Shown here in pieces: positions 1 through 64,000 of a stretch of DNA of 64,000 bases. The stretch is taken from the NCBI RefSeq assembly GCF_000023825.1, contig NC_013061.1:2852001-2916000 (forward strand). Direction: 5' to 3'. The number at the start of each line of letters is the position of its first letter. Positions within the stretch are counted from its first letter, which is position 1. The position numbers were made by a program, and so were the translations under genes. Source of the DNA: Pedobacter heparinus DSM 2366. Its GTDB lineage: Bacteria; Bacteroidota; Bacteroidia; Sphingobacteriales; Sphingobacteriaceae. The notes under the pieces were generated by a model. That model searched no databases, was not told the origin of the DNA, and was given only the letters and a program-made list of their open reading frames with translations.

Positions 1-183
1 TCCGTTAGAATGTCCATAGGTCAGGTTATCGGTAACCAGACTTTCCAGATCGGCCTTATTTCCGCTGATCATCGCTACGCGTAGTTTTTCAGTTAATTCT
101 GCAATTTTAGTTTCGTCCTTTGATTGTGCCGAAGCAAGTAAACTCATAATGGTAAATGTGATTAAAATGATGGTCTGTTTCAT
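1..183 (-). CDS. NTF2-like (DUF4440-type) exported protein, N-terminal part
   Basis: Only the first 61 codons are present; the gene runs off the left edge of the window. The ATG at 183 opens a hydrophobic segment (MKQTIILITFTIMSLLASAQ) that looks like a Sec signal peptide cleaved after ASA. The following residues, about 22-61, alternate charged helix and the pattern LVTDNLTYGHSNG, which I recognise from small SnoaL/NTF2-like proteins of the DUF4440 group. These are cone-shaped folds, often exported in Bacteroidota, with no settled role. An ATG seven bases upstream at 190 is out of frame. The family call rests on a short stretch. Confidence 0.6.
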   Translation of the reverse strand, partial: MKQTIILITFTIMSLLASAQSKDETKIAELTEKLRVAMISGNKADLESLVTDNLTYGHSNG

Positions 184-223
184 ATATCATATAGCTATGT
201 TCAACAGATAAATATATGGATAA

Positions 224-2365
224 TTAAGGTTTATAAACCAGGCCCATGTTATAAAACATAAATGCCCACCTGTCGGCCATTTCCTCAATCGCCTTGTCGG
301 TAGGCTTTCCTGCACCATGTCCGGCATTGGTCTGTATGCTGATCAGCACCGGGGCATCACCACCCTGGTCTTTTTGCAGGGTGGCCGCAAACTTAAAGGA
401 ATGCGCCGGTACTACCCTGTCGTCATGGTCTGCCGTAGTAACCAGCGTAGCCGGATATTTTACACCAGGTTTTAACGCATGTACGGGCGAATACTGATGT
501 AAATAGCTGAACATTTCTTTAGAATCTGCCGAAGTTCCGTAATCAAAGCTCCAGCCGGCACCCGCCGTAAACTTATGGTAGCGCAGCATATCCATTACCC
601 CCACTGCCGGAAAAGCCACTTTAAAAAGGTCCGGGCGCTGTGCCATAGTAGCACCCACCAGCAGGCCGCCGTTAGACCCGCCCATGCTGGCCAGATAAGC
701 TGCTGAAGTATATTTATGCCCAATCAGGTATTCGGCAGCCGCAATAAAATCATCAAATACATTTTGTTTCTGCAATTTGGTACCTGCCAGGTGCCATTTT
801 TCGCCATATTCGCCACCGCCCCTTAAATTGGCTACGGCATATATCCCGCCCTGGTCCAGTAAAATGATGTTCGAGGTACTGAAAAATGGGGTTAAACTGA
901 TGTTAAACCCTCCGTAGCCATACAATACCGTAGGGTTTTTACCATTCAAAACCAGCCCTTTTTTATAGGTAATGATCATCGGCACCTTAGTGCCGTCTTT
1001 TGAAGTATAGAATACCTGTCTGGATTCGTAGTTTTCAGGATTAAAATCCACACCTGATTTTTTATAAAGTTCCGACTTGCCGGTCGACACCGTATATTTA
1101 AAGATCGTAGCCGGATATACATAAGAGGTAAAGGTATAATAAAGTGCCGGTTCTTCTTTTTTACCAGAAAAACCACTGGCAGAACCAATACCCGGCAACT
1201 CAATCCGGTGTTCCAGCTTCCCGTCCATATTGTACTGCAAAACCAGTGATACAGCGTCTTTGATGTAATTGGCAAAGAGCTTGCCGCCACCGGCAGATGG
1301 CCGCAATACGTTTTCGGTCTCCTTAATCAGTTCCTTCCAGTTCTCTGGCTTTGGGTTGGCCGCGTCTACAGTAACAATGCGGCCATTGGCTGCATTTAAT
1401 TTGGTAAAAATATACAGTTTACTGCCTACATTATCGATGATGTTGTGGTCTTTGTCAAAATTATCCACCACGTTTACAATAGGCGCATCAGGAATGCTTA
1501 GGTCCTGAATGTACAGTTCATTGCCCGAAGTAGAGTTGGCGGCCGAGATCACCAGGTACCGTTCATCCTCTGTTAAACCGGCACCAACATACCGCCTTGG
1601 TGTTTTGCTGCCACCAAAGATCAGCTTATCTGCCGTTTGGGGCGTGCCCAGCTGATGGTAATACAGTTTATGCTGGTCGGTCATCCCCGAAAGCTGACTG
1701 CCATCCTTTGGTTTATCATAACTGCTGTAATAAAAGCCTTCATTCCCTTTCCAGGCTATTTCGGAAAACTTGACGTCAATCAAAGTATCCCCTACAACCG
1801 TTTTATCGGCCGCCTTCAACACCACCACCTTACGCCAGTCAGATCCGCCTTCCGACAGCTGGTAGGCCAGCATACTGCCATCTTTGGAAAAATTAATATC
1901 CGCCATTGAAGTCGTTGCATCTTTAGAAAAAATGTTCGGGTCCAGAAAAACCTCTGGCTCCCCATCCCCTTTCTGCCTGTACAGTACACTTTGGTTCTGC
2001 AGGCCTGTATTTTTATAAAAATAAGTATAGGCCCCTTCTTTAAAAGGCTGCGAATACTTTTCATAGTTCATCAGTTTGGTTAAACGGGTTTTGATCTGGT
2101 TGCGGTAAGAAATCTGGTCAATAAATTTACGGGTAACTGCATTCTGGGCATCTACCCATTGTTTGGTCTCTGCCGAGCGGTCATCTTCCAGCCACCTGTA
2201 AGGATCGGCTACTTCAGTACCAAAATAATTGTCTTTTATAGTTGTTTCTTTTGTCTCAGGATAAGTCATTCTGGTTTTTTGTGTAGTCTTGTTAAATTGA
2301 GCTTGCGTAACCAATGGCGATAAAAGGGCTAGCATAAGCAGGCTGTTTTTTATAATTTTTTTCAT
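224..2365 (-). CDS. Prolyl oligopeptidase, S9A family, exported
   Basis: Serine peptidase that cuts short peptides after proline (EC 3.4.21.26 type). The 713-residue length fits the family. Residues 1-22 form a signal peptide (MKKIIKNSLLMLALLSPLVTQA), so it acts outside the cytoplasm. An N-terminal segment with YPETKETTIKDNYFG and DPYRWLEDDRS is typical, followed by the beta-propeller (about 75-430) and an alpha/beta hydrolase domain. The nucleophile is Ser564 in GGSNGG, the acid Asp lies in DHDDRVVP near 649, and His683 lies in NAGHGAG. The YGYGGF motif before the catalytic domain supplies oxyanion-hole residues. It lies 17 nt after the stress-protein gene on the same strand, so the two may be co-transcribed. 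All key residues are present. Confidence 0.95.
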   Translation of the reverse strand: MKKIIKNSLLMLALLSPLVTQAQFNKTTQKTRMTYPETKETTIKDNYFGTEVADPYRWLEDDRSAETKQWVDAQNAVTRKFIDQISYRNQIKTRLTKLMNYEKYSQPFKEGAYTYFYKNTGLQNQSVLYRQKGDGEPEVFLDPNIFSKDATTSMADINFSKDGSMLAYQLSEGGSDWRKVVVLKAADKTVVGDTLIDVKFSEIAWKGNEGFYYSSYDKPKDGSQLSGMTDQHKLYYHQLGTPQTADKLIFGGSKTPRRYVGAGLTEDERYLVISAANSTSGNELYIQDLSIPDAPIVNVVDNFDKDHNIIDNVGSKLYIFTKLNAANGRIVTVDAANPKPENWKELIKETENVLRPSAGGGKLFANYIKDAVSLVLQYNMDGKLEHRIELPGIGSASGFSGKKEEPALYYTFTSYVYPATIFKYTVSTGKSELYKKSGVDFNPENYESRQVFYTSKDGTKVPMIITYKKGLVLNGKNPTVLYGYGGFNISLTPFFSTSNIILLDQGGIYAVANLRGGGEYGEKWHLAGTKLQKQNVFDDFIAAAEYLIGHKYTSAAYLASMGGSNGGLLVGATMAQRPDLFKVAFPAVGVMDMLRYHKFTAGAGWSFDYGTSADSKEMFSYLHQYSPVHALKPGVKYPATLVTTADHDDRVVPAHSFKFAATLQKDQGGDAPVLISIQTNAGHGAGKPTDKAIEEMADRWAFMFYNMGLVYKP

Positions 2366-2382
2366 GGTGTCGCATTAAATCA

Positions 2383-3201
2383 TTAGATAGGAATCGAAAG
2401 CAGCGGGATATGCAGCCCGGATGCCATCACCCTTGTTTTGCTTTTGTGTACCATAGAAGCCCAGAAACCATATTTTTTAGGTACCATAATCAGCATATCG
2501 GCACCAAATATCTCTATTTCTTTTTCAATTTCTTCTATTACCGCATTCGATTTCACATTTTTATAGTAATAGGCAATCCCTTCCAGCCCGTCATCTATGG
2601 CATTGGTGGCCAGTAAAGCGGGGCCTTCATTCCGCAGTTCTTCCAGGGTTTTATCTACATTAAAAACCTCTACTTCAGCAGCTAAGCTCAAAGCCAGTTC
2701 TTTGACATGTCCCAATACCCTTTCAGACACCCCATTCAGTACATCGCAGGCAAAAAGCACTTTTTTTGTCCCTTCAAATTTAGCACCAAGGGGCACAGCC
2801 AATACCGGAAACTTTAATTTCTTGATTGCCGAAGTAGTGGTATTTCCCCAAAGGTCCTGTTCAAGGGTCTTGGCCGTCATGCCCAACACCACCAGGCTGG
2901 CCTCGTATTTAACCAGCAGCTGCTTCAGTTCATCTTCTACAAAAGAAAATGCAGTTTCATGCCCTACTTCTATGTCATAATCCAATGAAAGTGTCAGGGC
3001 GCGTTCTATCAGTCTGATCTCGTTATCTGTCAGCAATCTCTGGATACTGGAAGCCGGTAAAAGGGTATTTGCCGCATGTATCGGGATCACGAAAGAATTA
3101 AAAAGGATCAGTCTTGCATTGCTGTGTCTGGCTATCGCCGCTGCATATTCTACAGCATTTTCTGCCACTTCCGAGAAATCTGTCGCTACAATTATGGTCA
3201 T
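2383..3201 (-). CDS. Universal stress protein, two tandem UspA domains
   Basis: A 272-residue cytoplasmic protein with two UspA folds in a row. The first starts at MTIIVATDFSEVAENAVEYA and runs to about 145. It contains VVLGMTAKTLEQDLWGNTT, a form of the G-x2-G-x9-G nucleotide-binding signature. The second half (about 150-272) starts VLFACDVLNG and is more diverged, ending in MASGLHIPLLSIPI. This tandem arrangement is the usual one in Sphingobacteriaceae. Such proteins bind ATP or other ligands and are induced by stress; no specific ligand can be read from the sequence. It lies upstream of the peptidase gene and 26 nt downstream of the DUF3050 gene, and the run 4004 to 224 may be one transcript. 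Confidence 0.88.
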   Translation of the reverse strand: MTIIVATDFSEVAENAVEYAAAIARHSNARLILFNSFVIPIHAANTLLPASSIQRLLTDNEIRLIERALTLSLDYDIEVGHETAFSFVEDELKQLLVKYEASLVVLGMTAKTLEQDLWGNTTTSAIKKLKFPVLAVPLGAKFEGTKKVLFACDVLNGVSERVLGHVKELALSLAAEVEVFNVDKTLEELRNEGPALLATNAIDDGLEGIAYYYKNVKSNAVIEEIEKEIEIFGADMLIMVPKKYGFWASMVHKSKTRVMASGLHIPLLSIPI

Positions 3202-3227
3202 TCGTACAAAATTTTATGCTTGTAAAG

Positions 3228-4004
3228 CTATATCTGGGCCAGAATGGCCTTGTAGGCACCATCCCAAAGTGCTATGCGTTTTTCAAGTGCCGCTATACTG
3301 GCCTGTTCCGCATCCTGCCAAAGGGCCACATCATCAGCACAAAGCTCGGCAGTCATGGCCAGGGCCAGGTAACTGTGGTGGTCGCCATCCACTTCTATAT
3401 GCCTGTCCAGGTAATATTTAAATAAAGACAGTTGTTCAGGAAATTTTTTATTCAGGTCGTTTACCATGGTCAGGAACATATTCGGGATCAGGTCTTCCCT
3501 TCCAAAAGTAAAGGTACTGGTCTGTAAATGGGCCGCATTGCTGTGGATGATCTTAAAAGTAAAATCAACAAACTCACGCGCAGGTTCCGGTGTTCCGGCA
3601 GCCTGATAAGCATTGGGCAGGTCTCCTGTTTTTTGAAGTGCATGGATAAATGTGTCAATGCCGCTGGTATCTGCACCGCATTGTGCCATGGCATCCAGGT
3701 ACATTTCAAAATGACTTTTGCGCTGGCCTGTACTGTCCACATCCGATTCTTCCCCCGCCACAATCTCGTTGATCAGGTAGCGGGTATTTGCCGAACCTAC
3801 CGGAAACCAGGGCACACTGGTACAGGTCAGGTTAATCTGCAAAGCTTTTAAAAGCGACATAAAGTCCCATACCGCGTATACGTGATATTCCATAAAGATC
3901 CTCAGGTCTTCCAGGCTGTTGATCACACTGTAAACCTTATGGTTTATAATCTGCTGTCTAAGGGGTTCGATGCGCTCCTGTATGCTTTTTAATGCTGCAC
4001 TCAT
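3228..4004 (-). CDS. DUF3050 family protein
   Basis: A 258-residue soluble protein whose N-terminal half (IQERIEPLRQQIINHKVYS, then FMEYHVYAVWDFMSLLKAL) matches the DUF3050 family, predicted to have a haem-oxygenase-like all-helical fold. Conserved His residues in EYHVYAVWDFM, DRHIEVDGDHHSYLA and neighbouring acidic residues could bind a metal, as in related helical oxygenases. That is inference from residue spacing only. The length is normal for the family and no signal peptide is visible. It has its own -7 promoter box just upstream and probably heads the transcript through the stress protein. The biochemical function is unknown. Confidence 0.8.
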   Translation of the reverse strand: MSAALKSIQERIEPLRQQIINHKVYSVINSLEDLRIFMEYHVYAVWDFMSLLKALQINLTCTSVPWFPVGSANTRYLINEIVAGEESDVDSTGQRKSHFEMYLDAMAQCGADTSGIDTFIHALQKTGDLPNAYQAAGTPEPAREFVDFTFKIIHSNAAHLQTSTFTFGREDLIPNMFLTMVNDLNKKFPEQLSLFKYYLDRHIEVDGDHHSYLALAMTAELCADDVALWQDAEQASIAALEKRIALWDGAYKAILAQI

Positions 4005-4027
4005 CTTGCTGTCGTATTAATTTGGCA

Positions 4028-4035
4028 CAAATGTA
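4028..4035 (-). promoter_or_regulatory. Bacteroidota -7 box for the DUF3050 gene
   Basis: Read on the minus strand this is TACATTTG, a perfect match to TAnnTTTG, placed 24 nt before the ATG at 4004. I could not find a clear TTTG -33 element at the expected 19-21 nt spacing, so only the proximal half of the promoter is supported. Confidence 0.45.
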
Positions 4036-4089
4036 ACCATACAGCATTATAATAGTTTAAGATTTTTGTCACATCTGAAACCAGCCGGT

Positions 4090-5250
4090 TTAAACGGCCA
4101 AAGCCATTCTTTTATTTCGGGCAATCAGCATCCAGGCAAATACGGCCCCGGTTAAGGCCATTAAGGTACCCACCCATACCGGAGAAGTATAATCATAGCC
4201 AGCTGCCAGGGGCAAACCACCTAAAAAGGCACCCAAAGCGTTGCCTATATTAAAACTGGCCTGGCTAACAGATGCAGCAAGCATCTCCGAGCCTTTGGCC
4301 GTTTTGATCATCAGCATCTGGATCGGTGCCGCCAGGGCAAAAGCCACCGCACCGGTAATGAAGGTCATGACCAGCGAAAGTACCTGATTGGTAGAAATAT
4401 AATGTACAATAAATAAGGTAACCGCCATGGCAATCAGCAAAGAAACAGAAGCTTTTGCCGGCGAAAACCTGTCGGCCAGCTTGCCCCCTATAAAGTTACC
4501 AACCAGCATACCCAGGCCGGCCAGTACCAGGATGTAAGTAATCGAATCGGCAGAAAAACCCGAAACATCGGTTAAAAGCGGGGCAATATAGCTGTACCAG
4601 GAAAACAGTCCTCCTGTACCTATGGCAATCATCAGGATAATGAGCCATGCTTCGGGCAGCTTAAAGAAACCCAGTTCTTTTTTCAGATCCCTGTCCTTGG
4701 TAGCAGGCAGTGCCGGCATCCATAATTTCAGACTCAAAAGGGTAATTAAGCCTACAACAACAATGATCACGAAAGTATAGCGCCAGGAATAATTGTGACC
4801 AATAAAAGTACCCAGCGGCACACCGATCACATTGGCAATGGTTAAACCGGCAAACATCAGCGATACGGCCGAAGCTTCTTTTCCTTTATCTGCAATGCGG
4901 CTGGCCACTACCGACCCTACTCCAAAAAAGGCACCATGCGGCAAACCCGCAAGTAAGCGGGCAATAAACATGGTGGTATAATCAGGAGAAAAAGCCGACA
5001 AAGCGTTAAAGGCCACAAACATCATCATCAGGGCCATCAATATCTTTTTTGGGGGATAGCTTCCTGCAATGGCCACCAGTAAAGGTGCACCGATAACCAC
5101 ACCCAGGGCATAAGCAGAAATGAGGTGCCCCGCCTGAGGGATGGTAATGGAGAGGTCTTTTGCAATATCGGGCAACAGGCCCATCATCACAAACTCTGTG
5201 ATGCCAATCCCCAGTCCGCCAAGGGTTAAAGTGAGTAAGCTTTTCTTCAT
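4090..5250 (-). CDS. MFS transporter, AraJ/YdhP-like drug-proton exporter
   Basis: Twelve-helix inner-membrane permease of 386 residues. I start it at MKKSLLTLTLGGLGIG (ATG 5250) rather than the longer frame at 5298, because the extra 16 residues are hydrophilic and cross the promoter region. The opening GIGITEFVMMGLLPDIAKDL and the motif RLLAGLPHGAFFGVGSVVAS are characteristic of the arabinose-efflux/chloramphenicol-resistance (DHA1) group. GKLADRFSP, about residue 250, is the second-half loop motif. It probably exports small amphiphilic compounds; the substrate cannot be inferred. It stands alone between genes of unrelated function, with a palindrome over its promoter that suggests control by a repressor encoded elsewhere. 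Confidence 0.88.
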   Translation of the reverse strand: MKKSLLTLTLGGLGIGITEFVMMGLLPDIAKDLSITIPQAGHLISAYALGVVIGAPLLVAIAGSYPPKKILMALMMMFVAFNALSAFSPDYTTMFIARLLAGLPHGAFFGVGSVVASRIADKGKEASAVSLMFAGLTIANVIGVPLGTFIGHNYSWRYTFVIIVVVGLITLLSLKLWMPALPATKDRDLKKELGFFKLPEAWLIILMIAIGTGGLFSWYSYIAPLLTDVSGFSADSITYILVLAGLGMLVGNFIGGKLADRFSPAKASVSLLIAMAVTLFIVHYISTNQVLSLVMTFITGAVAFALAAPIQMLMIKTAKGSEMLAASVSQASFNIGNALGAFLGGLPLAAGYDYTSPVWVGTLMALTGAVFAWMLIARNKRMALAV

Positions 5251-5253
5251 TTC

Positions 5254-5293
5254 TGTATCGTAGTTAGTGTAACAAATACACGATACAAAAGTA
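5254..5293 (-). promoter_or_regulatory. Promoter box and inverted repeat before the MFS gene
   Basis: On the minus strand a TACTTTTG box (5286-5293) fits the Bacteroidota -7 consensus. Overlapping and following it is an inverted repeat with 8-bp arms, TGTATCGT at 5254-5261 and ACGATACA at 5280-5287, and an inner GTGTA/TACAC pair. A palindrome covering the start of transcription is the usual place for a repressor operator. The cognate regulator is not in this window. Confidence 0.4.
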
Positions 5294-5352
5294 ACCAATA
5301 AAGCCGGCCCTTTTCGTCTTTAAAAGGTAATTTTTATCCGCTGATATTTATT

Positions 5353-5982
5353 TTATACCTGTCCTATATAAGTGCTTTTGGAAGTTTCCGAGCGGTCGGG
5401 AGATACAAATGAAATGTAAACCTCTGCTGGTTCTTCTATTAAATTTCCAGGCAGTAACATCAGTTCTTTTCCCTCCATTCGCTTCGCCACATATAACATG
5501 CTGATCGCCGCTTTTGACTCCGGAAAATAAGCCATCAGCAGGGCCTGATCAGATCCGTTCCCCCAGGAAAATCCATCCGTATCCCAGGTAAACGCTATTC
5601 CGGCAGCTATCCTGCTGGCCTCCGGATTTTCTGCAGGCAATAGTTCTCCTTCACTCAGTATTACATTTGGACAATCGATCTCTATGTCCGGATAATAACC
5701 TTTAAGTACATCTTTTTTATTATAAGCAATGGCCAGGTTGTAATAATTTTTAGTGCTGCCCTTTGCCGCTGAACTAAACCCAGCTTTTAAATAGCCTTTC
5801 ATCGTATGAAAAAAATTGTTGAGTACTTTCATACGCAATTCATTATCGAGTTGTTTTTCACTGGAACGTGTTCTTTTATGTCTCACCATCCTGGTCACGT
5901 TCTGTCCGTTCAGCACATAACTGGTGATATTGCCGGTAGTACCGGTTAGCGGCCCGTAAAGGCCATTTAATAATTTACCCAT
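5353..5982 (-). CDS. DUF6266 family protein
   Basis: A 209-residue protein of the DUF6266 family, which I know mainly from Pedobacter and relatives, often in several copies per genome. The N-terminus MGKLLNGLYGPLTGTTGN and the following RHKRTRSSEKQLDNE are the family hallmarks. The middle has the aromatic pattern KNYYNLAIAYN, and the C-terminal half is beta-rich and ends in DRSETSKSTYIGQV. It has no signal peptide or membrane segment. Function is unknown; I do not assign one. On its upstream side lies an unusual 11-bp periodic repeat. A TATCTTTA sequence at 6015-6022 (minus strand) is a near match to a -7 promoter box. Confidence 0.78.
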   Translation of the reverse strand: MGKLLNGLYGPLTGTTGNITSYVLNGQNVTRMVRHKRTRSSEKQLDNELRMKVLNNFFHTMKGYLKAGFSSAAKGSTKNYYNLAIAYNKKDVLKGYYPDIEIDCPNVILSEGELLPAENPEASRIAAGIAFTWDTDGFSWGNGSDQALLMAYFPESKAAISMLYVAKRMEGKELMLLPGNLIEEPAEVYISFVSPDRSETSKSTYIGQV

Positions 5983-6070
5983 AATCAGTTTTTTAGCAAT
6001 TTTTGTTAGTTAAGTAAAGATAATCAATGCTTTACACATCATCACTATCTGCAGATCATTATTTTAAAAC

Positions 6071-6180
6071 ATTTTTTAAACATTTTTAGATCATTTTTAA
6101 ATCTTAGTTAGGTCAAATCGACCTAGCAAGGACCTAGTAACGTCCTATTAAGGTCCTAGTAATGTTCTAAAAATATATAG
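6071..6180. repeat. Ten-unit 11-bp periodic repeat in the DUF6266-YtxH intergenic gap
   Basis: The 307-nt gap between 5982 and 6290 holds no gene. Its core is a run of degenerate 11-mers in one register. The first three, at 6071, 6082 and 6093, are A/T-rich forms such as ATTTTTAAATC. A later block from 6115 carries CCTA-type ends: AAATCGACCTA, GCAAGGACCTA, GTAACGTCCTA, TTAAGGTCCTA, GTAATGTTCTA. The drift is gradual, so it reads as an old slipped tandem array or as phased protein-binding half-sites, one per helical turn. The flanks (6181-6289) are AT-rich and I see nothing else in them except the start-site region of the YtxH gene. Confidence 0.7.
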
Positions 6181-6289
6181 AGCAGGAAAAACACTTTCTT
6201 CTTCTTTTAAAGCACTAATAAAAAGAAAATTAAAACAAAGTCCCCCTTATAACCGTTTATACTCTGATAATCAATTACAGGAGTGCATT

Positions 6290-6694
6290 ATGAATTATAA
6301 GAAACTAATAACAGACCGCTTTTCAGGCATACCGCACAGACCGACAGATACTACAGGAGCAGTGATCGCTTTGCTGACGGGACTGGCAGTTGGGGCGGTG
6401 CTGGGTGTATTGTTTGCACCGGAGAGTGGAAAAAAGACCAGGGAAAGAATTTCCGACAAGGCTTTGGATTTAACAGATAACCTTAAAGATGGTTATCAAT
6501 CGGTAAAAGACAGGATATCGGCCGGTAAAGATGATATTGTAGGTTTAAAAGACCGGGTTGTAGACAATGTAAAAAACAAGGCAAACGCCGTTTCGCAGGA
6601 ATTTAAAGAGTTCAAAGATGCGGAAACAGAAAAAGTAAAATCAGGTGTAAAACAGGCAGCTGATAATGCCAATGATACCATTCAGGACATTTAG
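6290..6694 (+). CDS. YtxH domain protein (gas-vesicle-like stress protein)
   Basis: A 134-residue protein with one membrane segment at about residues 24-43 (AVIALLTGLAVGAVLGVLFA) followed by PESGKKTRERI, the YtxH signature. The rest (about 50-134) is a long charged amphipathic helix with repeated K/D pairs (DNLKDGYQSVKDRISAGKDD), likely a coiled coil. Members are general-stress proteins of unknown mechanism that sit in the membrane with the tail in the cytoplasm. A good AGGAG Shine-Dalgarno at 6279-6283, six bases before the ATG, is unusual for this phylum and fixes the start. It is transcribed convergently with the following MFS gene. Confidence 0.85.
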   Translation: MNYKKLITDRFSGIPHRPTDTTGAVIALLTGLAVGAVLGVLFAPESGKKTRERISDKALDLTDNLKDGYQSVKDRISAGKDDIVGLKDRVVDNVKNKANAVSQEFKEFKDAETEKVKSGVKQAADNANDTIQDI

Positions 6695-6749
6695 TAGCCT
6701 ATAAACCGTATAAGTACAAATGGAACAGCCGGCTTTTTCCGGTTCAGCG

Positions 6750-6793
6750 AAGGCTTTCAGCTCAATGGCTTAACGCTTTGATCTGAAAGCCTT
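6750..6793. terminator. Convergent terminator hairpin between YtxH and MFS genes
   Basis: Perfect 11-bp arms, AAGGCTTTCAG (6750-6760) and CTGAAAGCCTT (6783-6793), enclose 22 nt. The left arm includes the stop of the minus-strand MFS gene. A smaller CCGG/CCGG hairpin lies just before it at 6729-6742. No long U-tract follows, so efficiency is uncertain. Confidence 0.4.
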
Positions 6794-7920
6794 TGGTGTT
6801 TAAAAAATAGCTGTGTAATGGGGATCAGCAATATCCCGCACAGGGCAAAAATGACAAAAGACACCCTTAAATTGAAGGCATGGGCCAGATAGCCAATTAA
6901 AGGCGGGCCAAGCAACATCCCCGTAATGGAATAGGTGGCAATGATGGATATGGCCATACCTGCCGAATATTTTTTTGAAGCACCGGCCAGGGCGTAAGAC
7001 ATCGGGATTACAGCCGCGGTACCAAAACCTACCAGCGAAAAGCCGACCATAGCCGTCCAGAAATACGGAAAAATAATGGCCAGACAAATGCCCGAAACAA
7101 TACAGCTTGCGCTCATGATATAGGTTTTTGGCATGCCAAAGCGTGCCACAATGAAATCGGATAAAAATCTGGAAGTGGCCATAAAGGTCATGAAGATCAG
7201 GTAACCATAGGTAAAGATCTCTACTTTTATAATTTCCTGGAAATAGATACCGCTCCAGTCGAACATCCCCCCTTCACAGATGGCACAAAGGAAAACCACC
7301 AGGCCCAGGTAAAAAATATAGGGATCTGGCTTGCTCAAAATGAGCTTGTTACCGGTTTCGGAGCGGTCTCCCTTCAGCAAATACTGGTAAGCATATAGGC
7401 TAAGCGACAGCATCACAATGGCTACAGCCGTAAAATGAATCTGGATGGGTACATTGAAACTGAGCAAAAGTGTAGACAGCAGGATTCCTGCTATGCCACC
7501 CATGCTCCAGTAACCATGAAAAGAACCCATGATCTTTTTATCGAAACGCTTTTGCAGGGTTAAGGCCTGGGTGTTTACAGAAATATTAAAGATACGGGTG
7601 GTAAAGGCAAATACCACTACGGCCAAAACCAGGCTTAAGGTATTGTGTGCAAAACCAATAAGCGTAAGCGCCAGCATGTTGAGTCCGTAGCCCAGCGTTA
7701 AAGGTCCGCGGCTGTTGTATTTGGACACCAGCCAGCCCGAAATGGGCAGGCCCAGCAGGGAACCTATGGGCAGGGCCAGCAATATACTGCCCAGCTCGGC
7801 CTCATTGAAACCAAAAGTAGTTTTAATGGTCGGGATCCGCGAAGCCCAGGTAGAAAAACTTAAGCCCGACATAAAGAAAAACAGACTTAAAAAGAAACGA
7901 TGTTTTGTGTTAGAGATCAT
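6757..7920 (-). CDS. MFS transporter, YbjJ/MosC-like
   Basis: Inner-membrane permease of 387 residues with about twelve hydrophobic segments. The N-terminal pattern FFFMSGLSFSTWASRIPTI and FGFNEAELGSILLALPIGSL matches the YbjJ/MosC branch of the major facilitator superfamily, and GSFHGYWSMGGIAG follows at about 130-145. MosC was linked to rhizopine metabolism and YbjJ has no firm substrate, so none is assigned. No neighbour suggests one: the thiamine operon upstream is divergent. It could be a precursor permease, but it lacks its own TPP element. A -7 promoter box lies just upstream. Confidence 0.82.
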   Translation of the reverse strand: MISNTKHRFFLSLFFFMSGLSFSTWASRIPTIKTTFGFNEAELGSILLALPIGSLLGLPISGWLVSKYNSRGPLTLGYGLNMLALTLIGFAHNTLSLVLAVVVFAFTTRIFNISVNTQALTLQKRFDKKIMGSFHGYWSMGGIAGILLSTLLLSFNVPIQIHFTAVAIVMLSLSLYAYQYLLKGDRSETGNKLILSKPDPYIFYLGLVVFLCAICEGGMFDWSGIYFQEIIKVEIFTYGYLIFMTFMATSRFLSDFIVARFGMPKTYIMSASCIVSGICLAIIFPYFWTAMVGFSLVGFGTAAVIPMSYALAGASKKYSAGMAISIIATYSITGMLLGPPLIGYLAHAFNLRVSFVIFALCGILLIPITQLFFKHQRLSDQSVKPLS

Positions 7921-7937
7921 TGCATAGGTTTGCGCTG

Positions 7938-7945
7938 CAAATTTA
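7938..7945 (-). promoter_or_regulatory. Bacteroidota -7 box for the YbjJ-like gene
   Basis: Minus-strand TAAATTTG matches TAnnTTTG and lies 17 nt before the ATG at 7920, implying a very short leader. No clear -33 TTTG was found. The 301-nt gap 7921-8221 otherwise holds only the thiamine promoter, riboswitch and terminator. Confidence 0.4.
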
Positions 7946-8029
7946 GCAATTCCTTTGGTTGTTATGACCCGCTTTTATTAAAATAGTGTAAGAATTGCAC
8001 TTTGCAAATAAATATAAAATTGGCATTGA

Positions 8030-8060
8030 TTTGCGTTTTATAAAAAATAAACTAGCTTTA
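8030..8060 (+). promoter_or_regulatory. Promoter of the thiamine operon
   Basis: TTTG at 8030-8033 and TAGCTTTA at 8053-8060 are separated by 19 nt, the Bacteroidota TTTG-N19-TAnnTTTG layout with one mismatch in the last base. The predicted start, a few bases downstream, falls at the 5' edge of the TPP riboswitch, which supports the assignment. Confidence 0.6.
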
Positions 8061-8066
8061 CAAAAA

Positions 8067-8137
8067 ACTTTAGGGGTGCCTTGCGCTGAGATATACCCTT
8101 TGAACCTGATGCAGTTAGTACTGCCGAAGGGAAAAGT
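8067..8137 (+). promoter_or_regulatory. TPP riboswitch (THI element)
   Basis: The thi-box core is plain to see: GGGGTGCC (8073-8080), GCGCTGAGA (8083-8091), ACCCTTTGAACCTGAT (8095-8110), then CAG-TTAGTACTG and CGAAGGGA (8125-8132). ACTT at 8067 pairs with AAGT at 8134-8137 to close helix P1. In the known family, thiamine pyrophosphate binding stabilises P1 and lowers expression. Here a terminator hairpin follows within two bases, so control is probably by premature termination of the eight-gene thiamine operon. Confidence 0.95.
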
Positions 8138-8138
8138 A

Positions 8139-8164
8139 AGAGCAACCCTCTTGTTGTTCTTTTT
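8139..8164 (+). terminator. Intrinsic terminator of the TPP riboswitch
   Basis: AGAGCAAC (8139-8146) pairs with GTTGTTCT (8153-8160), eight pairs including one G-U, around a CCTCTT loop and followed directly by TTTT. Its position right after P1 makes it the likely expression platform. Confidence 0.75.
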
Positions 8165-8221
8165 CCATTCCTGTAATGGGCTATTCCTGGAGTTTTTAAT
8201 TGAACAAAAAATTAAAAACTT

Positions 8222-8422
8222 ATGGAGATCTCTGTAAATCAACAACATTATCAGCTGAAAGAACCTTGTTCTGTTGAACAAATGCTAAGCCTTGTCAACG
8301 CACCGGCCAAAGGTATTGCTGTAGCGGTTAACCATACCATTATCGCAAAATCTGACTGGCCCGTCCATGTATTGCGGCAGGGCGACCAGGTGATGCTCAT
8401 CAAAGCCACCCAGGGGGGCTGA
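8222..8422 (+). CDS. thiS: Sulfur carrier protein ThiS
   Basis: A 66-residue ubiquitin-fold sulfur carrier. It ends in ATQGG, the Gly-Gly tail that ThiF adenylates and that is converted to a thiocarboxylate to supply the thiazole sulfur. The body contains the typical GIAVAVNHTII and WPVHVLRQGDQVMLIKA strands. It is the first gene after the riboswitch terminator and lies 82 nt before thiC, with no sign of a separate promoter. Its partners thiG, thiH and thiF lie in the same operon. Confidence 0.95.
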   Translation: MEISVNQQHYQLKEPCSVEQMLSLVNAPAKGIAVAVNHTIIAKSDWPVHVLRQGDQVMLIKATQGG

Positions 8423-8492
8423 ACTCTTTTAACAAACCCATTTATCCCATTCCAGCAGCTGAAATTTTGAAACATCGGTTTCATCATCCTAA

Positions 8493-10388
<1,896 letters not shown>

Positions 10389-10411
10389 ATGAAAATGTTA
10401 TAATTAATATT

Positions 10412-11023
10412 ATGGAAGTCATTGTCATTTCAGACCCGCTTTATTTTAAAGCTGAGGCCCGGCTGATCAACCAGCTTTTTGAAGCGGGGATGCCCATTTT
10501 TCATTTGAGAAAGGTGGGCAGGAACAGGGCCGATTATGCGGCGCTGCTTGGGGGCATAGACGAGGATTACCACGACCGGCTTGCCCTGCACCAGTTCCAT
10601 GAACTGCAGGCAGATTTCCCATTGGTTAAGCGGCTGCATTACCCGGAGCAACTGAGAAAGGAGCTGGATGCTAAAGGCCTGCCTTCTCCCTCCGGAAATG
10701 ATGTTTTGAGTACTTCCATCCATCATCCCGATGCATTGCTGGAGCTTACCCGATTTGAGTATACCTTTTACGGACCGGTGTTTAACAGTTTGTCCAAACC
10801 CGGATATACCGGAATAGCAGAGGCGGATGCCGGTTTTACCTTGCCGGTTAAGCGTACCGGCCCAAAAATCATCGCCCTTGGCGGTATAGATGCCGGAAAA
10901 GTAAATGCGGTAAGGGCCATGGGATTTGATGGACTGGCCCTGCTTGGAGCGGTATGGATGGATAAAGAACAGGCTTTAAACAGGTTTAAACTGATCAAAG
11001 ATAAATGCGATAGCGATGATTGA
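10412..11023 (+). CDS. ThiE/TenI-like protein, first of two in the operon
   Basis: A 203-residue TIM-barrel protein of the thiamine-phosphate synthase superfamily. Recognisable pieces are MPIFHLRKVGRNR (position of the ThiE LRxK strand), TFYGPVFNSLSKPGYTG (the GPIF-T-TK loop), and IIALGGIDAGKVNAVRAMGFDGLALLGAVW (phosphate-binding end). It is clearly diverged from the canonical ThiE encoded three genes on: the central block has YHDRLALHQFHEL where ThiE has VNDxxxxA, and the GVHLGxxD motif is missing. It may be a TenI-like accessory protein or a second synthase with other specificity. It overlaps thiD by 8 bp and so is translationally coupled. Confidence 0.75.
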   Translation: MEVIVISDPLYFKAEARLINQLFEAGMPIFHLRKVGRNRADYAALLGGIDEDYHDRLALHQFHELQADFPLVKRLHYPEQLRKELDAKGLPSPSGNDVLSTSIHHPDALLELTRFEYTFYGPVFNSLSKPGYTGIAEADAGFTLPVKRTGPKIIALGGIDAGKVNAVRAMGFDGLALLGAVWMDKEQALNRFKLIKDKCDSDD

Positions 11024-11822
11024 AGAACTGGAACAACATGGGATACCTGGGCAGGGCAGCAAGCTACGCCCCTATGCAATGAGCATAGCAGGTTTTGACC
11101 CCAGTGCGGGGGCAGGACTTTTAGCCGATGTGAAGTGTTTTGAGCAGCACCGGGTATATGGTTTTGGGGTGTGTACGGCTTTAACGGTGCAGACAGATAC
11201 GCATTTTCTGAAAAACCAGTGGCTGGATGCAGAACAGATCATTGAGCAAATGATGGTACTGCTGCTGAAATTTGAAGTGAAGGCCTGTAAGATCGGCCTG
11301 ATCAAGAACAGCAGGATCTTACTGGAAGTGGTTAGCCATTTAAGGCAGCATGCCCCCGAGATTAAGATTGTACTGGATCCGGTGTTAAAGGCAAGTGCGG
11401 GTTATGCCTTTCATGACTGGGAAAATGGTTTGAAGAAGCTGGAGCCGGTACTGAGGCAAATTGACCTGATTACACCCAATTACCCGGAAATGCTGAGCCT
11501 GGGCGGAAAATCAGGGGCCGGACAGTTAACAGCCATTGCACAGCACTGGGCAGCCTATTGCCCTGTATTGCTTAAAGGGGGACACCTGGAAAAAAACAAG
11601 GGTACAGATTATTTATTTGAAGGTAGTCAACATTTTGAATTGAAGACAGATATATTATCAAATTTTCAGAAACACGGGTCTGGCTGCGTCTTATCGGCCG
11701 CCATTACTGCCCGGCTGGCCAAAGGTGATCACCTGCTGCAGGCCTGCATTTCGGCAAAAAAATATACAGCACATTTTTTAAACAGTAACAACAGCCTGTT
11801 AGGCTATCATTATGAGGATTGA
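11016..11822 (+). CDS. thiD: Hydroxymethylpyrimidine/phosphomethylpyrimidine kinase ThiD
   Basis: Phosphorylates HMP and then HMP-P to the pyrophosphate used by ThiE. The ribokinase-like fold is shown by MSIAGFDPSAGAGLLADVKCFE near the N-terminus, VYGFGVCTALTVQTD, LDPVLKASAG, and the C-terminal anion hole GSGCVLSAAITA with its conserved Cys. The 268-residue frame starts at 11016, inside the end of the previous gene. An internal Met 21 codons later, just before SIAGFDP, is an alternative start nearer to the usual ThiD N-terminus. The next gene begins 11 bp before its stop. Confidence 0.93.
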   Translation: MIEELEQHGIPGQGSKLRPYAMSIAGFDPSAGAGLLADVKCFEQHRVYGFGVCTALTVQTDTHFLKNQWLDAEQIIEQMMVLLLKFEVKACKIGLIKNSRILLEVVSHLRQHAPEIKIVLDPVLKASAGYAFHDWENGLKKLEPVLRQIDLITPNYPEMLSLGGKSGAGQLTAIAQHWAAYCPVLLKGGHLEKNKGTDYLFEGSQHFELKTDILSNFQKHGSGCVLSAAITARLAKGDHLLQACISAKKYTAHFLNSNNSLLGYHYED

Positions 11823-12435
11823 CCAATTGCATTATATTTCTCAGGCAAGCCGGGAGGGGCACCTGGAAGCCATTGAGCGGGTTTTACTGGCCGGCGGAAA
11901 GTGGATACAGTTAAGGGTAAAAAATGAGCCGGAAGCAGTGGTACTGTCACTGGCCATAGCTGCCGCCGCCTTATGCAAAAAGCATGCGGCCAGGCTGATC
12001 GTAAACGATTACCCCGAAATTGCCTTAAAGGCAGGTGCAGATGGTGTGCACCTGGGCCTGGACGATATGCCTGTTGCAGCAGCAAGGGCTATACTTGGCC
12101 CCGACCTGATCATTGGCGGCACGGCCAATACTTTTGGACAGCTGCAGCAAAGGGTAGCTGAGGGGGCAGATTATATCGGTTTAGGCCCCTACCGCTTTAC
12201 TACCACCAAACAGAACCTGAGTCCGGTTATTGGCCTGCAGGGCTATGTAAAACTGATGGAGCAGGCGAAAGCAGCCGGGATAGGTACCCCTGTTATTGCC
12301 ATAGGAGGCATTACAGCGGACGATATCCCTTTACTGATGCAGGCAGGCCTGTATGGGGTAGCTGTTTCGGGAGCATTGAGCCATCCGCAGGATACTTCTG
12401 TTGTATTGAACCACATCAACCATTTATTATGTTAA
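11812..12435 (+). CDS. thiE: Thiamine-phosphate synthase ThiE
   Basis: Joins HMP-PP and thiazole phosphate to thiamine phosphate. The canonical motifs are all present in 207 residues: [11 protein letters not shown] (residues 27-37), [48 protein letters not shown] and [12 protein letters not shown]. Compared with the earlier ThiE-like gene of this operon this is the orthodox enzyme. It overlaps thiD by 11 bp and thiG by 7 bp, a tight coupling that continues through the operon. Confidence 0.95.
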
Positions 12436-13196
12436 AAATAGCAGATAAAATATTTAGCTCCCGGCTCTTTACCGGCACGGGAAAGTTCAGTTCGGCTCTA
12501 GAAATGGAAGCAGCTTTGCTGGCTTCGGGCTCTGAGCTGGTTACGGTAGCCCTGAAAAGGGTTGACCTGAATGCAGGTGATGATGACATCCTGAAGCACC
12601 TGAAACATGCGCACATCAACCTGCTGCCCAATACCTCTGGGGTAAGAAATGCCAAAGAAGCAGTTTTTGCAGCACAAATGGCCAGGGAAGCCCTGGAAAC
12701 CAACTGGGTAAAACTGGAGATCCACCCGGACCCCAAATACCTGATGCCCGACCCTATCGAGACTTTAAAAGCCACAGAAGAACTGGCTAAACTGGGCTTT
12801 ATTGTTTTGCCTTATGTGCATGCCGACCCGGTATTGTGCAAGCGGCTGGAGGATGCAGGAACTTCGGCAGTTATGCCCCTTGGATCGCCCATAGGCAGTA
12901 ATAAAGGTTTAAAAACGATAGATTTTCTGGAGATCATCATTGCCCAGAGCAAGGTGCCGGTTATTGTGGACGCAGGAATAGGCGCCCCATCTGATGCGGC
13001 AAAAGCGATGGAAATTGGTGCCGATGCGGTACTGGTAAATACGGCAATTGCTGTTGCAGGAAATCCGGGACTGATGGCCGGGGCCTTTAAAATGGCTGTA
13101 ATGGCAGGCCGGATGGCCTTTGAAGCCAGGCTGGGCAAGGTATCGGCGGGTATGCAGGCCCTTGGCAGCAGTCCGCTTACCTCTTTTCTCGACTAA
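12429..13196 (+). CDS. thiG: Thiazole synthase ThiG
   Basis: Condenses deoxyxylulose phosphate, dehydroglycine and ThiS-thiocarboxylate into the thiazole ring. The 255-residue barrel shows [14 protein letters not shown] at the N-terminus, the active-site lysine region [17 protein letters not shown] (about 97-113), the segment [18 protein letters not shown], and the phosphate-binding end [26 protein letters not shown]. It starts 7 bp inside thiE and is followed 16 nt later by thiH, its partner in the oxygen-sensitive tyrosine-dependent route. Confidence 0.96.
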
Positions 13197-13212
13197 TTTA
13201 AAGACCAATAAC

Positions 13213-14331
13213 ATGGGTAGTTTCAATGATATTTTTAAAGCCTGCAGCTGGGAAGAAACCAGTAACAGCATTTACGCAAAGACCAGTGCGGATGTGGAAC
13301 GGGCCCTGGCTTGGGGTACAGCTAAAAGAACGCTGGAAGATTTTAAAGCACTGCTCTCTCCTGCTGCTGCACCTTACCTGGAACAGATGGCCGAAATAAG
13401 CCGGCAGCTTACCTTAAAACGCTTTGGGCGGGTGCTGCAAATGTATGTGCCCCTGTACCTTTCCAATGAATGCAACAACATCTGCACGTATTGCGGCTTT
13501 AGCTACGACAATAAAGTGAGGCGCAAGACCCTCTCTCCTATAGAGATCATGCAGGAAGTGGCGGCTATTAAAGAAATGGGTTTCGATCATGTATTGCTGG
13601 TTACGGGCGAGGCCAGCCAGTCGGTACATACCGCTTATTTTAAACAGGTGCTGGAACTGATCCGTCCGCATTTTGCGCAGATCTCTATGGAAGTTCAGCC
13701 TTTAGACCTGGCCGATTACGAAGAGCTACGACCCTATGGTTTAAATACCGTGCTGGTATATCAGGAAACCTATCACCAGGAAGATTATAAAAAGCATCAC
13801 CCCAGGGGTAAGAAATCCAATTTCCTGTACCGGCTGGAAACGCCCGACCGGCTGGGCCAGGCAGGCATACATAAAATAGGCCTGGGGGTGTTGATTGGCC
13901 TGGAGGACTGGCGTACGGATTCATTTTTTACGGCTTTGCACCTGGATTACCTGGAAAAAACCTACTGGCAAAGCAAATACAGCATTTCATTTCCGAGGTT
14001 GCGGCCTTTTAGCGGGGGGCTGGAGCCTAAGGTGGCGATGAGCGACAGGGAGCTGGTGCAGCTGATCTGCGCTTACCGCTTGTTTAATGAGGAGGTTGAG
14101 CTGTCCATCTCGACCAGGGAATCGCAGGTATTCAGGGACAATATCATTAAGCTGGGCATTACTGCCATGAGTGCAGGTTCTAAGACCAATCCCGGTGGCT
14201 ATGTGGTAGAACCGGCCTCGCTGGAGCAGTTTGAGATATCGGACGAGCGCAGTGCAAAAGAAATTGCGGCCATGCTTGCACAGCAGGGCTATGAAGCCGT
14301 TTGGAAAGATTGGGACAACAGTTTGGTTTAA
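13213..14331 (+). CDS. thiH: 2-iminoacetate synthase ThiH
   Basis: Radical-SAM tyrosine lyase that makes dehydroglycine for ThiG. I start it at MGSFNDIFKACSWEE (ATG 13213), giving 372 residues. The longer frame from 13120 would overlap thiG by 77 bp and adds 31 residues that homologues lack. The cluster motif Cys87-X3-Cys91-X2-Cys94 sits in NECNNICTYCGF, and MEVQPLDLADYEEL and SFPRLRPFSGG are family blocks. Use of ThiH rather than the oxygen-dependent ThiO is notable in an organism with aerobic respiration genes nearby. Four nt separate it from thiF. Confidence 0.96.
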   Translation: MGSFNDIFKACSWEETSNSIYAKTSADVERALAWGTAKRTLEDFKALLSPAAAPYLEQMAEISRQLTLKRFGRVLQMYVPLYLSNECNNICTYCGFSYDNKVRRKTLSPIEIMQEVAAIKEMGFDHVLLVTGEASQSVHTAYFKQVLELIRPHFAQISMEVQPLDLADYEELRPYGLNTVLVYQETYHQEDYKKHHPRGKKSNFLYRLETPDRLGQAGIHKIGLGVLIGLEDWRTDSFFTALHLDYLEKTYWQSKYSISFPRLRPFSGGLEPKVAMSDRELVQLICAYRLFNEEVELSISTRESQVFRDNIIKLGITAMSAGSKTNPGGYVVEPASLEQFEISDERSAKEIAAMLAQQGYEAVWKDWDNSLV

Positions 14332-14335
14332 GGAA

Positions 14336-15394
14336 ATGGAAAATCAGAAACGTTACGACAGGCAGGTCATCCTTCCGGAAATTGGCCTGGATGGGCAGCA
14401 AAAACTTAAAAATGCGAGGGTGCTTGTTATTGGGGCGGGTGGCCTGGGCTGTCCCCTGCTCCTGTACCTTGCCGCTGCAGGTATAGGCCATATGGGCATA
14501 GCCGACCATGATGTGGTGGACGAGAGCAACCTGCAGCGGCAGATTTTATACCAGATGGCGGATATAGGAGGCTTAAAAGCCGAAATTGCGGTAAACAAGC
14601 TTGGCTTGCTGAACCCGGATGTGGATTTCAGGGCTTATCCCTTTAAACTGGGTATGGAAAATGCGGCTGAACTGATTGCTGTCTACGACCTGATCATCGA
14701 TGGTTCTGACAATTTCCCTACCCGCTACCTGGTAAATGATACCTGTGTGGCCTTAAATAAAACACTGGTATTTGGTTCTATATTTCGATTTGAAGGGCAG
14801 GTAACGGTATTTAATCATAAAGGGGGACCAGATTACCGTTCCCTTTACCCCGAGCCACCGGCAGCAACTGAAATGCCCAATTGTGCTGAAGCCGGGGTAA
14901 TTGGTACGTTGCCCGGAATTACAGGCACCTTAATGGCCAATGAGGCCATCAAGATCATTTGTGGCTTTGGTGAGGTATTGTCGGGGAAACTGCTGCTGTT
15001 TAATGCACTGAACAATGAAATGCAGGTATTTGGCTTTGGCAGTCACAATGTGCAAAACCGGCGCGCTGTAGGGCAGAAAGGAAAGATGGATGTACCGGCC
15101 CTGCCCGGACCACATGAAATCAGCCCCGGTCAGCTCGCAGAATGGAAAAATGAAAACATAGCGTATCAGCTGATAGACGTAAGGGAAGCTTATGAATACG
15201 AAGAATACCATATTGGTGGCATCAATATCCCCCTTTATGAATTAAGCCAGCACATCCCCGCCCTGCTTCAGTATGAAAAGATCGTTTTTTGCTGTGCTTC
15301 AGGAACAAGGAGCAAAATTGCACTAAACCTGATGAAGAATAATCATAAAGCTGAGTGCTATACTTTAATCGTTTCTGCAAATCAGCAAACATAA
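14336..15394 (+). CDS. thiF: ThiF/MoeB-type adenylyltransferase fused to rhodanese
   Basis: A 352-residue activator of ThiS; the start at 14336 (MENQKRYDRQVILPEIG) fits E1-like enzymes, whereas the longer frame reads back into thiH. The adenylation domain (1-225) has the nucleotide loop VLVIGAGGLGCP, DESNLQRQILY, IIDGSDNFPTRYLVND and the Cys region MPNCAEAGVIGTLPG. A C-terminal rhodanese domain (about 230-345) has YQLIDVREAYEYEEYHI and the active loop CASGTRS, which could deliver persulfide sulfur. Both Cys-X2-Cys zinc pairs found in E. coli MoeB and ThiF are absent: the first site reads DYRSLYPEPP. It is the last thiamine gene. Confidence 0.9.
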   Translation: MENQKRYDRQVILPEIGLDGQQKLKNARVLVIGAGGLGCPLLLYLAAAGIGHMGIADHDVVDESNLQRQILYQMADIGGLKAEIAVNKLGLLNPDVDFRAYPFKLGMENAAELIAVYDLIIDGSDNFPTRYLVNDTCVALNKTLVFGSIFRFEGQVTVFNHKGGPDYRSLYPEPPAATEMPNCAEAGVIGTLPGITGTLMANEAIKIICGFGEVLSGKLLLFNALNNEMQVFGFGSHNVQNRRAVGQKGKMDVPALPGPHEISPGQLAEWKNENIAYQLIDVREAYEYEEYHIGGINIPLYELSQHIPALLQYEKIVFCCASGTRSKIALNLMKNNHKAECYTLIVSANQQT

Positions 15395-15397
15395 TGT

Positions 15398-15405
15398 TAC
15401 CTTTG
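15398..15405 (+). promoter_or_regulatory. -7 box immediately before cvfB
   Basis: TACCTTTG ends four bases before the ATG at 15410. If used, transcription would start at or beside the start codon, giving a leaderless or nearly leaderless mRNA. No good TTTG is visible at the -33 position. Confidence 0.4.
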
Positions 15406-15409
15406 CAGT

Positions 15410-16258
15410 ATGATAGCAATAGGACAATACAACGATCTGAGAATTATAAAAAAAACAGAAGAAGGTCTGATTTTAACTGAAGGGGAAAAAGAGGTATTAC
15501 TGCCTTATGTTGATGTACCTAAAGCGGCTGAAATTGGCGATAACCTGAATGTTTTTGTGTTTATGCAAAAAGATGGCAGGTTGCAGGCTACCACAAAAAG
15601 ACCTTTGGCCTGCGTAGGTGATTTTGCTTATCTGACTGTTGTTGATGAAACTGAAGATGGCGGTGCTTTTATGGATATCGGTTTGGGTAAGGATATTTAT
15701 GTACCTAAACGCGAACAAAAACGCCCGATGTTTAAAGGTGACAAGCATGTGGTATATGTTTTTCTGGATGAGAGCAACGACCGTATGCTGGCCTCGTCCA
15801 AGCTGCTGAACTTTGTGGAAGAAGAAGATATAGACCTTGAAGAAGGTGATGAAGTGAGTTTACTGATTGTTGACCGCTCGGATATGGGTTATAATGCAAT
15901 TGTTGACAACAAATACATTGGCCTCTTGTATACCAATGAGTTATTTGATGAACTGAACCCAGGGGAAACCAGGAAGGGCTGGATCAAAAAGATCCGTGTA
16001 GAAGGTAAGATCGACCTGAGCTTACAGCCTATGGGCTATGGGCATATCCTGGAAACCAAGGATGTATTGCTGGAAGAGCTGAAAGACAGTGGCGGTGTAA
16101 TTGCTTTGGGCGATAAAAGTTCACCTGAAGACATTTACCAGCGTTTTAAGATCAGCAAAAGTGCTTTTAAGAAAGCAATTGGTGGTTTGTATAAAGAAAG
16201 GCTGATCACGATCTCTGATCATGAGATCAGAGTTAATGTTGATCATGAAGCTGAATAA
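15410..16258 (+). CDS. cvfB: CvfB/YitL-family S1 RNA-binding protein
   Basis: A 282-residue cytoplasmic protein with tandem S1-like beta-barrels and a C-terminal winged helix. The N-terminal barrel reads MIAIGQYNDLRIIKKTEEGL and EVLLPYVDVP, the second GAFMDIGLGKDIYVPKREQ, the third GYNAIVDNKYIGLLYTNEL, and the winged helix IYQRFKISKSAFKKAIGGL. The family (CvfB in staphylococci, YitL in Bacillus) binds RNA and affects virulence-gene expression there; its general role is unsettled. Length and order are standard. It follows the thiamine operon by 15 nt but has a -7 promoter box of its own. Confidence 0.92.
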   Translation: MIAIGQYNDLRIIKKTEEGLILTEGEKEVLLPYVDVPKAAEIGDNLNVFVFMQKDGRLQATTKRPLACVGDFAYLTVVDETEDGGAFMDIGLGKDIYVPKREQKRPMFKGDKHVVYVFLDESNDRMLASSKLLNFVEEEDIDLEEGDEVSLLIVDRSDMGYNAIVDNKYIGLLYTNELFDELNPGETRKGWIKKIRVEGKIDLSLQPMGYGHILETKDVLLEELKDSGGVIALGDKSSPEDIYQRFKISKSAFKKAIGGLYKERLITISDHEIRVNVDHEAE

Positions 16259-16475
16259 TAGCAGGATTGGAGTAGCATGAAGATTAGTTTAACAGAAAAA
16301 TAAACCATGCTATTCATTGTCTGGCATCTGCTCCCCGGCTTTTTAACAAAGCCGGGAAACAGCGCCTAGGCCAATTCATAGCAGGTATATTTTTCTGTTT
16401 TAGCATGATGCATAACCTGGGTGTCTCTCCTAAGCATCATGCTATGAAAGTAAAAATACTTGCTTTTTTACTTTC
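16259..16475. repeat. Nested inverted repeats and terminator in a convergent gap
   Basis: This 217-nt gap between two converging genes is packed with hairpins. CCCGGCTTT (16334-16342) and AAAGCCGGG (16348-16356) form the strongest, a 9-bp stem with a 5-nt loop. Around it are TAGCATG/CATGCTA (16273-16279, 16306-16312), TAGCATGATGC/GCATCATGCTA (16401-16411, 16434-16444), TTCATAGC/GCTATGAA (16375-16382, 16441-16448) and a long-range pair AACAGAAAAATA/TATTTTTCTGTT (16291-16302, 16388-16399). Some arms compete, so alternative folds exist. It probably terminates both genes; a decayed mobile repeat is another reading. Confidence 0.6.
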
Positions 16476-18176
16476 TTAAATATTCCCTTTCTTCAATTCT
16501 TTAACCGCATAATCGGATGCACGCGCAGTTAATGCCATAAAGGTTAAAGATGGGTTCTGACAGGCAATAGATGGCATACAGGAACCATCAGTAACGAATA
16601 CATTGCTGACTTCATGCATTTGGTTCCATTTGTTGAGCACCGATGTTTTCGGGTCATTCCCCATTCTGGCGGTTCCCATTTCATGGATGGCCATACCCGG
16701 ATAACAACCATTGTCATAGGTTTTGATGTTTTTCATGCCTGCTGCTTCCAGCATTTCGGCGGCATCGTTCATCATATCGATACGCATCTTTTTCTCGTTC
16801 TCCTTGTACTCACAATCAATAGCCAGTACCGGCTGTCCCCATTTGTCTTTTTTGGTTTTATCGATGTAAACCCGGTTTTCATAGTAAGGCAACATTTCTC
16901 CAAAGCCGCCCAGGCCCATAGTCCAGGCCCCTGGTTTGTTCATTTTATCTTTAAAATCAGCACCTATGGCCAGTTCCGCCACATCACTTTGCCAGTTTTT
17001 CCGGCTGGCACCACCCTGGTAGCCAAAGCCACGTAAATAATCACGTTTATCGCTGCCGACATTGCGGTACCGGGGCACATAAATCCCGTTTGCACGGCGA
17101 CCGAAGGTATATTTATCTTCAAAACCAAGCGCTTCAGCCGATGCACCGCAACGGAAATGGTGGTCCATCAGGTTATGGCCCAGTTGTCCGCTTCCATTGC
17201 CCAGACCGTTAGGGTGTGCTTCGGAAGTAGAGTTCAAAAGGATAAATGTGGAACCTAAGGTAGAACCATTTACAAAAACAATTTTTGCATAGAATTCCAT
17301 TGTTTTCTGCGTTTCCGCATCTATCACCATTACACCTTTGGCCTTTTTGGTGTTTTTATCGTAAATGATATGGTTAACGATGGAATAAGGCCTTAGGGTG
17401 AGCCTGCCTGTAGCCTGGGCTGCCGGTAAGGTAGAAGATTGTGTACTGAAATAAGCACCAAAAGGACAGCCACGACTGCAGAGGTTACGGTACTGGCAAT
17501 TGCCACGCCCTTTATGCGGAACAGTTAAATTTGCTACACGGCCAATGGTCATGATCCGTGTTCTTTTGTAATGCTCTTCAATGCGTTTTTTAACAGATTT
17601 CTCTACACAGTTCAGGTCCATAGGTGGCAGGAACTGTCCGTCGGGTAATAATGGCCAGTTTTCGGCCTGACCGCTGATACCGGCAAAACGTTCGGCATAA
17701 TCGTACCATGGGGCAATATCTTTATAGCGGATGGGCCAGTCGTTTCCATGCCCATCCCTGGCATTGTCCTCAAAATTATGGTCGCTGAACCGGTAGCTCT
17801 GACGGCCCCACATTAAGGATTTGCCACCCACATGGAACCCGCGGTACCAGTCGAAACGCTTGTCTTCAGTATAAGGGCATTCCAGGTCGTTTACCCACCA
17901 TTTTTCATTTGCTTCCTGATAAGGATAGTCCCTTTTCTGAACAGGGTGAGTTCTTTTTTGCTCTTCGGTGAGTTTGCCTGCATGCTGGAACTCCCATGGG
18001 TTTTTCATGGCAGAATCATAGTCCTTCACATGCTCTATGTTCATTCCCCGTTCCAGCATCAGCACCCTGAGGCCTTTTTCTGTAAGTTCTTTTGCAGCCC
18101 AGCCGCCACTGATCCCCGATCCTATGACGATAGCATCGTATGTATTTTCTTTCTTTAAATCTGTATTGATGTTCAT
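16476..18176 (-). CDS. GMC-family FAD oxidoreductase, large subunit
   Basis: A 566-residue flavoprotein of the glucose-methanol-choline family. The N-terminal FAD site is IVIGSGISGGWAAKELTEKG (about 16-35) followed by VLMLERG. The middle has NLCSRGCPFGAYFS with the Cys residues typical of the gluconate/2-keto-sugar dehydrogenase branch, and VFVNGSTLGSTFILLNS. The C-terminal GMC domain has IHEMGTARMGNDPKTSVLN and VTDGSCMPSIACQNPSLT, containing the conserved His and Asn. It probably oxidises a sugar or polyol and passes electrons onward. The next gene is its small subunit, which likely carries the export signal for both. Confidence 0.9.
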   Translation of the reverse strand: MNINTDLKKENTYDAIVIGSGISGGWAAKELTEKGLRVLMLERGMNIEHVKDYDSAMKNPWEFQHAGKLTEEQKRTHPVQKRDYPYQEANEKWWVNDLECPYTEDKRFDWYRGFHVGGKSLMWGRQSYRFSDHNFEDNARDGHGNDWPIRYKDIAPWYDYAERFAGISGQAENWPLLPDGQFLPPMDLNCVEKSVKKRIEEHYKRTRIMTIGRVANLTVPHKGRGNCQYRNLCSRGCPFGAYFSTQSSTLPAAQATGRLTLRPYSIVNHIIYDKNTKKAKGVMVIDAETQKTMEFYAKIVFVNGSTLGSTFILLNSTSEAHPNGLGNGSGQLGHNLMDHHFRCGASAEALGFEDKYTFGRRANGIYVPRYRNVGSDKRDYLRGFGYQGGASRKNWQSDVAELAIGADFKDKMNKPGAWTMGLGGFGEMLPYYENRVYIDKTKKDKWGQPVLAIDCEYKENEKKMRIDMMNDAAEMLEAAGMKNIKTYDNGCYPGMAIHEMGTARMGNDPKTSVLNKWNQMHEVSNVFVTDGSCMPSIACQNPSLTFMALTARASDYAVKELKKGNI

Positions 18177-18202
18177 GATGTGTAATTCCTTATTTTAAAA
18201 CA

Positions 18203-18787
18203 TTAGGTGGCCCATGACTTTTGTCCGGGTTTCAGTGTAGTGGCACCATCGTAACGACCCGGGATGGCGATGTATTCACGCGCCTGGGTACAACCGATCT
18301 CTGAGGCATAATATCCCAGAATGGTCAGGTCCCTTACAATGACAAAAAAATAAGGCACATTTTTTTTGGCTGCTCTATCAGCCTTTTGCTGTGTAATGGT
18401 ATCAGTACGGAGCTTAGCTACCAGCTCCTCACGTTCTTTTACGCCTAGCAATAAGAAACTTTTGTTAAAATCTTTCATGGACCGGGCTTCCAGATCCTTT
18501 AAGCCTTCTGCAAAGGCTTCCTGCATTTTGGCAGGATAACAATCTTTGATCATCATAGGGATGAAACTGCCCAGGCCTGCAGCCTTGGCACCAGGTGCAT
18601 CTTTGGTTGATGGAATGATGATGTCTGCAAGTTCGGCCAGGATTTTCTCCTGGTCGGCGGAGAAGGAGACGGTATTTTTCTCATTTTCCGGAAGGGTAAA
18701 GCTTTCAAATAAAACACCGAAGGTAGTGGCCGAAATTGCAGTTCCTAGCCAGATAGCGGTGTTTTTAAGCGCTTCTCGTCTATTCAT
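18203..18787 (-). CDS. Gluconate 2-dehydrogenase subunit 3 family protein
   Basis: A 194-residue small subunit paired with GMC oxidoreductases. The N-terminus MNRREALKNTAIWLGTAISA has the twin arginine and hydrophobic stretch of a Tat-like signal, which would let it carry the folded flavoprotein partner out of the cytoplasm. The mature part has the family pattern ADQEKILAELADIIIPSTKDAPGAKAAGL (written here in part from residues 43-73) and ends with FFVIVRDLTILGYYASEIG. It precedes the large subunit by 26 nt on the same strand, and I infer a two-gene operon. Substrate is unknown. Confidence 0.88.
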   Translation of the reverse strand: MNRREALKNTAIWLGTAISATTFGVLFESFTLPENEKNTVSFSADQEKILAELADIIIPSTKDAPGAKAAGLGSFIPMMIKDCYPAKMQEAFAEGLKDLEARSMKDFNKSFLLLGVKEREELVAKLRTDTITQQKADRAAKKNVPYFFVIVRDLTILGYYASEIGCTQAREYIAIPGRYDGATTLKPGQKSWAT

Positions 18788-18869
18788 GGTTGTTTAAGGT
18801 GGTTATTGTGTGTGGTTTAAATGCGTTTAAAAATAAGGTAGTCAAAATAGAACTTATTTGCAGGATTTC

Positions 18870-18904
18870 AAAAGAGATATTGTAATTTTTACAATATCTC
18901 TTTT
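18870..18904. repeat. Perfect 35-nt hairpin in a divergent intergenic region
   Basis: Sixteen-base arms around a TTT loop: AAAAGAGATATTGTAA at 18870-18885 and its exact complement at 18889-18904, ending in a T-run. Structurally it is a bidirectional intrinsic terminator, but the flanking genes diverge (18787 leftward, 18951 rightward), so neither needs one here. An operator or a relic of an insertion are alternatives. Confidence 0.7.
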
Positions 18905-18950
18905 CCGTATATTTACAGGGTTATTTTATTCATAAATTACGGTATCCGAT

Positions 18951-19376
18951 ATGAAGCATATACAGTTAAGGTGGGCAGACCTGGACCCCAATTTTCACCT
19001 GAGGCATAGCAGTTATTACGATCTGGCAGCGCAGGAAAGGATAGATATACTGGATGCCTATGGCATTACCCTCCAATTGATGAAAACGGAGAACGTGGGG
19101 CCGGTATTGTTTAAAGAACAATGTGAGTTCAGAAGGGAGATCCACCTGGGTACAAAGATCCATATTGTAACCAGTTTACTGAAAATGAAAAGGGATGGTT
19201 CAAGATGGATCATTCAGCATGAGTTTCTTTCAGAAGAAGGTAAATTGCATGCACTGATCCAGGTGGAGGGCAGCTGGATGGACACTGTTAAAAGGAAACT
19301 GGCCAGGCCGGTGCCTGTCGCAATATTTGAGGGGCTGGAAAAATTCCCCAAAACACCGGATTTTGAATACCTGTAA
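18951..19376 (+). CDS. Acyl-CoA thioesterase, 4HBT hotdog fold
   Basis: A 141-residue single hotdog-domain protein. The N-terminus IQLRWADLDPNFHLRHSSYYDLA contains the Asp of the 4-hydroxybenzoyl-CoA thioesterase-type active site, with LRHS in place of the usual HVNN. The strand pattern FKEQCEFRREIHLGTKIHI and WIIQHEFLSEEGKLHAL follows. It would hydrolyse a medium- or long-chain acyl-CoA in the cytoplasm; chain preference cannot be read. It is a single gene, with its stop only 6 nt from the end of the converging outer-membrane gene. Confidence 0.85.
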   Translation: MKHIQLRWADLDPNFHLRHSSYYDLAAQERIDILDAYGITLQLMKTENVGPVLFKEQCEFRREIHLGTKIHIVTSLLKMKRDGSRWIIQHEFLSEEGKLHALIQVEGSWMDTVKRKLARPVPVAIFEGLEKFPKTPDFEYL

Positions 19377-19382
19377 GGGGCA

Positions 19383-21995
19383 TCAGAAGTTAAAACCTAC
19401 CGACAGGTAGAGCATACTGGCTTCTTTGGAAAGCCCGACAGTGCCCTGCAAGAGGATCACTTCGCCCGGCATTACATACAGGCCAGCACCATAGCCCTGA
19501 TGCCAGCGGTTAGAATGTTCCCCTTTTTCCCATACCCTGCCCACATCGGTAAAACCGACCATACCTACGGTACCCGGAACCAGGTAAGAAGTAAAATTGA
19601 AGAGCTTAAGCCTCAGGTCCAGATTGTTGTAAAACATGGAATTACCTGTAAAACGTTTGCTGTTGAAGCCCCTCAGGCTGTTTACCCCACCCAGCTGCAT
19701 GCGCTGAAAAAAGGTTGGGCTGCCTATGGTTGTGCCCCCGCCGATCCTGTTGGCAATAACCAGTCCGGATTTGCCCGGGTTAAGGTAAAAACGGAACTCA
19801 GCGGTAACAGCCCCATAACTGCCGCTCCCTTCATCCAGCCGGTGCTGCGCAAGAAAACTGGTTTTCCAGAAAATCCCCTTTTTGGGCACCGAAATGTTGT
19901 CGCGGCTGTCGTACACCAGTCCCCCTGAAAAACCACCATATAATTTATTGGCAAATACTTCCGCTTCGGGATTGGCTATATTAAAATCGTTAAAAAACCT
20001 TTCCTCATTATCGGCAGCACTACTCATGTAATAGGAAAACAATACCCCCACATCGGCCCTCAGGTGTTTGCCCAATTGCCTGCCCAGCTTCAGATCGGCA
20101 TTGAGGTAATTGTACCTGTTGCGGTAATAGGAAATCCCGTCTTCACGGTCGGGCCCGCCATTATCGGTATCAAAATCATGGTCTATGTTCTCTGTATTGT
20201 TGCCCAGTCCGAAAAAGTTGCTCAGGTTATTGGGTCCAAGCAGGTTGGCATGTACCGTAAGGTCGTTGTTGCCTATGGCCTTTTTAAAATCTGAGACATA
20301 ATCGAGTATAAAAGAGCGCCGGCCACTGTTATAGTTCACCCAGAATTCGTGTTTACGGGCATAGGGTTCCTTTCTGAAACCTTGCTTTTCGATCACATAG
20401 CCCAGCGCGACCTGTATGCCCTGGTCGATGTTGTATCCACCGTTAAAAAGCACCCCGGTACGGTCGTACAAGAAGCTGTTCTTGTCAAAACGGTTTACCA
20501 GCGTGTCATTTGCCAACCTGAATTTAGCCAGTGACCTTGCAGGAAAATGATTGGCTGTATCTGGCTGATCGTAGATAAAGGGCTTATTTTTCACATCTGC
20601 AGCTACCTGATAGGAATTGCCGGCTGGCCCGCCTACCAGGCGGACACGGATGCGGGAACTGCCTGCACCTTCTACGACAAAAGTATCTTCACCGCCGATA
20701 CCAAAAAGCCTGACTTCTTTGGTGATGTGCTGATCAAAAATCCTTTTGTATACCAGACGGCCTTTTTTTCCTTCTTTATTGATGTTGTTGATGCTCAGCT
20801 CTACATCTCCGTTGTCCAGGTTTTTAACTTTAATGATCTCCTTTTTTTCAGAGGCGGGTACATCTACATGGATAGACAGGAAGCGGTAATAATGCTGGGT
20901 AAGCGAATCCAGTTTATCCCTTCGGGAAATAAAATGGCGCATCAGTTCGGCACCGTTCAGTTTAAAAATGGTATCGGGCATTTGTTTAAAGGCTTCCAGC
21001 ACCACTTCATTGCTCAGCTTCTGCTGCACGTAGGCTGCTTCTTTTTTCCAGTCCTGCGCCGTAAGTTCGTTTAAAAAATAGCGGTCAAAATACCGTTCAT
21101 TAAAGCTCCAGTGGTCTACATCCCTGATGTTATCGCTGTAAGGCTGCAAATGGGTCTTGAGCCACTGATGGGTAAGCACCCAGGGAAATACCCCGGTAGT
21201 TTTATAAAAGACCTTGTCTCTGTCGCGGGGCACAGGGATATAGGTTGTTTCCCCTTTATCTTTGTCCTTTTCTGCCAGCCAGCGCCAGTTGTCTTCATGC
21301 CTGTCCCAGTCGCCCAGCAAAAAATCGAGCATCCTTGCCCTTAACGTAAGCTGTTGTTCGGCCCGGGTATCATTGTTCTGCTGGATCTTGCGCTGAACTT
21401 TTTCGGTATTGTCTGTTTCCTTTTCAAAAGGACTTCTTTCTTCTATTAAATAAACGGCATTGGCGAAACGCTCCCGGTATTCGCCCAGGCCGGGATCATC
21501 ACCTACATATACGATTTCCGGTTTAGAATGTGGGATGCCAAGTGCAGAGGCCAGTGTGGGCACCACCAGTGCAGCAAAAGGGTGATTGGTAGAGACCTGG
21601 TCCTGGGCAATGTCTTTGGCGATGGTGGCACGAAGGTTCTCGGCCATGCCCTGCTCAGGATATTTCTGAACGGTACGCAGGGCCCATTCCTTACCAGTGG
21701 GGTCGACAAGCCTTAAAGAGCGGGTCTGCATTCCCCCGCCAAGCTTTACAATTTTGAGCCCCCCTTTTTCTTTCTGCAGGTCGATGATCCTCAATTTTAC
21801 AGGTGTAGCCCAGATCTTACGATAGCTTTCGCCCAGCCAGAACCGGTGAAAGGTACTGACACTATTGTACTCGGGTGCAACGGCAACGGTGATGGAGTCT
21901 TTTGCTGGCAGTTGCTGTGCTTTTGCAACAGAATATGCAGCAGTTAAAACCGGACCAGACAACAATACTGCAAACAGACTCTTTTTAAAATGCAT
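19383..21995 (-). CDS. Outer-membrane BamA/TamA-type barrel with N-terminal kinase-like domain
   Basis: An 870-residue exported protein with signal peptide at 1-26. The C-terminal third is an Omp85-type barrel: NYNSGRRSFILDYVSDF, GGLVYDSRDNISVPKKG, MQLGGVNSLRGFNSKRF (the LRG-F motif) and a final strand ending in F (LYLSVGFNF). The N-terminal 300 residues have features of the HipA/PI3K-like kinase fold: a Lys strand EWALRTVQKY (103-112), a helix leading to ALGIPHS, then GDWDRHEDN (Asp231-x4-Asn236) and PVPRDRDKVF (Asp258, Asp260). That is the spacing of HipA catalytic residues. Similar proteins occur across Bacteroidota, some with a metallophosphatase domain. The kinase reading is inference. 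Confidence 0.8.
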   Translation of the reverse strand: MHFKKSLFAVLLSGPVLTAAYSVAKAQQLPAKDSITVAVAPEYNSVSTFHRFWLGESYRKIWATPVKLRIIDLQKEKGGLKIVKLGGGMQTRSLRLVDPTGKEWALRTVQKYPEQGMAENLRATIAKDIAQDQVSTNHPFAALVVPTLASALGIPHSKPEIVYVGDDPGLGEYRERFANAVYLIEERSPFEKETDNTEKVQRKIQQNNDTRAEQQLTLRARMLDFLLGDWDRHEDNWRWLAEKDKDKGETTYIPVPRDRDKVFYKTTGVFPWVLTHQWLKTHLQPYSDNIRDVDHWSFNERYFDRYFLNELTAQDWKKEAAYVQQKLSNEVVLEAFKQMPDTIFKLNGAELMRHFISRRDKLDSLTQHYYRFLSIHVDVPASEKKEIIKVKNLDNGDVELSINNINKEGKKGRLVYKRIFDQHITKEVRLFGIGGEDTFVVEGAGSSRIRVRLVGGPAGNSYQVAADVKNKPFIYDQPDTANHFPARSLAKFRLANDTLVNRFDKNSFLYDRTGVLFNGGYNIDQGIQVALGYVIEKQGFRKEPYARKHEFWVNYNSGRRSFILDYVSDFKKAIGNNDLTVHANLLGPNNLSNFFGLGNNTENIDHDFDTDNGGPDREDGISYYRNRYNYLNADLKLGRQLGKHLRADVGVLFSYYMSSAADNEERFFNDFNIANPEAEVFANKLYGGFSGGLVYDSRDNISVPKKGIFWKTSFLAQHRLDEGSGSYGAVTAEFRFYLNPGKSGLVIANRIGGGTTIGSPTFFQRMQLGGVNSLRGFNSKRFTGNSMFYNNLDLRLKLFNFTSYLVPGTVGMVGFTDVGRVWEKGEHSNRWHQGYGAGLYVMPGEVILLQGTVGLSKEASMLYLSVGFNF

Positions 21996-22008
21996 GTTAA
22001 TTTAGCTA

Positions 22009-24363
22009 TTAATATTTCACCCCTATCCTGAGGGCTTTTAATCCTTCCACCCCTTGTAATTCTTCCAGTTCAAGGTGTTCCAGATCATCGTTCAGCATAC
22101 GTTTGGCCTGTAATTTTTTAATGTAACCGATGTATTCTTTGGCTTCGGCACCGTTAAAATATACAATGGCTATTTTTCCGGGCTGGGTAAGCCTTTCTGA
22201 AGTACCTTTGATCAGGGCCTTATCAATGCGCTTTTTTACCATCTGGTAGCGGATATTGTAGCTACCCTCTACATCGAAACGCTGCTCATCTATCCGGAAA
22301 CTGATATCGATCAGCTTTTCGTAGACAAAGATCAGCTGTGTGGTTTCCAGCGGGGTAGAAAAGTAAGGGCCCAGGTTGTTGGTTGTACGGGCAATTTCGG
22401 CCAGCACACGCAGTTGCCGCAGCCTGAAATCATGTAAAATACCCTGTGGGAAACTGAGGCCTGGTGCGATAGACTGCCCCAGGTAAAGATCGAACTCTAC
22501 CCCATCCGTACGGAATTTCTCGAAATAACAGGGATATATGCTCTGCAGTTCGGCATTAAACTCGTCCAGGTGCCGGGTTACCGCCACATTGATCATTTGC
22601 ATGCTCTTTTCATAGCGTTCCCTGTTCTCAAAGATCTTACCTTTATCGCCCGTAAGTGTAAAATAGCTGTTCACCACATCTTCCACTTCAGGATAAGTTT
22701 CCTTTAAATGTTGTAAAGCATTAGGGATCTGGCGTTGCAGATAGTCTTCCGTTTTAAATATTTCGCGGTCAGACAGTTCATCAAGGTGCTTGTAGCTCCA
22801 TACTGAAGCCCCTTTAGGGATTTCGTTTTCGGTACAGGCACTTGCTTTTTCCCTGATGGCGCTGAGTGTGCTCTCAAGGATCTCGAAATGTGCATAGAGG
22901 TCCCTGCGGATGGCCGCATTACGCTGTATACTGGAATTCCTGATGTCTATAGCCGCATAAAAAGGATATACATTTTTAAAAAAGACCGGTTCGATGGGGA
23001 AATTCCGGTCCCTTGCGCCCGACTGGATGTAGTTATAGGCTGCTTCGTGGAAACGCCACTGTACAGAAGGCTGCAAGGCTGTAAACTTATCCATGATCAC
23101 ATCCTGTAAGTCGTTGTTGAAGTCGACAATCACCCCCTGGAACAATTGCGCCAGCAAGGGAAAGGAACCTTCAATTTTACTGAGTGTATGGCCGTTGAAC
23201 AGACTGGGGTCTTTAGTGTAAAGTTCCAGACAGCCCACCAGCTTGGCATTATAATACAGCGGGAACAGGGCATAAGATTTAATCCCCACTGTTCCCAGGA
23301 GCTTTAACATGGGATAACTCAGGTATTCCTCCTCCGTTATTTCCGGAAAGATCAGCGTTCGGGGCTGACTGATGTAGTCGTCGATCAGCTGGTTGTATTC
23401 ACTATCGCCCTGCCCTTGTTCCCTGGCCAGCTGCATCAGTATGCTGTTGAAGCCTGAAAGCTCATTGATCTGCAGCTTATTGTTCAGTTTGATGTAAGGG
23501 ATCATGCCAAAATCAACCTGATCGGTACCTACCAGGGTTTTTAAGGCTGTTGCAATTTCCCTGGTGTGCAGGCCCTGCTGGGATTCATTGTGCTGGATGA
23601 CCAGGTTCTTCACCGTTTCGAGTGCATACTCTCCGGTTACGTCTGTTAAGGTAACAATGGAGATGCCCTCGATGGTAAACAATTCCGGCGGGATCAGCCT
23701 GGTCAGGATTTTTAAGGTATTCCTTTCATCCTTTATATCGTCTTTAACGTCCTTTAAATTGTATTCAGGTAGTTTGGTTTTGGTTTTAACATCCAAAAAA
23801 CGGGTATCAACATTTAAACGGTAATACCTGAGCAAATGGGTTTCCGGATCGATAACAGAATGAATGGTGAACTGGTTGCCTGTTAATGAAAAATTATAAA
23901 AGCGCTCCATGATGATATTATAAAACGCAGAAAGCAGGTTTTTCTCCATTTCCTTCTTAGAAGGAAGCTTAAGATCGGCTTTGAGGTTACAGTTCCCTTC
24001 ATCCATAAAAACACTGTAAAAGGCATTTGTACCATAATGAAAGCGGGGCGAAATGGGGGTTCCCAGCGCCCAGTACTGTTCTTTTTCGTCTGTTATAATT
24101 GGGGATAAAGCGGTATAGATGAGTTCAAAAAGTTCGGAATAGCGCTGTGCATTTTCGGCAGGTATAGGATCTTTAAGTTCAGGATAAGCATTAAACTGCC
24201 CGAGTATGTATTTGTAGAAGTTTACTTTTACAGTTTTTTCTTCTTCCGCCCTTTTTTCAACATATTCAATAAAGGGGCGTAAAGAGAGCTTAATATCCGC
24301 ACCAACAATATGTTGTCCCGATTCACTGATGCTCTTGTTCAGATCTAGCGTTATTGCTTGCAT
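22009..24363 (-). CDS. GAF domain-containing protein of unknown function
   Basis: A 784-residue cytoplasmic protein with no membrane segment. A GAF-like sensor segment is visible at about residues 330-420 (FPEITEEEYLSYPMLKLL, VGIKSYALFPLYYNAKLVG, CLELYTKDPSLF), flanked by long helical regions. The C-terminal part includes IDISFRIDEQRFDVEGSYN and TQPGKIAIVYFNGAEAKEYI. I know similar long GAF proteins only from Bacteroidota and do not know a function. No kinase, cyclase or phosphodiesterase motif could be found, so it may sense a ligand and act through a partner. It shares its strand with the outer-membrane gene 13 nt downstream and could be co-transcribed with it. Confidence 0.7.
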   Translation of the reverse strand: MQAITLDLNKSISESGQHIVGADIKLSLRPFIEYVEKRAEEEKTVKVNFYKYILGQFNAYPELKDPIPAENAQRYSELFELIYTALSPIITDEKEQYWALGTPISPRFHYGTNAFYSVFMDEGNCNLKADLKLPSKKEMEKNLLSAFYNIIMERFYNFSLTGNQFTIHSVIDPETHLLRYYRLNVDTRFLDVKTKTKLPEYNLKDVKDDIKDERNTLKILTRLIPPELFTIEGISIVTLTDVTGEYALETVKNLVIQHNESQQGLHTREIATALKTLVGTDQVDFGMIPYIKLNNKLQINELSGFNSILMQLAREQGQGDSEYNQLIDDYISQPRTLIFPEITEEEYLSYPMLKLLGTVGIKSYALFPLYYNAKLVGCLELYTKDPSLFNGHTLSKIEGSFPLLAQLFQGVIVDFNNDLQDVIMDKFTALQPSVQWRFHEAAYNYIQSGARDRNFPIEPVFFKNVYPFYAAIDIRNSSIQRNAAIRRDLYAHFEILESTLSAIREKASACTENEIPKGASVWSYKHLDELSDREIFKTEDYLQRQIPNALQHLKETYPEVEDVVNSYFTLTGDKGKIFENRERYEKSMQMINVAVTRHLDEFNAELQSIYPCYFEKFRTDGVEFDLYLGQSIAPGLSFPQGILHDFRLRQLRVLAEIARTTNNLGPYFSTPLETTQLIFVYEKLIDISFRIDEQRFDVEGSYNIRYQMVKKRIDKALIKGTSERLTQPGKIAIVYFNGAEAKEYIGYIKKLQAKRMLNDDLEHLELEELQGVEGLKALRIGVKY

Positions 24364-24445
24364 TTATATGTTTTGTTTAGCGCAGCCAGGCGGCCGTGCC
24401 CCAAATTTACTACCTGTATCCAGATAATCTGTAAAACAAAGGTAA

Positions 24446-25327
24446 TTATTTCTTCACAGTCGGTAAATACCTGAATTTTATAATGTTGCCATCGTTAAGT
24501 TCATCTCCTTCATTAGATATGTAAAGGTTCAGGTCCTTATCAAAGGCAATGCCTTCGGGCTGGTTAAAAATAGAGGAATTTAAGCGGTGTGCGGCTGTAA
24601 TTTTCCAGTTTGAATCAGCTACCAGGAGCAGTTTATTGACCGAGGACAGGATAAACCATTCTTTTGTTGCAGGATTTCTGGTTAGTGCAGAAGGACGTAA
24701 ACTTGCTTTTAGCTTATTATCCAGCGCTTTGATGTGGTTAAGGTTGATCTTAAAAGGTACCGGTCCGGTTAAACTATCGGCCTCCTTTTTATAATCGAAT
24801 ACATAGCCGCTAAGCGCGTTGGTCTTTTTGTCTACCGGGCAGTTTTTACACAAAATATAGATTTTATTGCTTTCCGGATCAGCATAGAGGCTTTCATATT
24901 CAGCTTTTGGCACCAGATGCTTTCTTTCTTTTACCTGGTCGGATTCCTCTTTTACCGTTTCTGAAAAAGGAAAGGAATACAGGGAACCGTTGCTTTTGAG
25001 TACAAATACCATTTCCTGAAAAATGGCCAGGTCTTCATAATCGCCCTTAGGCCCAAACTTCATATTCTGTTGCTTTTTCACATCCCATTTTTGTCTGAAC
25101 AACTTACCATCCTCATCCTGGATGCTGTAAACGGTATCGCTGTTGCCATTGTGAAAGGCGATGCCGGAAATTTCGAGCAGACTGGAGGGCATGTTAAATT
25201 TATCGGGTTTGCTGAAATCGTAGCCTTTGGGGCTGCTGTACTTGTTGGCCGGGTTTTTACATGCACAAGCCCCAAAAATGGAGAGCAGAAGGGTAACATA
25301 TAAAAAGTTCCTGTAAATATTTTTCAT
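24446..25327 (-). CDS. SdiA-regulated-type lipoprotein (beta-propeller)
   Basis: A 293-residue protein with an N-terminal lipoprotein signal (LLLSIFGACACK; Cys about 21-23) and repeated propeller strands: LLEISGIAFHNGNSDTVYSI, GDYEDLAIFQEMVFVL, DKDLNLYISNEGD. This matches the SdiA-regulated/YjiK group, which is anchored at the periplasmic or outer face and may bind a ligand or calcium (the DLAIF and EGIAFD-type loops hold conserved acids). It overlaps ppk1 by 4 bp (ATGA), so the two are translationally coupled, and the HD-PycTM gene lies upstream of both. Confidence 0.8.
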   Translation of the reverse strand: MKNIYRNFLYVTLLLSIFGACACKNPANKYSSPKGYDFSKPDKFNMPSSLLEISGIAFHNGNSDTVYSIQDEDGKLFRQKWDVKKQQNMKFGPKGDYEDLAIFQEMVFVLKSNGSLYSFPFSETVKEESDQVKERKHLVPKAEYESLYADPESNKIYILCKNCPVDKKTNALSGYVFDYKKEADSLTGPVPFKINLNHIKALDNKLKASLRPSALTRNPATKEWFILSSVNKLLLVADSNWKITAAHRLNSSIFNQPEGIAFDKDLNLYISNEGDELNDGNIIKFRYLPTVKK

Positions 25328-27303
25328 AAGTGGGTTGGGTTAGTCTTATTCGATTGTAAAAATAAATAAACTGACTCCTGAACATTATCATTTAGCTGTA
25401 AGTTAATGATTTTGACCAGTGTTTGTTTCAGCCCGGGCTGGTAAACGGGAAAACAAACCTCTATCCTGCTGTAAATATTCCTGTTCATCCAGTCGGCCGA
25501 GCCCATGTAGACCTCCTGGTTGCCATTGTTTTCGAACAGAAAGATGCGGCCATGCTCCAGGTAGCGGTCTACAATCCGCGTTACGCTGATGTTATCACTC
25601 AGGCCCGCTATACCCGGGATGAGGCAGCAGATACCTCTTACGATCAATTTTACAGGTACACCGGCCGCTGAAGCCTCATATAATTTTGTGATCAGCGTAC
25701 GCTCTTCCAGGTTGTTTAATTTTATGATGATGCCCGACTTCAGGCCATTTTTAGCATTCAGGATCTCCCTTTCGATCAGGTCCAGAAACCTTTGCTGTAG
25801 GTTAAACTGGGCCACCAGCAGGTGTTCAAAACTGATCATATCCTCTGGAGAGGGGGCTTTTTTACTTTTGCTTAAAAAGCCGAAAAGGGCTTCCAGTTCT
25901 TTCAGCATAGGCTGATGCGCGGTAAGCAGGATCTGGTCCGTATAAAACCTGGCGGTATTTTCATTCAGGTTTCCGGTAGCTAAAAGGCCCAGGTATTGTG
26001 TTTCTGCTGTAACCTGCCTTTTTACAAGGGCTACCTTAGCATGTACCTTAAGGTCTATACTGCTGTAAATGATTTTAACCCCTGCGGCTTTCATCTGTTT
26101 GGCCCATTTGATGTTATTTGCTTCATCAAACCGGGCCTTCAGTTCAACCAGGGCCACTACTTTTTTCCCGTTCCGGGCAGCGGTCATCAGGGCACTTACA
26201 ATTCTGGAATTGCTGGCCACGCGGTAAAGGGTGGTATAAATTTCTTTGGTATAAATATCGTTTGCGGCCTCATTAAAAAAGCGGAGTACGGGGTCGTAGC
26301 TTTGGTAAGGAACATTGATCAGGATGTCTTTTTTTAAGATGAGGTTGAAAAGGGTCTCATTTTCGGCCAGTATAAGGGAATCTGAAGCGGGCCATTTGGG
26401 ATAGCTGAACTCCGCTCCCATAAGGGGAAAACTGCTGAGGTCTTTCAGGTTATGGTAAGTTCCGCCTTCTACCACTTCGGCCTTATGCAGTTTTAGGGCA
26501 TAAATGACCCTGTACAGGTTTCGGAGCGGAATTCCCGGTTCACATAAAAAACGGGTGGCAAAGCCAAAATCGCGGGTTTCCAGCTGACGTTCCAGGGCTT
26601 CAGTAAGGTCTTCCTTATTTCCGCTCTCAATTTTCAGTTCCGCGTCGCGGGTGATCTTCAGGTTAAAAACACCTTTAATCACATCATCCGGAAACAGATA
26701 GGCAATATTGTGTTTAAGGATATCCTCCAGAAAAACAATGTACCTGGCTTCAGCTGTTTTAATGGCATATAAGCGGGGCAGTGTTTCTGAGGGGATGCTG
26801 ATCAGTTCCAGGCGTTCTTTGCCAGTTTTGTCTTCCAGAACAACCAGCTGGTAGAGTTTATTGTTCTCTGCAAAAAAATCTGTAAGGTCGTTATCAATAC
26901 AAACAGGGTAAATATATGCCAGTACTTCCGTAAAAAAGACATGGGCAACTTTGGCCGAGATGCTTTCGGGGATGGGCTGGTTGTAAATCCAGTAAATGCT
27001 GTTTCTTTCCAGTTCGGGAAGGATCTGCTCCCTGATGATGGCCCCAAACTGCTGTTGCTGTTCATTGATCTCGGCTTTGGCCAATGTAAAATGATCTGTT
27101 TCACCGGCTATTGATCCATGTTCACTTAAGGCCATTAAAACAGGGATCCTTACCCTGTAAAACTCATCCAGGTTGGAAGAATAAATAGAAAGGAATTTAA
27201 TACGTTCCAGTAAGGGCACACTGGCTTTTGCAGCCTCCATCAGCACCCGTCTGTTAAAGCTGAGCCAGCTCAGATCCCGGTTATAAAAAACGGCCTTTTC
27301 CAT
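25324..27303 (-). CDS. ppk1: Polyphosphate kinase 1
   Basis: Makes inorganic polyphosphate from ATP. The 659-residue protein has the PPK1 domain order: N-terminal FYNRDLSWLSFNRRVL and FLSIYSSNLDEFYRVRI, the head domain, then two phospholipase-D-like catalytic domains. His421 in KVHAKVALVKR is the likely phosphohistidine, and His584 in YLEHGRIFLF the second conserved His; GLLATGNLNENTARFYTD and SADWMNRNIYSRIEV complete the site. It is peripheral to the membrane in known cases. Seven nt separate it from the HD-PycTM gene and it overlaps the lipoprotein gene by 4 bp, suggesting a three-gene unit. Confidence 0.95.
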   Translation of the reverse strand: MEKAVFYNRDLSWLSFNRRVLMEAAKASVPLLERIKFLSIYSSNLDEFYRVRIPVLMALSEHGSIAGETDHFTLAKAEINEQQQQFGAIIREQILPELERNSIYWIYNQPIPESISAKVAHVFFTEVLAYIYPVCIDNDLTDFFAENNKLYQLVVLEDKTGKERLELISIPSETLPRLYAIKTAEARYIVFLEDILKHNIAYLFPDDVIKGVFNLKITRDAELKIESGNKEDLTEALERQLETRDFGFATRFLCEPGIPLRNLYRVIYALKLHKAEVVEGGTYHNLKDLSSFPLMGAEFSYPKWPASDSLILAENETLFNLILKKDILINVPYQSYDPVLRFFNEAANDIYTKEIYTTLYRVASNSRIVSALMTAARNGKKVVALVELKARFDEANNIKWAKQMKAAGVKIIYSSIDLKVHAKVALVKRQVTAETQYLGLLATGNLNENTARFYTDQILLTAHQPMLKELEALFGFLSKSKKAPSPEDMISFEHLLVAQFNLQQRFLDLIEREILNAKNGLKSGIIIKLNNLEERTLITKLYEASAAGVPVKLIVRGICCLIPGIAGLSDNISVTRIVDRYLEHGRIFLFENNGNQEVYMGSADWMNRNIYSRIEVCFPVYQPGLKQTLVKIINLQLNDNVQESVYLFLQSNKTNPTHL

Positions 27304-27310
27304 CAGGTAA

Positions 27311-28492
27311 TTACATAGTTACCCAGCCAGAAGCCACAATAAATGCCAGTACAGCGGCTACAATACCAAACATGAAAACACTATAGGCAATTCTTAGCAA
27401 GCGGTATTTACGCCCCAATACTACGCCCTGTGCATATACATCCTTGATTAAACTGCCATAAAGAAAATCGCGGTCTTCCATCATTTTAAGCATCCCTTCC
27501 TGATAATCGGGCAGGCTCATGCGGTAGAAATTACCAAAGAAAAGCAGGTTTACCCTTTTCTCCCTGATGTCCTCAGGTGTAAATATCCCTTCCGGAATAG
27601 ATGGCCTGGTAGCCAGGATGGAGAACACCATGGTAACCACGCATACGATAAGCAGCAGCAGTGTAGGAATAATGAGGTGTGGATTGTCTTCCAGTTTGCG
27701 CAGCAACAGGCTGAGGATGACAGAAAGAATAATGGAATTGGTCGAGATCATGATGTGCGCCTTGTTGTCGGCCATATCACTTAAACGCTGGTGATTGGTG
27801 GAGGAGATCCTGAACATGGTTTCGACACCCCGCTCCGGCCTGTCGCTCTTTTTCTTTTTTTCTTTTTTTACAATTGCTGTAGTTTCCAATGGGGCTGGAT
27901 GAGTGAGCTTATGTTCCATTTCGGCAAGGTTTTGTGCTTTTTTGGCGTCGAGCAGCTGACGGCAAAAATCTGTATGGTAATGATGTGCTTTGAACAGGGC
28001 TATGGTTTTAACCCTCCACTCCGTTTTATCAATTTCTTTATTGCAAAATGCACTGGCTTCCCTGCGCATCAGCTTATTCCGTTCTTTAAAGCTGTCGCTG
28101 CCCAGATGAAAGAGGTCGGCATCACAAACGATCTGTTGCAGCAGTCCGACCGGATTTTGGGGCATCCTTGTGGCCAGGATACAGCCGCTGACCTGAGCAA
28201 TGATCTCAGGATTTACCCCTTTACCGGTTAAAAATTCGGCTGCCATGATTTCTCCGCGGGCCTCATGCTGACGGCAATCGAACAAATAGCCCAGATCGTG
28301 AAACCAGCTGGCGGCCGTTACTATAAAGAAATCCTGATCTGACAACTGGTAATGGCTGGCAATTTTAACCGTATTTTCTACTACCTGCTCGGTATGGTGC
28401 AGGTTATGATAAATAAAACGCGCATCATTGTGCGCATGGAACAGGCTTGCAACATGGGTACGAAGCTGATCTAATATTTCCCGGTACTGCAT
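27311..28492 (-). CDS. HD phosphohydrolase fused to PycTM (DUF5706) membrane domain
   Basis: I start this at ATG 28492 (MQYREILDQLRTHV), dropping 19 unlikely residues; the product has 393. Residues about 10-190 are an HD domain with metal-ligand motifs HNLHHT and WFHDLGY. A charged linker (KKEKKKKSDRPERG) leads to GVETMFRISSTNHQRLSDMADNKAHIMI, the entry of the Pycsar effector transmembrane domain, with hydrophobic segments at ISTNSIILSVILSLLL, IPTLLLLIVCVVTMVFSI and SVFMFGIVAAVLAFIVA. In Pycsar defence this domain is a membrane-disrupting effector activated by cyclic nucleotides. No cyclase gene is near; the neighbours are ppk1 and a lipoprotein, so a housekeeping signal role is possible. Confidence 0.82.
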   Translation of the reverse strand: MQYREILDQLRTHVASLFHAHNDARFIYHNLHHTEQVVENTVKIASHYQLSDQDFFIVTAASWFHDLGYLFDCRQHEARGEIMAAEFLTGKGVNPEIIAQVSGCILATRMPQNPVGLLQQIVCDADLFHLGSDSFKERNKLMRREASAFCNKEIDKTEWRVKTIALFKAHHYHTDFCRQLLDAKKAQNLAEMEHKLTHPAPLETTAIVKKEKKKKSDRPERGVETMFRISSTNHQRLSDMADNKAHIMISTNSIILSVILSLLLRKLEDNPHLIIPTLLLLIVCVVTMVFSILATRPSIPEGIFTPEDIREKRVNLLFFGNFYRMSLPDYQEGMLKMMEDRDFLYGSLIKDVYAQGVVLGRKYRLLRIAYSVFMFGIVAAVLAFIVASGWVTM

Positions 28493-28607
28493 CTCTTTTA
28501 TGTTTTTATCAGAACCTGAACCAGGCATTGAAAGCCGGCATCGGTTCATGCTATAAATATGCGGGTTTTAATTGGTCATCCAAAATAATCAAACAGAATG
28601 CTCATTA

Positions 28608-28619
28608 TGATTTATATCA
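28608..28619. promoter_or_regulatory. FNR/CRP-like palindrome upstream of ccoI
   Basis: TGAT-TTAT-ATCA, the core of the FNR consensus TTGAT-N4-ATCAA with both outer bases changed. A TATTCTG box at 28642-28648 would place its centre near -41, the class II activator position. The gap 28493-28691 separates diverging genes and holds nothing else I recognise. Confidence 0.5.
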
Positions 28620-28691
28620 CATCAGTTCCTGACCAGGATCATATTCTGTACCACCCTGCAAACCGAACTTTGGACAATATTGATATGGATC

Positions 28692-31091
28692 ATGTTTGAA
28701 CAGAAGACCATTGCCACCGATACCCAATGCTACCACTGCGGTGAAGATTTACCTTCGAACCCTTATACACTTGATGACAGAAACTTTTGCTGTGTGGGCT
28801 GCAAGGGTGTATACCAGCTCCTGTCGGCCCATAACCTGTGCAATTATTATGCCTATAACGATGTACCGGGCCAAACGCAAAAGGTACAGACCGGTCATTT
28901 TGAATATCTGGACGAGCCGGGGATTGTGGCTGACCTGATTGATTATACAGATGAAAAAATTACAGTGATCACGCTATATGTTCCTGCGGTACATTGCAGT
29001 TCCTGTATCTGGTTACTGGAAAACCTGCACAGGATAAACCCGGCAATTGTACAGTCGAGAATCGACTTTCTGAAAAAACAGGTGGCAGTAACCTTCAAAA
29101 ATCAGGAAACCACATTGAGGGCCCTGGTTGAAACCCTTGCTGCCATTGGCTATGAGCCGCTGATCAGTTTACAGGATGTGGTAAAAAAGCAGCAGACTGA
29201 TTTTTCGGAAAGAAAGCTGTTGGGCAAAATTGCCCTTGCAGGTTTTTGTTTCGGCAATGTAATGCTGCTCAGTTTTCCGGAGTATTTTGGACTGTCTGAT
29301 CTGGAGCAGCAGTTTAAGTCTTTTTTTGGCTGGCTAAACCTGGTCTTTGCCCTGCCAGTAGTATTTTACTGTGGCAGAGATTATTTCAGTTCAGCATATT
29401 ATAACCTTAAAAACGGGGTTTTGAATCTGGATTTTCCCCTTGCCCTGGGCATTGCTGTCATGTTCATCCGCTCTGCGGCGGAGATCATAAACCGTACAGG
29501 CGCAGGATTTGTGGATACTTTATGCGGACTGGTGTTCTTTCTCCTGATTGGAAAATGGATGCAACAGCGCACTTACCATCACCTTTCTTTTGAACGTGAC
29601 TACCGCTCCTACTTTCCGGTTGCCGTAACCCTGATCACAGCGGGAAAAGAAAAACCTATACCCCTGAATGAGCTGGCCCCGGGCCACAGGATCCTGATCA
29701 GGAGCAACGAAATTATCCCGGCAGATGCCATTTTATTGAAGGGTGCGGCCGAGATCGACTTCAGTTTTGTTACCGGAGAGTCTGCACCCGTAAAAAAAGT
29801 TTATGGAGAAATATTCTATGCAGGTGGCCGGCAGCTATCGGGTGCCATAGAACTTGAAGTGGTTAAACCCGTTTCGCAGAGCTACCTGACCCGGCTTTGG
29901 AACAATACTGCTTTTTATACCCCAAAAGACCCTATTAAAACTTTTAGCCAGACGGCCAGCAAGTATTTCAGCCTGGTATTGTTGCTGATCGCTTTCAGTT
30001 CGGCAGCCTTCTGGGGGCTTGCGGGCGATACCAGCCGAGCGGTGGCTTCATTTACAGCAGTACTGATCATTGCCTGTCCCTGTGCACTGGCACTGAGCTC
30101 GCCCTTTACCCTTGCAGCCGTATTGAGCATATTTGACAAAAACAGGTTTTACCTGAAAAGTACCGCTGTGGTGGAAGAGCTGGCACGTATAGACACTTTT
30201 GTATTTGACAAGACAGGCACCATTACCAATCCGGCAGCCTCGGGATTTAGTTTTCATGGCCGCATTACGGATGAACAGAAACAGTTGCTGAACGACCTGG
30301 CCAGCAATTCGGGCCATCCCCTGAGTCGCGAGCTGGTAAAAGTACTGCATAAACACAAAGTTTACGCTGTAGATGACTATGTAGAAAAAATTGGAAGAGG
30401 GATTAGCGGACGGATCAATGGACATGAAGTGAAATTGGGAAGTTCCGCTTTTATTGGTTTGCCGCTGATCGACTCTCCGATGCGCAGCAATATACACCTG
30501 ATGATTGATGCCGAATACCTGGGCTATGTTGTTTTTGAACAGCAATGGCGTGCAGGGTTCAAAGACCTGACTTTTAAGCTTGGAAAATATGCCGACCTGC
30601 ATCTGTTGTCGGGCGACCAGGACCATGACAAACAGACGCTTATCCCCTTTTTCCCGAATGCAAGTCAGCTGCAGTTCAGACAAAGTCCGCAAAACAAGCT
30701 GGATTACATTACAAAGCTCCAAAACCAGGACAAAAAGGTGTTGATGCTGGGAGATGGTTTAAACGATGCCGGCGCATTGAGACAAAGCAATGTGGGTGTG
30801 GCAGTTACCGACAACATCAATAATTTCTCCCCGGATTGTGATGCTATACTTGACGGTGCTGCCTTCCACAAGCTTCCTCAGTTTATGAAGCAGGCTAAAG
30901 ATGCGGTAAAAATTATCCACATCAGCTTTGGGATCTCCCTGGTATACAATATAGTGGGCCTGTACTTTGCGGTGCAGGGACTGCTCTCGCCGCTTTTTGC
31001 AGCCATATTGATGCCCATAAGTACCGTAACCATTATTTTATTCACCAGTATAGCGGCAAGGCTGTACGCCCGTAAAAACAAATTGTTATGA
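28692..31091 (+). CDS. ccoI: Copper-type P1B ATPase CcoI/FixI for cbb3 oxidase assembly
   Basis: Heavy-metal P-type ATPase thought to deliver copper to cbb3 oxidase. I start at ATG 28692 (MFEQKTIATD); a TTG four codons earlier is less likely. The product has 799 residues. The N-terminus has a Cys-rich metal domain (CYHCGEDL, NFCCVGCKGVYQLL) typical of CcoI, then an HMA-like fold with HCSSCIWLLENL, eight membrane segments, the ion-site CPC in IACPCALALSSPF, the phosphorylation loop VFDKTGTIT and the hinge MLGDGLNDAGALR. All catalytic motifs are intact. It is first in the cbb3 cluster and shares ATGA with ccoS. A FNR-like site lies upstream. Confidence 0.94.
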   Translation: MFEQKTIATDTQCYHCGEDLPSNPYTLDDRNFCCVGCKGVYQLLSAHNLCNYYAYNDVPGQTQKVQTGHFEYLDEPGIVADLIDYTDEKITVITLYVPAVHCSSCIWLLENLHRINPAIVQSRIDFLKKQVAVTFKNQETTLRALVETLAAIGYEPLISLQDVVKKQQTDFSERKLLGKIALAGFCFGNVMLLSFPEYFGLSDLEQQFKSFFGWLNLVFALPVVFYCGRDYFSSAYYNLKNGVLNLDFPLALGIAVMFIRSAAEIINRTGAGFVDTLCGLVFFLLIGKWMQQRTYHHLSFERDYRSYFPVAVTLITAGKEKPIPLNELAPGHRILIRSNEIIPADAILLKGAAEIDFSFVTGESAPVKKVYGEIFYAGGRQLSGAIELEVVKPVSQSYLTRLWNNTAFYTPKDPIKTFSQTASKYFSLVLLLIAFSSAAFWGLAGDTSRAVASFTAVLIIACPCALALSSPFTLAAVLSIFDKNRFYLKSTAVVEELARIDTFVFDKTGTITNPAASGFSFHGRITDEQKQLLNDLASNSGHPLSRELVKVLHKHKVYAVDDYVEKIGRGISGRINGHEVKLGSSAFIGLPLIDSPMRSNIHLMIDAEYLGYVVFEQQWRAGFKDLTFKLGKYADLHLLSGDQDHDKQTLIPFFPNASQLQFRQSPQNKLDYITKLQNQDKKVLMLGDGLNDAGALRQSNVGVAVTDNINNFSPDCDAILDGAAFHKLPQFMKQAKDAVKIIHISFGISLVYNIVGLYFAVQGLLSPLFAAILMPISTVTIILFTSIAARLYARKNKLL

Positions 31092-31273
31092 ACATGATCT
31101 ACTTTCTGATTGGCTGCAGCATTTTACTGGCACTTGTATTTCTGGCAGCTTTTTTTTGGGCCAGCAAGACCGGGCAGCATGACGACACCTATACACCTGG
31201 TGTGCGCATCCTTTTTGATGACGAACCGGTAGAGATCAAAAAAGCGGAAAAACCTGATGAAGATCACTTTTAA
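31088..31273 (+). CDS. ccoS: Cbb3 oxidase maturation protein CcoS
   Basis: A 61-residue protein with one membrane helix (residues 3-24) followed by FFWASKTGQHDDTYTPGVRILFDDE. The aromatic-ASKTGQHDD turn and the ILFDDEP end are the CcoS hallmark. In Rhodobacter CcoS is needed to insert haem and copper into the oxidase. Its ATG overlaps the ccoI stop by 4 bp. The gap to ccoN (72 nt) has a small CCGGG-ATG-CCCGG hairpin at 31299-31311. Confidence 0.93.
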   Translation: MNMIYFLIGCSILLALVFLAAFFWASKTGQHDDTYTPGVRILFDDEPVEIKKAEKPDEDHF

Positions 31274-31345
31274 GCTGAACAGTTATCATTCCATACCCCC
31301 GGGATGCCCGGTAATTTTACATCCATAAACATTCATTATTTTAAC

Positions 31346-33457
31346 ATGACTGAAAAATTTTACTACGACAACAAGATCGTCAGAAACTTTGCCATCGCCA
31401 CCATAGCATGGGGCATTATCGGCATGACGGTAGGATTGCTCATTGCCATGCAGTTGTTTAAGCCTGCGTTAAATATGGGATCACAGTACACTACGTTTGG
31501 GCGTATCCGTCCGCTGCACACCAACGCGGTCATTTTCGCCTTTGTAGGAAATGCCATATTTATGGGCGTTTATTATTCTTTACAGCGATTGCTGAAAGCG
31601 CGCATGTTTAGTGATGTGCTCAGTAAAATACATTTCTGGGGCTGGCAGCTCATCATTATTTCGGCTGTAATTACACTTCCCTTGGGTTTAACCTCCTCAC
31701 ATGAATATGCCGAACTGGAATGGCCCATAGACATTGCGATTACCCTGATATGGGTGGTATTTGGCGTAAATATGTTCGGAACCATTATTAAGCGCCGCGA
31801 AAAACACATGTATGTGGCCATCTGGTTTTACATTGCCACCTTTGTTACCGTAGCTGTACTGCACATTGTAAACTCATTTGAGCTGCCTGTATCGGCTTTT
31901 AAAAGCTATTACCTGTATGCAGGTGTACAGGATGCACTGGTACAATGGTGGTATGGCCACAATGCTGTTGCTTTCTTTTTAACTACACCCTACCTGGGCA
32001 TGATGTATTATTTCCTGCCTAAAATGGCCCAAAGGCCGATATATTCCTATAAACTGAGTATCCTGCATTTCTGGTCGCTCATTTTCATTTACATCTGGGC
32101 CGGTCCGCACCACCTGTTGTATACTTCCCTTCCGGGCTGGGCACAATCGCTGGGTGTGGCCTTTTCTGTTATGCTCATTGCACCAAGCTGGGGCGGGATG
32201 ATCAATGGCCTGCTTACCCTGCGTGGTGCATGGGACAAGGTACGGGAAGACGCGACGCTCAAATTTATGGTAGTGGGCATAACCGCTTATGGTATGGCTA
32301 CTTTTGAAGGTCCGATGCTGGCCTTAAAACAGATCAATGCCATTGCACATTATACCGACTGGATTGTTGCGCATGTACATGTTGGCGCACTGGGCTGGAA
32401 TGGCTTTCTTACCTTCGGCATTTTGTACTGGCTGATCCCAAGGATCTACCGGACTTCCCTGTATTCCAAAAAGCTGGCTTCCTTCCATTTCTGGATCGGT
32501 ACGCTGGGCATTATTTTTTATGCCGTGCCCCTGTATTTTGCCGGGTTTACACAAGGACTGATGTGGAAAGAGTTTACAGAAGAAGGTATGCTGAGGTACC
32601 CAAATTTTCTGGAAACCGTACTGCAGATCTTGCCGATGTACGTATTGAGGGCCATAGGTGGCGGTTTATACCTGATTGGTGTGATTGTGATGACCTATAA
32701 CCTGATCAAAACGGTAGGTACAGGTAAACTGCTGGCCAATGAACCGGCCGAGGCCCCTGCCCTGCCCGAAAACTACCAGCCGCAGGGCTCTGACAAAAAA
32801 CTGCACCGTATGCTGGAGCGCAAACCAATGGTATTTTTAGTGCTTTCGCTGGTTGTGATCCTGATTGGAGGTATGGTAGAAATGATGCCCACTTTTACCA
32901 TCAAATCCAATATCCCTACCATCAGCAGTGTAAAACCTTATACCCCACTTGAATTACAGGGCAGGGACCTTTACATCAAAGAAGGCTGTGTAAGCTGCCA
33001 TTCGCAGATGATCCGTCCTTTCCGTTCAGAAACAGAACGGTATGGGGAGTACAGCAAGGCCGGGGAATTTGTGTACGACCACCCGCATTTATGGGGTTCC
33101 AAACGCACGGGCCCTGATTTGCAGCGTGAGGGTGGAAAATACGGAAATGCATGGCATTTTAACCACATGATGGACCCGCAGACCATGTCGCCCGGCAGTA
33201 TCATGCCGCCATACGAATGGCTGGTAACCCAAAGCCTGGATACGAGCACTACCCGCAGCAAGATCAATGCCATGCGGACATTGGGTGTGCCTTACGAAGC
33301 CGGCTATGAAAACAGGGCGAACCGGGACCTGGACGCACAGGCCAGGGCAATTGCAGATGACCTGCAGAAAAACAACATCAAAGTAAAGAGCGATAAGGAG
33401 ATCATTGCCCTGATTGCCTATTTACAGCGATTGGGAACAGACATTAAAGCAAAGTAA
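31346..33457 (+). CDS. ccoNO: Fused cbb3 cytochrome c oxidase subunits I and II (CcoN-CcoO)
   Basis: A 703-residue fusion of the catalytic haem-copper subunit and the monohaem subunit. I start at MTEKFYYDNKIVRNF (31346), not at the upstream ATG inside a hairpin. The CcoN part (1 to about 480) has His ligands in RPLHTNAVIF, WWYGHNAVAFF, GPHHLLYTSLP and DWIVAHVHVGALGWNG. The CcoO part begins after a membrane helix (MVFLVLSLVVILIGGMVE) and carries haem c at Cys548-x2-Cys551-His552 in EGCVSCHSQMIRPF. It reduces oxygen at low concentration and pumps protons. The fusion is common in Bacteroidota; proteobacteria use two genes. Confidence 0.96.
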   Translation: MTEKFYYDNKIVRNFAIATIAWGIIGMTVGLLIAMQLFKPALNMGSQYTTFGRIRPLHTNAVIFAFVGNAIFMGVYYSLQRLLKARMFSDVLSKIHFWGWQLIIISAVITLPLGLTSSHEYAELEWPIDIAITLIWVVFGVNMFGTIIKRREKHMYVAIWFYIATFVTVAVLHIVNSFELPVSAFKSYYLYAGVQDALVQWWYGHNAVAFFLTTPYLGMMYYFLPKMAQRPIYSYKLSILHFWSLIFIYIWAGPHHLLYTSLPGWAQSLGVAFSVMLIAPSWGGMINGLLTLRGAWDKVREDATLKFMVVGITAYGMATFEGPMLALKQINAIAHYTDWIVAHVHVGALGWNGFLTFGILYWLIPRIYRTSLYSKKLASFHFWIGTLGIIFYAVPLYFAGFTQGLMWKEFTEEGMLRYPNFLETVLQILPMYVLRAIGGGLYLIGVIVMTYNLIKTVGTGKLLANEPAEAPALPENYQPQGSDKKLHRMLERKPMVFLVLSLVVILIGGMVEMMPTFTIKSNIPTISSVKPYTPLELQGRDLYIKEGCVSCHSQMIRPFRSETERYGEYSKAGEFVYDHPHLWGSKRTGPDLQREGGKYGNAWHFNHMMDPQTMSPGSIMPPYEWLVTQSLDTSTTRSKINAMRTLGVPYEAGYENRANRDLDAQARAIADDLQKNNIKVKSDKEIIALIAYLQRLGTDIKAK

Positions 33458-33477
33458 AACATTAAAACGAGAAGCAT

Positions 33478-33645
33478 ATGTTTAAGCAATTTTTAGATCA
33501 GGCTACCGGAAACCAGGGCTACCTGATCACCTCTCTGGCCATCTTCCTGCTCTTTTTTATCGGCGTAGCCATTTTGCTGGCCACCATGAAAAAAGATGAG
33601 GTAAAATACATGAGTGAACTTCCATTAAAAGATGATGTAAAATGA
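33478..33645 (+). CDS. ccoQ: Cbb3 oxidase small subunit CcoQ/FixQ-like
   Basis: A 55-codon gene, easily missed. The product starts MFKQFLDQATGNQGYLITSL, has one hydrophobic helix AIFLLFFIGVAILLATM (residues 21-37), and ends in a charged tail with MSELPLKDDVK. Size, single helix and position between ccoNO and ccoP identify it as the CcoQ-type subunit, which stabilises the oxidase in other bacteria. The ATG lies 20 nt after ccoNO, and its TGA overlaps the ATG of ccoP (ATGA at 33642-33645). Confidence 0.85.
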   Translation: MFKQFLDQATGNQGYLITSLAIFLLFFIGVAILLATMKKDEVKYMSELPLKDDVK

Positions 33646-34442
33646 GTGATATTTTAATTTGGGCCTTACTGTTTGTTTCGGTAAGTATACTGGTGGTTTC
33701 GGTACTGGTTTTGAAGGTAATCAAAATCTATATACAGCAAAGTTTACACCCCTCCCGCCTGGCAACAGCTGAGGAAAAAGAGCAGTACAGACTGGAGCAG
33801 GAAGGCCTACAAATGGAAAAGCCGGAGAAAAGCAGTATCTGGACAAAATTACTTGGTCTGAAGCCCCTCTCAGAAGAAAAAGAACTGGTGATGGAGCATG
33901 AGTTTGACGGCATAGCCGAACTGGACAACCCTACCCCTGCCTGGTTTATGGTGCTGTTTTATGGAACCATCTTTTTTGCCATTGCCTATATGGTCAATTA
34001 CCATGTAATTGGCTGGGGCAAATCGCAGGAGCAGGAATATGCAGCCGAACTGCAGCAGGCTGAAGATGAACACATTGCTTATCTACAGAAACCCGGCGCC
34101 GGTACTGCCAATAAAATTAACGAGAGCAATGTAGCGCAAAGTACCGATAAAGCGGTGCTGCAGGCTGGCGGGGCACTGTTCAAAACAGCATGCAGCCCCT
34201 GCCATGGCGAACATGCAGAAGGCGCTGTTGGGCCAAACCTTACGGACGATTACTGGCTGCATGGCGGGAAGGTGAAGGAAATTTTTAAGACCATTAAATA
34301 CGGTGTACCGGAAAAAGGGATGATAGCCTGGGAGAAGCAGCTGAAACCCAAACAGATCTCGGACATTGCCAGTTACATATTGTCACTGAAAGGCAGTAAC
34401 CCGGCAGGTGCAAAAGCACCTCAGGGCAAAAAAGAAGAATAA
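33642..34442 (+). CDS. ccoP: Cbb3 oxidase subunit III CcoP, single haem c
   Basis: A 266-residue membrane-anchored cytochrome that receives electrons for the oxidase. It has an N-terminal helix (LLFVSVSILVVSVLVLKVI), the CcoP N-terminal motif HEFDGIAELDNPTPAWF (about 86-102), a second helix (FYGTIFFAIAYMVNYHVIGW), and one cytochrome c domain with Cys184-x2-Cys187-His188 (ACSPCHGE) and a probable Met ligand in EKGMIAWE. Proteobacterial CcoP has two haems; only one CxxCH is present here. It is followed by ccoG after one base. Confidence 0.94.
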   Translation: MSDILIWALLFVSVSILVVSVLVLKVIKIYIQQSLHPSRLATAEEKEQYRLEQEGLQMEKPEKSSIWTKLLGLKPLSEEKELVMEHEFDGIAELDNPTPAWFMVLFYGTIFFAIAYMVNYHVIGWGKSQEQEYAAELQQAEDEHIAYLQKPGAGTANKINESNVAQSTDKAVLQAGGALFKTACSPCHGEHAEGAVGPNLTDDYWLHGGKVKEIFKTIKYGVPEKGMIAWEKQLKPKQISDIASYILSLKGSNPAGAKAPQGKKEE

Positions 34443-34443
34443 G

Positions 34444-35844
34444 ATGTCGCAGGCCCCCAGTCATTTCAGAGACCAGATCTCCACCTTAACGGACGATGGA
34501 AAAAAGCGCAAATGGATCTATCCACGTGTTGTTAAGGGAAAATTATACCAATACAGATCATGGCTCAGTTACTTTTTTCTGGCCCTGCTGTTTGCTGCCC
34601 CATTTTTAAAGCTGAACGGGGAGCAACTGGTATTGCTAAATGTGCTGGAGCGGAAATTTGTGTTTTTCGGAGTGGTTTTCTGGCCCCATGATTTTTACCT
34701 GTTTGTGCTGGCCCTGCTGACCTTTATGGTATTTATTGTGGTGTTTACGGTGGTATTTGGCCGTGTATTTTGCGGCTGGGCCTGTCCGCAGACCATATTT
34801 CTGGAAATGGTGTTCCGCAAAATTGAGATCTGGATAGAGGGCGACCAGCTGAAGCGAAAAAAGCTGGATGATGATCCGCTTACGCGGGAAAAACTTTTTA
34901 AAAAGGCCTTAAAACATAGCATCTACCTCTGTATTTCCTTCTTTATTGCCAATATCTTCCTGGCTTACCTGATCGGTTCGGCTGCACTGATAAAGATCAT
35001 GACAGAACCGGTTGCTTTACACCTTTCGGGCTTTATTTCCATTTGCGTTTTTACCCTGGTGTTTTACCTGGTATTTTCGAAAATGCGGGAACTGGTATGT
35101 ACCGTTGCCTGTCCCTATGGCCGCTTACAAGGTGTATTGCTGGACAACCAGAGCATTATTGTGGCTTATGACGATCTGCGTGGGGAACCCAGGGCAAAGC
35201 GGGTAAAAGAACAGGAAAACCAGAACGGGGATTGTATAGACTGTAAGTTATGTGTGGATGTTTGCCCTACAGGAATAGACATCCGCAATGGTACGCAAAT
35301 GGAATGTGTGAACTGTACGGCCTGTATTGACGCCTGCGATATGGTGATGGAGAAGATTGGCCGTCCTGCCAGGCTGATCGGCTTTAAATCAGAAGAAGAG
35401 ATCCGCAGCAAAAAGCCCTTTCAGGTCAACAGACGCATTTATGCTTATGCTGTTGTTTTATTCATCTTAACCGGCGTCTTGTCTTACTTGCTGGTTACAC
35501 GAAGCGCTGTAAAAACTACGATCTTAAGGGCCGGAGGAACACTGTACCAGCTAAGAGATAAAGACAAGACCGTAAGCAATTTATACAATGCAGAGCTGAT
35601 CAATAAAACCAATACCACCATCCGCTTTAACCTGCTCGCTGATCGTCCTGGTGCTAAAATCCAGTACATTCAGCAACAGGACAGTATTGTTTACGGAGGT
35701 GTAGTGAAGCTGACTTTTTTTGTCATTTTACCACAAAAAGAAATTGATCAATATAAATCAGAAATGGTGTTTAAACTGGTATCAGAGGATGGTAAGGTAT
35801 TGGACCGCTTTGAAACCACCTTTATTGCACCACCAAACAATTAA
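34444..35844 (+). CDS. ccoG: Cbb3 oxidase accessory iron-sulfur protein CcoG
   Basis: A 466-residue membrane protein that in Rhodobacter acts as a copper(II) reductase in cbb3 assembly. The start at 34444 (MSQAPSHFRDQIST) leaves one base after ccoP; the longer frame would overlap ccoP. It has several membrane helices, the Cys motifs FCGWACPQTIF and CTVACPYGRLQG, and two ferredoxin-like clusters in CIDCKLCVDVCPTGI and CVNCTACIDACDMV (about 260-300). The C-terminal domain is an immunoglobulin-like fold (FNLLADRPGAKIQYI). All four cluster motifs are complete. Confidence 0.95.
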   Translation: MSQAPSHFRDQISTLTDDGKKRKWIYPRVVKGKLYQYRSWLSYFFLALLFAAPFLKLNGEQLVLLNVLERKFVFFGVVFWPHDFYLFVLALLTFMVFIVVFTVVFGRVFCGWACPQTIFLEMVFRKIEIWIEGDQLKRKKLDDDPLTREKLFKKALKHSIYLCISFFIANIFLAYLIGSAALIKIMTEPVALHLSGFISICVFTLVFYLVFSKMRELVCTVACPYGRLQGVLLDNQSIIVAYDDLRGEPRAKRVKEQENQNGDCIDCKLCVDVCPTGIDIRNGTQMECVNCTACIDACDMVMEKIGRPARLIGFKSEEEIRSKKPFQVNRRIYAYAVVLFILTGVLSYLLVTRSAVKTTILRAGGTLYQLRDKDKTVSNLYNAELINKTNTTIRFNLLADRPGAKIQYIQQQDSIVYGGVVKLTFFVILPQKEIDQYKSEMVFKLVSEDGKVLDRFETTFIAPPNN

Positions 35845-35848
35845 GACA

Positions 35849-36274
35849 ATGAACTGGGGAACAAAATTAGTGATCGGGATGCTTTGCTTTATGAGTTTTA
35901 TTATAGTGCTGGGTATCCTGATGTTTAACAGCAAAGACGATGCGCTGGTAGATAAGGACTATTATGAAAAAGGGCTGGAATACGATAAAGATTACAACCG
36001 CAAGGAACAGGTAAAAACAGATGATGCAGCACCGGAGATCACCGTACTGTCAGATGAAATGCGGATCACTTTTAAGGCAGCTGCGCAAGGTGAACTGAAA
36101 CTGATCAGGAATTCCGATCAGCGGATGGATAAAAAGACAGCCATAAAAACAGATGGGGCTAACCAGGTAAAACTATCCTTGAAAGGAATAAGCAAAGGCC
36201 GCTGGAAAATTATATTGAGCTGGATGACGGATGGCAAGGCCTATTTAAATGAACAGGAAATTACGGTGTTATGA
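35849..36274 (+). CDS. ccoH: FixH/CcoH-family protein
   Basis: A 141-residue protein starting at ATG 35849 (MNWGTKLVIGMLCFM), 4 nt after ccoG; the longer frame from 35720 runs inside ccoG. One N-terminal membrane helix (about 6-26) is followed by DALVDKDYYEKGLEYDKDYNRKEQ, the FixH signature, and a beta-rich periplasmic domain. In other bacteria CcoH contacts the assembling oxidase and CcoI. The stop overlaps the next ATG by 4 bp (ATGA). Confidence 0.9.
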   Translation: MNWGTKLVIGMLCFMSFIIVLGILMFNSKDDALVDKDYYEKGLEYDKDYNRKEQVKTDDAAPEITVLSDEMRITFKAAAQGELKLIRNSDQRMDKKTAIKTDGANQVKLSLKGISKGRWKIILSWMTDGKAYLNEQEITVL

Positions 36275-36957
36275 GTACAGAGAAACTTGCCTTTATGATT
36301 GGACTGCTGGGCAGTGTGCATTGCATAGGCATGTGTGGTCCGCTGGCTTTTGCTGTTCCTTCTTTAAAAAAGGGCGGCCTTTTCCTGGTAGCGGATAAGC
36401 TGGTTTACCAGTTTGGGCGCATTGCAGCTTATTGTACCCTGGGGGTAATTGTTGGACTGATTGGCCAGCAGATCTGGCTGGCCGGCTTTCAGCAGGGCAT
36501 CAGCATTTTAAGCGGGGTACTGATTGTGGTGGCTGCCTGTTCCAGACTATTTAAGTTCAGTTTGTTCAACACACAATCGTCTTTTATGCTTGGCCCCTTT
36601 AACAGGGCTTTTAATTATGCGTTAAAACATAAGGCCAATCACTTGATCATTGGTTTTATCAATGGTTTTTTACCTTGCGGTTTTGTTTACCTGGCCCTTG
36701 CGGGAGCATTAAATACCAAGGGCATAGCAGATGCGGTAAGCTATATGTTCTGGTTTGGTTTGGGTACGCTGCCCCTGATGTTCATCGCTACGCTGGGCTT
36801 AGGTTTTACCGGTACGGTATTCAGGAAAAAAATTAACCGGGTAGTGCCTTATCTGATGTTGTGTATAGGACTGTGGTTTATACTGAGGGGCCTGTCGCTC
36901 GACATTCCTTATGTGAGTCCGCCGCCCCTGCAGCCCGGCATCAGCAACTGTAAATAA
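36271..36957 (+). CDS. TauE/SafE-like (UreH-domain) membrane protein of the cbb3 cluster
   Basis: A 228-residue inner-membrane protein with about six helices. It starts MSTEKLAFMIGLLGSVHCIGMCGPLAFAV; the SVHCIGMCGP motif with its His and two Cys is typical of the COG2836 group found beside cbb3 genes and may handle copper. A second motif, GFINGFLPCGFVYLALAGAL, repeats the Cys-Gly pattern near residue 135. The exact role is not known; related proteins are annotated as sulfite exporters on fold alone. It is the last cbb3 gene on this strand, coupled to ccoH by a 4-bp overlap. Confidence 0.86.
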   Translation: MSTEKLAFMIGLLGSVHCIGMCGPLAFAVPSLKKGGLFLVADKLVYQFGRIAAYCTLGVIVGLIGQQIWLAGFQQGISILSGVLIVVAACSRLFKFSLFNTQSSFMLGPFNRAFNYALKHKANHLIIGFINGFLPCGFVYLALAGALNTKGIADAVSYMFWFGLGTLPLMFIATLGLGFTGTVFRKKINRVVPYLMLCIGLWFILRGLSLDIPYVSPPPLQPGISNCK

Positions 36958-36961
36958 AACA

Positions 36962-36981
36962 GGCCGGTTTTGTAACCGGCC
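36962..36981. terminator. Convergent terminator after the cbb3 operon
   Basis: GGCCGGTT (36962-36969) pairs with AACCGGCC (36974-36981) over a TTGT loop. It lies between the converging TauE-like gene and hemN and could serve both. There is no strong U-tract on either side. Confidence 0.55.
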
Positions 36982-36994
36982 CGCGAGTGGAGCA

Positions 36995-38359
36995 TTAATC
37001 TGCCATACTGAATACCTGCTTTTCAGGTTGTTTTTCCCACAACCGGGCATCCAGCGTCATACATATATTTCTCAGGAAACGTTTACCAAATCCGGTGACA
37101 CGCAATTCACCGGCCGATAAAAACACTAACCCGTCCTGAGCGAGCCAGCGCATTCTGATCAGTCCCTCTGCCAGGGCCTCATTTTCTTCTTCTGCCAAAG
37201 TCCATGAAGTATACCCGCGGCAGATGATGTTCAGAATATGTTTGCGGATCAGCAGATCCGTTTCAGTTAAGAGGTGCCCTTTAAATACCGGGAACAATCC
37301 CTTGTTTACCATATCGGTATAGGTTTCGACAGTCTTTACATTCTGGGCAAAGGCATTCCAGCTGTCGCTGATCGCAGATACCCCCAGGCCTATGGTTAAC
37401 CGGCTGTACTGGTCTGTATAGCCCATAAAATTGCGGTGCAGACTGCCCTTTTGATCCGCTTCGTACAGGCTATCCGTTGTCAAAGTAAAATGGTCCATTC
37501 CGATTTCAGTATAGCCACCTTCTTTGAGGAGTTTGCGGCCCAGCTTATACAACTCTTCTTTAGATTCAGGAGCGGGCAAATCACTTTCTGTATAACGGCG
37601 CTGACCTGGTTTAACCCAGGGCACATGGGCATAGCTGTAGAAGGCAATCCGGTCCGGTCTTAACCTCAATACCTCTTCAATGGTATCGGCAAGGCCTGAA
37701 AAGCTTTGATGCGGCAAGCCATAGATCAGGTCGTAATTAAGAGACTTATAGCCATTTTCGCGTGCCTTCCGGGAGATTTGTTCTACCTGCTCTACCGTTT
37801 GTACCCTGTTGATGATCAGTTGTACCCTTGGGTCAAAATCCTGGATACCAAGACTCAGCCTGGTGAAGCCCAGCTGGTTTAAGGTGATCAGATGTTCGGT
37901 TGTTGTATTTGCCGGATGCGCTTCAAAGCTAAATGCCGCATCTTTATGCACAACAGCATCCTTCAATATACCCTTAATTAAAAATTCGAGGTTTTGGGCA
38001 TTAAAAAAAGTTGGTGTACCTCCTCCGAGATGTAATTCCCTGATGAGCGGTTTGGTTTTAAACTGTTTTAAATAAAGCTGCCATTCTTTTAAGAGGGTAT
38101 CGACATAAGGTTTTTCTACCTGGTGGTTCTTTGTGATCCTGGTGTTGCAGCCACAATAGGTACACAGGCTTTCGCAAAAAGGTAGGTGGATGTATAAGCT
38201 GATGCCATCCTTTTGATTGCTTTCATCGAATGAGCCCACAACAGCGCTGCACCATTCATCGGCATTAAAATTATCTTCGTTCCAATAAGGTACTGTAGGA
38301 TAACTGGTGTAACGGGGGGCGGCAATATGGTATTTTTGTCTGATAATATTAGTGTTCAT
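36995..38359 (-). CDS. hemN: Oxygen-independent coproporphyrinogen III oxidase HemN
   Basis: Radical-SAM enzyme that decarboxylates coproporphyrinogen III without oxygen, supplying haem at low oxygen. I start at MNTNIIRQKYHIAAPRYTSY (ATG 38359, 454 residues), since the longer frame reads into the upstream gene. The cluster motif is Cys62-x3-Cys66-x2-Cys69 in FCESLCTYCGC, followed by ELHLGGGTPTF and NYDLIYGLPHQS. The start RYTSYPT marks true HemN rather than the HemW homologues. It overlaps the preceding small gene by 11 bp, so its translation is coupled to it. Neighbours are an oxygen-sensing pair and cbb3 oxidase. Confidence 0.95.
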   Translation of the reverse strand: MNTNIIRQKYHIAAPRYTSYPTVPYWNEDNFNADEWCSAVVGSFDESNQKDGISLYIHLPFCESLCTYCGCNTRITKNHQVEKPYVDTLLKEWQLYLKQFKTKPLIRELHLGGGTPTFFNAQNLEFLIKGILKDAVVHKDAAFSFEAHPANTTTEHLITLNQLGFTRLSLGIQDFDPRVQLIINRVQTVEQVEQISRKARENGYKSLNYDLIYGLPHQSFSGLADTIEEVLRLRPDRIAFYSYAHVPWVKPGQRRYTESDLPAPESKEELYKLGRKLLKEGGYTEIGMDHFTLTTDSLYEADQKGSLHRNFMGYTDQYSRLTIGLGVSAISDSWNAFAQNVKTVETYTDMVNKGLFPVFKGHLLTETDLLIRKHILNIICRGYTSWTLAEEENEALAEGLIRMRWLAQDGLVFLSAGELRVTGFGKRFLRNICMTLDARLWEKQPEKQVFSMAD

Positions 38360-38825
38360 GGGTATGAGCGCTATGATGAGCAGAAGCAGTTGGTTTAACT
38401 TTATCGCAGGCTTTTGAACAAACGCAAGCCTGGCCCAGACAGCGTTTTTGCTGCCATTTATCAAGATTTATAATGGTTTCTTCTGCCAATGCCATCGGCA
38501 ATTCGGAATTACTAAGCCTATGAAGTGCAGTAACCGGCACACTGGCAATGCGCATGGCCCTTTTGGCTGCTGCATCCTGGTCTATATGCGCCGTTGAAAC
38601 AGAACGTGTGGCAATGTATTTTACCCCCAGATCGGCCAGTTTGCCGATGACATCTGCAGAGACGATGTCATCTTCAAACACAATTACAGCTTCCTTTCCT
38701 GCAGCATAACTTACGGTATCGGTACTGAGCACATTAGAGATCAGCGTGATCTCGTGTTTTTTATGATTGGCAATTGCCAGGGGTTCTTTTTCGAATGACT
38801 TTATACTGTACGCAACTACTTTCAT
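38349..38825 (-). CDS. D-lactate-dehydrogenase N-lobe-like protein with Cys/His-rich tail
   Basis: A 158-residue protein. Residues 1-98 (MKVVAYSIKSFEKEPLAIAN, HEITLISNVLSTDTV, KEAVIVFEDDIVSADVI, LGVKYIATRSVSTAHIDQDAA) resemble the first lobe of D-2-hydroxyacid dehydrogenases of the LdhA type. The NAD-binding domain and catalytic His/Glu are missing. Instead there is a helix and a tail with Cys129-x4-Cys134-x-Cys136-x3-Cys140 and five His in the last nine residues, a likely metal or iron-sulfur site. The 11-bp overlap with hemN and its place below an FNR-type regulator point to a job in low-oxygen haem or metal metabolism, not lactate. Function unproven. Confidence 0.7.
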   Translation of the reverse strand: MKVVAYSIKSFEKEPLAIANHKKHEITLISNVLSTDTVSYAAGKEAVIVFEDDIVSADVIGKLADLGVKYIATRSVSTAHIDQDAAAKRAMRIASVPVTALHRLSNSELPMALAEETIINLDKWQQKRCLGQACVCSKACDKVKPTASAHHSAHTHEH

Positions 38826-38832
38826 GCAAATC

Positions 38833-38855
38833 TGATTATTGAATAATCAAAATTA
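38833..38855 (-). promoter_or_regulatory. Promoter box and 17-bp palindrome before the LDH-like/hemN genes
   Basis: On the minus strand TAATTTTG (38848-38855) is a perfect TAnnTTTG box. Directly downstream, over the presumed transcription start, lies the perfect palindrome TGATTATTGAATAATCA (38833-38849), ending 8 bases before the ATG. The half-site spacing is wider than that of FNR, so it may bind another dimer or act as a repression site. Confidence 0.45.
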
Positions 38856-38909
38856 ACAGTCCTGCAGCGCTCAAAGAATGAGGTGAATCAGAGAGAAATG
38901 TGATGTTGA

Positions 38910-39968
38910 TCAGTTTTTCATCTGTTGGAGTTTCAGTTCATCGGTGACAATGATCTGGCTGCCTTTCTTTTCTATCAGGCCCTCGTCCCTGAAATCGCTC
39001 AGGATACGGCTTACGGTTTCCGTGGCCATACCAGCCATAGCGGCCAGGTTATCCCTGGATATTTTTAAATTCAAAACAGCACCAGACTTTTCCTGTTTGC
39101 ATAAGCGGATCAGCACTTCGGCCATCCTTTTTCTTACGGAATGGTAAGCCAGCTGTAACAGTTGTTCTTCCTTGCTGCGCAGGTTATTGGAGAGGATGCG
39201 GATAAATTCTTTGGCCACATCAGGGTATTTATTCAGCAATGCTTCTACCATTTCTTTTGGCAACAGGCATACGGTGGTATCTTCCAGGGCCTCGGCTGTT
39301 TCGGCATAAGGTTCGTGCCCTAAAAGTGCAGGGATACCAAAATATTCTTCTGCGTTATAGAGTCCTGTAAGCAGTTCACGGCCATCCTCACTCAGCTTAA
39401 TGGTTTTGACCTTTCCGGTCAGTACCAGGTAAATACCCTGAACAGCGTCGCCTTCATAATAGATCACCTGTTTTTTCTTCACATTCCGCACTTTGCGGTC
39501 GGCTATCATTTTCTGGAGTTCGGCCATGCCCGAATTGCTTCCGAGCAAGGTACTGAGTTTGTCGAGCGATTGGCTGTAAAACAGTTCCTGTTTGTCTTTT
39601 TTACTGAGCCTGCTTTCAATGGCGTTCAGCAGTTCTACATCGTCAAAAGGTTTGGTCAGGTAATCATCTGCTCCCATTTCCATACCTTTGCGCATGTCGA
39701 TCCGTTCTGCTTTTGCGGTTAAAAAAATAAAGGGGGTTGCTGCAGTTTTAGGGTTTTTATTTAAGAGGTATAATACACCATAACCATCCAGTTCGGGCAT
39801 CATGATGTCGCAAAGCACCAGGTCTGGCAGGTGTTTTGCGGCCAGTTCCATTCCTACTTTTCCATTATGGGCCTGTAAAACCTCGTAATTGGCCAGTTCA
39901 AGTATTTCAGCGGTACTCTCTCTGATGTCTTCATTATCTTCAATAATCAGTATGCGTGTTCTCTTCAT
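38910..39968 (-). CDS. Receiver-CRP/FNR fusion response regulator
   Basis: A 352-residue regulator joining three modules. Residues 1-120 are a CheY-like receiver with phospho-acceptor Asp54 (VLCDIMMPELDG), acid pair Glu10-Asp11 and the TKPF Lys. Residues about 145-265 are a cyclic-nucleotide-binding-type barrel (VIYYEGDAVQGIYLVLTGKV). The end is a CRP-type winged helix with RDNLAAMAGMATETVSRIL; the recognition helix Glu317-x2-Ser320-Arg321 is the FNR pattern that reads TGA half-sites. It lacks the FNR N-terminal cysteines, so oxygen input must come by phosphorylation. It overlaps the sensor kinase gene by 4 bp. Confidence 0.92.
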   Translation of the reverse strand: MKRTRILIIEDNEDIRESTAEILELANYEVLQAHNGKVGMELAAKHLPDLVLCDIMMPELDGYGVLYLLNKNPKTAATPFIFLTAKAERIDMRKGMEMGADDYLTKPFDDVELLNAIESRLSKKDKQELFYSQSLDKLSTLLGSNSGMAELQKMIADRKVRNVKKKQVIYYEGDAVQGIYLVLTGKVKTIKLSEDGRELLTGLYNAEEYFGIPALLGHEPYAETAEALEDTTVCLLPKEMVEALLNKYPDVAKEFIRILSNNLRSKEEQLLQLAYHSVRKRMAEVLIRLCKQEKSGAVLNLKISRDNLAAMAGMATETVSRILSDFRDEGLIEKKGSQIIVTDELKLQQMKN

Positions 39969-41149
39969 CTGTTAAAGGAAAGTTTAAAGGTGGTTTCTTT
40001 ATTGACGACACTTTCGAAATGGAGCCTGCCGTTCATAAGTGTGGCGTACCGGAGTACAATATTTAAGCCCAGGCCCGTACCGGGGATATTTCCTGTATTG
40101 TTTGCCCTGAAAAAAGGCTGGAACAGATGTTTCTGGTCAGCTTCGGGGATACCGATACCATTGTCTTTTACCATGATGGTACATTCATGTTCGTTGATCT
40201 CTGTATTAAATTCTATAAAGGTATGTTCACCGGAATATTTGATGGAATTGGAGATCAGGTTGATCATACAGTTCCTGATCAGGTTCTGATCGAGCTCGGT
40301 CACACTTTCCAGTCCCGTATGCTGATAAATGATGTGCTGTTCCTGTTTGGCGATCATCTGCATCTCTTCCGTTACTTCTTCTGCCAGTTTGACCAGGTCA
40401 AAAGAAATAAAAGCCGGTTCAACGATACCGGCCTCCAGCCTTTCGAGCGATAAAAAATCATTTAGAATGGTCGTTAAATTTCCTACTGCATTTTTGATTT
40501 TACCCACATGCTTGATGATGTTCTTGTTGTTAAAGGGCTGGGCATATTTTTCAATAAGAGAAGAAGAAAGCTGTACAGAGCTCAGTGGTGTCCTGAATTC
40601 ATGAGAGGCCATAGATACAAACCTGCTTTTCATCTGGTTCAGCTCTTTTTCTTTTTCCAGTGAGAGGCTCACCTCTTCTTTGGCTTCGCTTAGGGCCCGC
40701 ACTGTTTTTCTTAAGGATTTGGTCCGTTCTTCTACCAGTTCTTCCAGTTCGGCCGCATATTCACGCAGGCGTTCTTCGGCTTCTTTTTCTTTGGAAAGAT
40801 CATGTATAAAACCTGTATAAATGATCCGGTCGTCGTATTGCACCTCACTTACGGCCAGACGAAAAGGAAAAGTGCTTCCATTTTTTCTCAGCCCCCTTAC
40901 TTCACGTCCTTTGCCAATGATACGTTTTTCACGAGTAGTCTGGTACCTGTGCAGATAACCATCGTGGCCGCTTTTATCCGGTTCGGGCATCAGCATATTG
41001 ATGTTCCGGCCTTTCACTTCTTCCAGGGTATAACCAAAAAGTTTAAGCGCAGCAGGGTTAAGGCTTTCGATATGCCCCCTGTTGTCGATGGTAATGATAC
41101 CATCAATGGCCGTTTCAATAATGGCTTCTAATAATCGGACTTGCTCCAT
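39965..41149 (-). CDS. FixL-like haem-PAS sensor histidine kinase
   Basis: A 394-residue soluble kinase. The PAS domain (1-120) follows FixL closely: GRNINMLMPEPDKSGHDGYL and RYQTTREKRIIGKGREVRG. The haem-ligating His of FixL is conserved as His62 (SGHDGY) and the Arg that contacts bound oxygen as Arg82 (GKGREV). A coiled coil (125-170) leads to the H-box SMASHEFRTPLSSVQ and an ATPase domain with N, G1 and G2 boxes (ENxx region NLISNSIKYS, DNGIGIP, GTGLGLNI). Oxygen on the haem would switch the kinase off. Its partner is the overlapping receiver-CRP gene. No membrane helices. Confidence 0.88.
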   Translation of the reverse strand: MEQVRLLEAIIETAIDGIITIDNRGHIESLNPAALKLFGYTLEEVKGRNINMLMPEPDKSGHDGYLHRYQTTREKRIIGKGREVRGLRKNGSTFPFRLAVSEVQYDDRIIYTGFIHDLSKEKEAEERLREYAAELEELVEERTKSLRKTVRALSEAKEEVSLSLEKEKELNQMKSRFVSMASHEFRTPLSSVQLSSSLIEKYAQPFNNKNIIKHVGKIKNAVGNLTTILNDFLSLERLEAGIVEPAFISFDLVKLAEEVTEEMQMIAKQEQHIIYQHTGLESVTELDQNLIRNCMINLISNSIKYSGEHTFIEFNTEINEHECTIMVKDNGIGIPEADQKHLFQPFFRANNTGNIPGTGLGLNIVLRYATLMNGRLHFESVVNKETTFKLSFNR

Positions 41150-41191
41150 AACTGATCTTCATCAATAAAAATTATGTTTTTTGATGGTTTA

Positions 41192-41257
41192 CAAATATAT
41201 AAATTCTGAGCAGCTATGATTTATGGCATCAGTCATATTTAAAAGTGATGACCATCA
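41192..41257. promoter_or_regulatory. Divergent control region with FNR-like site
   Basis: The 162-nt gap between the FixL-like gene and the 593-residue unknown gene has TGAT-GACC-ATCA at 41246-41257, an FNR-type core palindrome. A minus-strand TATATTTG box (41192-41199) serves the kinase. On the plus strand TATTTTG at 41282-41288 would put the palindrome centre near -42 for the unknown gene, the class II activation position. Confidence 0.5.
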
Positions 41258-41311
41258 TATTTTAACCTGAAAATAGTCTGCTATTTTGCAGCTGAACCTT
41301 ACACTGATTCC

Positions 41312-43093
41312 ATGTACCATACTTTTCACATTCCTGTTCTTGGCCTGGGTTATTCTATAGATACGCCTCTAAAAGTAGCCAGGTATGGAATTTCTTCTGT
41401 TGTTTCCATTGTAGATGATGAGCTGACCGAGCGCATGCGCAAGTTTCATTCGGCAGCACAGCAGGAAGATTATACGCTTATTGCCAAAAAGGAAACCGAC
41501 TGCCGGGCCTTAAGGATAACCGCTTATTTGAACCTGCTGGACAAGCTGGTGAAGGGGCAGTTTGAAGCGATGCTGGGCAAAGCGGATGAGCCGGCCGGAG
41601 ATTTTCATACCTACTTTGAACTGCTGCCCGACGATTCGGTTTTAAAGCTGGAATATACTGAAATGCTGAAAATGACAGATCCTGCAGCCAGAGCGACTGC
41701 ACTTTTTGCTTTAAAGCAAAAGATGAGCCCCGGTTCAATTGATGTAAACATCATGTCGAAGGTGGACAAAGCCAATTACAACGGCCAGGACGAATACCTT
41801 GGCGATGCCTATACTGATGCCCTGGCTGCCATGCGGGGTTTTGCCAATAGCCGGCTTAATGCTGCCGTAATTATTTCTGCAGGACTGAACCCCAGGCTAT
41901 ATAGCTATATGGAGCAATGCACAGATTTTTATCCGGATGCCTCGGGAACGATCAATAAGCAGATCATCCTTAAAGTAAGTGATTTCCGTTCGGCCACGAT
42001 TCAGGCTAAGTTACTGGCCAAAAAGGGCTTATGGGTAAGCGAATTCAGGGTTGAATCGGGGCTGAACTGCGGGGGCCATGCTTTTGCTACCGAAGGTTTT
42101 TTACTGGGGCCGATATTGGAAGAGTTTAAGGAGAAACGCAGCGCATTGCTGGAGGAGCTGTATGAGGTATACGGTATGGCCCTTACTGCAAAACACAGGG
42201 CTGTCCCCTCAAAACCTTTGCAGCGGATTACTGCCCAGGGTGGTATTGGTACGGCCGAGGAGCACCGGTTTCTGCTGAATTATTACCAGCTGGATGCTGC
42301 AGGATGGGGCAGCCCCTTTTTACTGGTGCCGGAAGCTACAAATGTAGATGATGATACCCTGGAAGCACTTGTTAATGCAGAACAGGAAGATTTTTACCTG
42401 AGCAATTCATCGCCCTTGGGCGTCCTATTTAACAGTTTTAAGCAAAGCAGTATGGAACAACAGCGGCTGGATCGGATTACAAAAGGGCGACCGGGAAGCC
42501 CCTGTACCAAGAAATTTTTATGTACGAACACGGAATTTACAGCATTACCGATCTGCACGGCATCCAGGGAATATCAGCATTTAAAACTTAAAGAACTTGA
42601 AAACCAGGCTTTACCGGCAGCCGAATATCAGCAACAGTTTGAGGCCATAACTGAAAAAGTATGCCTTTGCGAAGGATTGTGTGCTGCTGTATATTTAAAA
42701 AACGGCATGCTAAAGTCTAAGGAAAGCAAGGCGGTCAGTATTTGTCCGGGACCAAACCTGGCTTATTTTTCTGGAAAATACAGTTTAAAGGAGATGGTAC
42801 AGCACATTTATGGAAAAACAAATTTACTGACTACCGTAAACCGCCCCAACCTGTTCATTAATGAACTGAACCTTTACATCGATTACCTGAAAAAAGACAT
42901 CTCAGCACAGCTGAGCGACCTGAACACTAAAAAAATAAAATACTTTACCAAGTTTAAGGAACAACTGGAACAGGGTATCAGCTATTACAAACAGCTGCTG
43001 CCGGTATTGAAAGAACAGAGCAGCATTTCTGTACATGAAGTTTACAAGCAGCTGCTGCTGGCAGAGCAGCAGCTGGAAAATTGTAAAGTATAA
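41312..43093 (+). CDS. Conserved cysteine-rich protein of unknown function, TIM-barrel-like
   Basis: A 593-residue cytoplasmic protein. I recognise it as a conserved Bacteroidota family without a known role. The start MYHTFHIPVLGLGYSIDTPL and segments VESGLNCGGHAFATEG (248-262) and ITAQGGIGTAEEH (306-318) followed by WGSPFLLVPE recall the phosphate-binding ends of FMN TIM barrels such as nitronate monooxygenase. The C-terminal part has seven Cys (398, 404, 415, 451, 453, 457, 478), in GSPCTKKFLC, LPICTAS, VCLCEGLC and SICPGPN, a plausible iron-sulfur site, and ends in a long helix. A FNR-like site upstream ties it to the low-oxygen set. Confidence 0.75.
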   Translation: MYHTFHIPVLGLGYSIDTPLKVARYGISSVVSIVDDELTERMRKFHSAAQQEDYTLIAKKETDCRALRITAYLNLLDKLVKGQFEAMLGKADEPAGDFHTYFELLPDDSVLKLEYTEMLKMTDPAARATALFALKQKMSPGSIDVNIMSKVDKANYNGQDEYLGDAYTDALAAMRGFANSRLNAAVIISAGLNPRLYSYMEQCTDFYPDASGTINKQIILKVSDFRSATIQAKLLAKKGLWVSEFRVESGLNCGGHAFATEGFLLGPILEEFKEKRSALLEELYEVYGMALTAKHRAVPSKPLQRITAQGGIGTAEEHRFLLNYYQLDAAGWGSPFLLVPEATNVDDDTLEALVNAEQEDFYLSNSSPLGVLFNSFKQSSMEQQRLDRITKGRPGSPCTKKFLCTNTEFTALPICTASREYQHLKLKELENQALPAAEYQQQFEAITEKVCLCEGLCAAVYLKNGMLKSKESKAVSICPGPNLAYFSGKYSLKEMVQHIYGKTNLLTTVNRPNLFINELNLYIDYLKKDISAQLSDLNTKKIKYFTKFKEQLEQGISYYKQLLPVLKEQSSISVHEVYKQLLLAEQQLENCKV

Positions 43094-43104
43094 GCTGCAA
43101 CTGC

Positions 43105-43746
43105 TTACTTTTGGGAATACGAGGCCAGTAATATATCCATATCCAGCATCAGCTGTTGTACTTCCTTATCCTGTGTGCCATCATAGAAACCACGGATGCG
43201 TTTTTCTTTATCTACCAGTACCAGGTAGCCCTGATGGATAAAACCACCAGGCGCAGCTTTATCCTCTTGAGCGGAGACCAGGTAATTTCGTTCGGCCAGG
43301 GCATAGATTTCATCCCTGCTGCCCCATAGATATTCCCACTGGGTTCCTTTTACCCCCAGTTTAGCGGCATAAGCTTTCATCCTGGATGGGGTATCGTATT
43401 TCACATCGATGGTATGCGAAGCCAGTTTAACCTGGGGGTTACCCAGGTACTTATTATAGACCTTTAACAGGTTGCGGTGCATGGTTGGACAAATGGTTGG
43501 GCAGGAAGTGAAGAAAAAATCGGCCACGTAAATACAGCCTTTAAAATCATTTTCTGTAACCACTGCACTGTCCTGGTTTAGCAGCCTGAAAGGCGGAATG
43601 GTCCGGAAAACCGTATCCTTTACCGTTTTACCATCCATTACCTTTTCGCCTACTTCCATTTGCATGAAAGGGAGCTGCTGCGCTTTATCTTTACAGCCAT
43701 ACAAGCTTAAGGACAGCAGTATGATGCAGGTGAATGTCTTGCGCAT
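43105..43746 (-). CDS. SCO1/SenC family copper chaperone lipoprotein
   Basis: A 213-residue thioredoxin-fold protein that passes copper to oxidases. The lipoprotein signal ends in LSLYGC, so it is anchored outside the inner membrane. The copper site is complete: FFFTSCPTICPTMH (Cys-x3-Cys) and the distal His in ASHTIDVKYDTP. It is the last gene of a leftward group with a lipoprotein, a BNR-repeat protein and a TonB receptor, and it overlaps its upstream neighbour by 1 bp. A second Sco gene with the same layout (TVF-TIP-F-LLNQDS) lies at 62902. Confidence 0.93.
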   Translation of the reverse strand: MRKTFTCIILLSLSLYGCKDKAQQLPFMQMEVGEKVMDGKTVKDTVFRTIPPFRLLNQDSAVVTENDFKGCIYVADFFFTSCPTICPTMHRNLLKVYNKYLGNPQVKLASHTIDVKYDTPSRMKAYAAKLGVKGTQWEYLWGSRDEIYALAERNYLVSAQEDKAAPGGFIHQGYLVLVDKEKRIRGFYDGTQDKEVQQLMLDMDILLASYSQK

Positions 43747-44180
43747 TACTTTCCGAATTTACTTAGATAAGCAGCCGAGGATCTGATCTCCTTTTTGTAA
43801 AGGCTGTCGACCGCAACAATCTTTACCATTTCGTCTTTAAAATACTGAATGGCTGCCTCATTTGATTTTCCGGTTACATCAGGTTCAAATTTGTGCATCC
43901 AATCGTCCATGCTGTCTTCTGCTTTGGTAAGCTGAGCGATCAAAGCTGTTATTGTAGCTTTTTCTGCTGTGGTATCTATTTCAGGAAATTTAGCTTTCAA
44001 GCCTTTTAAATCCTTTAATAAGGTATCCAGTTTCATCTGGTTGTTTACCACTACCCCCTGATCGGCCATGACCACATCATGAAATTTCATTACTTCATCC
44101 CGTTTGGTCTTATAATCTACACCTAGCTTACAGGCAGCTGCTGCCAGGATGACCAGTAAAATCCCTATTGTTCTTTTCAT
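43746..44180 (-). CDS. Helical lipoprotein of unknown function
   Basis: A 144-residue lipoprotein (signal MKRTIGILLVILAAAAC, Cys17). The mature part is almost all helical and charged: KTKRDEVMKFHDVVMADQG, LDTLLKDLKGLKAKFPEID, AEDSMDDWMHKFEPDV. Relatives are often labelled viral A-type inclusion protein, a name based on coiled-coil similarity only. It has Met and His residues (FHDVVM, DDWMHKF) that could bind copper, which its neighbours suggest, but that is speculation. It sits between the BNR-repeat gene and sco. Confidence 0.7.
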   Translation of the reverse strand: MKRTIGILLVILAAAACKLGVDYKTKRDEVMKFHDVVMADQGVVVNNQMKLDTLLKDLKGLKAKFPEIDTTAEKATITALIAQLTKAEDSMDDWMHKFEPDVTGKSNEAAIQYFKDEMVKIVAVDSLYKKEIRSSAAYLSKFGK

Positions 44181-44192
44181 CTCTTTATGTTG

Positions 44193-45491
44193 TTATTTTG
44201 TTAATGCTACGCGAGTATAATATATTTTTGATCCGGATTTTCCTTCCCTTACCCAGGCAATCAGCAAACCATCTTTAAGAGGGGTTAAAACTGCATGGTT
44301 ATCGGCTGCTGCACCATCGGTAACGTCAATTGCTTTTTCCGGTATGCCTGCTGTTAAAATATTTACCAGGATCTTTGCATGACCAGCTGCTGTATGGTTC
44401 ATTTTCATGCCACCATGTGAATGGTTCATTTCCATTGGTTTTTCAGGTTCAGCAATCAGGGCTTCCTCACAGACCATAGCCAGCTTATCCCCTTCGAGGG
44501 CAATCAGCTGTGGATGCCTGCCCGAAGCCGTAATCAGGTTACGCCTTTGAAAATCAGCTCCCAGGCCTGCTGAAGAGGTATGGTATAAACCTGCTCCGCC
44601 ACCAGCTGTAAACCATACGGCATGCACAAGGCCCTTACTTACCGCAAGCGATGGCCCGGAATGCGGACAGCCGTTGAGCTGCCAGTTGTCGGCACTAATG
44701 GTTTTAGCTGCACTAAAGGTTTTACCATTATCGGCAGAGGACTTGTAAGCCATGTCCCTCACCTGCTGATCTGAAAGTTCAGCAGGGAAACTGATATTCC
44801 TGTAAGCAAGGTGGATGTTCCCTGCCCCATCAGAAAAAATATCAGTACGGCAGCACTCGCAGGTTCCTTTATCGATACAGGTATCTGTTTCAAAGCCTTT
44901 TCCCTGCGCTGTACGGGCAAAAAACAAGGCCGAGCCTTTGATATTTTTTCCAAAACGTCCGTCCAGCCAGACGGCACCAAGTTCGCCATCCTTTAACGTA
45001 GTCACATCAAAAAAGCCCCGGCCATAAGTATGAGCAGTATCGGTATGTATGAAGCGGGCCTCGGACCAGTTGTTTCCCTTATCTGTTGACAGGCTATAAT
45101 ATATGGCACCTGCATAAGGATTCTTTTCATTTGGAAAGCGTTTGCCAAAGATGGCCAGTACCGTACCATCTGCTTTAAATGCAACCTTAGCCATACTTTC
45201 GGCAGCATTACTGCATCCCGCCGAAGCGGGAACCGTAATGGCCTGATCAAACCGGCTGGCCTGTACATTGTATCTGGCATACTTTAAACGGAAAAGGGAA
45301 TTTTTACTATCTTTTTCTGTCCAGCACAGCACTGCATTGCCTTCGTTGTCTCTGGTAAAATAAGGGGCAACAGCTTCGGCAGCGCCTGTATTTAGAAGCT
45401 GTGCTTCGGGGATATTGGTTTTCCGGGTACAGGCGTTAAAACACAGTACCGTACCCATTAGCAGGAATGCTATTTTCTTCTTCATCTCCAT
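44193..45491 (-). CDS. BNR/sialidase-repeat lipoprotein
   Basis: A 432-residue exported protein (lipobox-like FNAC near residue 21; start at 45491 or two codons later at MKKKIAFLL). It has Asp-box repeats of the sialidase-type beta-propeller: STDKGNNWSEARFI and SADNGKTFSAAKTI. Cys pairs in DTCIDKGTCECCRTDIF and a His/Met-rich loop (MEMNHSHGGMKMNHTAAGH, about 368-386) are striking and look like a copper-binding insert. The catalytic Arg triad of true sialidases was not found, so enzymatic activity is doubtful. It lies 3 nt after the TonB receptor gene. Confidence 0.72.
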   Translation of the reverse strand: MEMKKKIAFLLMGTVLCFNACTRKTNIPEAQLLNTGAAEAVAPYFTRDNEGNAVLCWTEKDSKNSLFRLKYARYNVQASRFDQAITVPASAGCSNAAESMAKVAFKADGTVLAIFGKRFPNEKNPYAGAIYYSLSTDKGNNWSEARFIHTDTAHTYGRGFFDVTTLKDGELGAVWLDGRFGKNIKGSALFFARTAQGKGFETDTCIDKGTCECCRTDIFSDGAGNIHLAYRNISFPAELSDQQVRDMAYKSSADNGKTFSAAKTISADNWQLNGCPHSGPSLAVSKGLVHAVWFTAGGGAGLYHTSSAGLGADFQRRNLITASGRHPQLIALEGDKLAMVCEEALIAEPEKPMEMNHSHGGMKMNHTAAGHAKILVNILTAGIPEKAIDVTDGAAADNHAVLTPLKDGLLIAWVREGKSGSKIYYTRVALTK

Positions 45492-45494
45492 CAG

Positions 45495-47807
45495 TTAAAA
45501 TAAGTATTTTAGATTTAAACCACCATAACCATTTCTTTTTGGGGAGGGGTTAAAGTATGGGGGTTGTGCCCCGCCATAGCCTATCGCATTTAAAGATACA
45601 ATAGAACTGTAGTTTTTATTCCCAATATTATCCAGGCCTGCGTAAACATTCAGTTCCAGACAATTGCCGAGTTGTTTTTTATAGCCGATTTTTGCATTTA
45701 AAACCTGGTACGCAGCATTATAAGCCGTATTGCCGTCATTTAAAGGAAGGCGGTCGCTATAAAAATAATTTCCATAGAAATAAATCCCGGTCCTGGTTTC
45801 AAGATCTATACCAGCATTCATTACCCAGGGTGCGATGCCTGTTAATTTATTTCCGTCATAGCTGGCCGTAACCTCTCCCTGTGCATTTAAAGTTTTGTAA
45901 TCTTTAAACTTAAAATCTGAATAAGTTAATGCCACAAAAGGACGCAGATTAATAATTTCTGCCTCATCAGTGGCTTTTAGCAGCTGATAGGATAAGGCCA
46001 GTTCTACGCCATTGTGGCTTGTTTTTCCGGCATTGTTGTAAACTGTAATGCCCTGTTGTACAGATTGTGCGATCAGTTCACCCTTCATATCCATTTTAAA
46101 CAGGGCCAGGTCGTACGCCAGCCTGGATTGCAACAGGTTACCTTTTGCATTCAACTCATAGTTTATTGCTTTTTCGGCCTGTAATACCGGATTAATGGAA
46201 CCATCTACATTTTTGATCTCTGAACCGGATGGCGGGGAAAAGCCGGAGCTGACACTGGCATGCAGACTTAAGGCCTCACTAAATGTATGGCTAAGTGCAA
46301 TTCTCGGTGTTGCCTGCGGATTGAACTTTTTAACACCGCTTTGGTTCTGCTTCAGGTAATCTTTAACATCGTAACGCAGACTGTTATAACTTAAGCCCAA
46401 TGTTAAAGTGGTTTGTGGTGCCAGTGTGGTTTCTGACTGATAGAAAAGGGAATACTGTCTGTTCTGATAGTCTATATTCGCGTTGACTGTGCCTTCCTTA
46501 CCCTGGTTGTTGACATACTGGGTGCCTTTGGTGAGGCCTTCATTAAACTCGGCACCCAGGGTAAACCTACTGGGCAAAATGCTGAATCCGGGATCATAGG
46601 TAAAGCGGGTCCTGCCGCCGTAGCTCTGGTAAAAATTCCGGATGTAGGCATAGGGCAGCGGGTGGTCCAGGTCGTAAAAATACGTAAACACACTGGTAGA
46701 ATTGGAAAACTGATCGTTGAAACGGTATTGCTGTCCTAATCCAATGCGTGTCCAGGTCTGATACCTGCCCGCCTGCTTATCCAGATTGGCTGCATTGGCC
46801 TGTAAAGGATCAGCAGCGACCTGGGCTGCAGTGAGCGATCCCGGAATCTGGGAATGCTGGGTGGTCCTGTTCAGCATCAGGGTAATGATGCGTTTATCGC
46901 TCGGAAAAAGCTGAAAATTTCCGGTAAGGAACCTGCGCATGTCGTTACTGTGTGCTCTGTAGCCCTCATATTCCTGCCAGCCATAAGAAACATAACTGTT
47001 CAGCTTGTCGCCGCCACTCCTGTAAGTAGCTGCCAGACGGTGCAAACCATAGGAGCCTGCCAAACCAGAAGCTTCCAGGCTTTGCTCCTGATATGGTGCA
47101 CGCTGCAGCTGAAAGTTGATGACCCCGGCGGTACCTGCACCATAGATGCTGGAGGCCGGGCCTTTAATGATTTCGGCACGGCCGATGCTGTTGACATCGA
47201 GGGCTTCAATCCTTGTGGTTCCATCGGCTTCGGTAACAGGAATTTCATTCACGTAAATTTTAACACTACGGATACCGTAAGCTGCACGGACACCATTGCC
47301 CCGGATGGAAATACGGGCTTCAGAGAGCGTACTCTGGTCCATACGCACACCGGGAATGGCATTCAGTGCAGGTTGCAAAGACAAGCCGCTGCCACGACTG
47401 ATGTCTTTAGCCGTAAGCAATGCAACTGCGCCGGCTGTTTCCTTATTGGTTTTGTTTGCATTATTATAACCGGCAATCCGGACCTCGTTTAAGCTGAGCC
47501 CATCGGCTTCCAGTTGTACATTGAGTTCATTTTCAGCCGTATTAATTTTGATACTCTGGGTTTTATATCCGGCCAGCACTGCCCTAATCTTATTGTCGGG
47601 CTGTACAGCAGCTATTTCAAAAAATCCCCTGGCATCAGATTTTGTAAGTTGCTGATTGTTTGCACTAAACAAAATCACCCCGGCGAGCGGCTGACGCGTC
47701 TGGGAATCGTAAATATGGCCTTTAACAGGCAAGTTCTGGGCATGTCCATGCAAAAAAGGCATGAGCAGCCCTATACATAAAATTAAGTATCTAAATAAAT
47801 TCATCAT
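45495..47807 (-). CDS. TonB-dependent receptor, probably for copper or another metal
   Basis: An outer-membrane receptor of about 770 residues. I start at the double ATG 47807/47804 (MMNLFRYLILCIGLLMPFLHGHAQ, shown in part as the signal peptide); the frame opens upstream without a plausible signal. After it comes a carboxypeptidase-regulatory-like domain (PVKGHIYDSQTRQPLAGVIL), then the plug (SLNEVRIAGYNN, ALNAIPGVRMDQSTLSEARI, GAGTAGVINFQ) and a 22-strand barrel ending in GGLNLKYLF. The substrate is inferred only from linked Sco, His/Met-rich and Cys-rich genes, which suggest copper. Iron chelates are the alternative. Confidence 0.85.
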   Translation of the reverse strand: MMNLFRYLILCIGLLMPFLHGHAQNLPVKGHIYDSQTRQPLAGVILFSANNQQLTKSDARGFFEIAAVQPDNKIRAVLAGYKTQSIKINTAENELNVQLEADGLSLNEVRIAGYNNANKTNKETAGAVALLTAKDISRGSGLSLQPALNAIPGVRMDQSTLSEARISIRGNGVRAAYGIRSVKIYVNEIPVTEADGTTRIEALDVNSIGRAEIIKGPASSIYGAGTAGVINFQLQRAPYQEQSLEASGLAGSYGLHRLAATYRSGGDKLNSYVSYGWQEYEGYRAHSNDMRRFLTGNFQLFPSDKRIITLMLNRTTQHSQIPGSLTAAQVAADPLQANAANLDKQAGRYQTWTRIGLGQQYRFNDQFSNSTSVFTYFYDLDHPLPYAYIRNFYQSYGGRTRFTYDPGFSILPSRFTLGAEFNEGLTKGTQYVNNQGKEGTVNANIDYQNRQYSLFYQSETTLAPQTTLTLGLSYNSLRYDVKDYLKQNQSGVKKFNPQATPRIALSHTFSEALSLHASVSSGFSPPSGSEIKNVDGSINPVLQAEKAINYELNAKGNLLQSRLAYDLALFKMDMKGELIAQSVQQGITVYNNAGKTSHNGVELALSYQLLKATDEAEIINLRPFVALTYSDFKFKDYKTLNAQGEVTASYDGNKLTGIAPWVMNAGIDLETRTGIYFYGNYFYSDRLPLNDGNTAYNAAYQVLNAKIGYKKQLGNCLELNVYAGLDNIGNKNYSSIVSLNAIGYGGAQPPYFNPSPKRNGYGGLNLKYLF

Positions 47808-48013
47808 TAAATTTGATCTATCCATTCCTGCTCCATCCCTTAAATAAAATGAATGGGAACAAATAATAATTCCAGGAAAATTAAATATTGAGCCTATAAG
47901 CCAACGAACCGATATACGCACAGTATTACAGCTGTACGGCAATTTGCGATGCCTATAGTAGAATTTTTTTTCCCTTCTTCAGGAAAAAGGTTTGCAGCCT
48001 CAGAAGAGAAGGG

Positions 48014-48385
48014 TCAATTTTCCTGTGGCGGATGAAATATGGCAGATGAATGTCTTGGCAAGGCAAAAGGGATTTCTGCTGCTCTTGAAGATCTGAGCTG
48101 CTTAACCGGGGAAATACAAACCAGTTTTTGGGTAACCAGTGCATCCTGTAGCTGGACTTTCTGTGACTGGCGTTCCTGTTTCTGTTCTTTTTCCTGTGCC
48201 TGCTTTAATTTTTTCATTAAATAACATTTACCATTACAGTGCAGCTGGGGTTTATCCCTGTTGATACAAAGTTCTTTGGCAATGTAATTCTGATTGGCTT
48301 CAAAACCGAGATAAACAAACAAATTGCTGCAGTTTGCAGTGAGCAAACTGAATAAAAGCAATATGGAAAGTGGTTTCAACAGCAT
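48014..48385 (-). CDS. Small exported Cys/Lys-rich protein upstream of TonB receptor
   Basis: A 123-residue protein, starting at ATG 48385 (MLLKPLSILLLFSLLTANCS). The signal-like segment is followed by NQNYIAKELCINRDKPQLHCNGKCYLMKKLKQA, with conserved Cys residues, a highly charged helix (QEKEQKQERQSQK), and the end HSSAIFHPPQEN. I have met this pattern (CxNGKCYLMKKL ... FHPP) in Bacteroidota next to TonB receptors and Sco-type proteins, never with a function. The gap to the receptor is 206 nt. It probably heads the copper-like operon. Confidence 0.65.
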   Translation of the reverse strand: MLLKPLSILLLFSLLTANCSNLFVYLGFEANQNYIAKELCINRDKPQLHCNGKCYLMKKLKQAQEKEQKQERQSQKVQLQDALVTQKLVCISPVKQLRSSRAAEIPFALPRHSSAIFHPPQEN

Positions 48386-48392
48386 TTTGCTG

Positions 48393-48400
48393 CAAATGTA
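48393..48400 (-). promoter_or_regulatory. -7 box for the small Cys/Lys-rich gene
   Basis: Minus-strand TACATTTG, perfect TAnnTTTG, lies 7 nt before the ATG at 48385. A TTTG is present 22 nt further upstream, slightly wider than the usual 19-21 nt spacing. Confidence 0.45.
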
Positions 48401-48439
48401 AGATAAATGCAAAAGATTTAGCCAAAAAAATGAAATATT

Positions 48440-49225
48440 TCAGGTTGCTTTTAACCAGTTTAAAATATACTCTGCATCATTTTTCCAGTCTGTTTGCCCC
48501 AGGACAAAGTGGTTACGCCCCTGAAACTCCCTGTAGGCCAGAACGGAGTTGTTTTTTGCGTATTTTTTATAATTACGGTAATTTAAATGTGCGGGGATAA
48601 TGTTGTCTATACTACCTGCAGTAAACAAAAGTGGCGCATGTTCCTTTTTATAATCTACTCTGGCAGCAGTAGTAAGTGCGCCTCTGGTCACAGTTTTAGA
48701 TTCAGGAATGGTAAACTGCTGGTAGGCGATATTTTGCTCTTCCAGGGACATTTCATTAACGAATGCATATTGCCAGTCTTTAAAGGACATTAAATAAGTT
48801 TTTTTGAGCGAGCTGAAAATGCCTAGCGACTTCCATCCTGCTTTAATAAATGAATATTCATAAGGGAATACACCTAATGTTGGAACAGAATGTATGGCTA
48901 CCCCGGCAGCCGCAAGATCGCGGTTGACAATGATCTGGGTGATCAATCCGCCCAAAGAATGTCCGATGACGATGGGTTTTTCGGGCATTCTGCTAACTAT
49001 ACTGGCATAATGATCTGTCAATTCCGTTAAAGTTAAAGCGGCAAGATCTGTGTCATGAGGTTGCCTGCTACGGAGATCGGCAGCAGTTCCATTTTTAAAA
49101 GGCCAGGCCGGAGCGATGGTCTTGTAGCCATTGATTTCAAAATAAGCCCGCCATTCATCCCAGCAGGCGTTGGTTACAAATGCACCGGTAATAAATACGA
49201 TGCTCTTGGCTGTTATTTTTCTCAT
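48440..49225 (-). CDS. Alpha/beta hydrolase
   Basis: A 261-residue hydrolase, started at ATG 49225 (MRKITAKSIVFITGAFVTNA). The nucleophile elbow is GHSLGG with Ser90. The oxyanion strand IVFITGAFVTNACWDEW and a late segment APLLFTAGSIDNIIPAHL (acid loop) and GRNHFVLGQ (His loop) complete the triad. No signal peptide was seen. Lysophospholipase-like or esterase activity is likely, but the substrate is not evident. A single gene between the copper-like operon and the fabH unit, on the same strand, with an intrinsic terminator upstream of it. Confidence 0.83.
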   Translation of the reverse strand: MRKITAKSIVFITGAFVTNACWDEWRAYFEINGYKTIAPAWPFKNGTAADLRSRQPHDTDLAALTLTELTDHYASIVSRMPEKPIVIGHSLGGLITQIIVNRDLAAAGVAIHSVPTLGVFPYEYSFIKAGWKSLGIFSSLKKTYLMSFKDWQYAFVNEMSLEEQNIAYQQFTIPESKTVTRGALTTAARVDYKKEHAPLLFTAGSIDNIIPAHLNYRNYKKYAKNNSVLAYREFQGRNHFVLGQTDWKNDAEYILNWLKAT

Positions 49226-49386
49226 TACGACATTAAATCCTTTTAAGAATTGCAATAAATACCATCAAAATAACCAATTAAAAGGCATTTATAAATTTAA
49301 ATATACACAATAATTAACCAAAATGAAATAATTGGTCATTTCATTTTCAATAACTTATTAAAAATTACCTTAATAAAAATATGCAT

Positions 49387-49420
49387 AAAAAAACCGTTCC
49401 GTATTGTGGTACGGAACGGT
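49387..49420 (-). terminator. Intrinsic terminator of the fabH-thioesterase unit
   Basis: Eleven perfect pairs, ACCGTTCCGTA (49393-49403) with TACGGAACGGT (49410-49420), six-base loop, and on the minus strand a run of seven U from 49393 down to 49387. It lies about 30 nt past the stop of the thioesterase gene. The remaining gap up to 49225 is AT-rich and appears empty. Confidence 0.85.
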
Positions 49421-49448
49421 CAATTGGTCATTTAGCAGATAGTCAGGA

Positions 49449-49838
49449 TCAGCCTTTAAAAACCGGTACGGGTTTTTTATTTTCATCTATGGCCACAAAC
49501 GAAAACTCTCCAGTTACCGCTTTTTCCCTTTCGTCGCTATACATCTGCTCGATATAAATCTCTACGCTTACCTTTAAACTGGTATTGCCAATGTGGCTAA
49601 CCCTTCCAATGAGCTCTACAATGGTGCCAGCTGGAATTGGCCTGTTAAAGTCAATCCTGTCGCTGCTGACAGTAACCATACGCTGTCTGCTAAACCTTGT
49701 AGCGGTAATAAAAGCCACTTCATCCATCATGTGCATGGCTGTTCCGCCAAATAATGTATCATAATGGTTGGTGGTATTGGGAAACACTGCTTTAAAGATA
49801 CGGGTTTCCGATGCCTGTATTTTATCTTCTACTGTCAT
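49449..49838 (-). CDS. Acyl-CoA thioesterase, YciA-type hotdog
   Basis: A 129-residue hotdog protein. The sequence TRIFKAVFPNTTNHYDTLFGGTAMHMMDEVAFITA contains the conserved Asn/His, the Gly-Gly turn and catalytic Asp of YciA/BACH-type thioesterases, followed by VTVSSDRIDFNRPIPAGTIV. It would hydrolyse acyl-CoA in the cytoplasm as a hexamer. Its ATG directly abuts the fabH stop without a gap, so both are made from one message, hinting at a shared role in fatty-acid supply or turnover. Confidence 0.9.
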   Translation of the reverse strand: MTVEDKIQASETRIFKAVFPNTTNHYDTLFGGTAMHMMDEVAFITATRFSRQRMVTVSSDRIDFNRPIPAGTIVELIGRVSHIGNTSLKVSVEIYIEQMYSDEREKAVTGEFSFVAIDENKKPVPVFKG

Positions 49839-50852
49839 TTAATCTTTTTTAGACTGGCGTAATGTTCCCCATTTCAAATAGGTTGCACCCCATGAAAAAC
49901 CTGCACCAAATGCGGTGAGTATCATTTTATCGCCATATTTAAAATCATCTTTAAAATCCCATAGGCACAAAGGAATGGTTGCAGCGGTGGTGTTTCCATA
50001 ACGGTCTATGTTTACCTTTACCTGCTCGGCAGATAAACCCAGGTATTCGCCTACGGACTGGATGATCCTTAGGTTAGCCTGATGCGGGATGAGGTAATCA
50101 ATTTGCGCGCTGACGAGGTCGTTGGATTTTAAAACCTCGTTACAGGTATCTGTCATTCCCTGAATGGCTGCTTTGAATACCACACGGCCATCCTGACGTA
50201 CATAATGGAGCTTTTCATCCAATGTAGACTGTGAAGCAGGGAATTTAGAGCCCCCGGCAGTCACGATCAGGTTTTCCTTACCACTGCCATCGGTTCTGAA
50301 AAAGCTATCCATTAATCCTACAGGTTCTTCTGTTTGTTCCAGTAAAACTGCACCGGCACCATCACCAAAGAGGATACAGGTGTTGCGGTCCGTATAATTT
50401 ACGATGGCACTGTTTTTATCGGCACCAATGACCACCACTTTTTTACAGCGTCCGCTTTCAATCATACTTGCACCAAGTGTAAGTGCATATAAAAAACCAC
50501 TGCAGGCGGCGTTGGTATCTATGCCCCATGCATTTTTAAGGCCTGCTTTTTCGCATACCATACTGCCTGTACTTACCATTACATAATCCGGTGTAGAGGT
50601 TGATACGATCACACAATCAATTTCATCAGGGTTAACATTGCCTTCTTCCATCAATCTTTTAAGGGCATAAGTTGCCATATCTGAAGTCGCAATATCAGGA
50701 TCGTTTACAATCCTTCTCTCCTTTATCCCTGTCCTGGCAACAATCCATTCGCTATTGGTATCCACCATTTCTTCGAGGTCATGGTTACTTAAAACCGTAT
50801 CTGGAACATAACCCCCAACAGCGGTAATCACCGCATTTTTCCTTATTCTCAT
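49839..50852 (-). CDS. fabH: Beta-ketoacyl-ACP synthase III FabH
   Basis: Starts fatty-acid chains by condensing acyl-CoA with malonyl-ACP. I start at MRIRKNAVITAVGGYVPD (ATG 50852, 337 residues), since the longer frame includes leader sequence. The catalytic triad is Cys117 in DTNAACSGFLYAL, His in IPHQANLRI and Asn in YGNTTAATIPL. Other marks are WIVARTGIKERRI and FGDGAGAVLLE. It is one of possibly several FabH paralogues in such genomes. The substitution PLCLWD after the Asn motif is close to the usual PLAL. Confidence 0.94.
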   Translation of the reverse strand: MRIRKNAVITAVGGYVPDTVLSNHDLEEMVDTNSEWIVARTGIKERRIVNDPDIATSDMATYALKRLMEEGNVNPDEIDCVIVSTSTPDYVMVSTGSMVCEKAGLKNAWGIDTNAACSGFLYALTLGASMIESGRCKKVVVIGADKNSAIVNYTDRNTCILFGDGAGAVLLEQTEEPVGLMDSFFRTDGSGKENLIVTAGGSKFPASQSTLDEKLHYVRQDGRVVFKAAIQGMTDTCNEVLKSNDLVSAQIDYLIPHQANLRIIQSVGEYLGLSAEQVKVNIDRYGNTTAATIPLCLWDFKDDFKYGDKMILTAFGAGFSWGATYLKWGTLRQSKKD

Positions 50853-50876
50853 TTGTGCGTACGTAATTCTGTAAAA

Positions 50877-50917
50877 GAAGCAGGCCTTAAACCTGCTTTC
50901 TTTTTTTTGCAAAGTTA
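50877..50917 (-). promoter_or_regulatory. fabH promoter box and leader hairpin
   Basis: Minus-strand TAACTTTG (50910-50917) fits TAnnTTTG and implies a leader of about 50 nt. Within it AAGCAGG and CCTGCTT (50892-50898 with 50878-50884) form a 7-bp hairpin followed by CTTTT. This could be a weak attenuator or a stabilising 5' structure. Confidence 0.4.
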
Positions 50918-51039
50918 CAGCTTCTTCTACAGATTCCCGCAGTACTTTTTACAGCTGCGACCATTTCTGTTAAAGCAACACCATTGAGAATTTACCCAAA
51001 GCTGTGCTGCCGGACAGCAGTACGTTAAGGGACAACGGC

Positions 51040-52800
51040 TCATGCATTAGTGGCAACCGGCAATGAAAAGCAGAATTTACTCCCTTCCCCTATTGCACTT
51101 TCAACCCAGATCTTACCACTTTCGGCTTCTATAAAATCTTTAGAAATGGCGAGGCCAAGTCCCGATCCTGATTTGTTGTTCCCATCTGTAGGTACCTGAA
51201 AATATTTTTCGAACAAACGTTTCTGATATTGTTCTTCTATCCCCTTGCCAAAATCCCTGACGGAGAACTCTATGGTATCGTTCTTTTCGATTACCTGGAC
51301 TATAACCTTTGATTTTACTGCACTGTATCTTAAGGCATTGGACAGGAAGTTGACCAGTACCCAGGCTGTTTTTTCAATATCAACATTGATTTGCGGGAGC
51401 TTATTTTTTGAAATGAGTTCCAGTTCAATTGATTTCTGTTCGGCCTGGAACCTTACGGCATCCATGGCGTAGATGGCAATTTTACGGGGATCAGACTTCA
51501 CAAAGTTCAGCTGCAGGTTACCGGTTTCTACCTGAGCCAGGTCGAGCAGCTCGCTGGTAATCTTGAGCAGCCTTCCACAATCTTCCCTGATGTGTTGGAC
51601 GAGTTCCTTTTGTTCAGGGTTCATGACTCCGACCCTTTCATCATCCATCAGTTTTAAACTCATCTTAATGGATGAGATGGGTGTTTTCAGCTCATGAGAA
51701 ACGGTAGCAATAAAATTTGTTTTGGCCTCATCCAGTTCTTTAAACTGGGTGATGTTTTTAAGGATATAGACCTGGCCCGCGGCTTTACCCGTTTGAACAG
51801 TTGCATTGTCGGCATTGTCGTCATAGTTGGGCACCATAATTTCCCTTCGCTCCAGCTGAAAATAGGATTCTTTGTGATCAGCGTAGATCTTGATGGGTTT
51901 ATCCGTACCGGTTTCCTGTAAAATGCGGTTCAGCAGGTCATTTTTTTTGCGAAGTTCCATTGCATTCTGTCCGATTATATTTTGCTGGTCAAGGTTCATC
52001 AGTTGTCCGGCTACCTTATTGAAAAACAGAAACTCCTGCTGTTCGTTTAAGCCAATGATGGCATCCTGCATCTGTTCAATAATGGCCTCAATTCTCAGTT
52101 TTTCTGATTGTATTTTGGCCAGGTTGCTGCTTTCCCACTTATTTAATTCGGCCGTCATCACATTAAAGGAGGCCGCCAGTTCAGAAAATTCATCCGAACC
52201 TTTAAACTCCAGTTTTTGCTTATAATTTTTACGGCTGATCTCTTTTATGGCATCAGAAAACTCGCGTAAGGGATTGGCTACAAAGCCCGGAAAATTGACG
52301 ATGAAAGAAAAAAGGATCAGAAAACAGATGGAAGCGGCAAAGATCACATACATGGCGGCCCTTTCTATGGCAGCCTGTGCCACATCATTTTTCCTGACAA
52401 TAGCATTCATGTTCAGGTCGTCAATCAACTTCAGCTGCCACCTGATCTTGGCGATAGCCTCTTGTATTGCTGCCGGTGTAGCTGAAGGATCTATAAGCTT
52501 TGTATAGGCCAGTTTCAGGGCAGCTACTGCCTTGCCCTCTCCGGCCTCTGTAATGTTCTTTTCTTCCAGCGCCAGTTGCCTGTTAAACAATTCCCGGGCC
52601 TGATCTGACAAGGGCAAAGGGTGTTCATCCAGTATCGACCGCATCTTACTCGTAAAGTTCAGTGTCTCATAATTGTCTTTCAAAATAACCTTCGACCTTA
52701 TGGAAATCTCATTCATGTAGTACAATGAAATACCTCCAAAAAAGAGGATCACCACGAACAGGAATCCGAATCCGAGGCGAAGTTTGGTTTTTATTTTCAT
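51040..52800 (-). CDS. Membrane sensor histidine kinase paired with KdpD
   Basis: A 586-residue kinase with two membrane helices (about 8-28 and 150-172) around a helical periplasmic domain (KVILKDNYETLNFTSKMRS), a HAMP-like linker (NPLREFSDAIKEISRKNY), a PAS segment (IEAIIEQMQDAIIGLNEQQEF), the H-box FIATVSHELKTPISS and an ATPase domain (NFLSNALRYS, DFGKGI, GSGLGLAISKDF). It starts 29 nt after the free KdpD sensor domain and probably supplies the kinase half missing there. Its response regulator is most likely the NtrC-type protein at 60429, since no kdpE gene is present. Confidence 0.88.
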   Translation of the reverse strand: MKIKTKLRLGFGFLFVVILFFGGISLYYMNEISIRSKVILKDNYETLNFTSKMRSILDEHPLPLSDQARELFNRQLALEEKNITEAGEGKAVAALKLAYTKLIDPSATPAAIQEAIAKIRWQLKLIDDLNMNAIVRKNDVAQAAIERAAMYVIFAASICFLILFSFIVNFPGFVANPLREFSDAIKEISRKNYKQKLEFKGSDEFSELAASFNVMTAELNKWESSNLAKIQSEKLRIEAIIEQMQDAIIGLNEQQEFLFFNKVAGQLMNLDQQNIIGQNAMELRKKNDLLNRILQETGTDKPIKIYADHKESYFQLERREIMVPNYDDNADNATVQTGKAAGQVYILKNITQFKELDEAKTNFIATVSHELKTPISSIKMSLKLMDDERVGVMNPEQKELVQHIREDCGRLLKITSELLDLAQVETGNLQLNFVKSDPRKIAIYAMDAVRFQAEQKSIELELISKNKLPQINVDIEKTAWVLVNFLSNALRYSAVKSKVIVQVIEKNDTIEFSVRDFGKGIEEQYQKRLFEKYFQVPTDGNNKSGSGLGLAISKDFIEAESGKIWVESAIGEGSKFCFSLPVATNA

Positions 52801-52829
52801 TCCTATATTTTTTAAATTCTATAACACTG

Positions 52830-53963
52830 CTAACTCAAAATCACTAAATCGGTTTCTGTAGCTGAAATGCTGCGCAAAAGTTGGTTAAAAATCGCGGTTC
52901 TCATGATAATCTGAAATAAATTTAAATGTGGCTTGCCGATGCATATCGTAGTGACCTCTTTTTCCTCTGCTATTTTTAGTATAGTTTGTGTAATCTGGTT
53001 GCTTTTGATCTTGATCACTTCCGCACCCAGTTCTGTGGCCAGTTTAAAATTATTGATCAGGTGCCGCTGCAGATCAAGCTTTACCTTATCGCCCCTTTCC
53101 CTGTTGTTCTGTACATACAGCACGATCCAGGATGAATGGTAATAAGAGGCCAGCCGGGCTGTTTTGCGGATCACGATCCTGGCGGTCTCCTTATTGGTAG
53201 AGATACAGGCCATAAAGCGTTCGGGCCTCAGTTTAATCTGTTTGGGAATTTCTATACTGATCTTCCTTTCCAGATGATGGGCCACTTCTTTTAAAGCAAG
53301 CTCGCGGAGCTGCAATATCCTGTCAGATTGAAAAAAGTTAGCCAATGCACGTTCAATTTTTGTGTGGTCATAGATCTTACCTGCCTTTAAGCGGTCTATC
53401 AGTTCGTCTGCCGTTAAGTCAATGTTTACAATTTCATCGGCCAGTTCCAGGATCCTGTCGGGAATCCTTTCTGTAATGGGAATCCCGGTAATCTTTTCGA
53501 TCTCTTCGTTCATGCTCTCCAGGTGCTGGATATTTACGGCCGAGATCACACTGATGCCGGCTTCCAGGATGTCGACCACATCCTGCCATCTTTTGCCATT
53601 TTTACTTCCTTCTACATTGGTATGTGCGAGTTCATCTACAATTACAACTTCAGGGTGCAGATTAATGATAGTATTTACATCCATTTCTTCCAGTTCTTTC
53701 CCCTTGTAAAACAATTTTCTTCTGGGGATCAAGGGAATACCGGCCAGGAGGGCCTGTGTTTCTGCGCGGTTGTGCGTTTCGATATAACCGATATGGATAT
53801 CAATGCCATTTTTCAATAATGCATGTGCTTCCTGGAGCATCCGGTAGGTTTTGCCCACACCGGCGCTCATGCCAATGTAGACTTTAAATTTCCCCCTTCT
53901 GGATTTCTTTACCAGGTCCAGAAATTTGCGTACGGAGCTTGCTTTATTTTCTTCTTCCATCAC
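52830..53963 (-). CDS. kdpD: Truncated-type KdpD: sensor domain plus UspA domain, no kinase
   Basis: A 377-residue protein equal to the cytoplasmic N-terminal half of E. coli KdpD. The KdpD domain (25-230) has the Walker A GMSAGVGKTY (31-40) and Walker B VVIVDELAHTNVEGSKN, with GYIETHNRAETQALL between. A UspA-like domain follows (about 250-377). The four membrane helices and histidine kinase of classic KdpD are absent; the next gene encodes a separate membrane kinase. This is a natural split, common in Bacteroidota, not a frameshift: the stop is followed by a normal gene. It lies between the porin and kinase genes. Confidence 0.9.
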   Translation of the reverse strand: MMEEENKASSVRKFLDLVKKSRRGKFKVYIGMSAGVGKTYRMLQEAHALLKNGIDIHIGYIETHNRAETQALLAGIPLIPRRKLFYKGKELEEMDVNTIINLHPEVVIVDELAHTNVEGSKNGKRWQDVVDILEAGISVISAVNIQHLESMNEEIEKITGIPITERIPDRILELADEIVNIDLTADELIDRLKAGKIYDHTKIERALANFFQSDRILQLRELALKEVAHHLERKISIEIPKQIKLRPERFMACISTNKETARIVIRKTARLASYYHSSWIVLYVQNNRERGDKVKLDLQRHLINNFKLATELGAEVIKIKSNQITQTILKIAEEKEVTTICIGKPHLNLFQIIMRTAIFNQLLRSISATETDLVILS

Positions 53964-54041
53964 ATTGTATAAAAATATTTTTTATCCATAATTAAAAATT
54001 AATACAGGACCAGCCGCACCACAACCAGCCCTGTAAAAAAC

Positions 54042-55115
54042 TTAAAAAGAAACTGCAATACTTGCTGTAACTGCAGCGTTGGTATTCACTATATTTTCAT
54101 TTTTGATAAATATTTTATCCTTGCTATCGTAAAGCTTCCCTTCCAGCCTTACTACCGCATTGCTGATGGGGGCATAGTCAACATTTAAAGAATAACCAGT
54201 GGTTTTAAAGCCGTTGGATGTACCTGTAACTATAAAAATACCATTTTTATCCTGGTAATGCTCTACCCTGCCCGCCACTTTCCATTGATCAGAAATGTTA
54301 TAACGGGCTATGGCTACCGGTGCAAATACCTCATTGTGTTTTTTACTCCCTTTAGCCTCCTGCTGGGTACCGTAGTCGAGCCCCAGGGTCAGACCGAAAT
54401 CGTCTGTCAATTCAAAAATTCCATATACATCATGATAAAAGCGGTTTACACGTAGGGCGTCGCTGCCCTCTGTTCCCAGGTAATTGCTATAATTAAGGGT
54501 GATTTTTGCTGTAGGTTTCCAGGTCAGCTGCAAGCCACCTGCAGGCTTGCTGTTGCCATTGAGGCGGTTAATGCGCTGCCAGCCGTTTAAGTAAAGCAAG
54601 GTAGCAGCAAAACTGCCATCCTTACTGGCATAACTGAGCTTGGCACCCGATTCATAGTAAGGTGTATTTTCTGAGGAAATGTTCCGGGTCAATACCCAGC
54701 AGTCTTTGGATACCGCACTTTCAAAATCAATATGTGAAGCAAATATACCTGCATCAAGCCAGAGGTTAAGTGTTTTAGAAAGCTTTAAGCCTGTATTGGC
54801 CTCATAAATATTTTTTAGCACACCAGGTTCAGCAGCCATATTGGCATTGGTATACGTACCGGCCATCAAGGCTACATTTGCCCTGATGTTTCCATCATCA
54901 TAGGCCCCTTTAATAAAACCCAGGTTCAGGTTTACCTCATTGTGACGGTTGTGTGAATAAATAAAACCGGGGCGGTTGTTATCTGATGGTTTGTTAAGAT
55001 CGTATCCGTAATAAGTTTCCAGGTAGCCAGACACCTTAATTTTCGGTTCGGTCTGCCCATAGCTGTAGCCTGCGACAGTACTTAAGACTGCCGATAACAA
55101 TAGTAGTTTCTTCAT
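54042..55115 (-). CDS. Outer-membrane porin of the kdp operon
   Basis: A 357-residue protein with a signal peptide (MKKLLLLSAVLSTVAGYSYG) and about 16 alternating strands: KIKVSGYLETYYGYDLN, HNEVNLNLGFIKGAYDD, LQLTWKPTAKITLNYS, ending with the aromatic AAVTASIAVSF. It belongs to the Bacteroidota outer-membrane beta-barrel group placed between kdpC and kdpD, and may open a route for potassium through the outer membrane; that role is inferred from position. It starts 6 nt after kdpC. Confidence 0.82.
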   Translation of the reverse strand: MKKLLLLSAVLSTVAGYSYGQTEPKIKVSGYLETYYGYDLNKPSDNNRPGFIYSHNRHNEVNLNLGFIKGAYDDGNIRANVALMAGTYTNANMAAEPGVLKNIYEANTGLKLSKTLNLWLDAGIFASHIDFESAVSKDCWVLTRNISSENTPYYESGAKLSYASKDGSFAATLLYLNGWQRINRLNGNSKPAGGLQLTWKPTAKITLNYSNYLGTEGSDALRVNRFYHDVYGIFELTDDFGLTLGLDYGTQQEAKGSKKHNEVFAPVAIARYNISDQWKVAGRVEHYQDKNGIFIVTGTSNGFKTTGYSLNVDYAPISNAVVRLEGKLYDSKDKIFIKNENIVNTNAAVTASIAVSF

Positions 55116-55121
55116 TTCAAT

Positions 55122-55688
55122 TTATTTTTTTAATTCGTCGAGCGCCAGATTTAGCTTTAATACATTTACACGTGATGGACCAAACATCCCTAAAAAAGGG
55201 CCTTCGGTATACTTTACCACCAGTTCTGCAACAGTTCTTTCGGTAAGGCCACGTGTGGCTGCCACCCTTTTGATCTGTATAATGGCCCCCTGTTCGGAAA
55301 TGTTGGGATCCAGTCCGCTTCCCGATGCAGCAACCATATCGGCAGGGATATCTGCCTTTTTAAGGTAGGGATGGTATTTTAACAAAGTATCGATCCTGCC
55401 TGAAACTAAGGCCAGGTATTCGGCATTGGAAGGGCCCTTATTGGAGCCTCCAGATCCGGCAGCGTTGTAAGCCACAGCAGAGGGCCTACCCCAGAAATAT
55501 TCGGGTTGGCTAAAGTTTTGTCCCAATAAGGCATAGCCCACTACTTTTCCGTTTTTAGTGATTTTCTCGCCCCCACCATTGCCTCTGGAAAAGTTGCCTG
55601 CAAAGGCAACAATTAAAGGATAGATGACACATAAGAGCAGCATCAGTACTGCAGTAAGGCGTATAGATTGTAACAGGTATTTTTTCAT
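55122..55688 (-). CDS. kdpC: Potassium-transporting ATPase subunit C
   Basis: A 188-residue subunit with one N-terminal membrane helix (RLTAVLMLLLCVIYPLIVAF) and a periplasmic domain carrying the family blocks YFWGRPSAVAYNA, NAEYLALVSGRID, MVAASGSGLDPNIS and RVAATRGLTERTVAELV. It stabilises the complex and raises ATP affinity. Eleven nt separate it from kdpB. The porin follows. Confidence 0.96.
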   Translation of the reverse strand: MKKYLLQSIRLTAVLMLLLCVIYPLIVAFAGNFSRGNGGGEKITKNGKVVGYALLGQNFSQPEYFWGRPSAVAYNAAGSGGSNKGPSNAEYLALVSGRIDTLLKYHPYLKKADIPADMVAASGSGLDPNISEQGAIIQIKRVAATRGLTERTVAELVVKYTEGPFLGMFGPSRVNVLKLNLALDELKK

Positions 55689-55699
55689 GATTTCTATTT

Positions 55700-57730
55700 T
55701 TAAATAAATAATCCTACCATCAGGTCAATTAATTTTATGCCGATGAAAGGTGCAATTACCCCTCCTAACCCATATATAAACAGGTTTCTGCGCAGCAAGG
55801 CGCTGGCACCTATGGGTTTATAGGCAACACCTTTTAAGGCCAGGGGAATGAGGAAAGGAATGATGATGGCATTAAAAATTACGGCCGATAAAATTGCACT
55901 TTCAGGACTGTGTAGCCCCATGATATTCAAATGCTGTAAAGCAGGGATGGAAGCAATAAACAGGGCCGGTACAATGGCAAAATATTTGGCCACATCGTTT
56001 GCGATAGAGAAGGTGGTTAGCGTGCCACGGGTAATCAGCAGTTGTTTGCCGATCTCTACGATCTCGATCAGTTTGGTAGGGTCATTGTCCAGGTCGACCA
56101 TATTACCGGCTTCTTTAGCTGCCTGCGTACCACTGTTCATGGCCACGCCTACATCGGCCTGTGCCAAAGCGGGGGCATCATTGGTACCATCACCCATCAT
56201 GGCTACCAGTTTACCCAGTGCCTGCTCCTCTTTGATATAGTTCATTTTATCTTCCGGCTTGGCTTCGGCAATAAAATCATCAACCCCTGCTTTTTCGGCG
56301 ATGAACTTAGCGGTTAAGGGATTATCACCGGTTACCATTACGGTTTTCACCCCCATCTTGCGCAAGCGTTCAAAACGTTCACTGATGCCGGGCTTAATGA
56401 TATCCTGCAGTTCGATTACTCCGATGGCTTTTTCATTTTCGGCAACTACCAATGGGGTACCACCATTGTTGGCTATAGCTTTAACCTGGTCTTCAATATC
56501 CATTGGAAAAGGGTTTCCGGCCATCAACACGATGTTACGGATAGCGTCAAATGCCCCTTTCCGGATGCGTTTTCCATCAGGGGTATCAATACCGCTCGAA
56601 CGTGTTTCGGCAGTAAATTTGATAAATTTTGCTCCTTCAGGTGCAACAGCATGACTATGGCTGTCCTGTAAAGCCGCAAGCTCTACTATAGATTTTCCTT
56701 CAGGCGTATCATCTGCCAGTGAGCTCAGCACACAGGCATCCATGAAGTTTTTGATCACTATCCCGGTGGTAGGGTAAAAATTTGTGGCCTTACGATTACC
56801 TATGGTAATGGTTCCGGTTTTATCTAAGAGGAGGACATCTATGTCGCCAGCAGTTTCAACTGCCTTGCCCGATTTGGTGATCACATTGGTCCTTAATGCC
56901 CTATCCATCCCCGCAATGCCAATGGCAGAAAGGAGCCCGCCAATGGTTGTAGGGATCAGACATACAAACAGGGAGATCAGGGCTGCTATAGTGATCGGCG
57001 TATTTGCATAATCGGCAAAAGGCTTTAAGGTTACGCATACGATGATGAAAACCAGGGTAAAACTGGCCAGCAAAATGGTCAAAGCAATTTCATTGGGTGT
57101 TTTCTGACGGGATGCACCTTCTACCAGGGCGATCATCTTATCCAGAAAGCTCTCGCCAGGCTGAGTGCTTACCTGTACTTTGATCTCATCAGAAAGCACT
57201 TTTGTACCACCGGTTACGGATGATTTGTCGCCACCCGATTCGCGGATAACGGGGGCTGATTCACCTGTAATGGCCGATTCATCAATTGTAGCTATACCTT
57301 CAATGATCTCGCCATCGGTGGGGATGGTATCGCCTGCTTCGCAGATAAATACATCCCCTTTTTTGAGCAGGTTTGAAGAGCGCACCTCAACCTTTCCATT
57401 GCTCAGCAATACTTTGGCCGGTGTTTCTTCCCTGGTTTTCCTTAAACTGTCGGCCTGAGCTTTTCCGCGGGCTTCGGCAATGGCCTCGGCAAAGTTGGCA
57501 AAAAGTACGGTAAGCAATAAGATCAGGAAAATAAAGAAGTTGTATACGGCCGATCCCTGTCCGGGGTTGTTCATTGAATAAATGGTAACATAGGCCATAA
57601 TGGCCGTACCGATCTCGACCGTGAACATGACAGGGTTACGGACCATCACCCTTGGGTCGAGTTTAATAAAAGACTGTTTAAATGCAGTTTGCACTAAAGC
57701 AGGTTCAAATAATTTATGAGAAGTTTTCAT
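55700..57730 (-). CDS. kdpB: Potassium-transporting ATPase ATP-binding subunit
   Basis: The 676-residue P-type ATPase subunit. It has the phosphorylation motif [18 protein letters not shown] in the actuator domain ([13 protein letters not shown]), [18 protein letters not shown] and [22 protein letters not shown]. The order of helices and the RKGAFDAI nucleotide loop are as in E. coli KdpB. It couples ATP hydrolysis to potassium uptake through KdpA. Ten nt separate it from kdpA. Confidence 0.98.
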
Positions 57731-57740
57731 CTGTCTGTTT

Positions 57741-59459
57741 CTATTTAAGCATCGTAAAATATTCTGCCAGGGGGCCTAAGGCCAGTGCAGGGAAATAAGA
57801 AAGTGCATTTAACACCAGGATTACTGCAAAGGTCATCAGGCTGAAAGTCAGCGTATCTGTTTTTAGCGTACCAGCCGATTCGGGGATGTATTTTTTGGCA
57901 CCTAGTAAACCGGCAATAGCCACCGGACCAATTATGGGCAGGAAACGACCAAGTATCAATACGAAACCTGTGGCCACGTTCCAGAATACATTGTTGTCGC
58001 CCAGCCCTTCAAAGCCCGAGCCATTGTTGGCATTGGAGGAGGTCATTTCATATAACATTTCAGAGAAGCCATGAAAGCCGGGATTGTTCAGCCAGTTTTT
58101 GGGCTGTACGGCCCAGGCCGCATCCCCATGGTTTGTAAAGACATAACTGGCTATAGCGGTACCAGCCAAAATCAAAAAAGGGCTTAACAACGTGATCAGC
58201 GCCGCTATCTTGATTTCCCTGGCCTCTACCTTATGCCCAAGAAACTCTGGTGTACGGCCCACCATCAGTCCGGAAATAAATACAGCGATGATCAGGTAAA
58301 TAAAGTAATTCAACATCCCTACTCCACAGCCCCCGTAAAAGGAGTTGATCATCATGCCCAGCAATTGCCAGGTTCCTGTTAAAGGCATGGTGCTGTCGTG
58401 CATGCTGTTTACCGAACCGGTAGAGATGATGGTGGTTACTGTACTCCAGTAAGCAGATATGGCTGGACCAAAACGTACCTCTTTACCCTCCATGGCGCCT
58501 GTAGCCTGCGAAATACCCATTTTTGCAATTGCCGGATTACCCCCCAGTTCGCTGCTCAGCGTAGGGACCAGCAGGAGCAGCATGCCTATGGTCATTACCC
58601 CGAAGATCATCCAGGCCAGTTTTTTACGCCTGATGAAGTAACCGAAGGCAATGACCATGGCGATGGGGATGATCACCTGGGCAATCAGTTCGACCATAGC
58701 GGTCAGGTAATTTGGATTTTCCAAAGGGTGTGAAGAATTGGCACCAAACCAGCCTCCACCATTGGTACCCAGGTGTTTTATGGCAATAAAGCCGGCGGCC
58801 GGGCCACGGGATACATTTACGGTATCACCCTGCAGGGAGATAAACTGGTCTTTACCTTCGTAACTGGTTGGTGTGCCATTAAAAGCCAGGATAAGGGCCA
58901 TAATTAAAGACAGGGGCAATAACAAACGGGTAATTGATTTTACAAAGAAATCCCAGAAGTTGCCCAGTTTAACCGAAGTTTTATCTCTGAAAGCTTTAAA
59001 AAACACGACCGCAGCAGCTATACCGGTTGCACAGCTTACAAACTGTAAAAACATGAGTACATAATGCTGGGTGAGGTAACTTACCCCAGATTCTCCGGAA
59101 TAATGTTGCAGGTTACAGTTTACGACAAAACTGATAATGGTATTGAAAGACAGATCTGCCGTCATACCGGGATTACCATCAGGGTTCAGGGGTAGTTTAT
59201 CCTGGTATATCAGTACAAAAAAACCGTATACCAGCCAAACCAGGTTAATGGTAAGCAGTGCTTTCATGTGCTGCTTCCAGTTCATCTCTTCTTTGGGGTT
59301 GATTCCGGACAGCTTAAATATGCCGTTTTCGAGTGGTTTCAGAAAGTCTGTCCAGACTTTTTCTCCGGCAAAAACTTTTGCCAGGTATTTACCCAGCGGA
59401 ATAGCTATGACCAGCGTGAGCAGGTAAGTAGCAACAATTCCAAGTAATTCAGTGTTCAT
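57741..59459 (-). CDS. kdpA: Potassium-transporting ATPase potassium-binding subunit
   Basis: The 572-residue channel-like subunit, with four SKT-type membrane-pore-membrane repeats. Filter-type segments are visible: [45 protein letters not shown] and [15 protein letters not shown]. Nearly the whole protein is membrane. It follows kdpF by 9 nt and precedes kdpB by 10. Confidence 0.98.
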
Positions 59460-59468
59460 AGTTTTTAA

Positions 59469-59546
59469 TTAAAATTTTTCTGGTTTAATCAGCACGTAGA
59501 TCATATAGATGAAGACGGCGATTGCGATAAGGAATAATGCGATCAT
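59469..59546 (-). CDS. kdpF: Potassium-transporting ATPase subunit KdpF
   Basis: A 25-residue single-helix peptide, MIALFLIAIAVFIYMIYVLI then KPEKF, matching the KdpF pattern including the Y-x-L-I-x-P-E-K-F end. In E. coli it stabilises the KdpABC complex. A longer frame reads through the same bases from 59696, but only this short product fits the family and position directly before kdpA. Confidence 0.9.
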   Translation of the reverse strand: MIALFLIAIAVFIYMIYVLIKPEKF

Positions 59547-59551
59547 AACTT

Positions 59552-59635
59552 TTAGATTTTTTCGAACCAGTCGATTGATTTGTAAAATAACCTGCATAAG
59601 ATGAGCAGGGCAAGGAGCAAAAGGATTGTTAACAT
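59552..59635 (-). CDS. Putative 27-residue membrane peptide upstream of kdpF
   Basis: A short frame MLTILLLLALLILCRLFYKS followed by IDWFEKI, with stop five bases before kdpF. It has one hydrophobic helix and an amphipathic, charged end, in layout like KdpF but in another reading frame. I am not certain it is translated: no Shine-Dalgarno is visible, as usual in this phylum. Being first in the operon and tightly spaced favours it as a real small gene. Confidence 0.5.
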   Translation of the reverse strand: MLTILLLLALLILCRLFYKSIDWFEKI

Positions 59636-59661
59636 AATTGTGTTGTTTTTGAGAAGCTATA

Positions 59662-59677
59662 GCCAATTGGCATACCA
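59662..59677 (-). promoter_or_regulatory. Possible sigma-54 promoter of the kdp operon
   Basis: Minus-strand TGGTATGCCAATTGGC aligns with the -24/-12 consensus TGGCAYG-N4-TTGC, with the final GC read as GG (or GC one base later). It lies 26 nt before the first small reading frame. The nearby NtrC-type activator makes a sigma-54 promoter plausible, but the -12 mismatch is a serious weakness. Confidence 0.35.
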
Positions 59678-59744
59678 CAAGAAGAAAAAAATACACAACT
59701 ATCTATAAATCAATATGTAAAAGAAAATACAAAAAACCTGGTAA

Positions 59745-59776
59745 ATAAAAAACCCTTCCATTTTGGAAGGGTTTTT
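59745..59776. terminator. Bidirectional intrinsic terminator
   Basis: AACCCTTCCA (59751-59760) pairs with TGGAAGGGTT (59764-59773) over a TTT loop, with an A-run on the left and a T-run on the right. On the minus strand it ends the transcript of the flavin-oxidase-like gene and insulates the kdp operon. Confidence 0.85.
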
Positions 59777-59805
59777 ATCATTATGGAAGCTTAGGGAAAC
59801 CTGTG

Positions 59806-60342
59806 TTAAATGTTGATCCTTCCTTCTACTGAGTCATCCAGTGTTTTGCCAATTGCTGTACCGATCATCATTTTAACACCTGCAACCAGGTTACCATGCT
59901 TGTTATCCCAGTAATACCCGAAAGACGGCACTATTTTTAACAGCGAAATACGGGGATCATTCTCCCCTTCTGTAAACCATACTTTCAGGAAGGGGCTCCA
60001 AAGTTCCTTTATTTTTGTCTTGTCGTCATGAATACTTGCTTCTGCGGTAAGATATAGGTAATCCGAATGCTTAGAGCCCTGAAAATAGAGTTTTACCCTT
60101 GAATCAAGTGCTACTTCGGCATTTACATGGCTGTCATTTGCACTGATGACCCATAGGTTCCCCTCATCATCCACCTGTTGGATAGTCATTGGTCTTACGC
60201 CTCCGGAAGGTCCGGAAGCCGGTTCTGTACAAAAAAAACAGGTTTCAGCCTGCTCTATTAGCTCTTTGATTTTTTTTACGGCTTCTTCCCGGCCTAAATT
60301 TTCTATAGTATCTTCCGGCTGATTTTTATTAATGCTGTTCAT
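59806..60342 (-). CDS. Pyridoxamine-phosphate-oxidase-like general stress protein
   Basis: A 178-residue split-barrel protein. Its pattern TCFFCTEPASGPSGGVRPMTIQQVDDEG, then LWVISANDSHVNAEVALDSRVKLYFQ and FLKVWFTEGENDPRISLLKI fits the general-stress-protein-26 group, which binds FMN or similar cofactors. Known members have weak or no pyridoxamine oxidase activity. It lies alone between the NtrC-type gene and the kdp operon, with its own terminator, so a direct link to potassium is not shown. Confidence 0.87.
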   Translation of the reverse strand: MNSINKNQPEDTIENLGREEAVKKIKELIEQAETCFFCTEPASGPSGGVRPMTIQQVDDEGNLWVISANDSHVNAEVALDSRVKLYFQGSKHSDYLYLTAEASIHDDKTKIKELWSPFLKVWFTEGENDPRISLLKIVPSFGYYWDNKHGNLVAGVKMMIGTAIGKTLDDSVEGRINI

Positions 60343-60428
60343 AGGAATAGGAGTTAGATAAATTTTATGTTCCTAATAAACAGGTTATGGATGGGAATGT
60401 TTCCGCTCTTTTAAGAAAATGAAATTGT

Positions 60429-61775
60429 TCACACTGCCGTGCCTATTTTCAGTTCTTCAATTTTACGGTACAGGGTAGTCAGGCCAATTCCCAATAGTCT
60501 TGCGGTTTCTGTTTTATTGCCACGGGTGTATTTCAGTACTTTAATGATGTGCTGTTTTTCCACGGATTCCATTTTTAAGGCATCAGTCTCAGGAATTTGT
60601 CCACCCAGATGAAACTCATAAGGCAGCAGGCTGCTGCTGAGTTCCTGCCCATCCGCCAGAATAGCCACACGTTCCATCACATTTTTCAGTTCCCTGATGT
60701 TACCTTTCCAGGCGTGTTTCAACAACAATTCTTCAAAATCAGTATCCATTTTAAACTCGGGCTTGTTCACCTTATCTGCAAACTCTTTCAGATAATGCCT
60801 GGCGATCAATAAAATGTCAGATTTACGCTGCGATAAAGCAGGCAGCTCTATAAAAAACACAGAGAGCCGGTAATACAGGTCGAGCCTGAACCTACCTGCT
60901 TCTGCTTCCAGTTTCAGATCTCTGTTGGTAGCTGCTATGATGCGTACATTTACTTTGCTGGTCTGCGTATCGCCCACCTTAATAAAGGTTTGGTTTTCCA
61001 ATACCCTCAGCAATTTGGCCTGCAGTTCCATGTTCATTTCTCCTATTTCATCTAAAAATATAGTGCCTTCATGGGCTTCCTCCAGCAAACCCTTCTTGTC
61101 TTTAACCGCCCCGGTAAAGGCACCTTGTTTATGGCCAAACAATTCACTTTCCAGCAGTTCATGGTTAAAACCACTGCAATTTACGGCAACAAAGGGTTTC
61201 ATTTTACGGGGACTTTCGTAATGGATGGCCTGTGCAAACACTTCCTTACCCGTTCCGGTCTCGCCCAAAAGCAATACAGTGGTATCTGTGGCCGCTACTT
61301 TTCTGGCTAGTTCTATGGCTGCTATGATGGCTTTCGACCGGCCCAGAATCCCCTCAAAACTATACTTTTTACCTACCTTGTTTTCCAGCTCATTTATGCG
61401 GTACTGCAGCTTTGCCTTATCCAAAGCTTTGTAAACCAATGGAATGATCTTATCGTTATCATCGCCTTTGGTAATGTAATCAAAGGCACCATTGCGCATG
61501 GCCATTACCCCGTCGGCTATGGTGCCAAAGGCCGTCAGGTTAATTACCTCTGCATAAGGCTTTATTTTTTTAATTTCCCTGACCAGCTCGACACCGTTAA
61601 TATCAGGAAGTTTTACATCGCTTATGACTACATATACATCCTGACTGGAAAGAATTTTGAGCCCCTCCTTTCCGGTACCGGCCTGAAAGACCTTAAAACC
61701 TTCCAGTTCTATAATGCGTGCCAAAAGGCTGCATATTTTTTTTTCGTCATCAATGATCAGAACCGTATTCTGCAT
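60429..61775 (-). CDS. NtrC-type sigma-54-dependent response regulator
   Basis: A 448-residue activator: receiver (1-120, phospho-acceptor Asp53 in VISDVKLPDINGVE), AAA+ domain (about 143-380) with Walker A GETGTGKE at 171-178 and the sigma-54 contact loop GAFTGA at 218-223, and a Fis-type helix-turn-helix (KYTRGNKTETARLLGIGLTTLYRKI). All elements for remodelling sigma-54 polymerase are intact. It is the only response regulator near the kdpD/kinase pair, and I infer that it replaces the OmpR-type KdpE. The orphan kinase could still have other partners elsewhere. Confidence 0.93.
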   Translation of the reverse strand: MQNTVLIIDDEKKICSLLARIIELEGFKVFQAGTGKEGLKILSSQDVYVVISDVKLPDINGVELVREIKKIKPYAEVINLTAFGTIADGVMAMRNGAFDYITKGDDNDKIIPLVYKALDKAKLQYRINELENKVGKKYSFEGILGRSKAIIAAIELARKVAATDTTVLLLGETGTGKEVFAQAIHYESPRKMKPFVAVNCSGFNHELLESELFGHKQGAFTGAVKDKKGLLEEAHEGTIFLDEIGEMNMELQAKLLRVLENQTFIKVGDTQTSKVNVRIIAATNRDLKLEAEAGRFRLDLYYRLSVFFIELPALSQRKSDILLIARHYLKEFADKVNKPEFKMDTDFEELLLKHAWKGNIRELKNVMERVAILADGQELSSSLLPYEFHLGGQIPETDALKMESVEKQHIIKVLKYTRGNKTETARLLGIGLTTLYRKIEELKIGTAV

Positions 61776-61795
61776 AGCCTATAATTTCAGCAATA

Positions 61796-62710
61796 TTAGC
61801 AATTATTCGAGACAAGTATGTCGTCATGAACGTCAAATTTACTCCTGATGTGGTTCCTTACCGTATTCAGGATTTCCTTTGCTGTATAACTGTGATCGTA
61901 TCTGATCTCGACTGTAAAACTACATTGGCCCGCCAGATTATTTGTCATGATATCTGTATGAATTGCAGTTACCTGCATCCTTACCGGATCAGGTAAATCC
62001 CTTTCTATTGGAAAAACGTATTCAGAAAACCATCTGATATCGTTTAATGCTGTACATAGTGCATTGGTTCCTTCTGCAAAAGGAACCAGACTTGCTCCAG
62101 GATGAGCAGTACACTCGAGCCGCATTACCTGTAGCCGGTTTATATTTTTTGCAGACTGCCCTCCTTCTGCCTTATGCGGATCGAAGAGCATGGCCGTACA
62201 CAAACAATTGCATCGCTTTTTATTTTCCAGAATGTTATAATTTACACAGCTTTTGCAACCTTCCCAAAAAAATTCGTCCTGCGTGATCTGGGCAAAACTA
62301 ACCGGTTCAAATCCCAGCTGGGTGTTCAGCTTCATCATTGCGGCGCCAGAGGTGATACTGAAAATCTTTGCCCCTGGATACCTGCTGCGCGACATCCTGA
62401 AAATCCGCTCCTTAATTGCCCTTGCTACACCTGCATGGCGAAACCTGGGCGCAACGATAAGACCAGAGTTGGCCACAAAACTGTTGTTTTGCCAGACTTC
62501 AAAATAGGCAAAGCCTACCCATTCGCCAGTACCAGTAACTGCAACCACAGCTTTTCCACCCTTCATTTTTTCGGCAATGCTTTCCACTGTACGGTTGGAA
62601 ATACCGGAGCCACGTGCTACGGCCGAAGCAGCGGTTTCATTTACAATTTCATGTGCATACCTGATGTCTTCTTCAGTTGCTATACGTACAAATATCATTT
62701 GATTATCCAT
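61796..62710 (-). CDS. GNAT acetyltransferase fused to an orphan M20-peptidase dimerisation domain
   Basis: I start at ATG 62710 (MDNQMIFVRIATEEDI; 304 residues), as the longer frame adds 30 atypical residues. Residues 1 to about 183 are a GNAT domain with acetyl-CoA loop RFRHAGVARAIKERI and a Cys-rich end (FWEGCKSCVNYN, RCNCLCTAMLFDPH), like the GNAT gene next to argG in Bacteroidota. Residues about 190-295 (ECTAHPGASL, EGTNALCTALNDIRWF, PVRMQVTAI, CSFTVEIRYDHSYTAKEIL) match the dimerisation lid of ArgE/DapE deacetylases, without the metal-binding catalytic domain. The two halves are in frame and stop normally. It may have arisen by deletion between arg genes. Confidence 0.75.
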   Translation of the reverse strand: MDNQMIFVRIATEEDIRYAHEIVNETAASAVARGSGISNRTVESIAEKMKGGKAVVAVTGTGEWVGFAYFEVWQNNSFVANSGLIVAPRFRHAGVARAIKERIFRMSRSRYPGAKIFSITSGAAMMKLNTQLGFEPVSFAQITQDEFFWEGCKSCVNYNILENKKRCNCLCTAMLFDPHKAEGGQSAKNINRLQVMRLECTAHPGASLVPFAEGTNALCTALNDIRWFSEYVFPIERDLPDPVRMQVTAIHTDIMTNNLAGQCSFTVEIRYDHSYTAKEILNTVRNHIRSKFDVHDDILVSNNC

Positions 62711-62871
62711 GATAAATTCAATTTTACAAGCCCCTTTCAAAGTGGATGCCTGTTTGGGCCGGTGCTTAGAAAAGCGTATAAAAACCATTGAAAACATCAT
62801 TTATTTATTTCATGACCTTTTTATGGCAATAGGAAACCTTATCAAAATGGCAGGGTTAATTTCATTTTAGT

Positions 62872-62879
62872 TACCTTTG
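62872..62879 (+). promoter_or_regulatory. -7 box before the second Sco gene
   Basis: TACCTTTG matches TAnnTTTG and ends 22 nt before the ATG at 62902. No convincing -33 element was found at the expected spacing. The gap 62711-62901 holds nothing else that I recognise. Confidence 0.4.
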
Positions 62880-62901
62880 TTCGTCCCAATCCTATCACAA
62901 C

Positions 62902-63555
62902 ATGAAATTAAGATCCCATATACCCCTTTCTTTTTTAATTCTTTTGGTTTTTATACTTTCTGCCTGCGGTGATGCAAAAAAGCTACCTGTATTGGGGCCC
63001 AGGACAACAGAAACGGTTAAAAATGCTGACGGAACGACCCGCGTGGATACTGTTTTTAAAACGATTCCGGCATTTAGCTTCTTAAACCAGGATTCTGTAA
63101 ACATTACCCAGGATAAGTTTAAAGACAAGATTTATATAGCCGATTTCTTTTTTACTTCCTGCACCACCATTTGTCCGACTATGCACCGCAACATGAAAGC
63201 GATTTTTGAAAAATACAAGGACAATCCTGAGGTAATGTACCTTTCACATACCATTGATTTTAAGTATGATACACCTGCTGTACTTAAAAAATATGCGCAG
63301 AAACTTGGTGTTGATGATGGCAGATGGCAGTTTGTTTATGGCATTAAGGACAGCGTGTATAAGATAGCCGAGAAGGACTATCTGGTAGCCGTAATTGAAG
63401 ATACGACTGCTAAAGACGGCTATATACATCAGGGCTGGCTGGTATTGATAGATAAACAAAAGCGCATTCGCGGTGCTTATGATGGTACCGATACCAAGCA
63501 GGTAGACCAATTGATGAAAGACATTCCGGTTTTACTGGCTGAAGATAAAAAGTAA
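62902..63555 (+). CDS. SCO1/SenC family copper chaperone lipoprotein, second copy
   Basis: A 217-residue paralogue of the Sco protein at 43105. Lipobox LSAC near residue 22. The copper ligands are intact: FFFTSCTTICPTMH and the His in LSHTIDFKYDTP. A stretch between (DTVFKTIPAFSFLNQDSVN) is shared with the first copy, and the ends GYIHQGWLVLIDKQKRIRGAYDG and GFIHQGYLVLVDKEKRIRGFYDG differ at few positions. It precedes a cytochrome c lipoprotein by 3 nt, so it probably serves a cytochrome oxidase or cytochrome maturation step. Confidence 0.93.
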   Translation: MKLRSHIPLSFLILLVFILSACGDAKKLPVLGPRTTETVKNADGTTRVDTVFKTIPAFSFLNQDSVNITQDKFKDKIYIADFFFTSCTTICPTMHRNMKAIFEKYKDNPEVMYLSHTIDFKYDTPAVLKKYAQKLGVDDGRWQFVYGIKDSVYKIAEKDYLVAVIEDTTAKDGYIHQGWLVLIDKQKRIRGAYDGTDTKQVDQLMKDIPVLLAEDKK

Positions 63556-63558
63556 AAT

Positions 63559-63981
63559 ATGCGCAGGTATTTTATAGGTTTACTGTTTTTATTTGCTGTT
63601 GCCACCATCATATTTTCCTGCCAGGATGCCGGCAAAATTAAACAGGATGTTTATTATGTAAATGGACGTGATCTGTACCTGAAGCATTGCCAGAACTGTC
63701 ATGGGGCCAATGGCGAAGGCCTGGGTACTTTAACACCGCCACTAACCGATACCATCTTTTTAAAAGTAAACAAACAAAAACTGGCCTGTTTTATTAAAAA
63801 TGGTATAAAAGAGCCCATTACAGTGGGTGGGCTGGAGTATGAAGGCACTATGCCAGGTTTTGCCAATCTTCAAAACATAGACATTGCCCAGCTCCTGGTT
63901 TACATTAGTAATTCATTTGGCAATCATCAGGGGATGTATACTTATGAGCAGGTAGCCAAAGATCTTAAAAGCTGTAAATAG
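63559..63981 (+). CDS. Lipoprotein cytochrome c
   Basis: A 140-residue single-haem cytochrome. Signal with lipobox IFSC (Cys21), haem site Cys44-x2-Cys47-His48 in HCQNCHGANGEGLG, and a probable axial Met in YEGTMPGFANLQNID. It would be anchored in the periplasm as an electron carrier. It starts 3 nt after sco and its stop is 19 nt from the window edge; the operon may continue beyond. Confidence 0.92.
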   Translation: MRRYFIGLLFLFAVATIIFSCQDAGKIKQDVYYVNGRDLYLKHCQNCHGANGEGLGTLTPPLTDTIFLKVNKQKLACFIKNGIKEPITVGGLEYEGTMPGFANLQNIDIAQLLVYISNSFGNHQGMYTYEQVAKDLKSCK

Positions 63982-64000
63982 CGGCCAGGCTAAAGCGGCA

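Follow-up and report, generated by a model that had tools for sequence, protein, structure and literature searches.

A GNAT domain fused to an orphan M20 dimerisation lid beside the kdp operon of Pedobacter heparinus

We find that Pedobacter heparinus DSM 2366 carries a gene in which a GNAT acyltransferase domain is joined to the dimerisation lid of an ArgE-type (M20) enzyme, without the catalytic part of that enzyme. The gene lies at 61796..62710 on the minus strand of the window (the whole 64,000-nucleotide stretch that we analysed), and the fusion is confirmed as real and intact: the minus-strand frame from 62710 to 61796 translates without a stop into 304 amino acids, and the same fusion, always in an open frame, is present in 10 of the 145 genomes of the genus, several of them single-contig. 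The host genome is itself a single contig of 5,167,383 bases, with the fusion gene at 2913799. Judged from the comparisons below, the gene is old, has been kept by selection in at least ten species and is no oddity of one genome, and it probably encodes a functional GNAT2-type acyltransferase in which a lid captured from ArgE2 serves as an oligomerisation module. Searches of the open-access literature turned up no account of either an orphan M20 lid or a GNAT-lid fusion.

The two halves of the fusion

The start of the gene is set by its relatives. A longer frame that opens at 62800 is unsupported as the true start, because the relatives' proteins open with M(E/D)NQMIFVR. Counted from this start, residues 1-178 (62177..62710) form the GNAT domain, residues 179-195 (62126..62176) a poorly conserved linker, and residues 196-294 (61829..62125) the M20 dimerisation lid, with strands and helices in the order b-a-b-b-a-b; a C-terminal tail ending VSNNC (61799..61828) closes the protein, all on the minus strand. 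An AlphaFold model of the fusion, built from 3 sequences only, has a mean pLDDT of 43.6. A defence-system library gave no match.

The initial annotation had assigned the N-terminal half to the GNAT protein encoded beside argG in Bacteroidota and the C-terminal half to an ArgE lid without its catalytic half, and both assignments hold when the halves are searched separately. The N-terminal half matches three Pfam GNAT models with scores just below the cut-offs and is 54% identical over 178 amino acids to the argG-adjacent GNAT of the same genome (GNAT1), with which it aligns over its full length, RG[ST]GI and the Cys cluster included. The acyl-CoA motif R/Q-x-x-G-x-G/A is present as RHAGVA or RNAGVA in all ten fusions (FRHAGVA here), and the Cys cluster C-x2-C...C-x-C-x-C is intact in each of them. 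The family is that of the Bacteroidota N-acylglutamate synthases, whose members BT3761 and Cabys_1732 make N-acetylglutamate or, probably so in Bacteroides, N-succinylglutamate (PMC7311316; PMC5317091). These share the acyl-CoA motif and the Cys cluster with the fusion; they are stand-alone GNATs, however, none with an M20 lid, and the fused paralogue lies by kdp and not by arg. Whereas GNAT1 stands beside argG at 5089273, the fused GNAT lies outside the arginine cluster and adjoins a regulator gene and kdp. An intact arginine cluster, for which the annotation had suggested looking elsewhere in the genome, is found at 5.08-5.09 Mb, 2.2 Mb from the fusion, in the order argH-argE-proC-argB-argF-argD-argC-argG-GNAT, with the GNAT gene directly before argG. 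In another Bacteroidota family we see a separate fusion event, which joins the argG-adjacent GNAT to ArgG in proteins of 623 and 592 amino acids (L104 1357-3228; L106 1202-2980).

For the C-terminal half, the M20 dimer domain, whose absence from a profile search the annotation had named as a refutation, is recovered as Pfam PF07687 (M20_dimer) above the cut-off (E=1.2e-5). A phmmer search with the lid finds the homologous residues 175-269 of PDB 3ct9, a listed acetylornithine deacetylase (E=1.3e-12), and a profile of fused and free lids finds the 3ct9 lid at 1.2e-19. Identity to the ArgE of the same genome is 34%, and the lid is 31-36% identical to ArgE1. The metal-binding catalytic domain PF01546 gives no match in the fusion, though intact ArgE2 matches it, and in an alignment with ArgE2 the M20 catalytic segments before and after the lid are both absent from the fusion. 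Also absent, in all ten fusions and in three related free lids, are the residues with which an M20 lid reaches into the active site (GHAA with the lid His; HNxVP). In the fusions of G037 and G128, 11 lid residues between strands 2 and 3 are gone. The known enzymes of this type, 3ct9 and BT3549, the latter a candidate N-succinylcitrulline desuccinylase by genetics (PMC7311316; PMC5317091), differ in having catalytic halves, metal ligands, the lid His and the HNxVP loop, all of which the fusion lacks. In DapE, also an M20 enzyme, the ferredoxin-like domain is the dimer interface and is needed for catalysis, and it bears a His possibly involved in substrate binding (PMC4012986).

A recurrent neighbourhood at kdp

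Directly downstream of the fusion, across a 20-bp gap, lies a conserved neighbour, an NtrC-type sigma-54 response regulator (60429..61775, minus strand; Pfam Response_reg, Sigma54_activat and HTH_8). It is followed by genes named from sequence as kdpA (57741..59459, minus strand), kdpB (55700-57730) and kdpC (55122-55688), which together make up a conserved downstream context, syntenic in fusion loci, lid-only loci and most GNAT2-ArgE2 loci. Upstream, the divergent SCO1-like gene (62902..63555, plus strand; Pfam SCO1-SenC) stands beside fused and unfused GNAT2 alike and marks the syntenic slot. Many congeners have a separate GNAT2 (~200 aa) followed directly by a full-length ArgE2 (~370-380 aa), and in several of them this pair stands exactly where the fusion does here, flanked by the SCO1-like gene and the sigma-54 regulator and upstream of kdpABC. 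The cassette GNAT2-ArgE2-sigma-54 regulator-kdpABC is recurrent in the genus (window 55122-62710; loci L066-L103).

What would tie the fusion to Kdp and to the sigma-54 regulator is its position, and we know of no link between N-acyl-amino-acid enzymes and potassium uptake. When the regions upstream of GNAT2, of ArgE2, of the regulator and of kdpA were scanned for sigma-54 promoters, no candidate near the fusion rose above background. In seven genomes (L066, L069, L070, L084, L085, L090, L094) the sequence TGGCAy-N4-ATTGG stands 217-223 bases before kdpA; it is sigma-54-like, without the GC at -12. The cassette also varies: frameshifts break both GNAT2 and ArgE2 in L088 (G004, 5349-6988), where the regulator and the kdp operon are intact; L075 (G005, 5196-6566) has GNAT2 but no ArgE2, and the adjoining regulator, its receiver domain missing, is shortened to 214 aa; and G043 and G078 have an extra, more divergent ArgE-like gene downstream of the kdp sensor-kinase genes (L092 2883-4064; L093 16195-17367).

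Distribution of fused and free lids

Among the best matches, those listed in our surveys of the family (399 genomes) and the phylum (395 genomes), no fusion appears outside the genus, and among those listed in the phylum survey no GNAT from outside the genus extends past residue ~199. Because none of these passes that point, the lid is not native to the GNAT family; a native lid, which the annotation had named as fatal to its own reading, is thus not what the listed matches show. In a tree of GNAT2, all ten fusions group with the GNAT2 of G099 (85/94), and G099 is nested inside that group (82/75). The G099 protein has no lid and its tail still reads SQLVSNNY, and from tree and tail together we take it to be a case of secondary lid loss; the lid is thus not indispensable, since this lineage dropped it again.

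Lids also occur on their own. In G029, G035 and G139 a lid-only gene of 121-135 aa, encoding the same degenerate lid as the fusion but unfused, lies between the sigma-54 regulator and kdpA, with a full ArgE2 alongside; Pfam at E<=0.01 misses four of the five free lids. Fused lids and the free lids of these three genomes fall into a single clade (100/96) that excludes every catalytic ArgE2 lid, a grouping on long branches that calls for caution, and they share jointly derived residues, for example S/A-L replacing the lid His region and EGT replacing EGDN. The fusions as a single clade in the lid tree are not rejected (p-AU 0.38). In G051 and G086 the lid-only genes are cut differently and stand directly after GNAT2, in the place of ArgE2; a single origin of all lid-only forms, these two included, is not rejected (p-AU 0.34), and the G051 and G086 genes are probably separate in origin from the other free lids.

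ArgE1 is present in all ten fusion genomes, and ArgE2 is missing from six; the four that retain a full ArgE2 have it adjoining kdpA. In the free-lid genomes G029, G035 and G139 the arrangement within the same cassette is the other one, with the full ArgE2 ahead of the regulator and the lid next to kdpA. Since these placements differ between fusion and free-lid genomes, copies have been duplicated and rearranged.

Origin of the fusion

By these comparisons the ancestors of the fusion are a duplicated pair, GNAT2 and ArgE2, and not the arginine cluster itself. GNAT2 and ArgE2 were once neighbours close to the kdp operon; one copy of ArgE2 shed both catalytic segments and retained the lid, and in one lineage a free linker came to connect this lid with GNAT2, in an order of steps that we infer. 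The initial annotation had suggested that the gene arose from duplicated arg genes. That much stands as far as duplicated copies are concerned, and gives way on the direct partners, which in relatives are the kdp-linked GNAT2-ArgE2 pair. Its proposed event, one large in-frame deletion within a duplicated arginine cluster, we regard as exceedingly improbable. Both families are indeed encoded in that cluster, but the adjacent GNAT2 and ArgE2 of relatives supply both partners with no arg gene in between, so that a deletion across a whole copied cluster is unnecessary, and a single deletion is insufficient because the catalytic segments upstream and downstream of the lid are both missing. No remnants of other arg genes were seen at this slot in the loci examined.

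The tail of the protein bears on how the steps may have run. The fusion ends in VSNNC or VSNNY and the ArgE2 that abuts the regulator in the same slot ends in VSDNY, which suggests decay of ArgE2 in place; alternatively, the shared tail could have been retained because the following gene starts there. The free lid-only genes point to another possible route, in which catalytic loss came first and fusion afterwards.

Selection on the fused lid

Between distant fusion pairs the codon rates have reached saturation, and we therefore draw conclusions on selection from the closer pairs. Among these, dN/dS is 0.02-0.08 for the GNAT half, with 0.02-0.09 for the GNAT domain, and 0.05-0.13 for the lid, whose pN/pS stays at <=0.42 even at the bootstrap upper limits, and the frame has no stop or frameshift among the 10 genomes. 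The linker shows what unconstrained sequence looks like within the same gene, with 6-31% identity and a pN/pS of 0.6-0.8 between more distant fusions. By these rates purifying selection acts on the fused lid, and the retention of both fused pieces by selection in at least ten species suggests a separate function for the lid. Compared with catalytic ArgE2 lids, helix 1, strands 2 and 3 and helix 2 keep 55-77% identity, and the two active-site loops fall to 19-20%; the alignments thus have the loops decayed while helices and strands persist. Intact GNAT motifs together with a constrained lid fit an active acyltransferase that has the lid as a structural module.

Another reading makes the lid a functionless relic of a decaying ArgE2, read through by chance. 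The decayed loops are in its favour, as are the loss of the whole lid in G099 and the frameshifted GNAT2 and ArgE2 of G004, yet the low lid dN/dS with its bounded pN/pS, the ten uninterrupted frames and the contrast with the relaxed linker make it very improbable.

Proposed function

If the fusion is, as we favour, an acyltransferase with a captured lid, the lid would pair GNAT subunits as it formerly paired M20 subunits, acting in oligomerisation or as a scaffold, and would no longer serve deacylation. The GNAT domain would still acylate glutamate or a related amino acid, with acetyl or succinyl as the group transferred, and, going by linkage, it would probably share a regulon with the neighbouring sigma-54 regulator and Kdp.

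The lid could also act in trans, pairing with full-length ArgE1 or ArgE2 subunits, either to target GNAT2 to the deacylase or to form inactive mixed dimers, and so coordinate acylation with deacylation. The retained part of the lid is its pairing surfaces, a full ArgE2 shares the cassette with the free lid in G029, G035 and G139 and is present in four of the ten fusion genomes, and every fusion genome has ArgE1. Against this, the six fusion genomes without ArgE2 show no relaxation in the pairs tested: lid constraint there (L001-L007, L014-L015) is 0.08-0.09, no weaker than in ArgE2-bearing genomes. The lid-only genes of G051 and G086, moreover, stand where ArgE2 would, and identity to ArgE1 is low (the 31-36% given above). 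We consider a trans-acting regulator unlikely. Because the constraint is equal where ArgE2 is gone, self-pairing of the lid is favoured, and pairing with ArgE2 is the less likely arrangement.

Classical ArgA N-acetylglutamate synthase consists of an amino-acid-kinase domain and a GNAT domain, and the former controls the latter in response to an amino acid. The fusion resembles it in that a GNAT of the kind that starts arginine synthesis is joined to an accessory domain from another arginine-pathway enzyme, and differs in the accessory domain itself, in the reverse domain order and in its unrelated origin. By the same token the lid might be a ligand sensor through which arginine or another amino acid controls the GNAT. 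The b-a-b-b-a-b order of the lid, read from its secondary structure, is the same general topology as that of ACT domains, helix 1 and strand 3 are strongly conserved, and the fused enzyme is of a family that acts at the outset of arginine synthesis. We identified no motif of a ligand site, however, and think a sensor improbable.

Discussion

The domains united by fusion are usually complete ones, with a catalytic or a binding role. In this gene, an accessory domain from the interior of a metalloenzyme has been excised on both sides, retained by selection and reused by an enzyme of the opposite reaction. The genus still holds intermediates, namely the adjacent pair, the free lid, the lid-only gene beside GNAT2, the fusion and its secondary loss, and since such intermediates exist, the steps of domain capture are directly testable with small proteins. 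A broader reading, doubtful in our judgement, would make the M20 lid an independent regulatory module, free or fused to GNAT, that lost its catalytic domain perhaps repeatedly and that binds GNAT, ArgE or a metabolite and so controls an acyl-amino-acid metabolism tied to potassium uptake. The fusion also draws attention to a connection, so far unstudied, of N-acyl-amino-acid metabolism with a sigma-54 regulator and the Kdp potassium pump.
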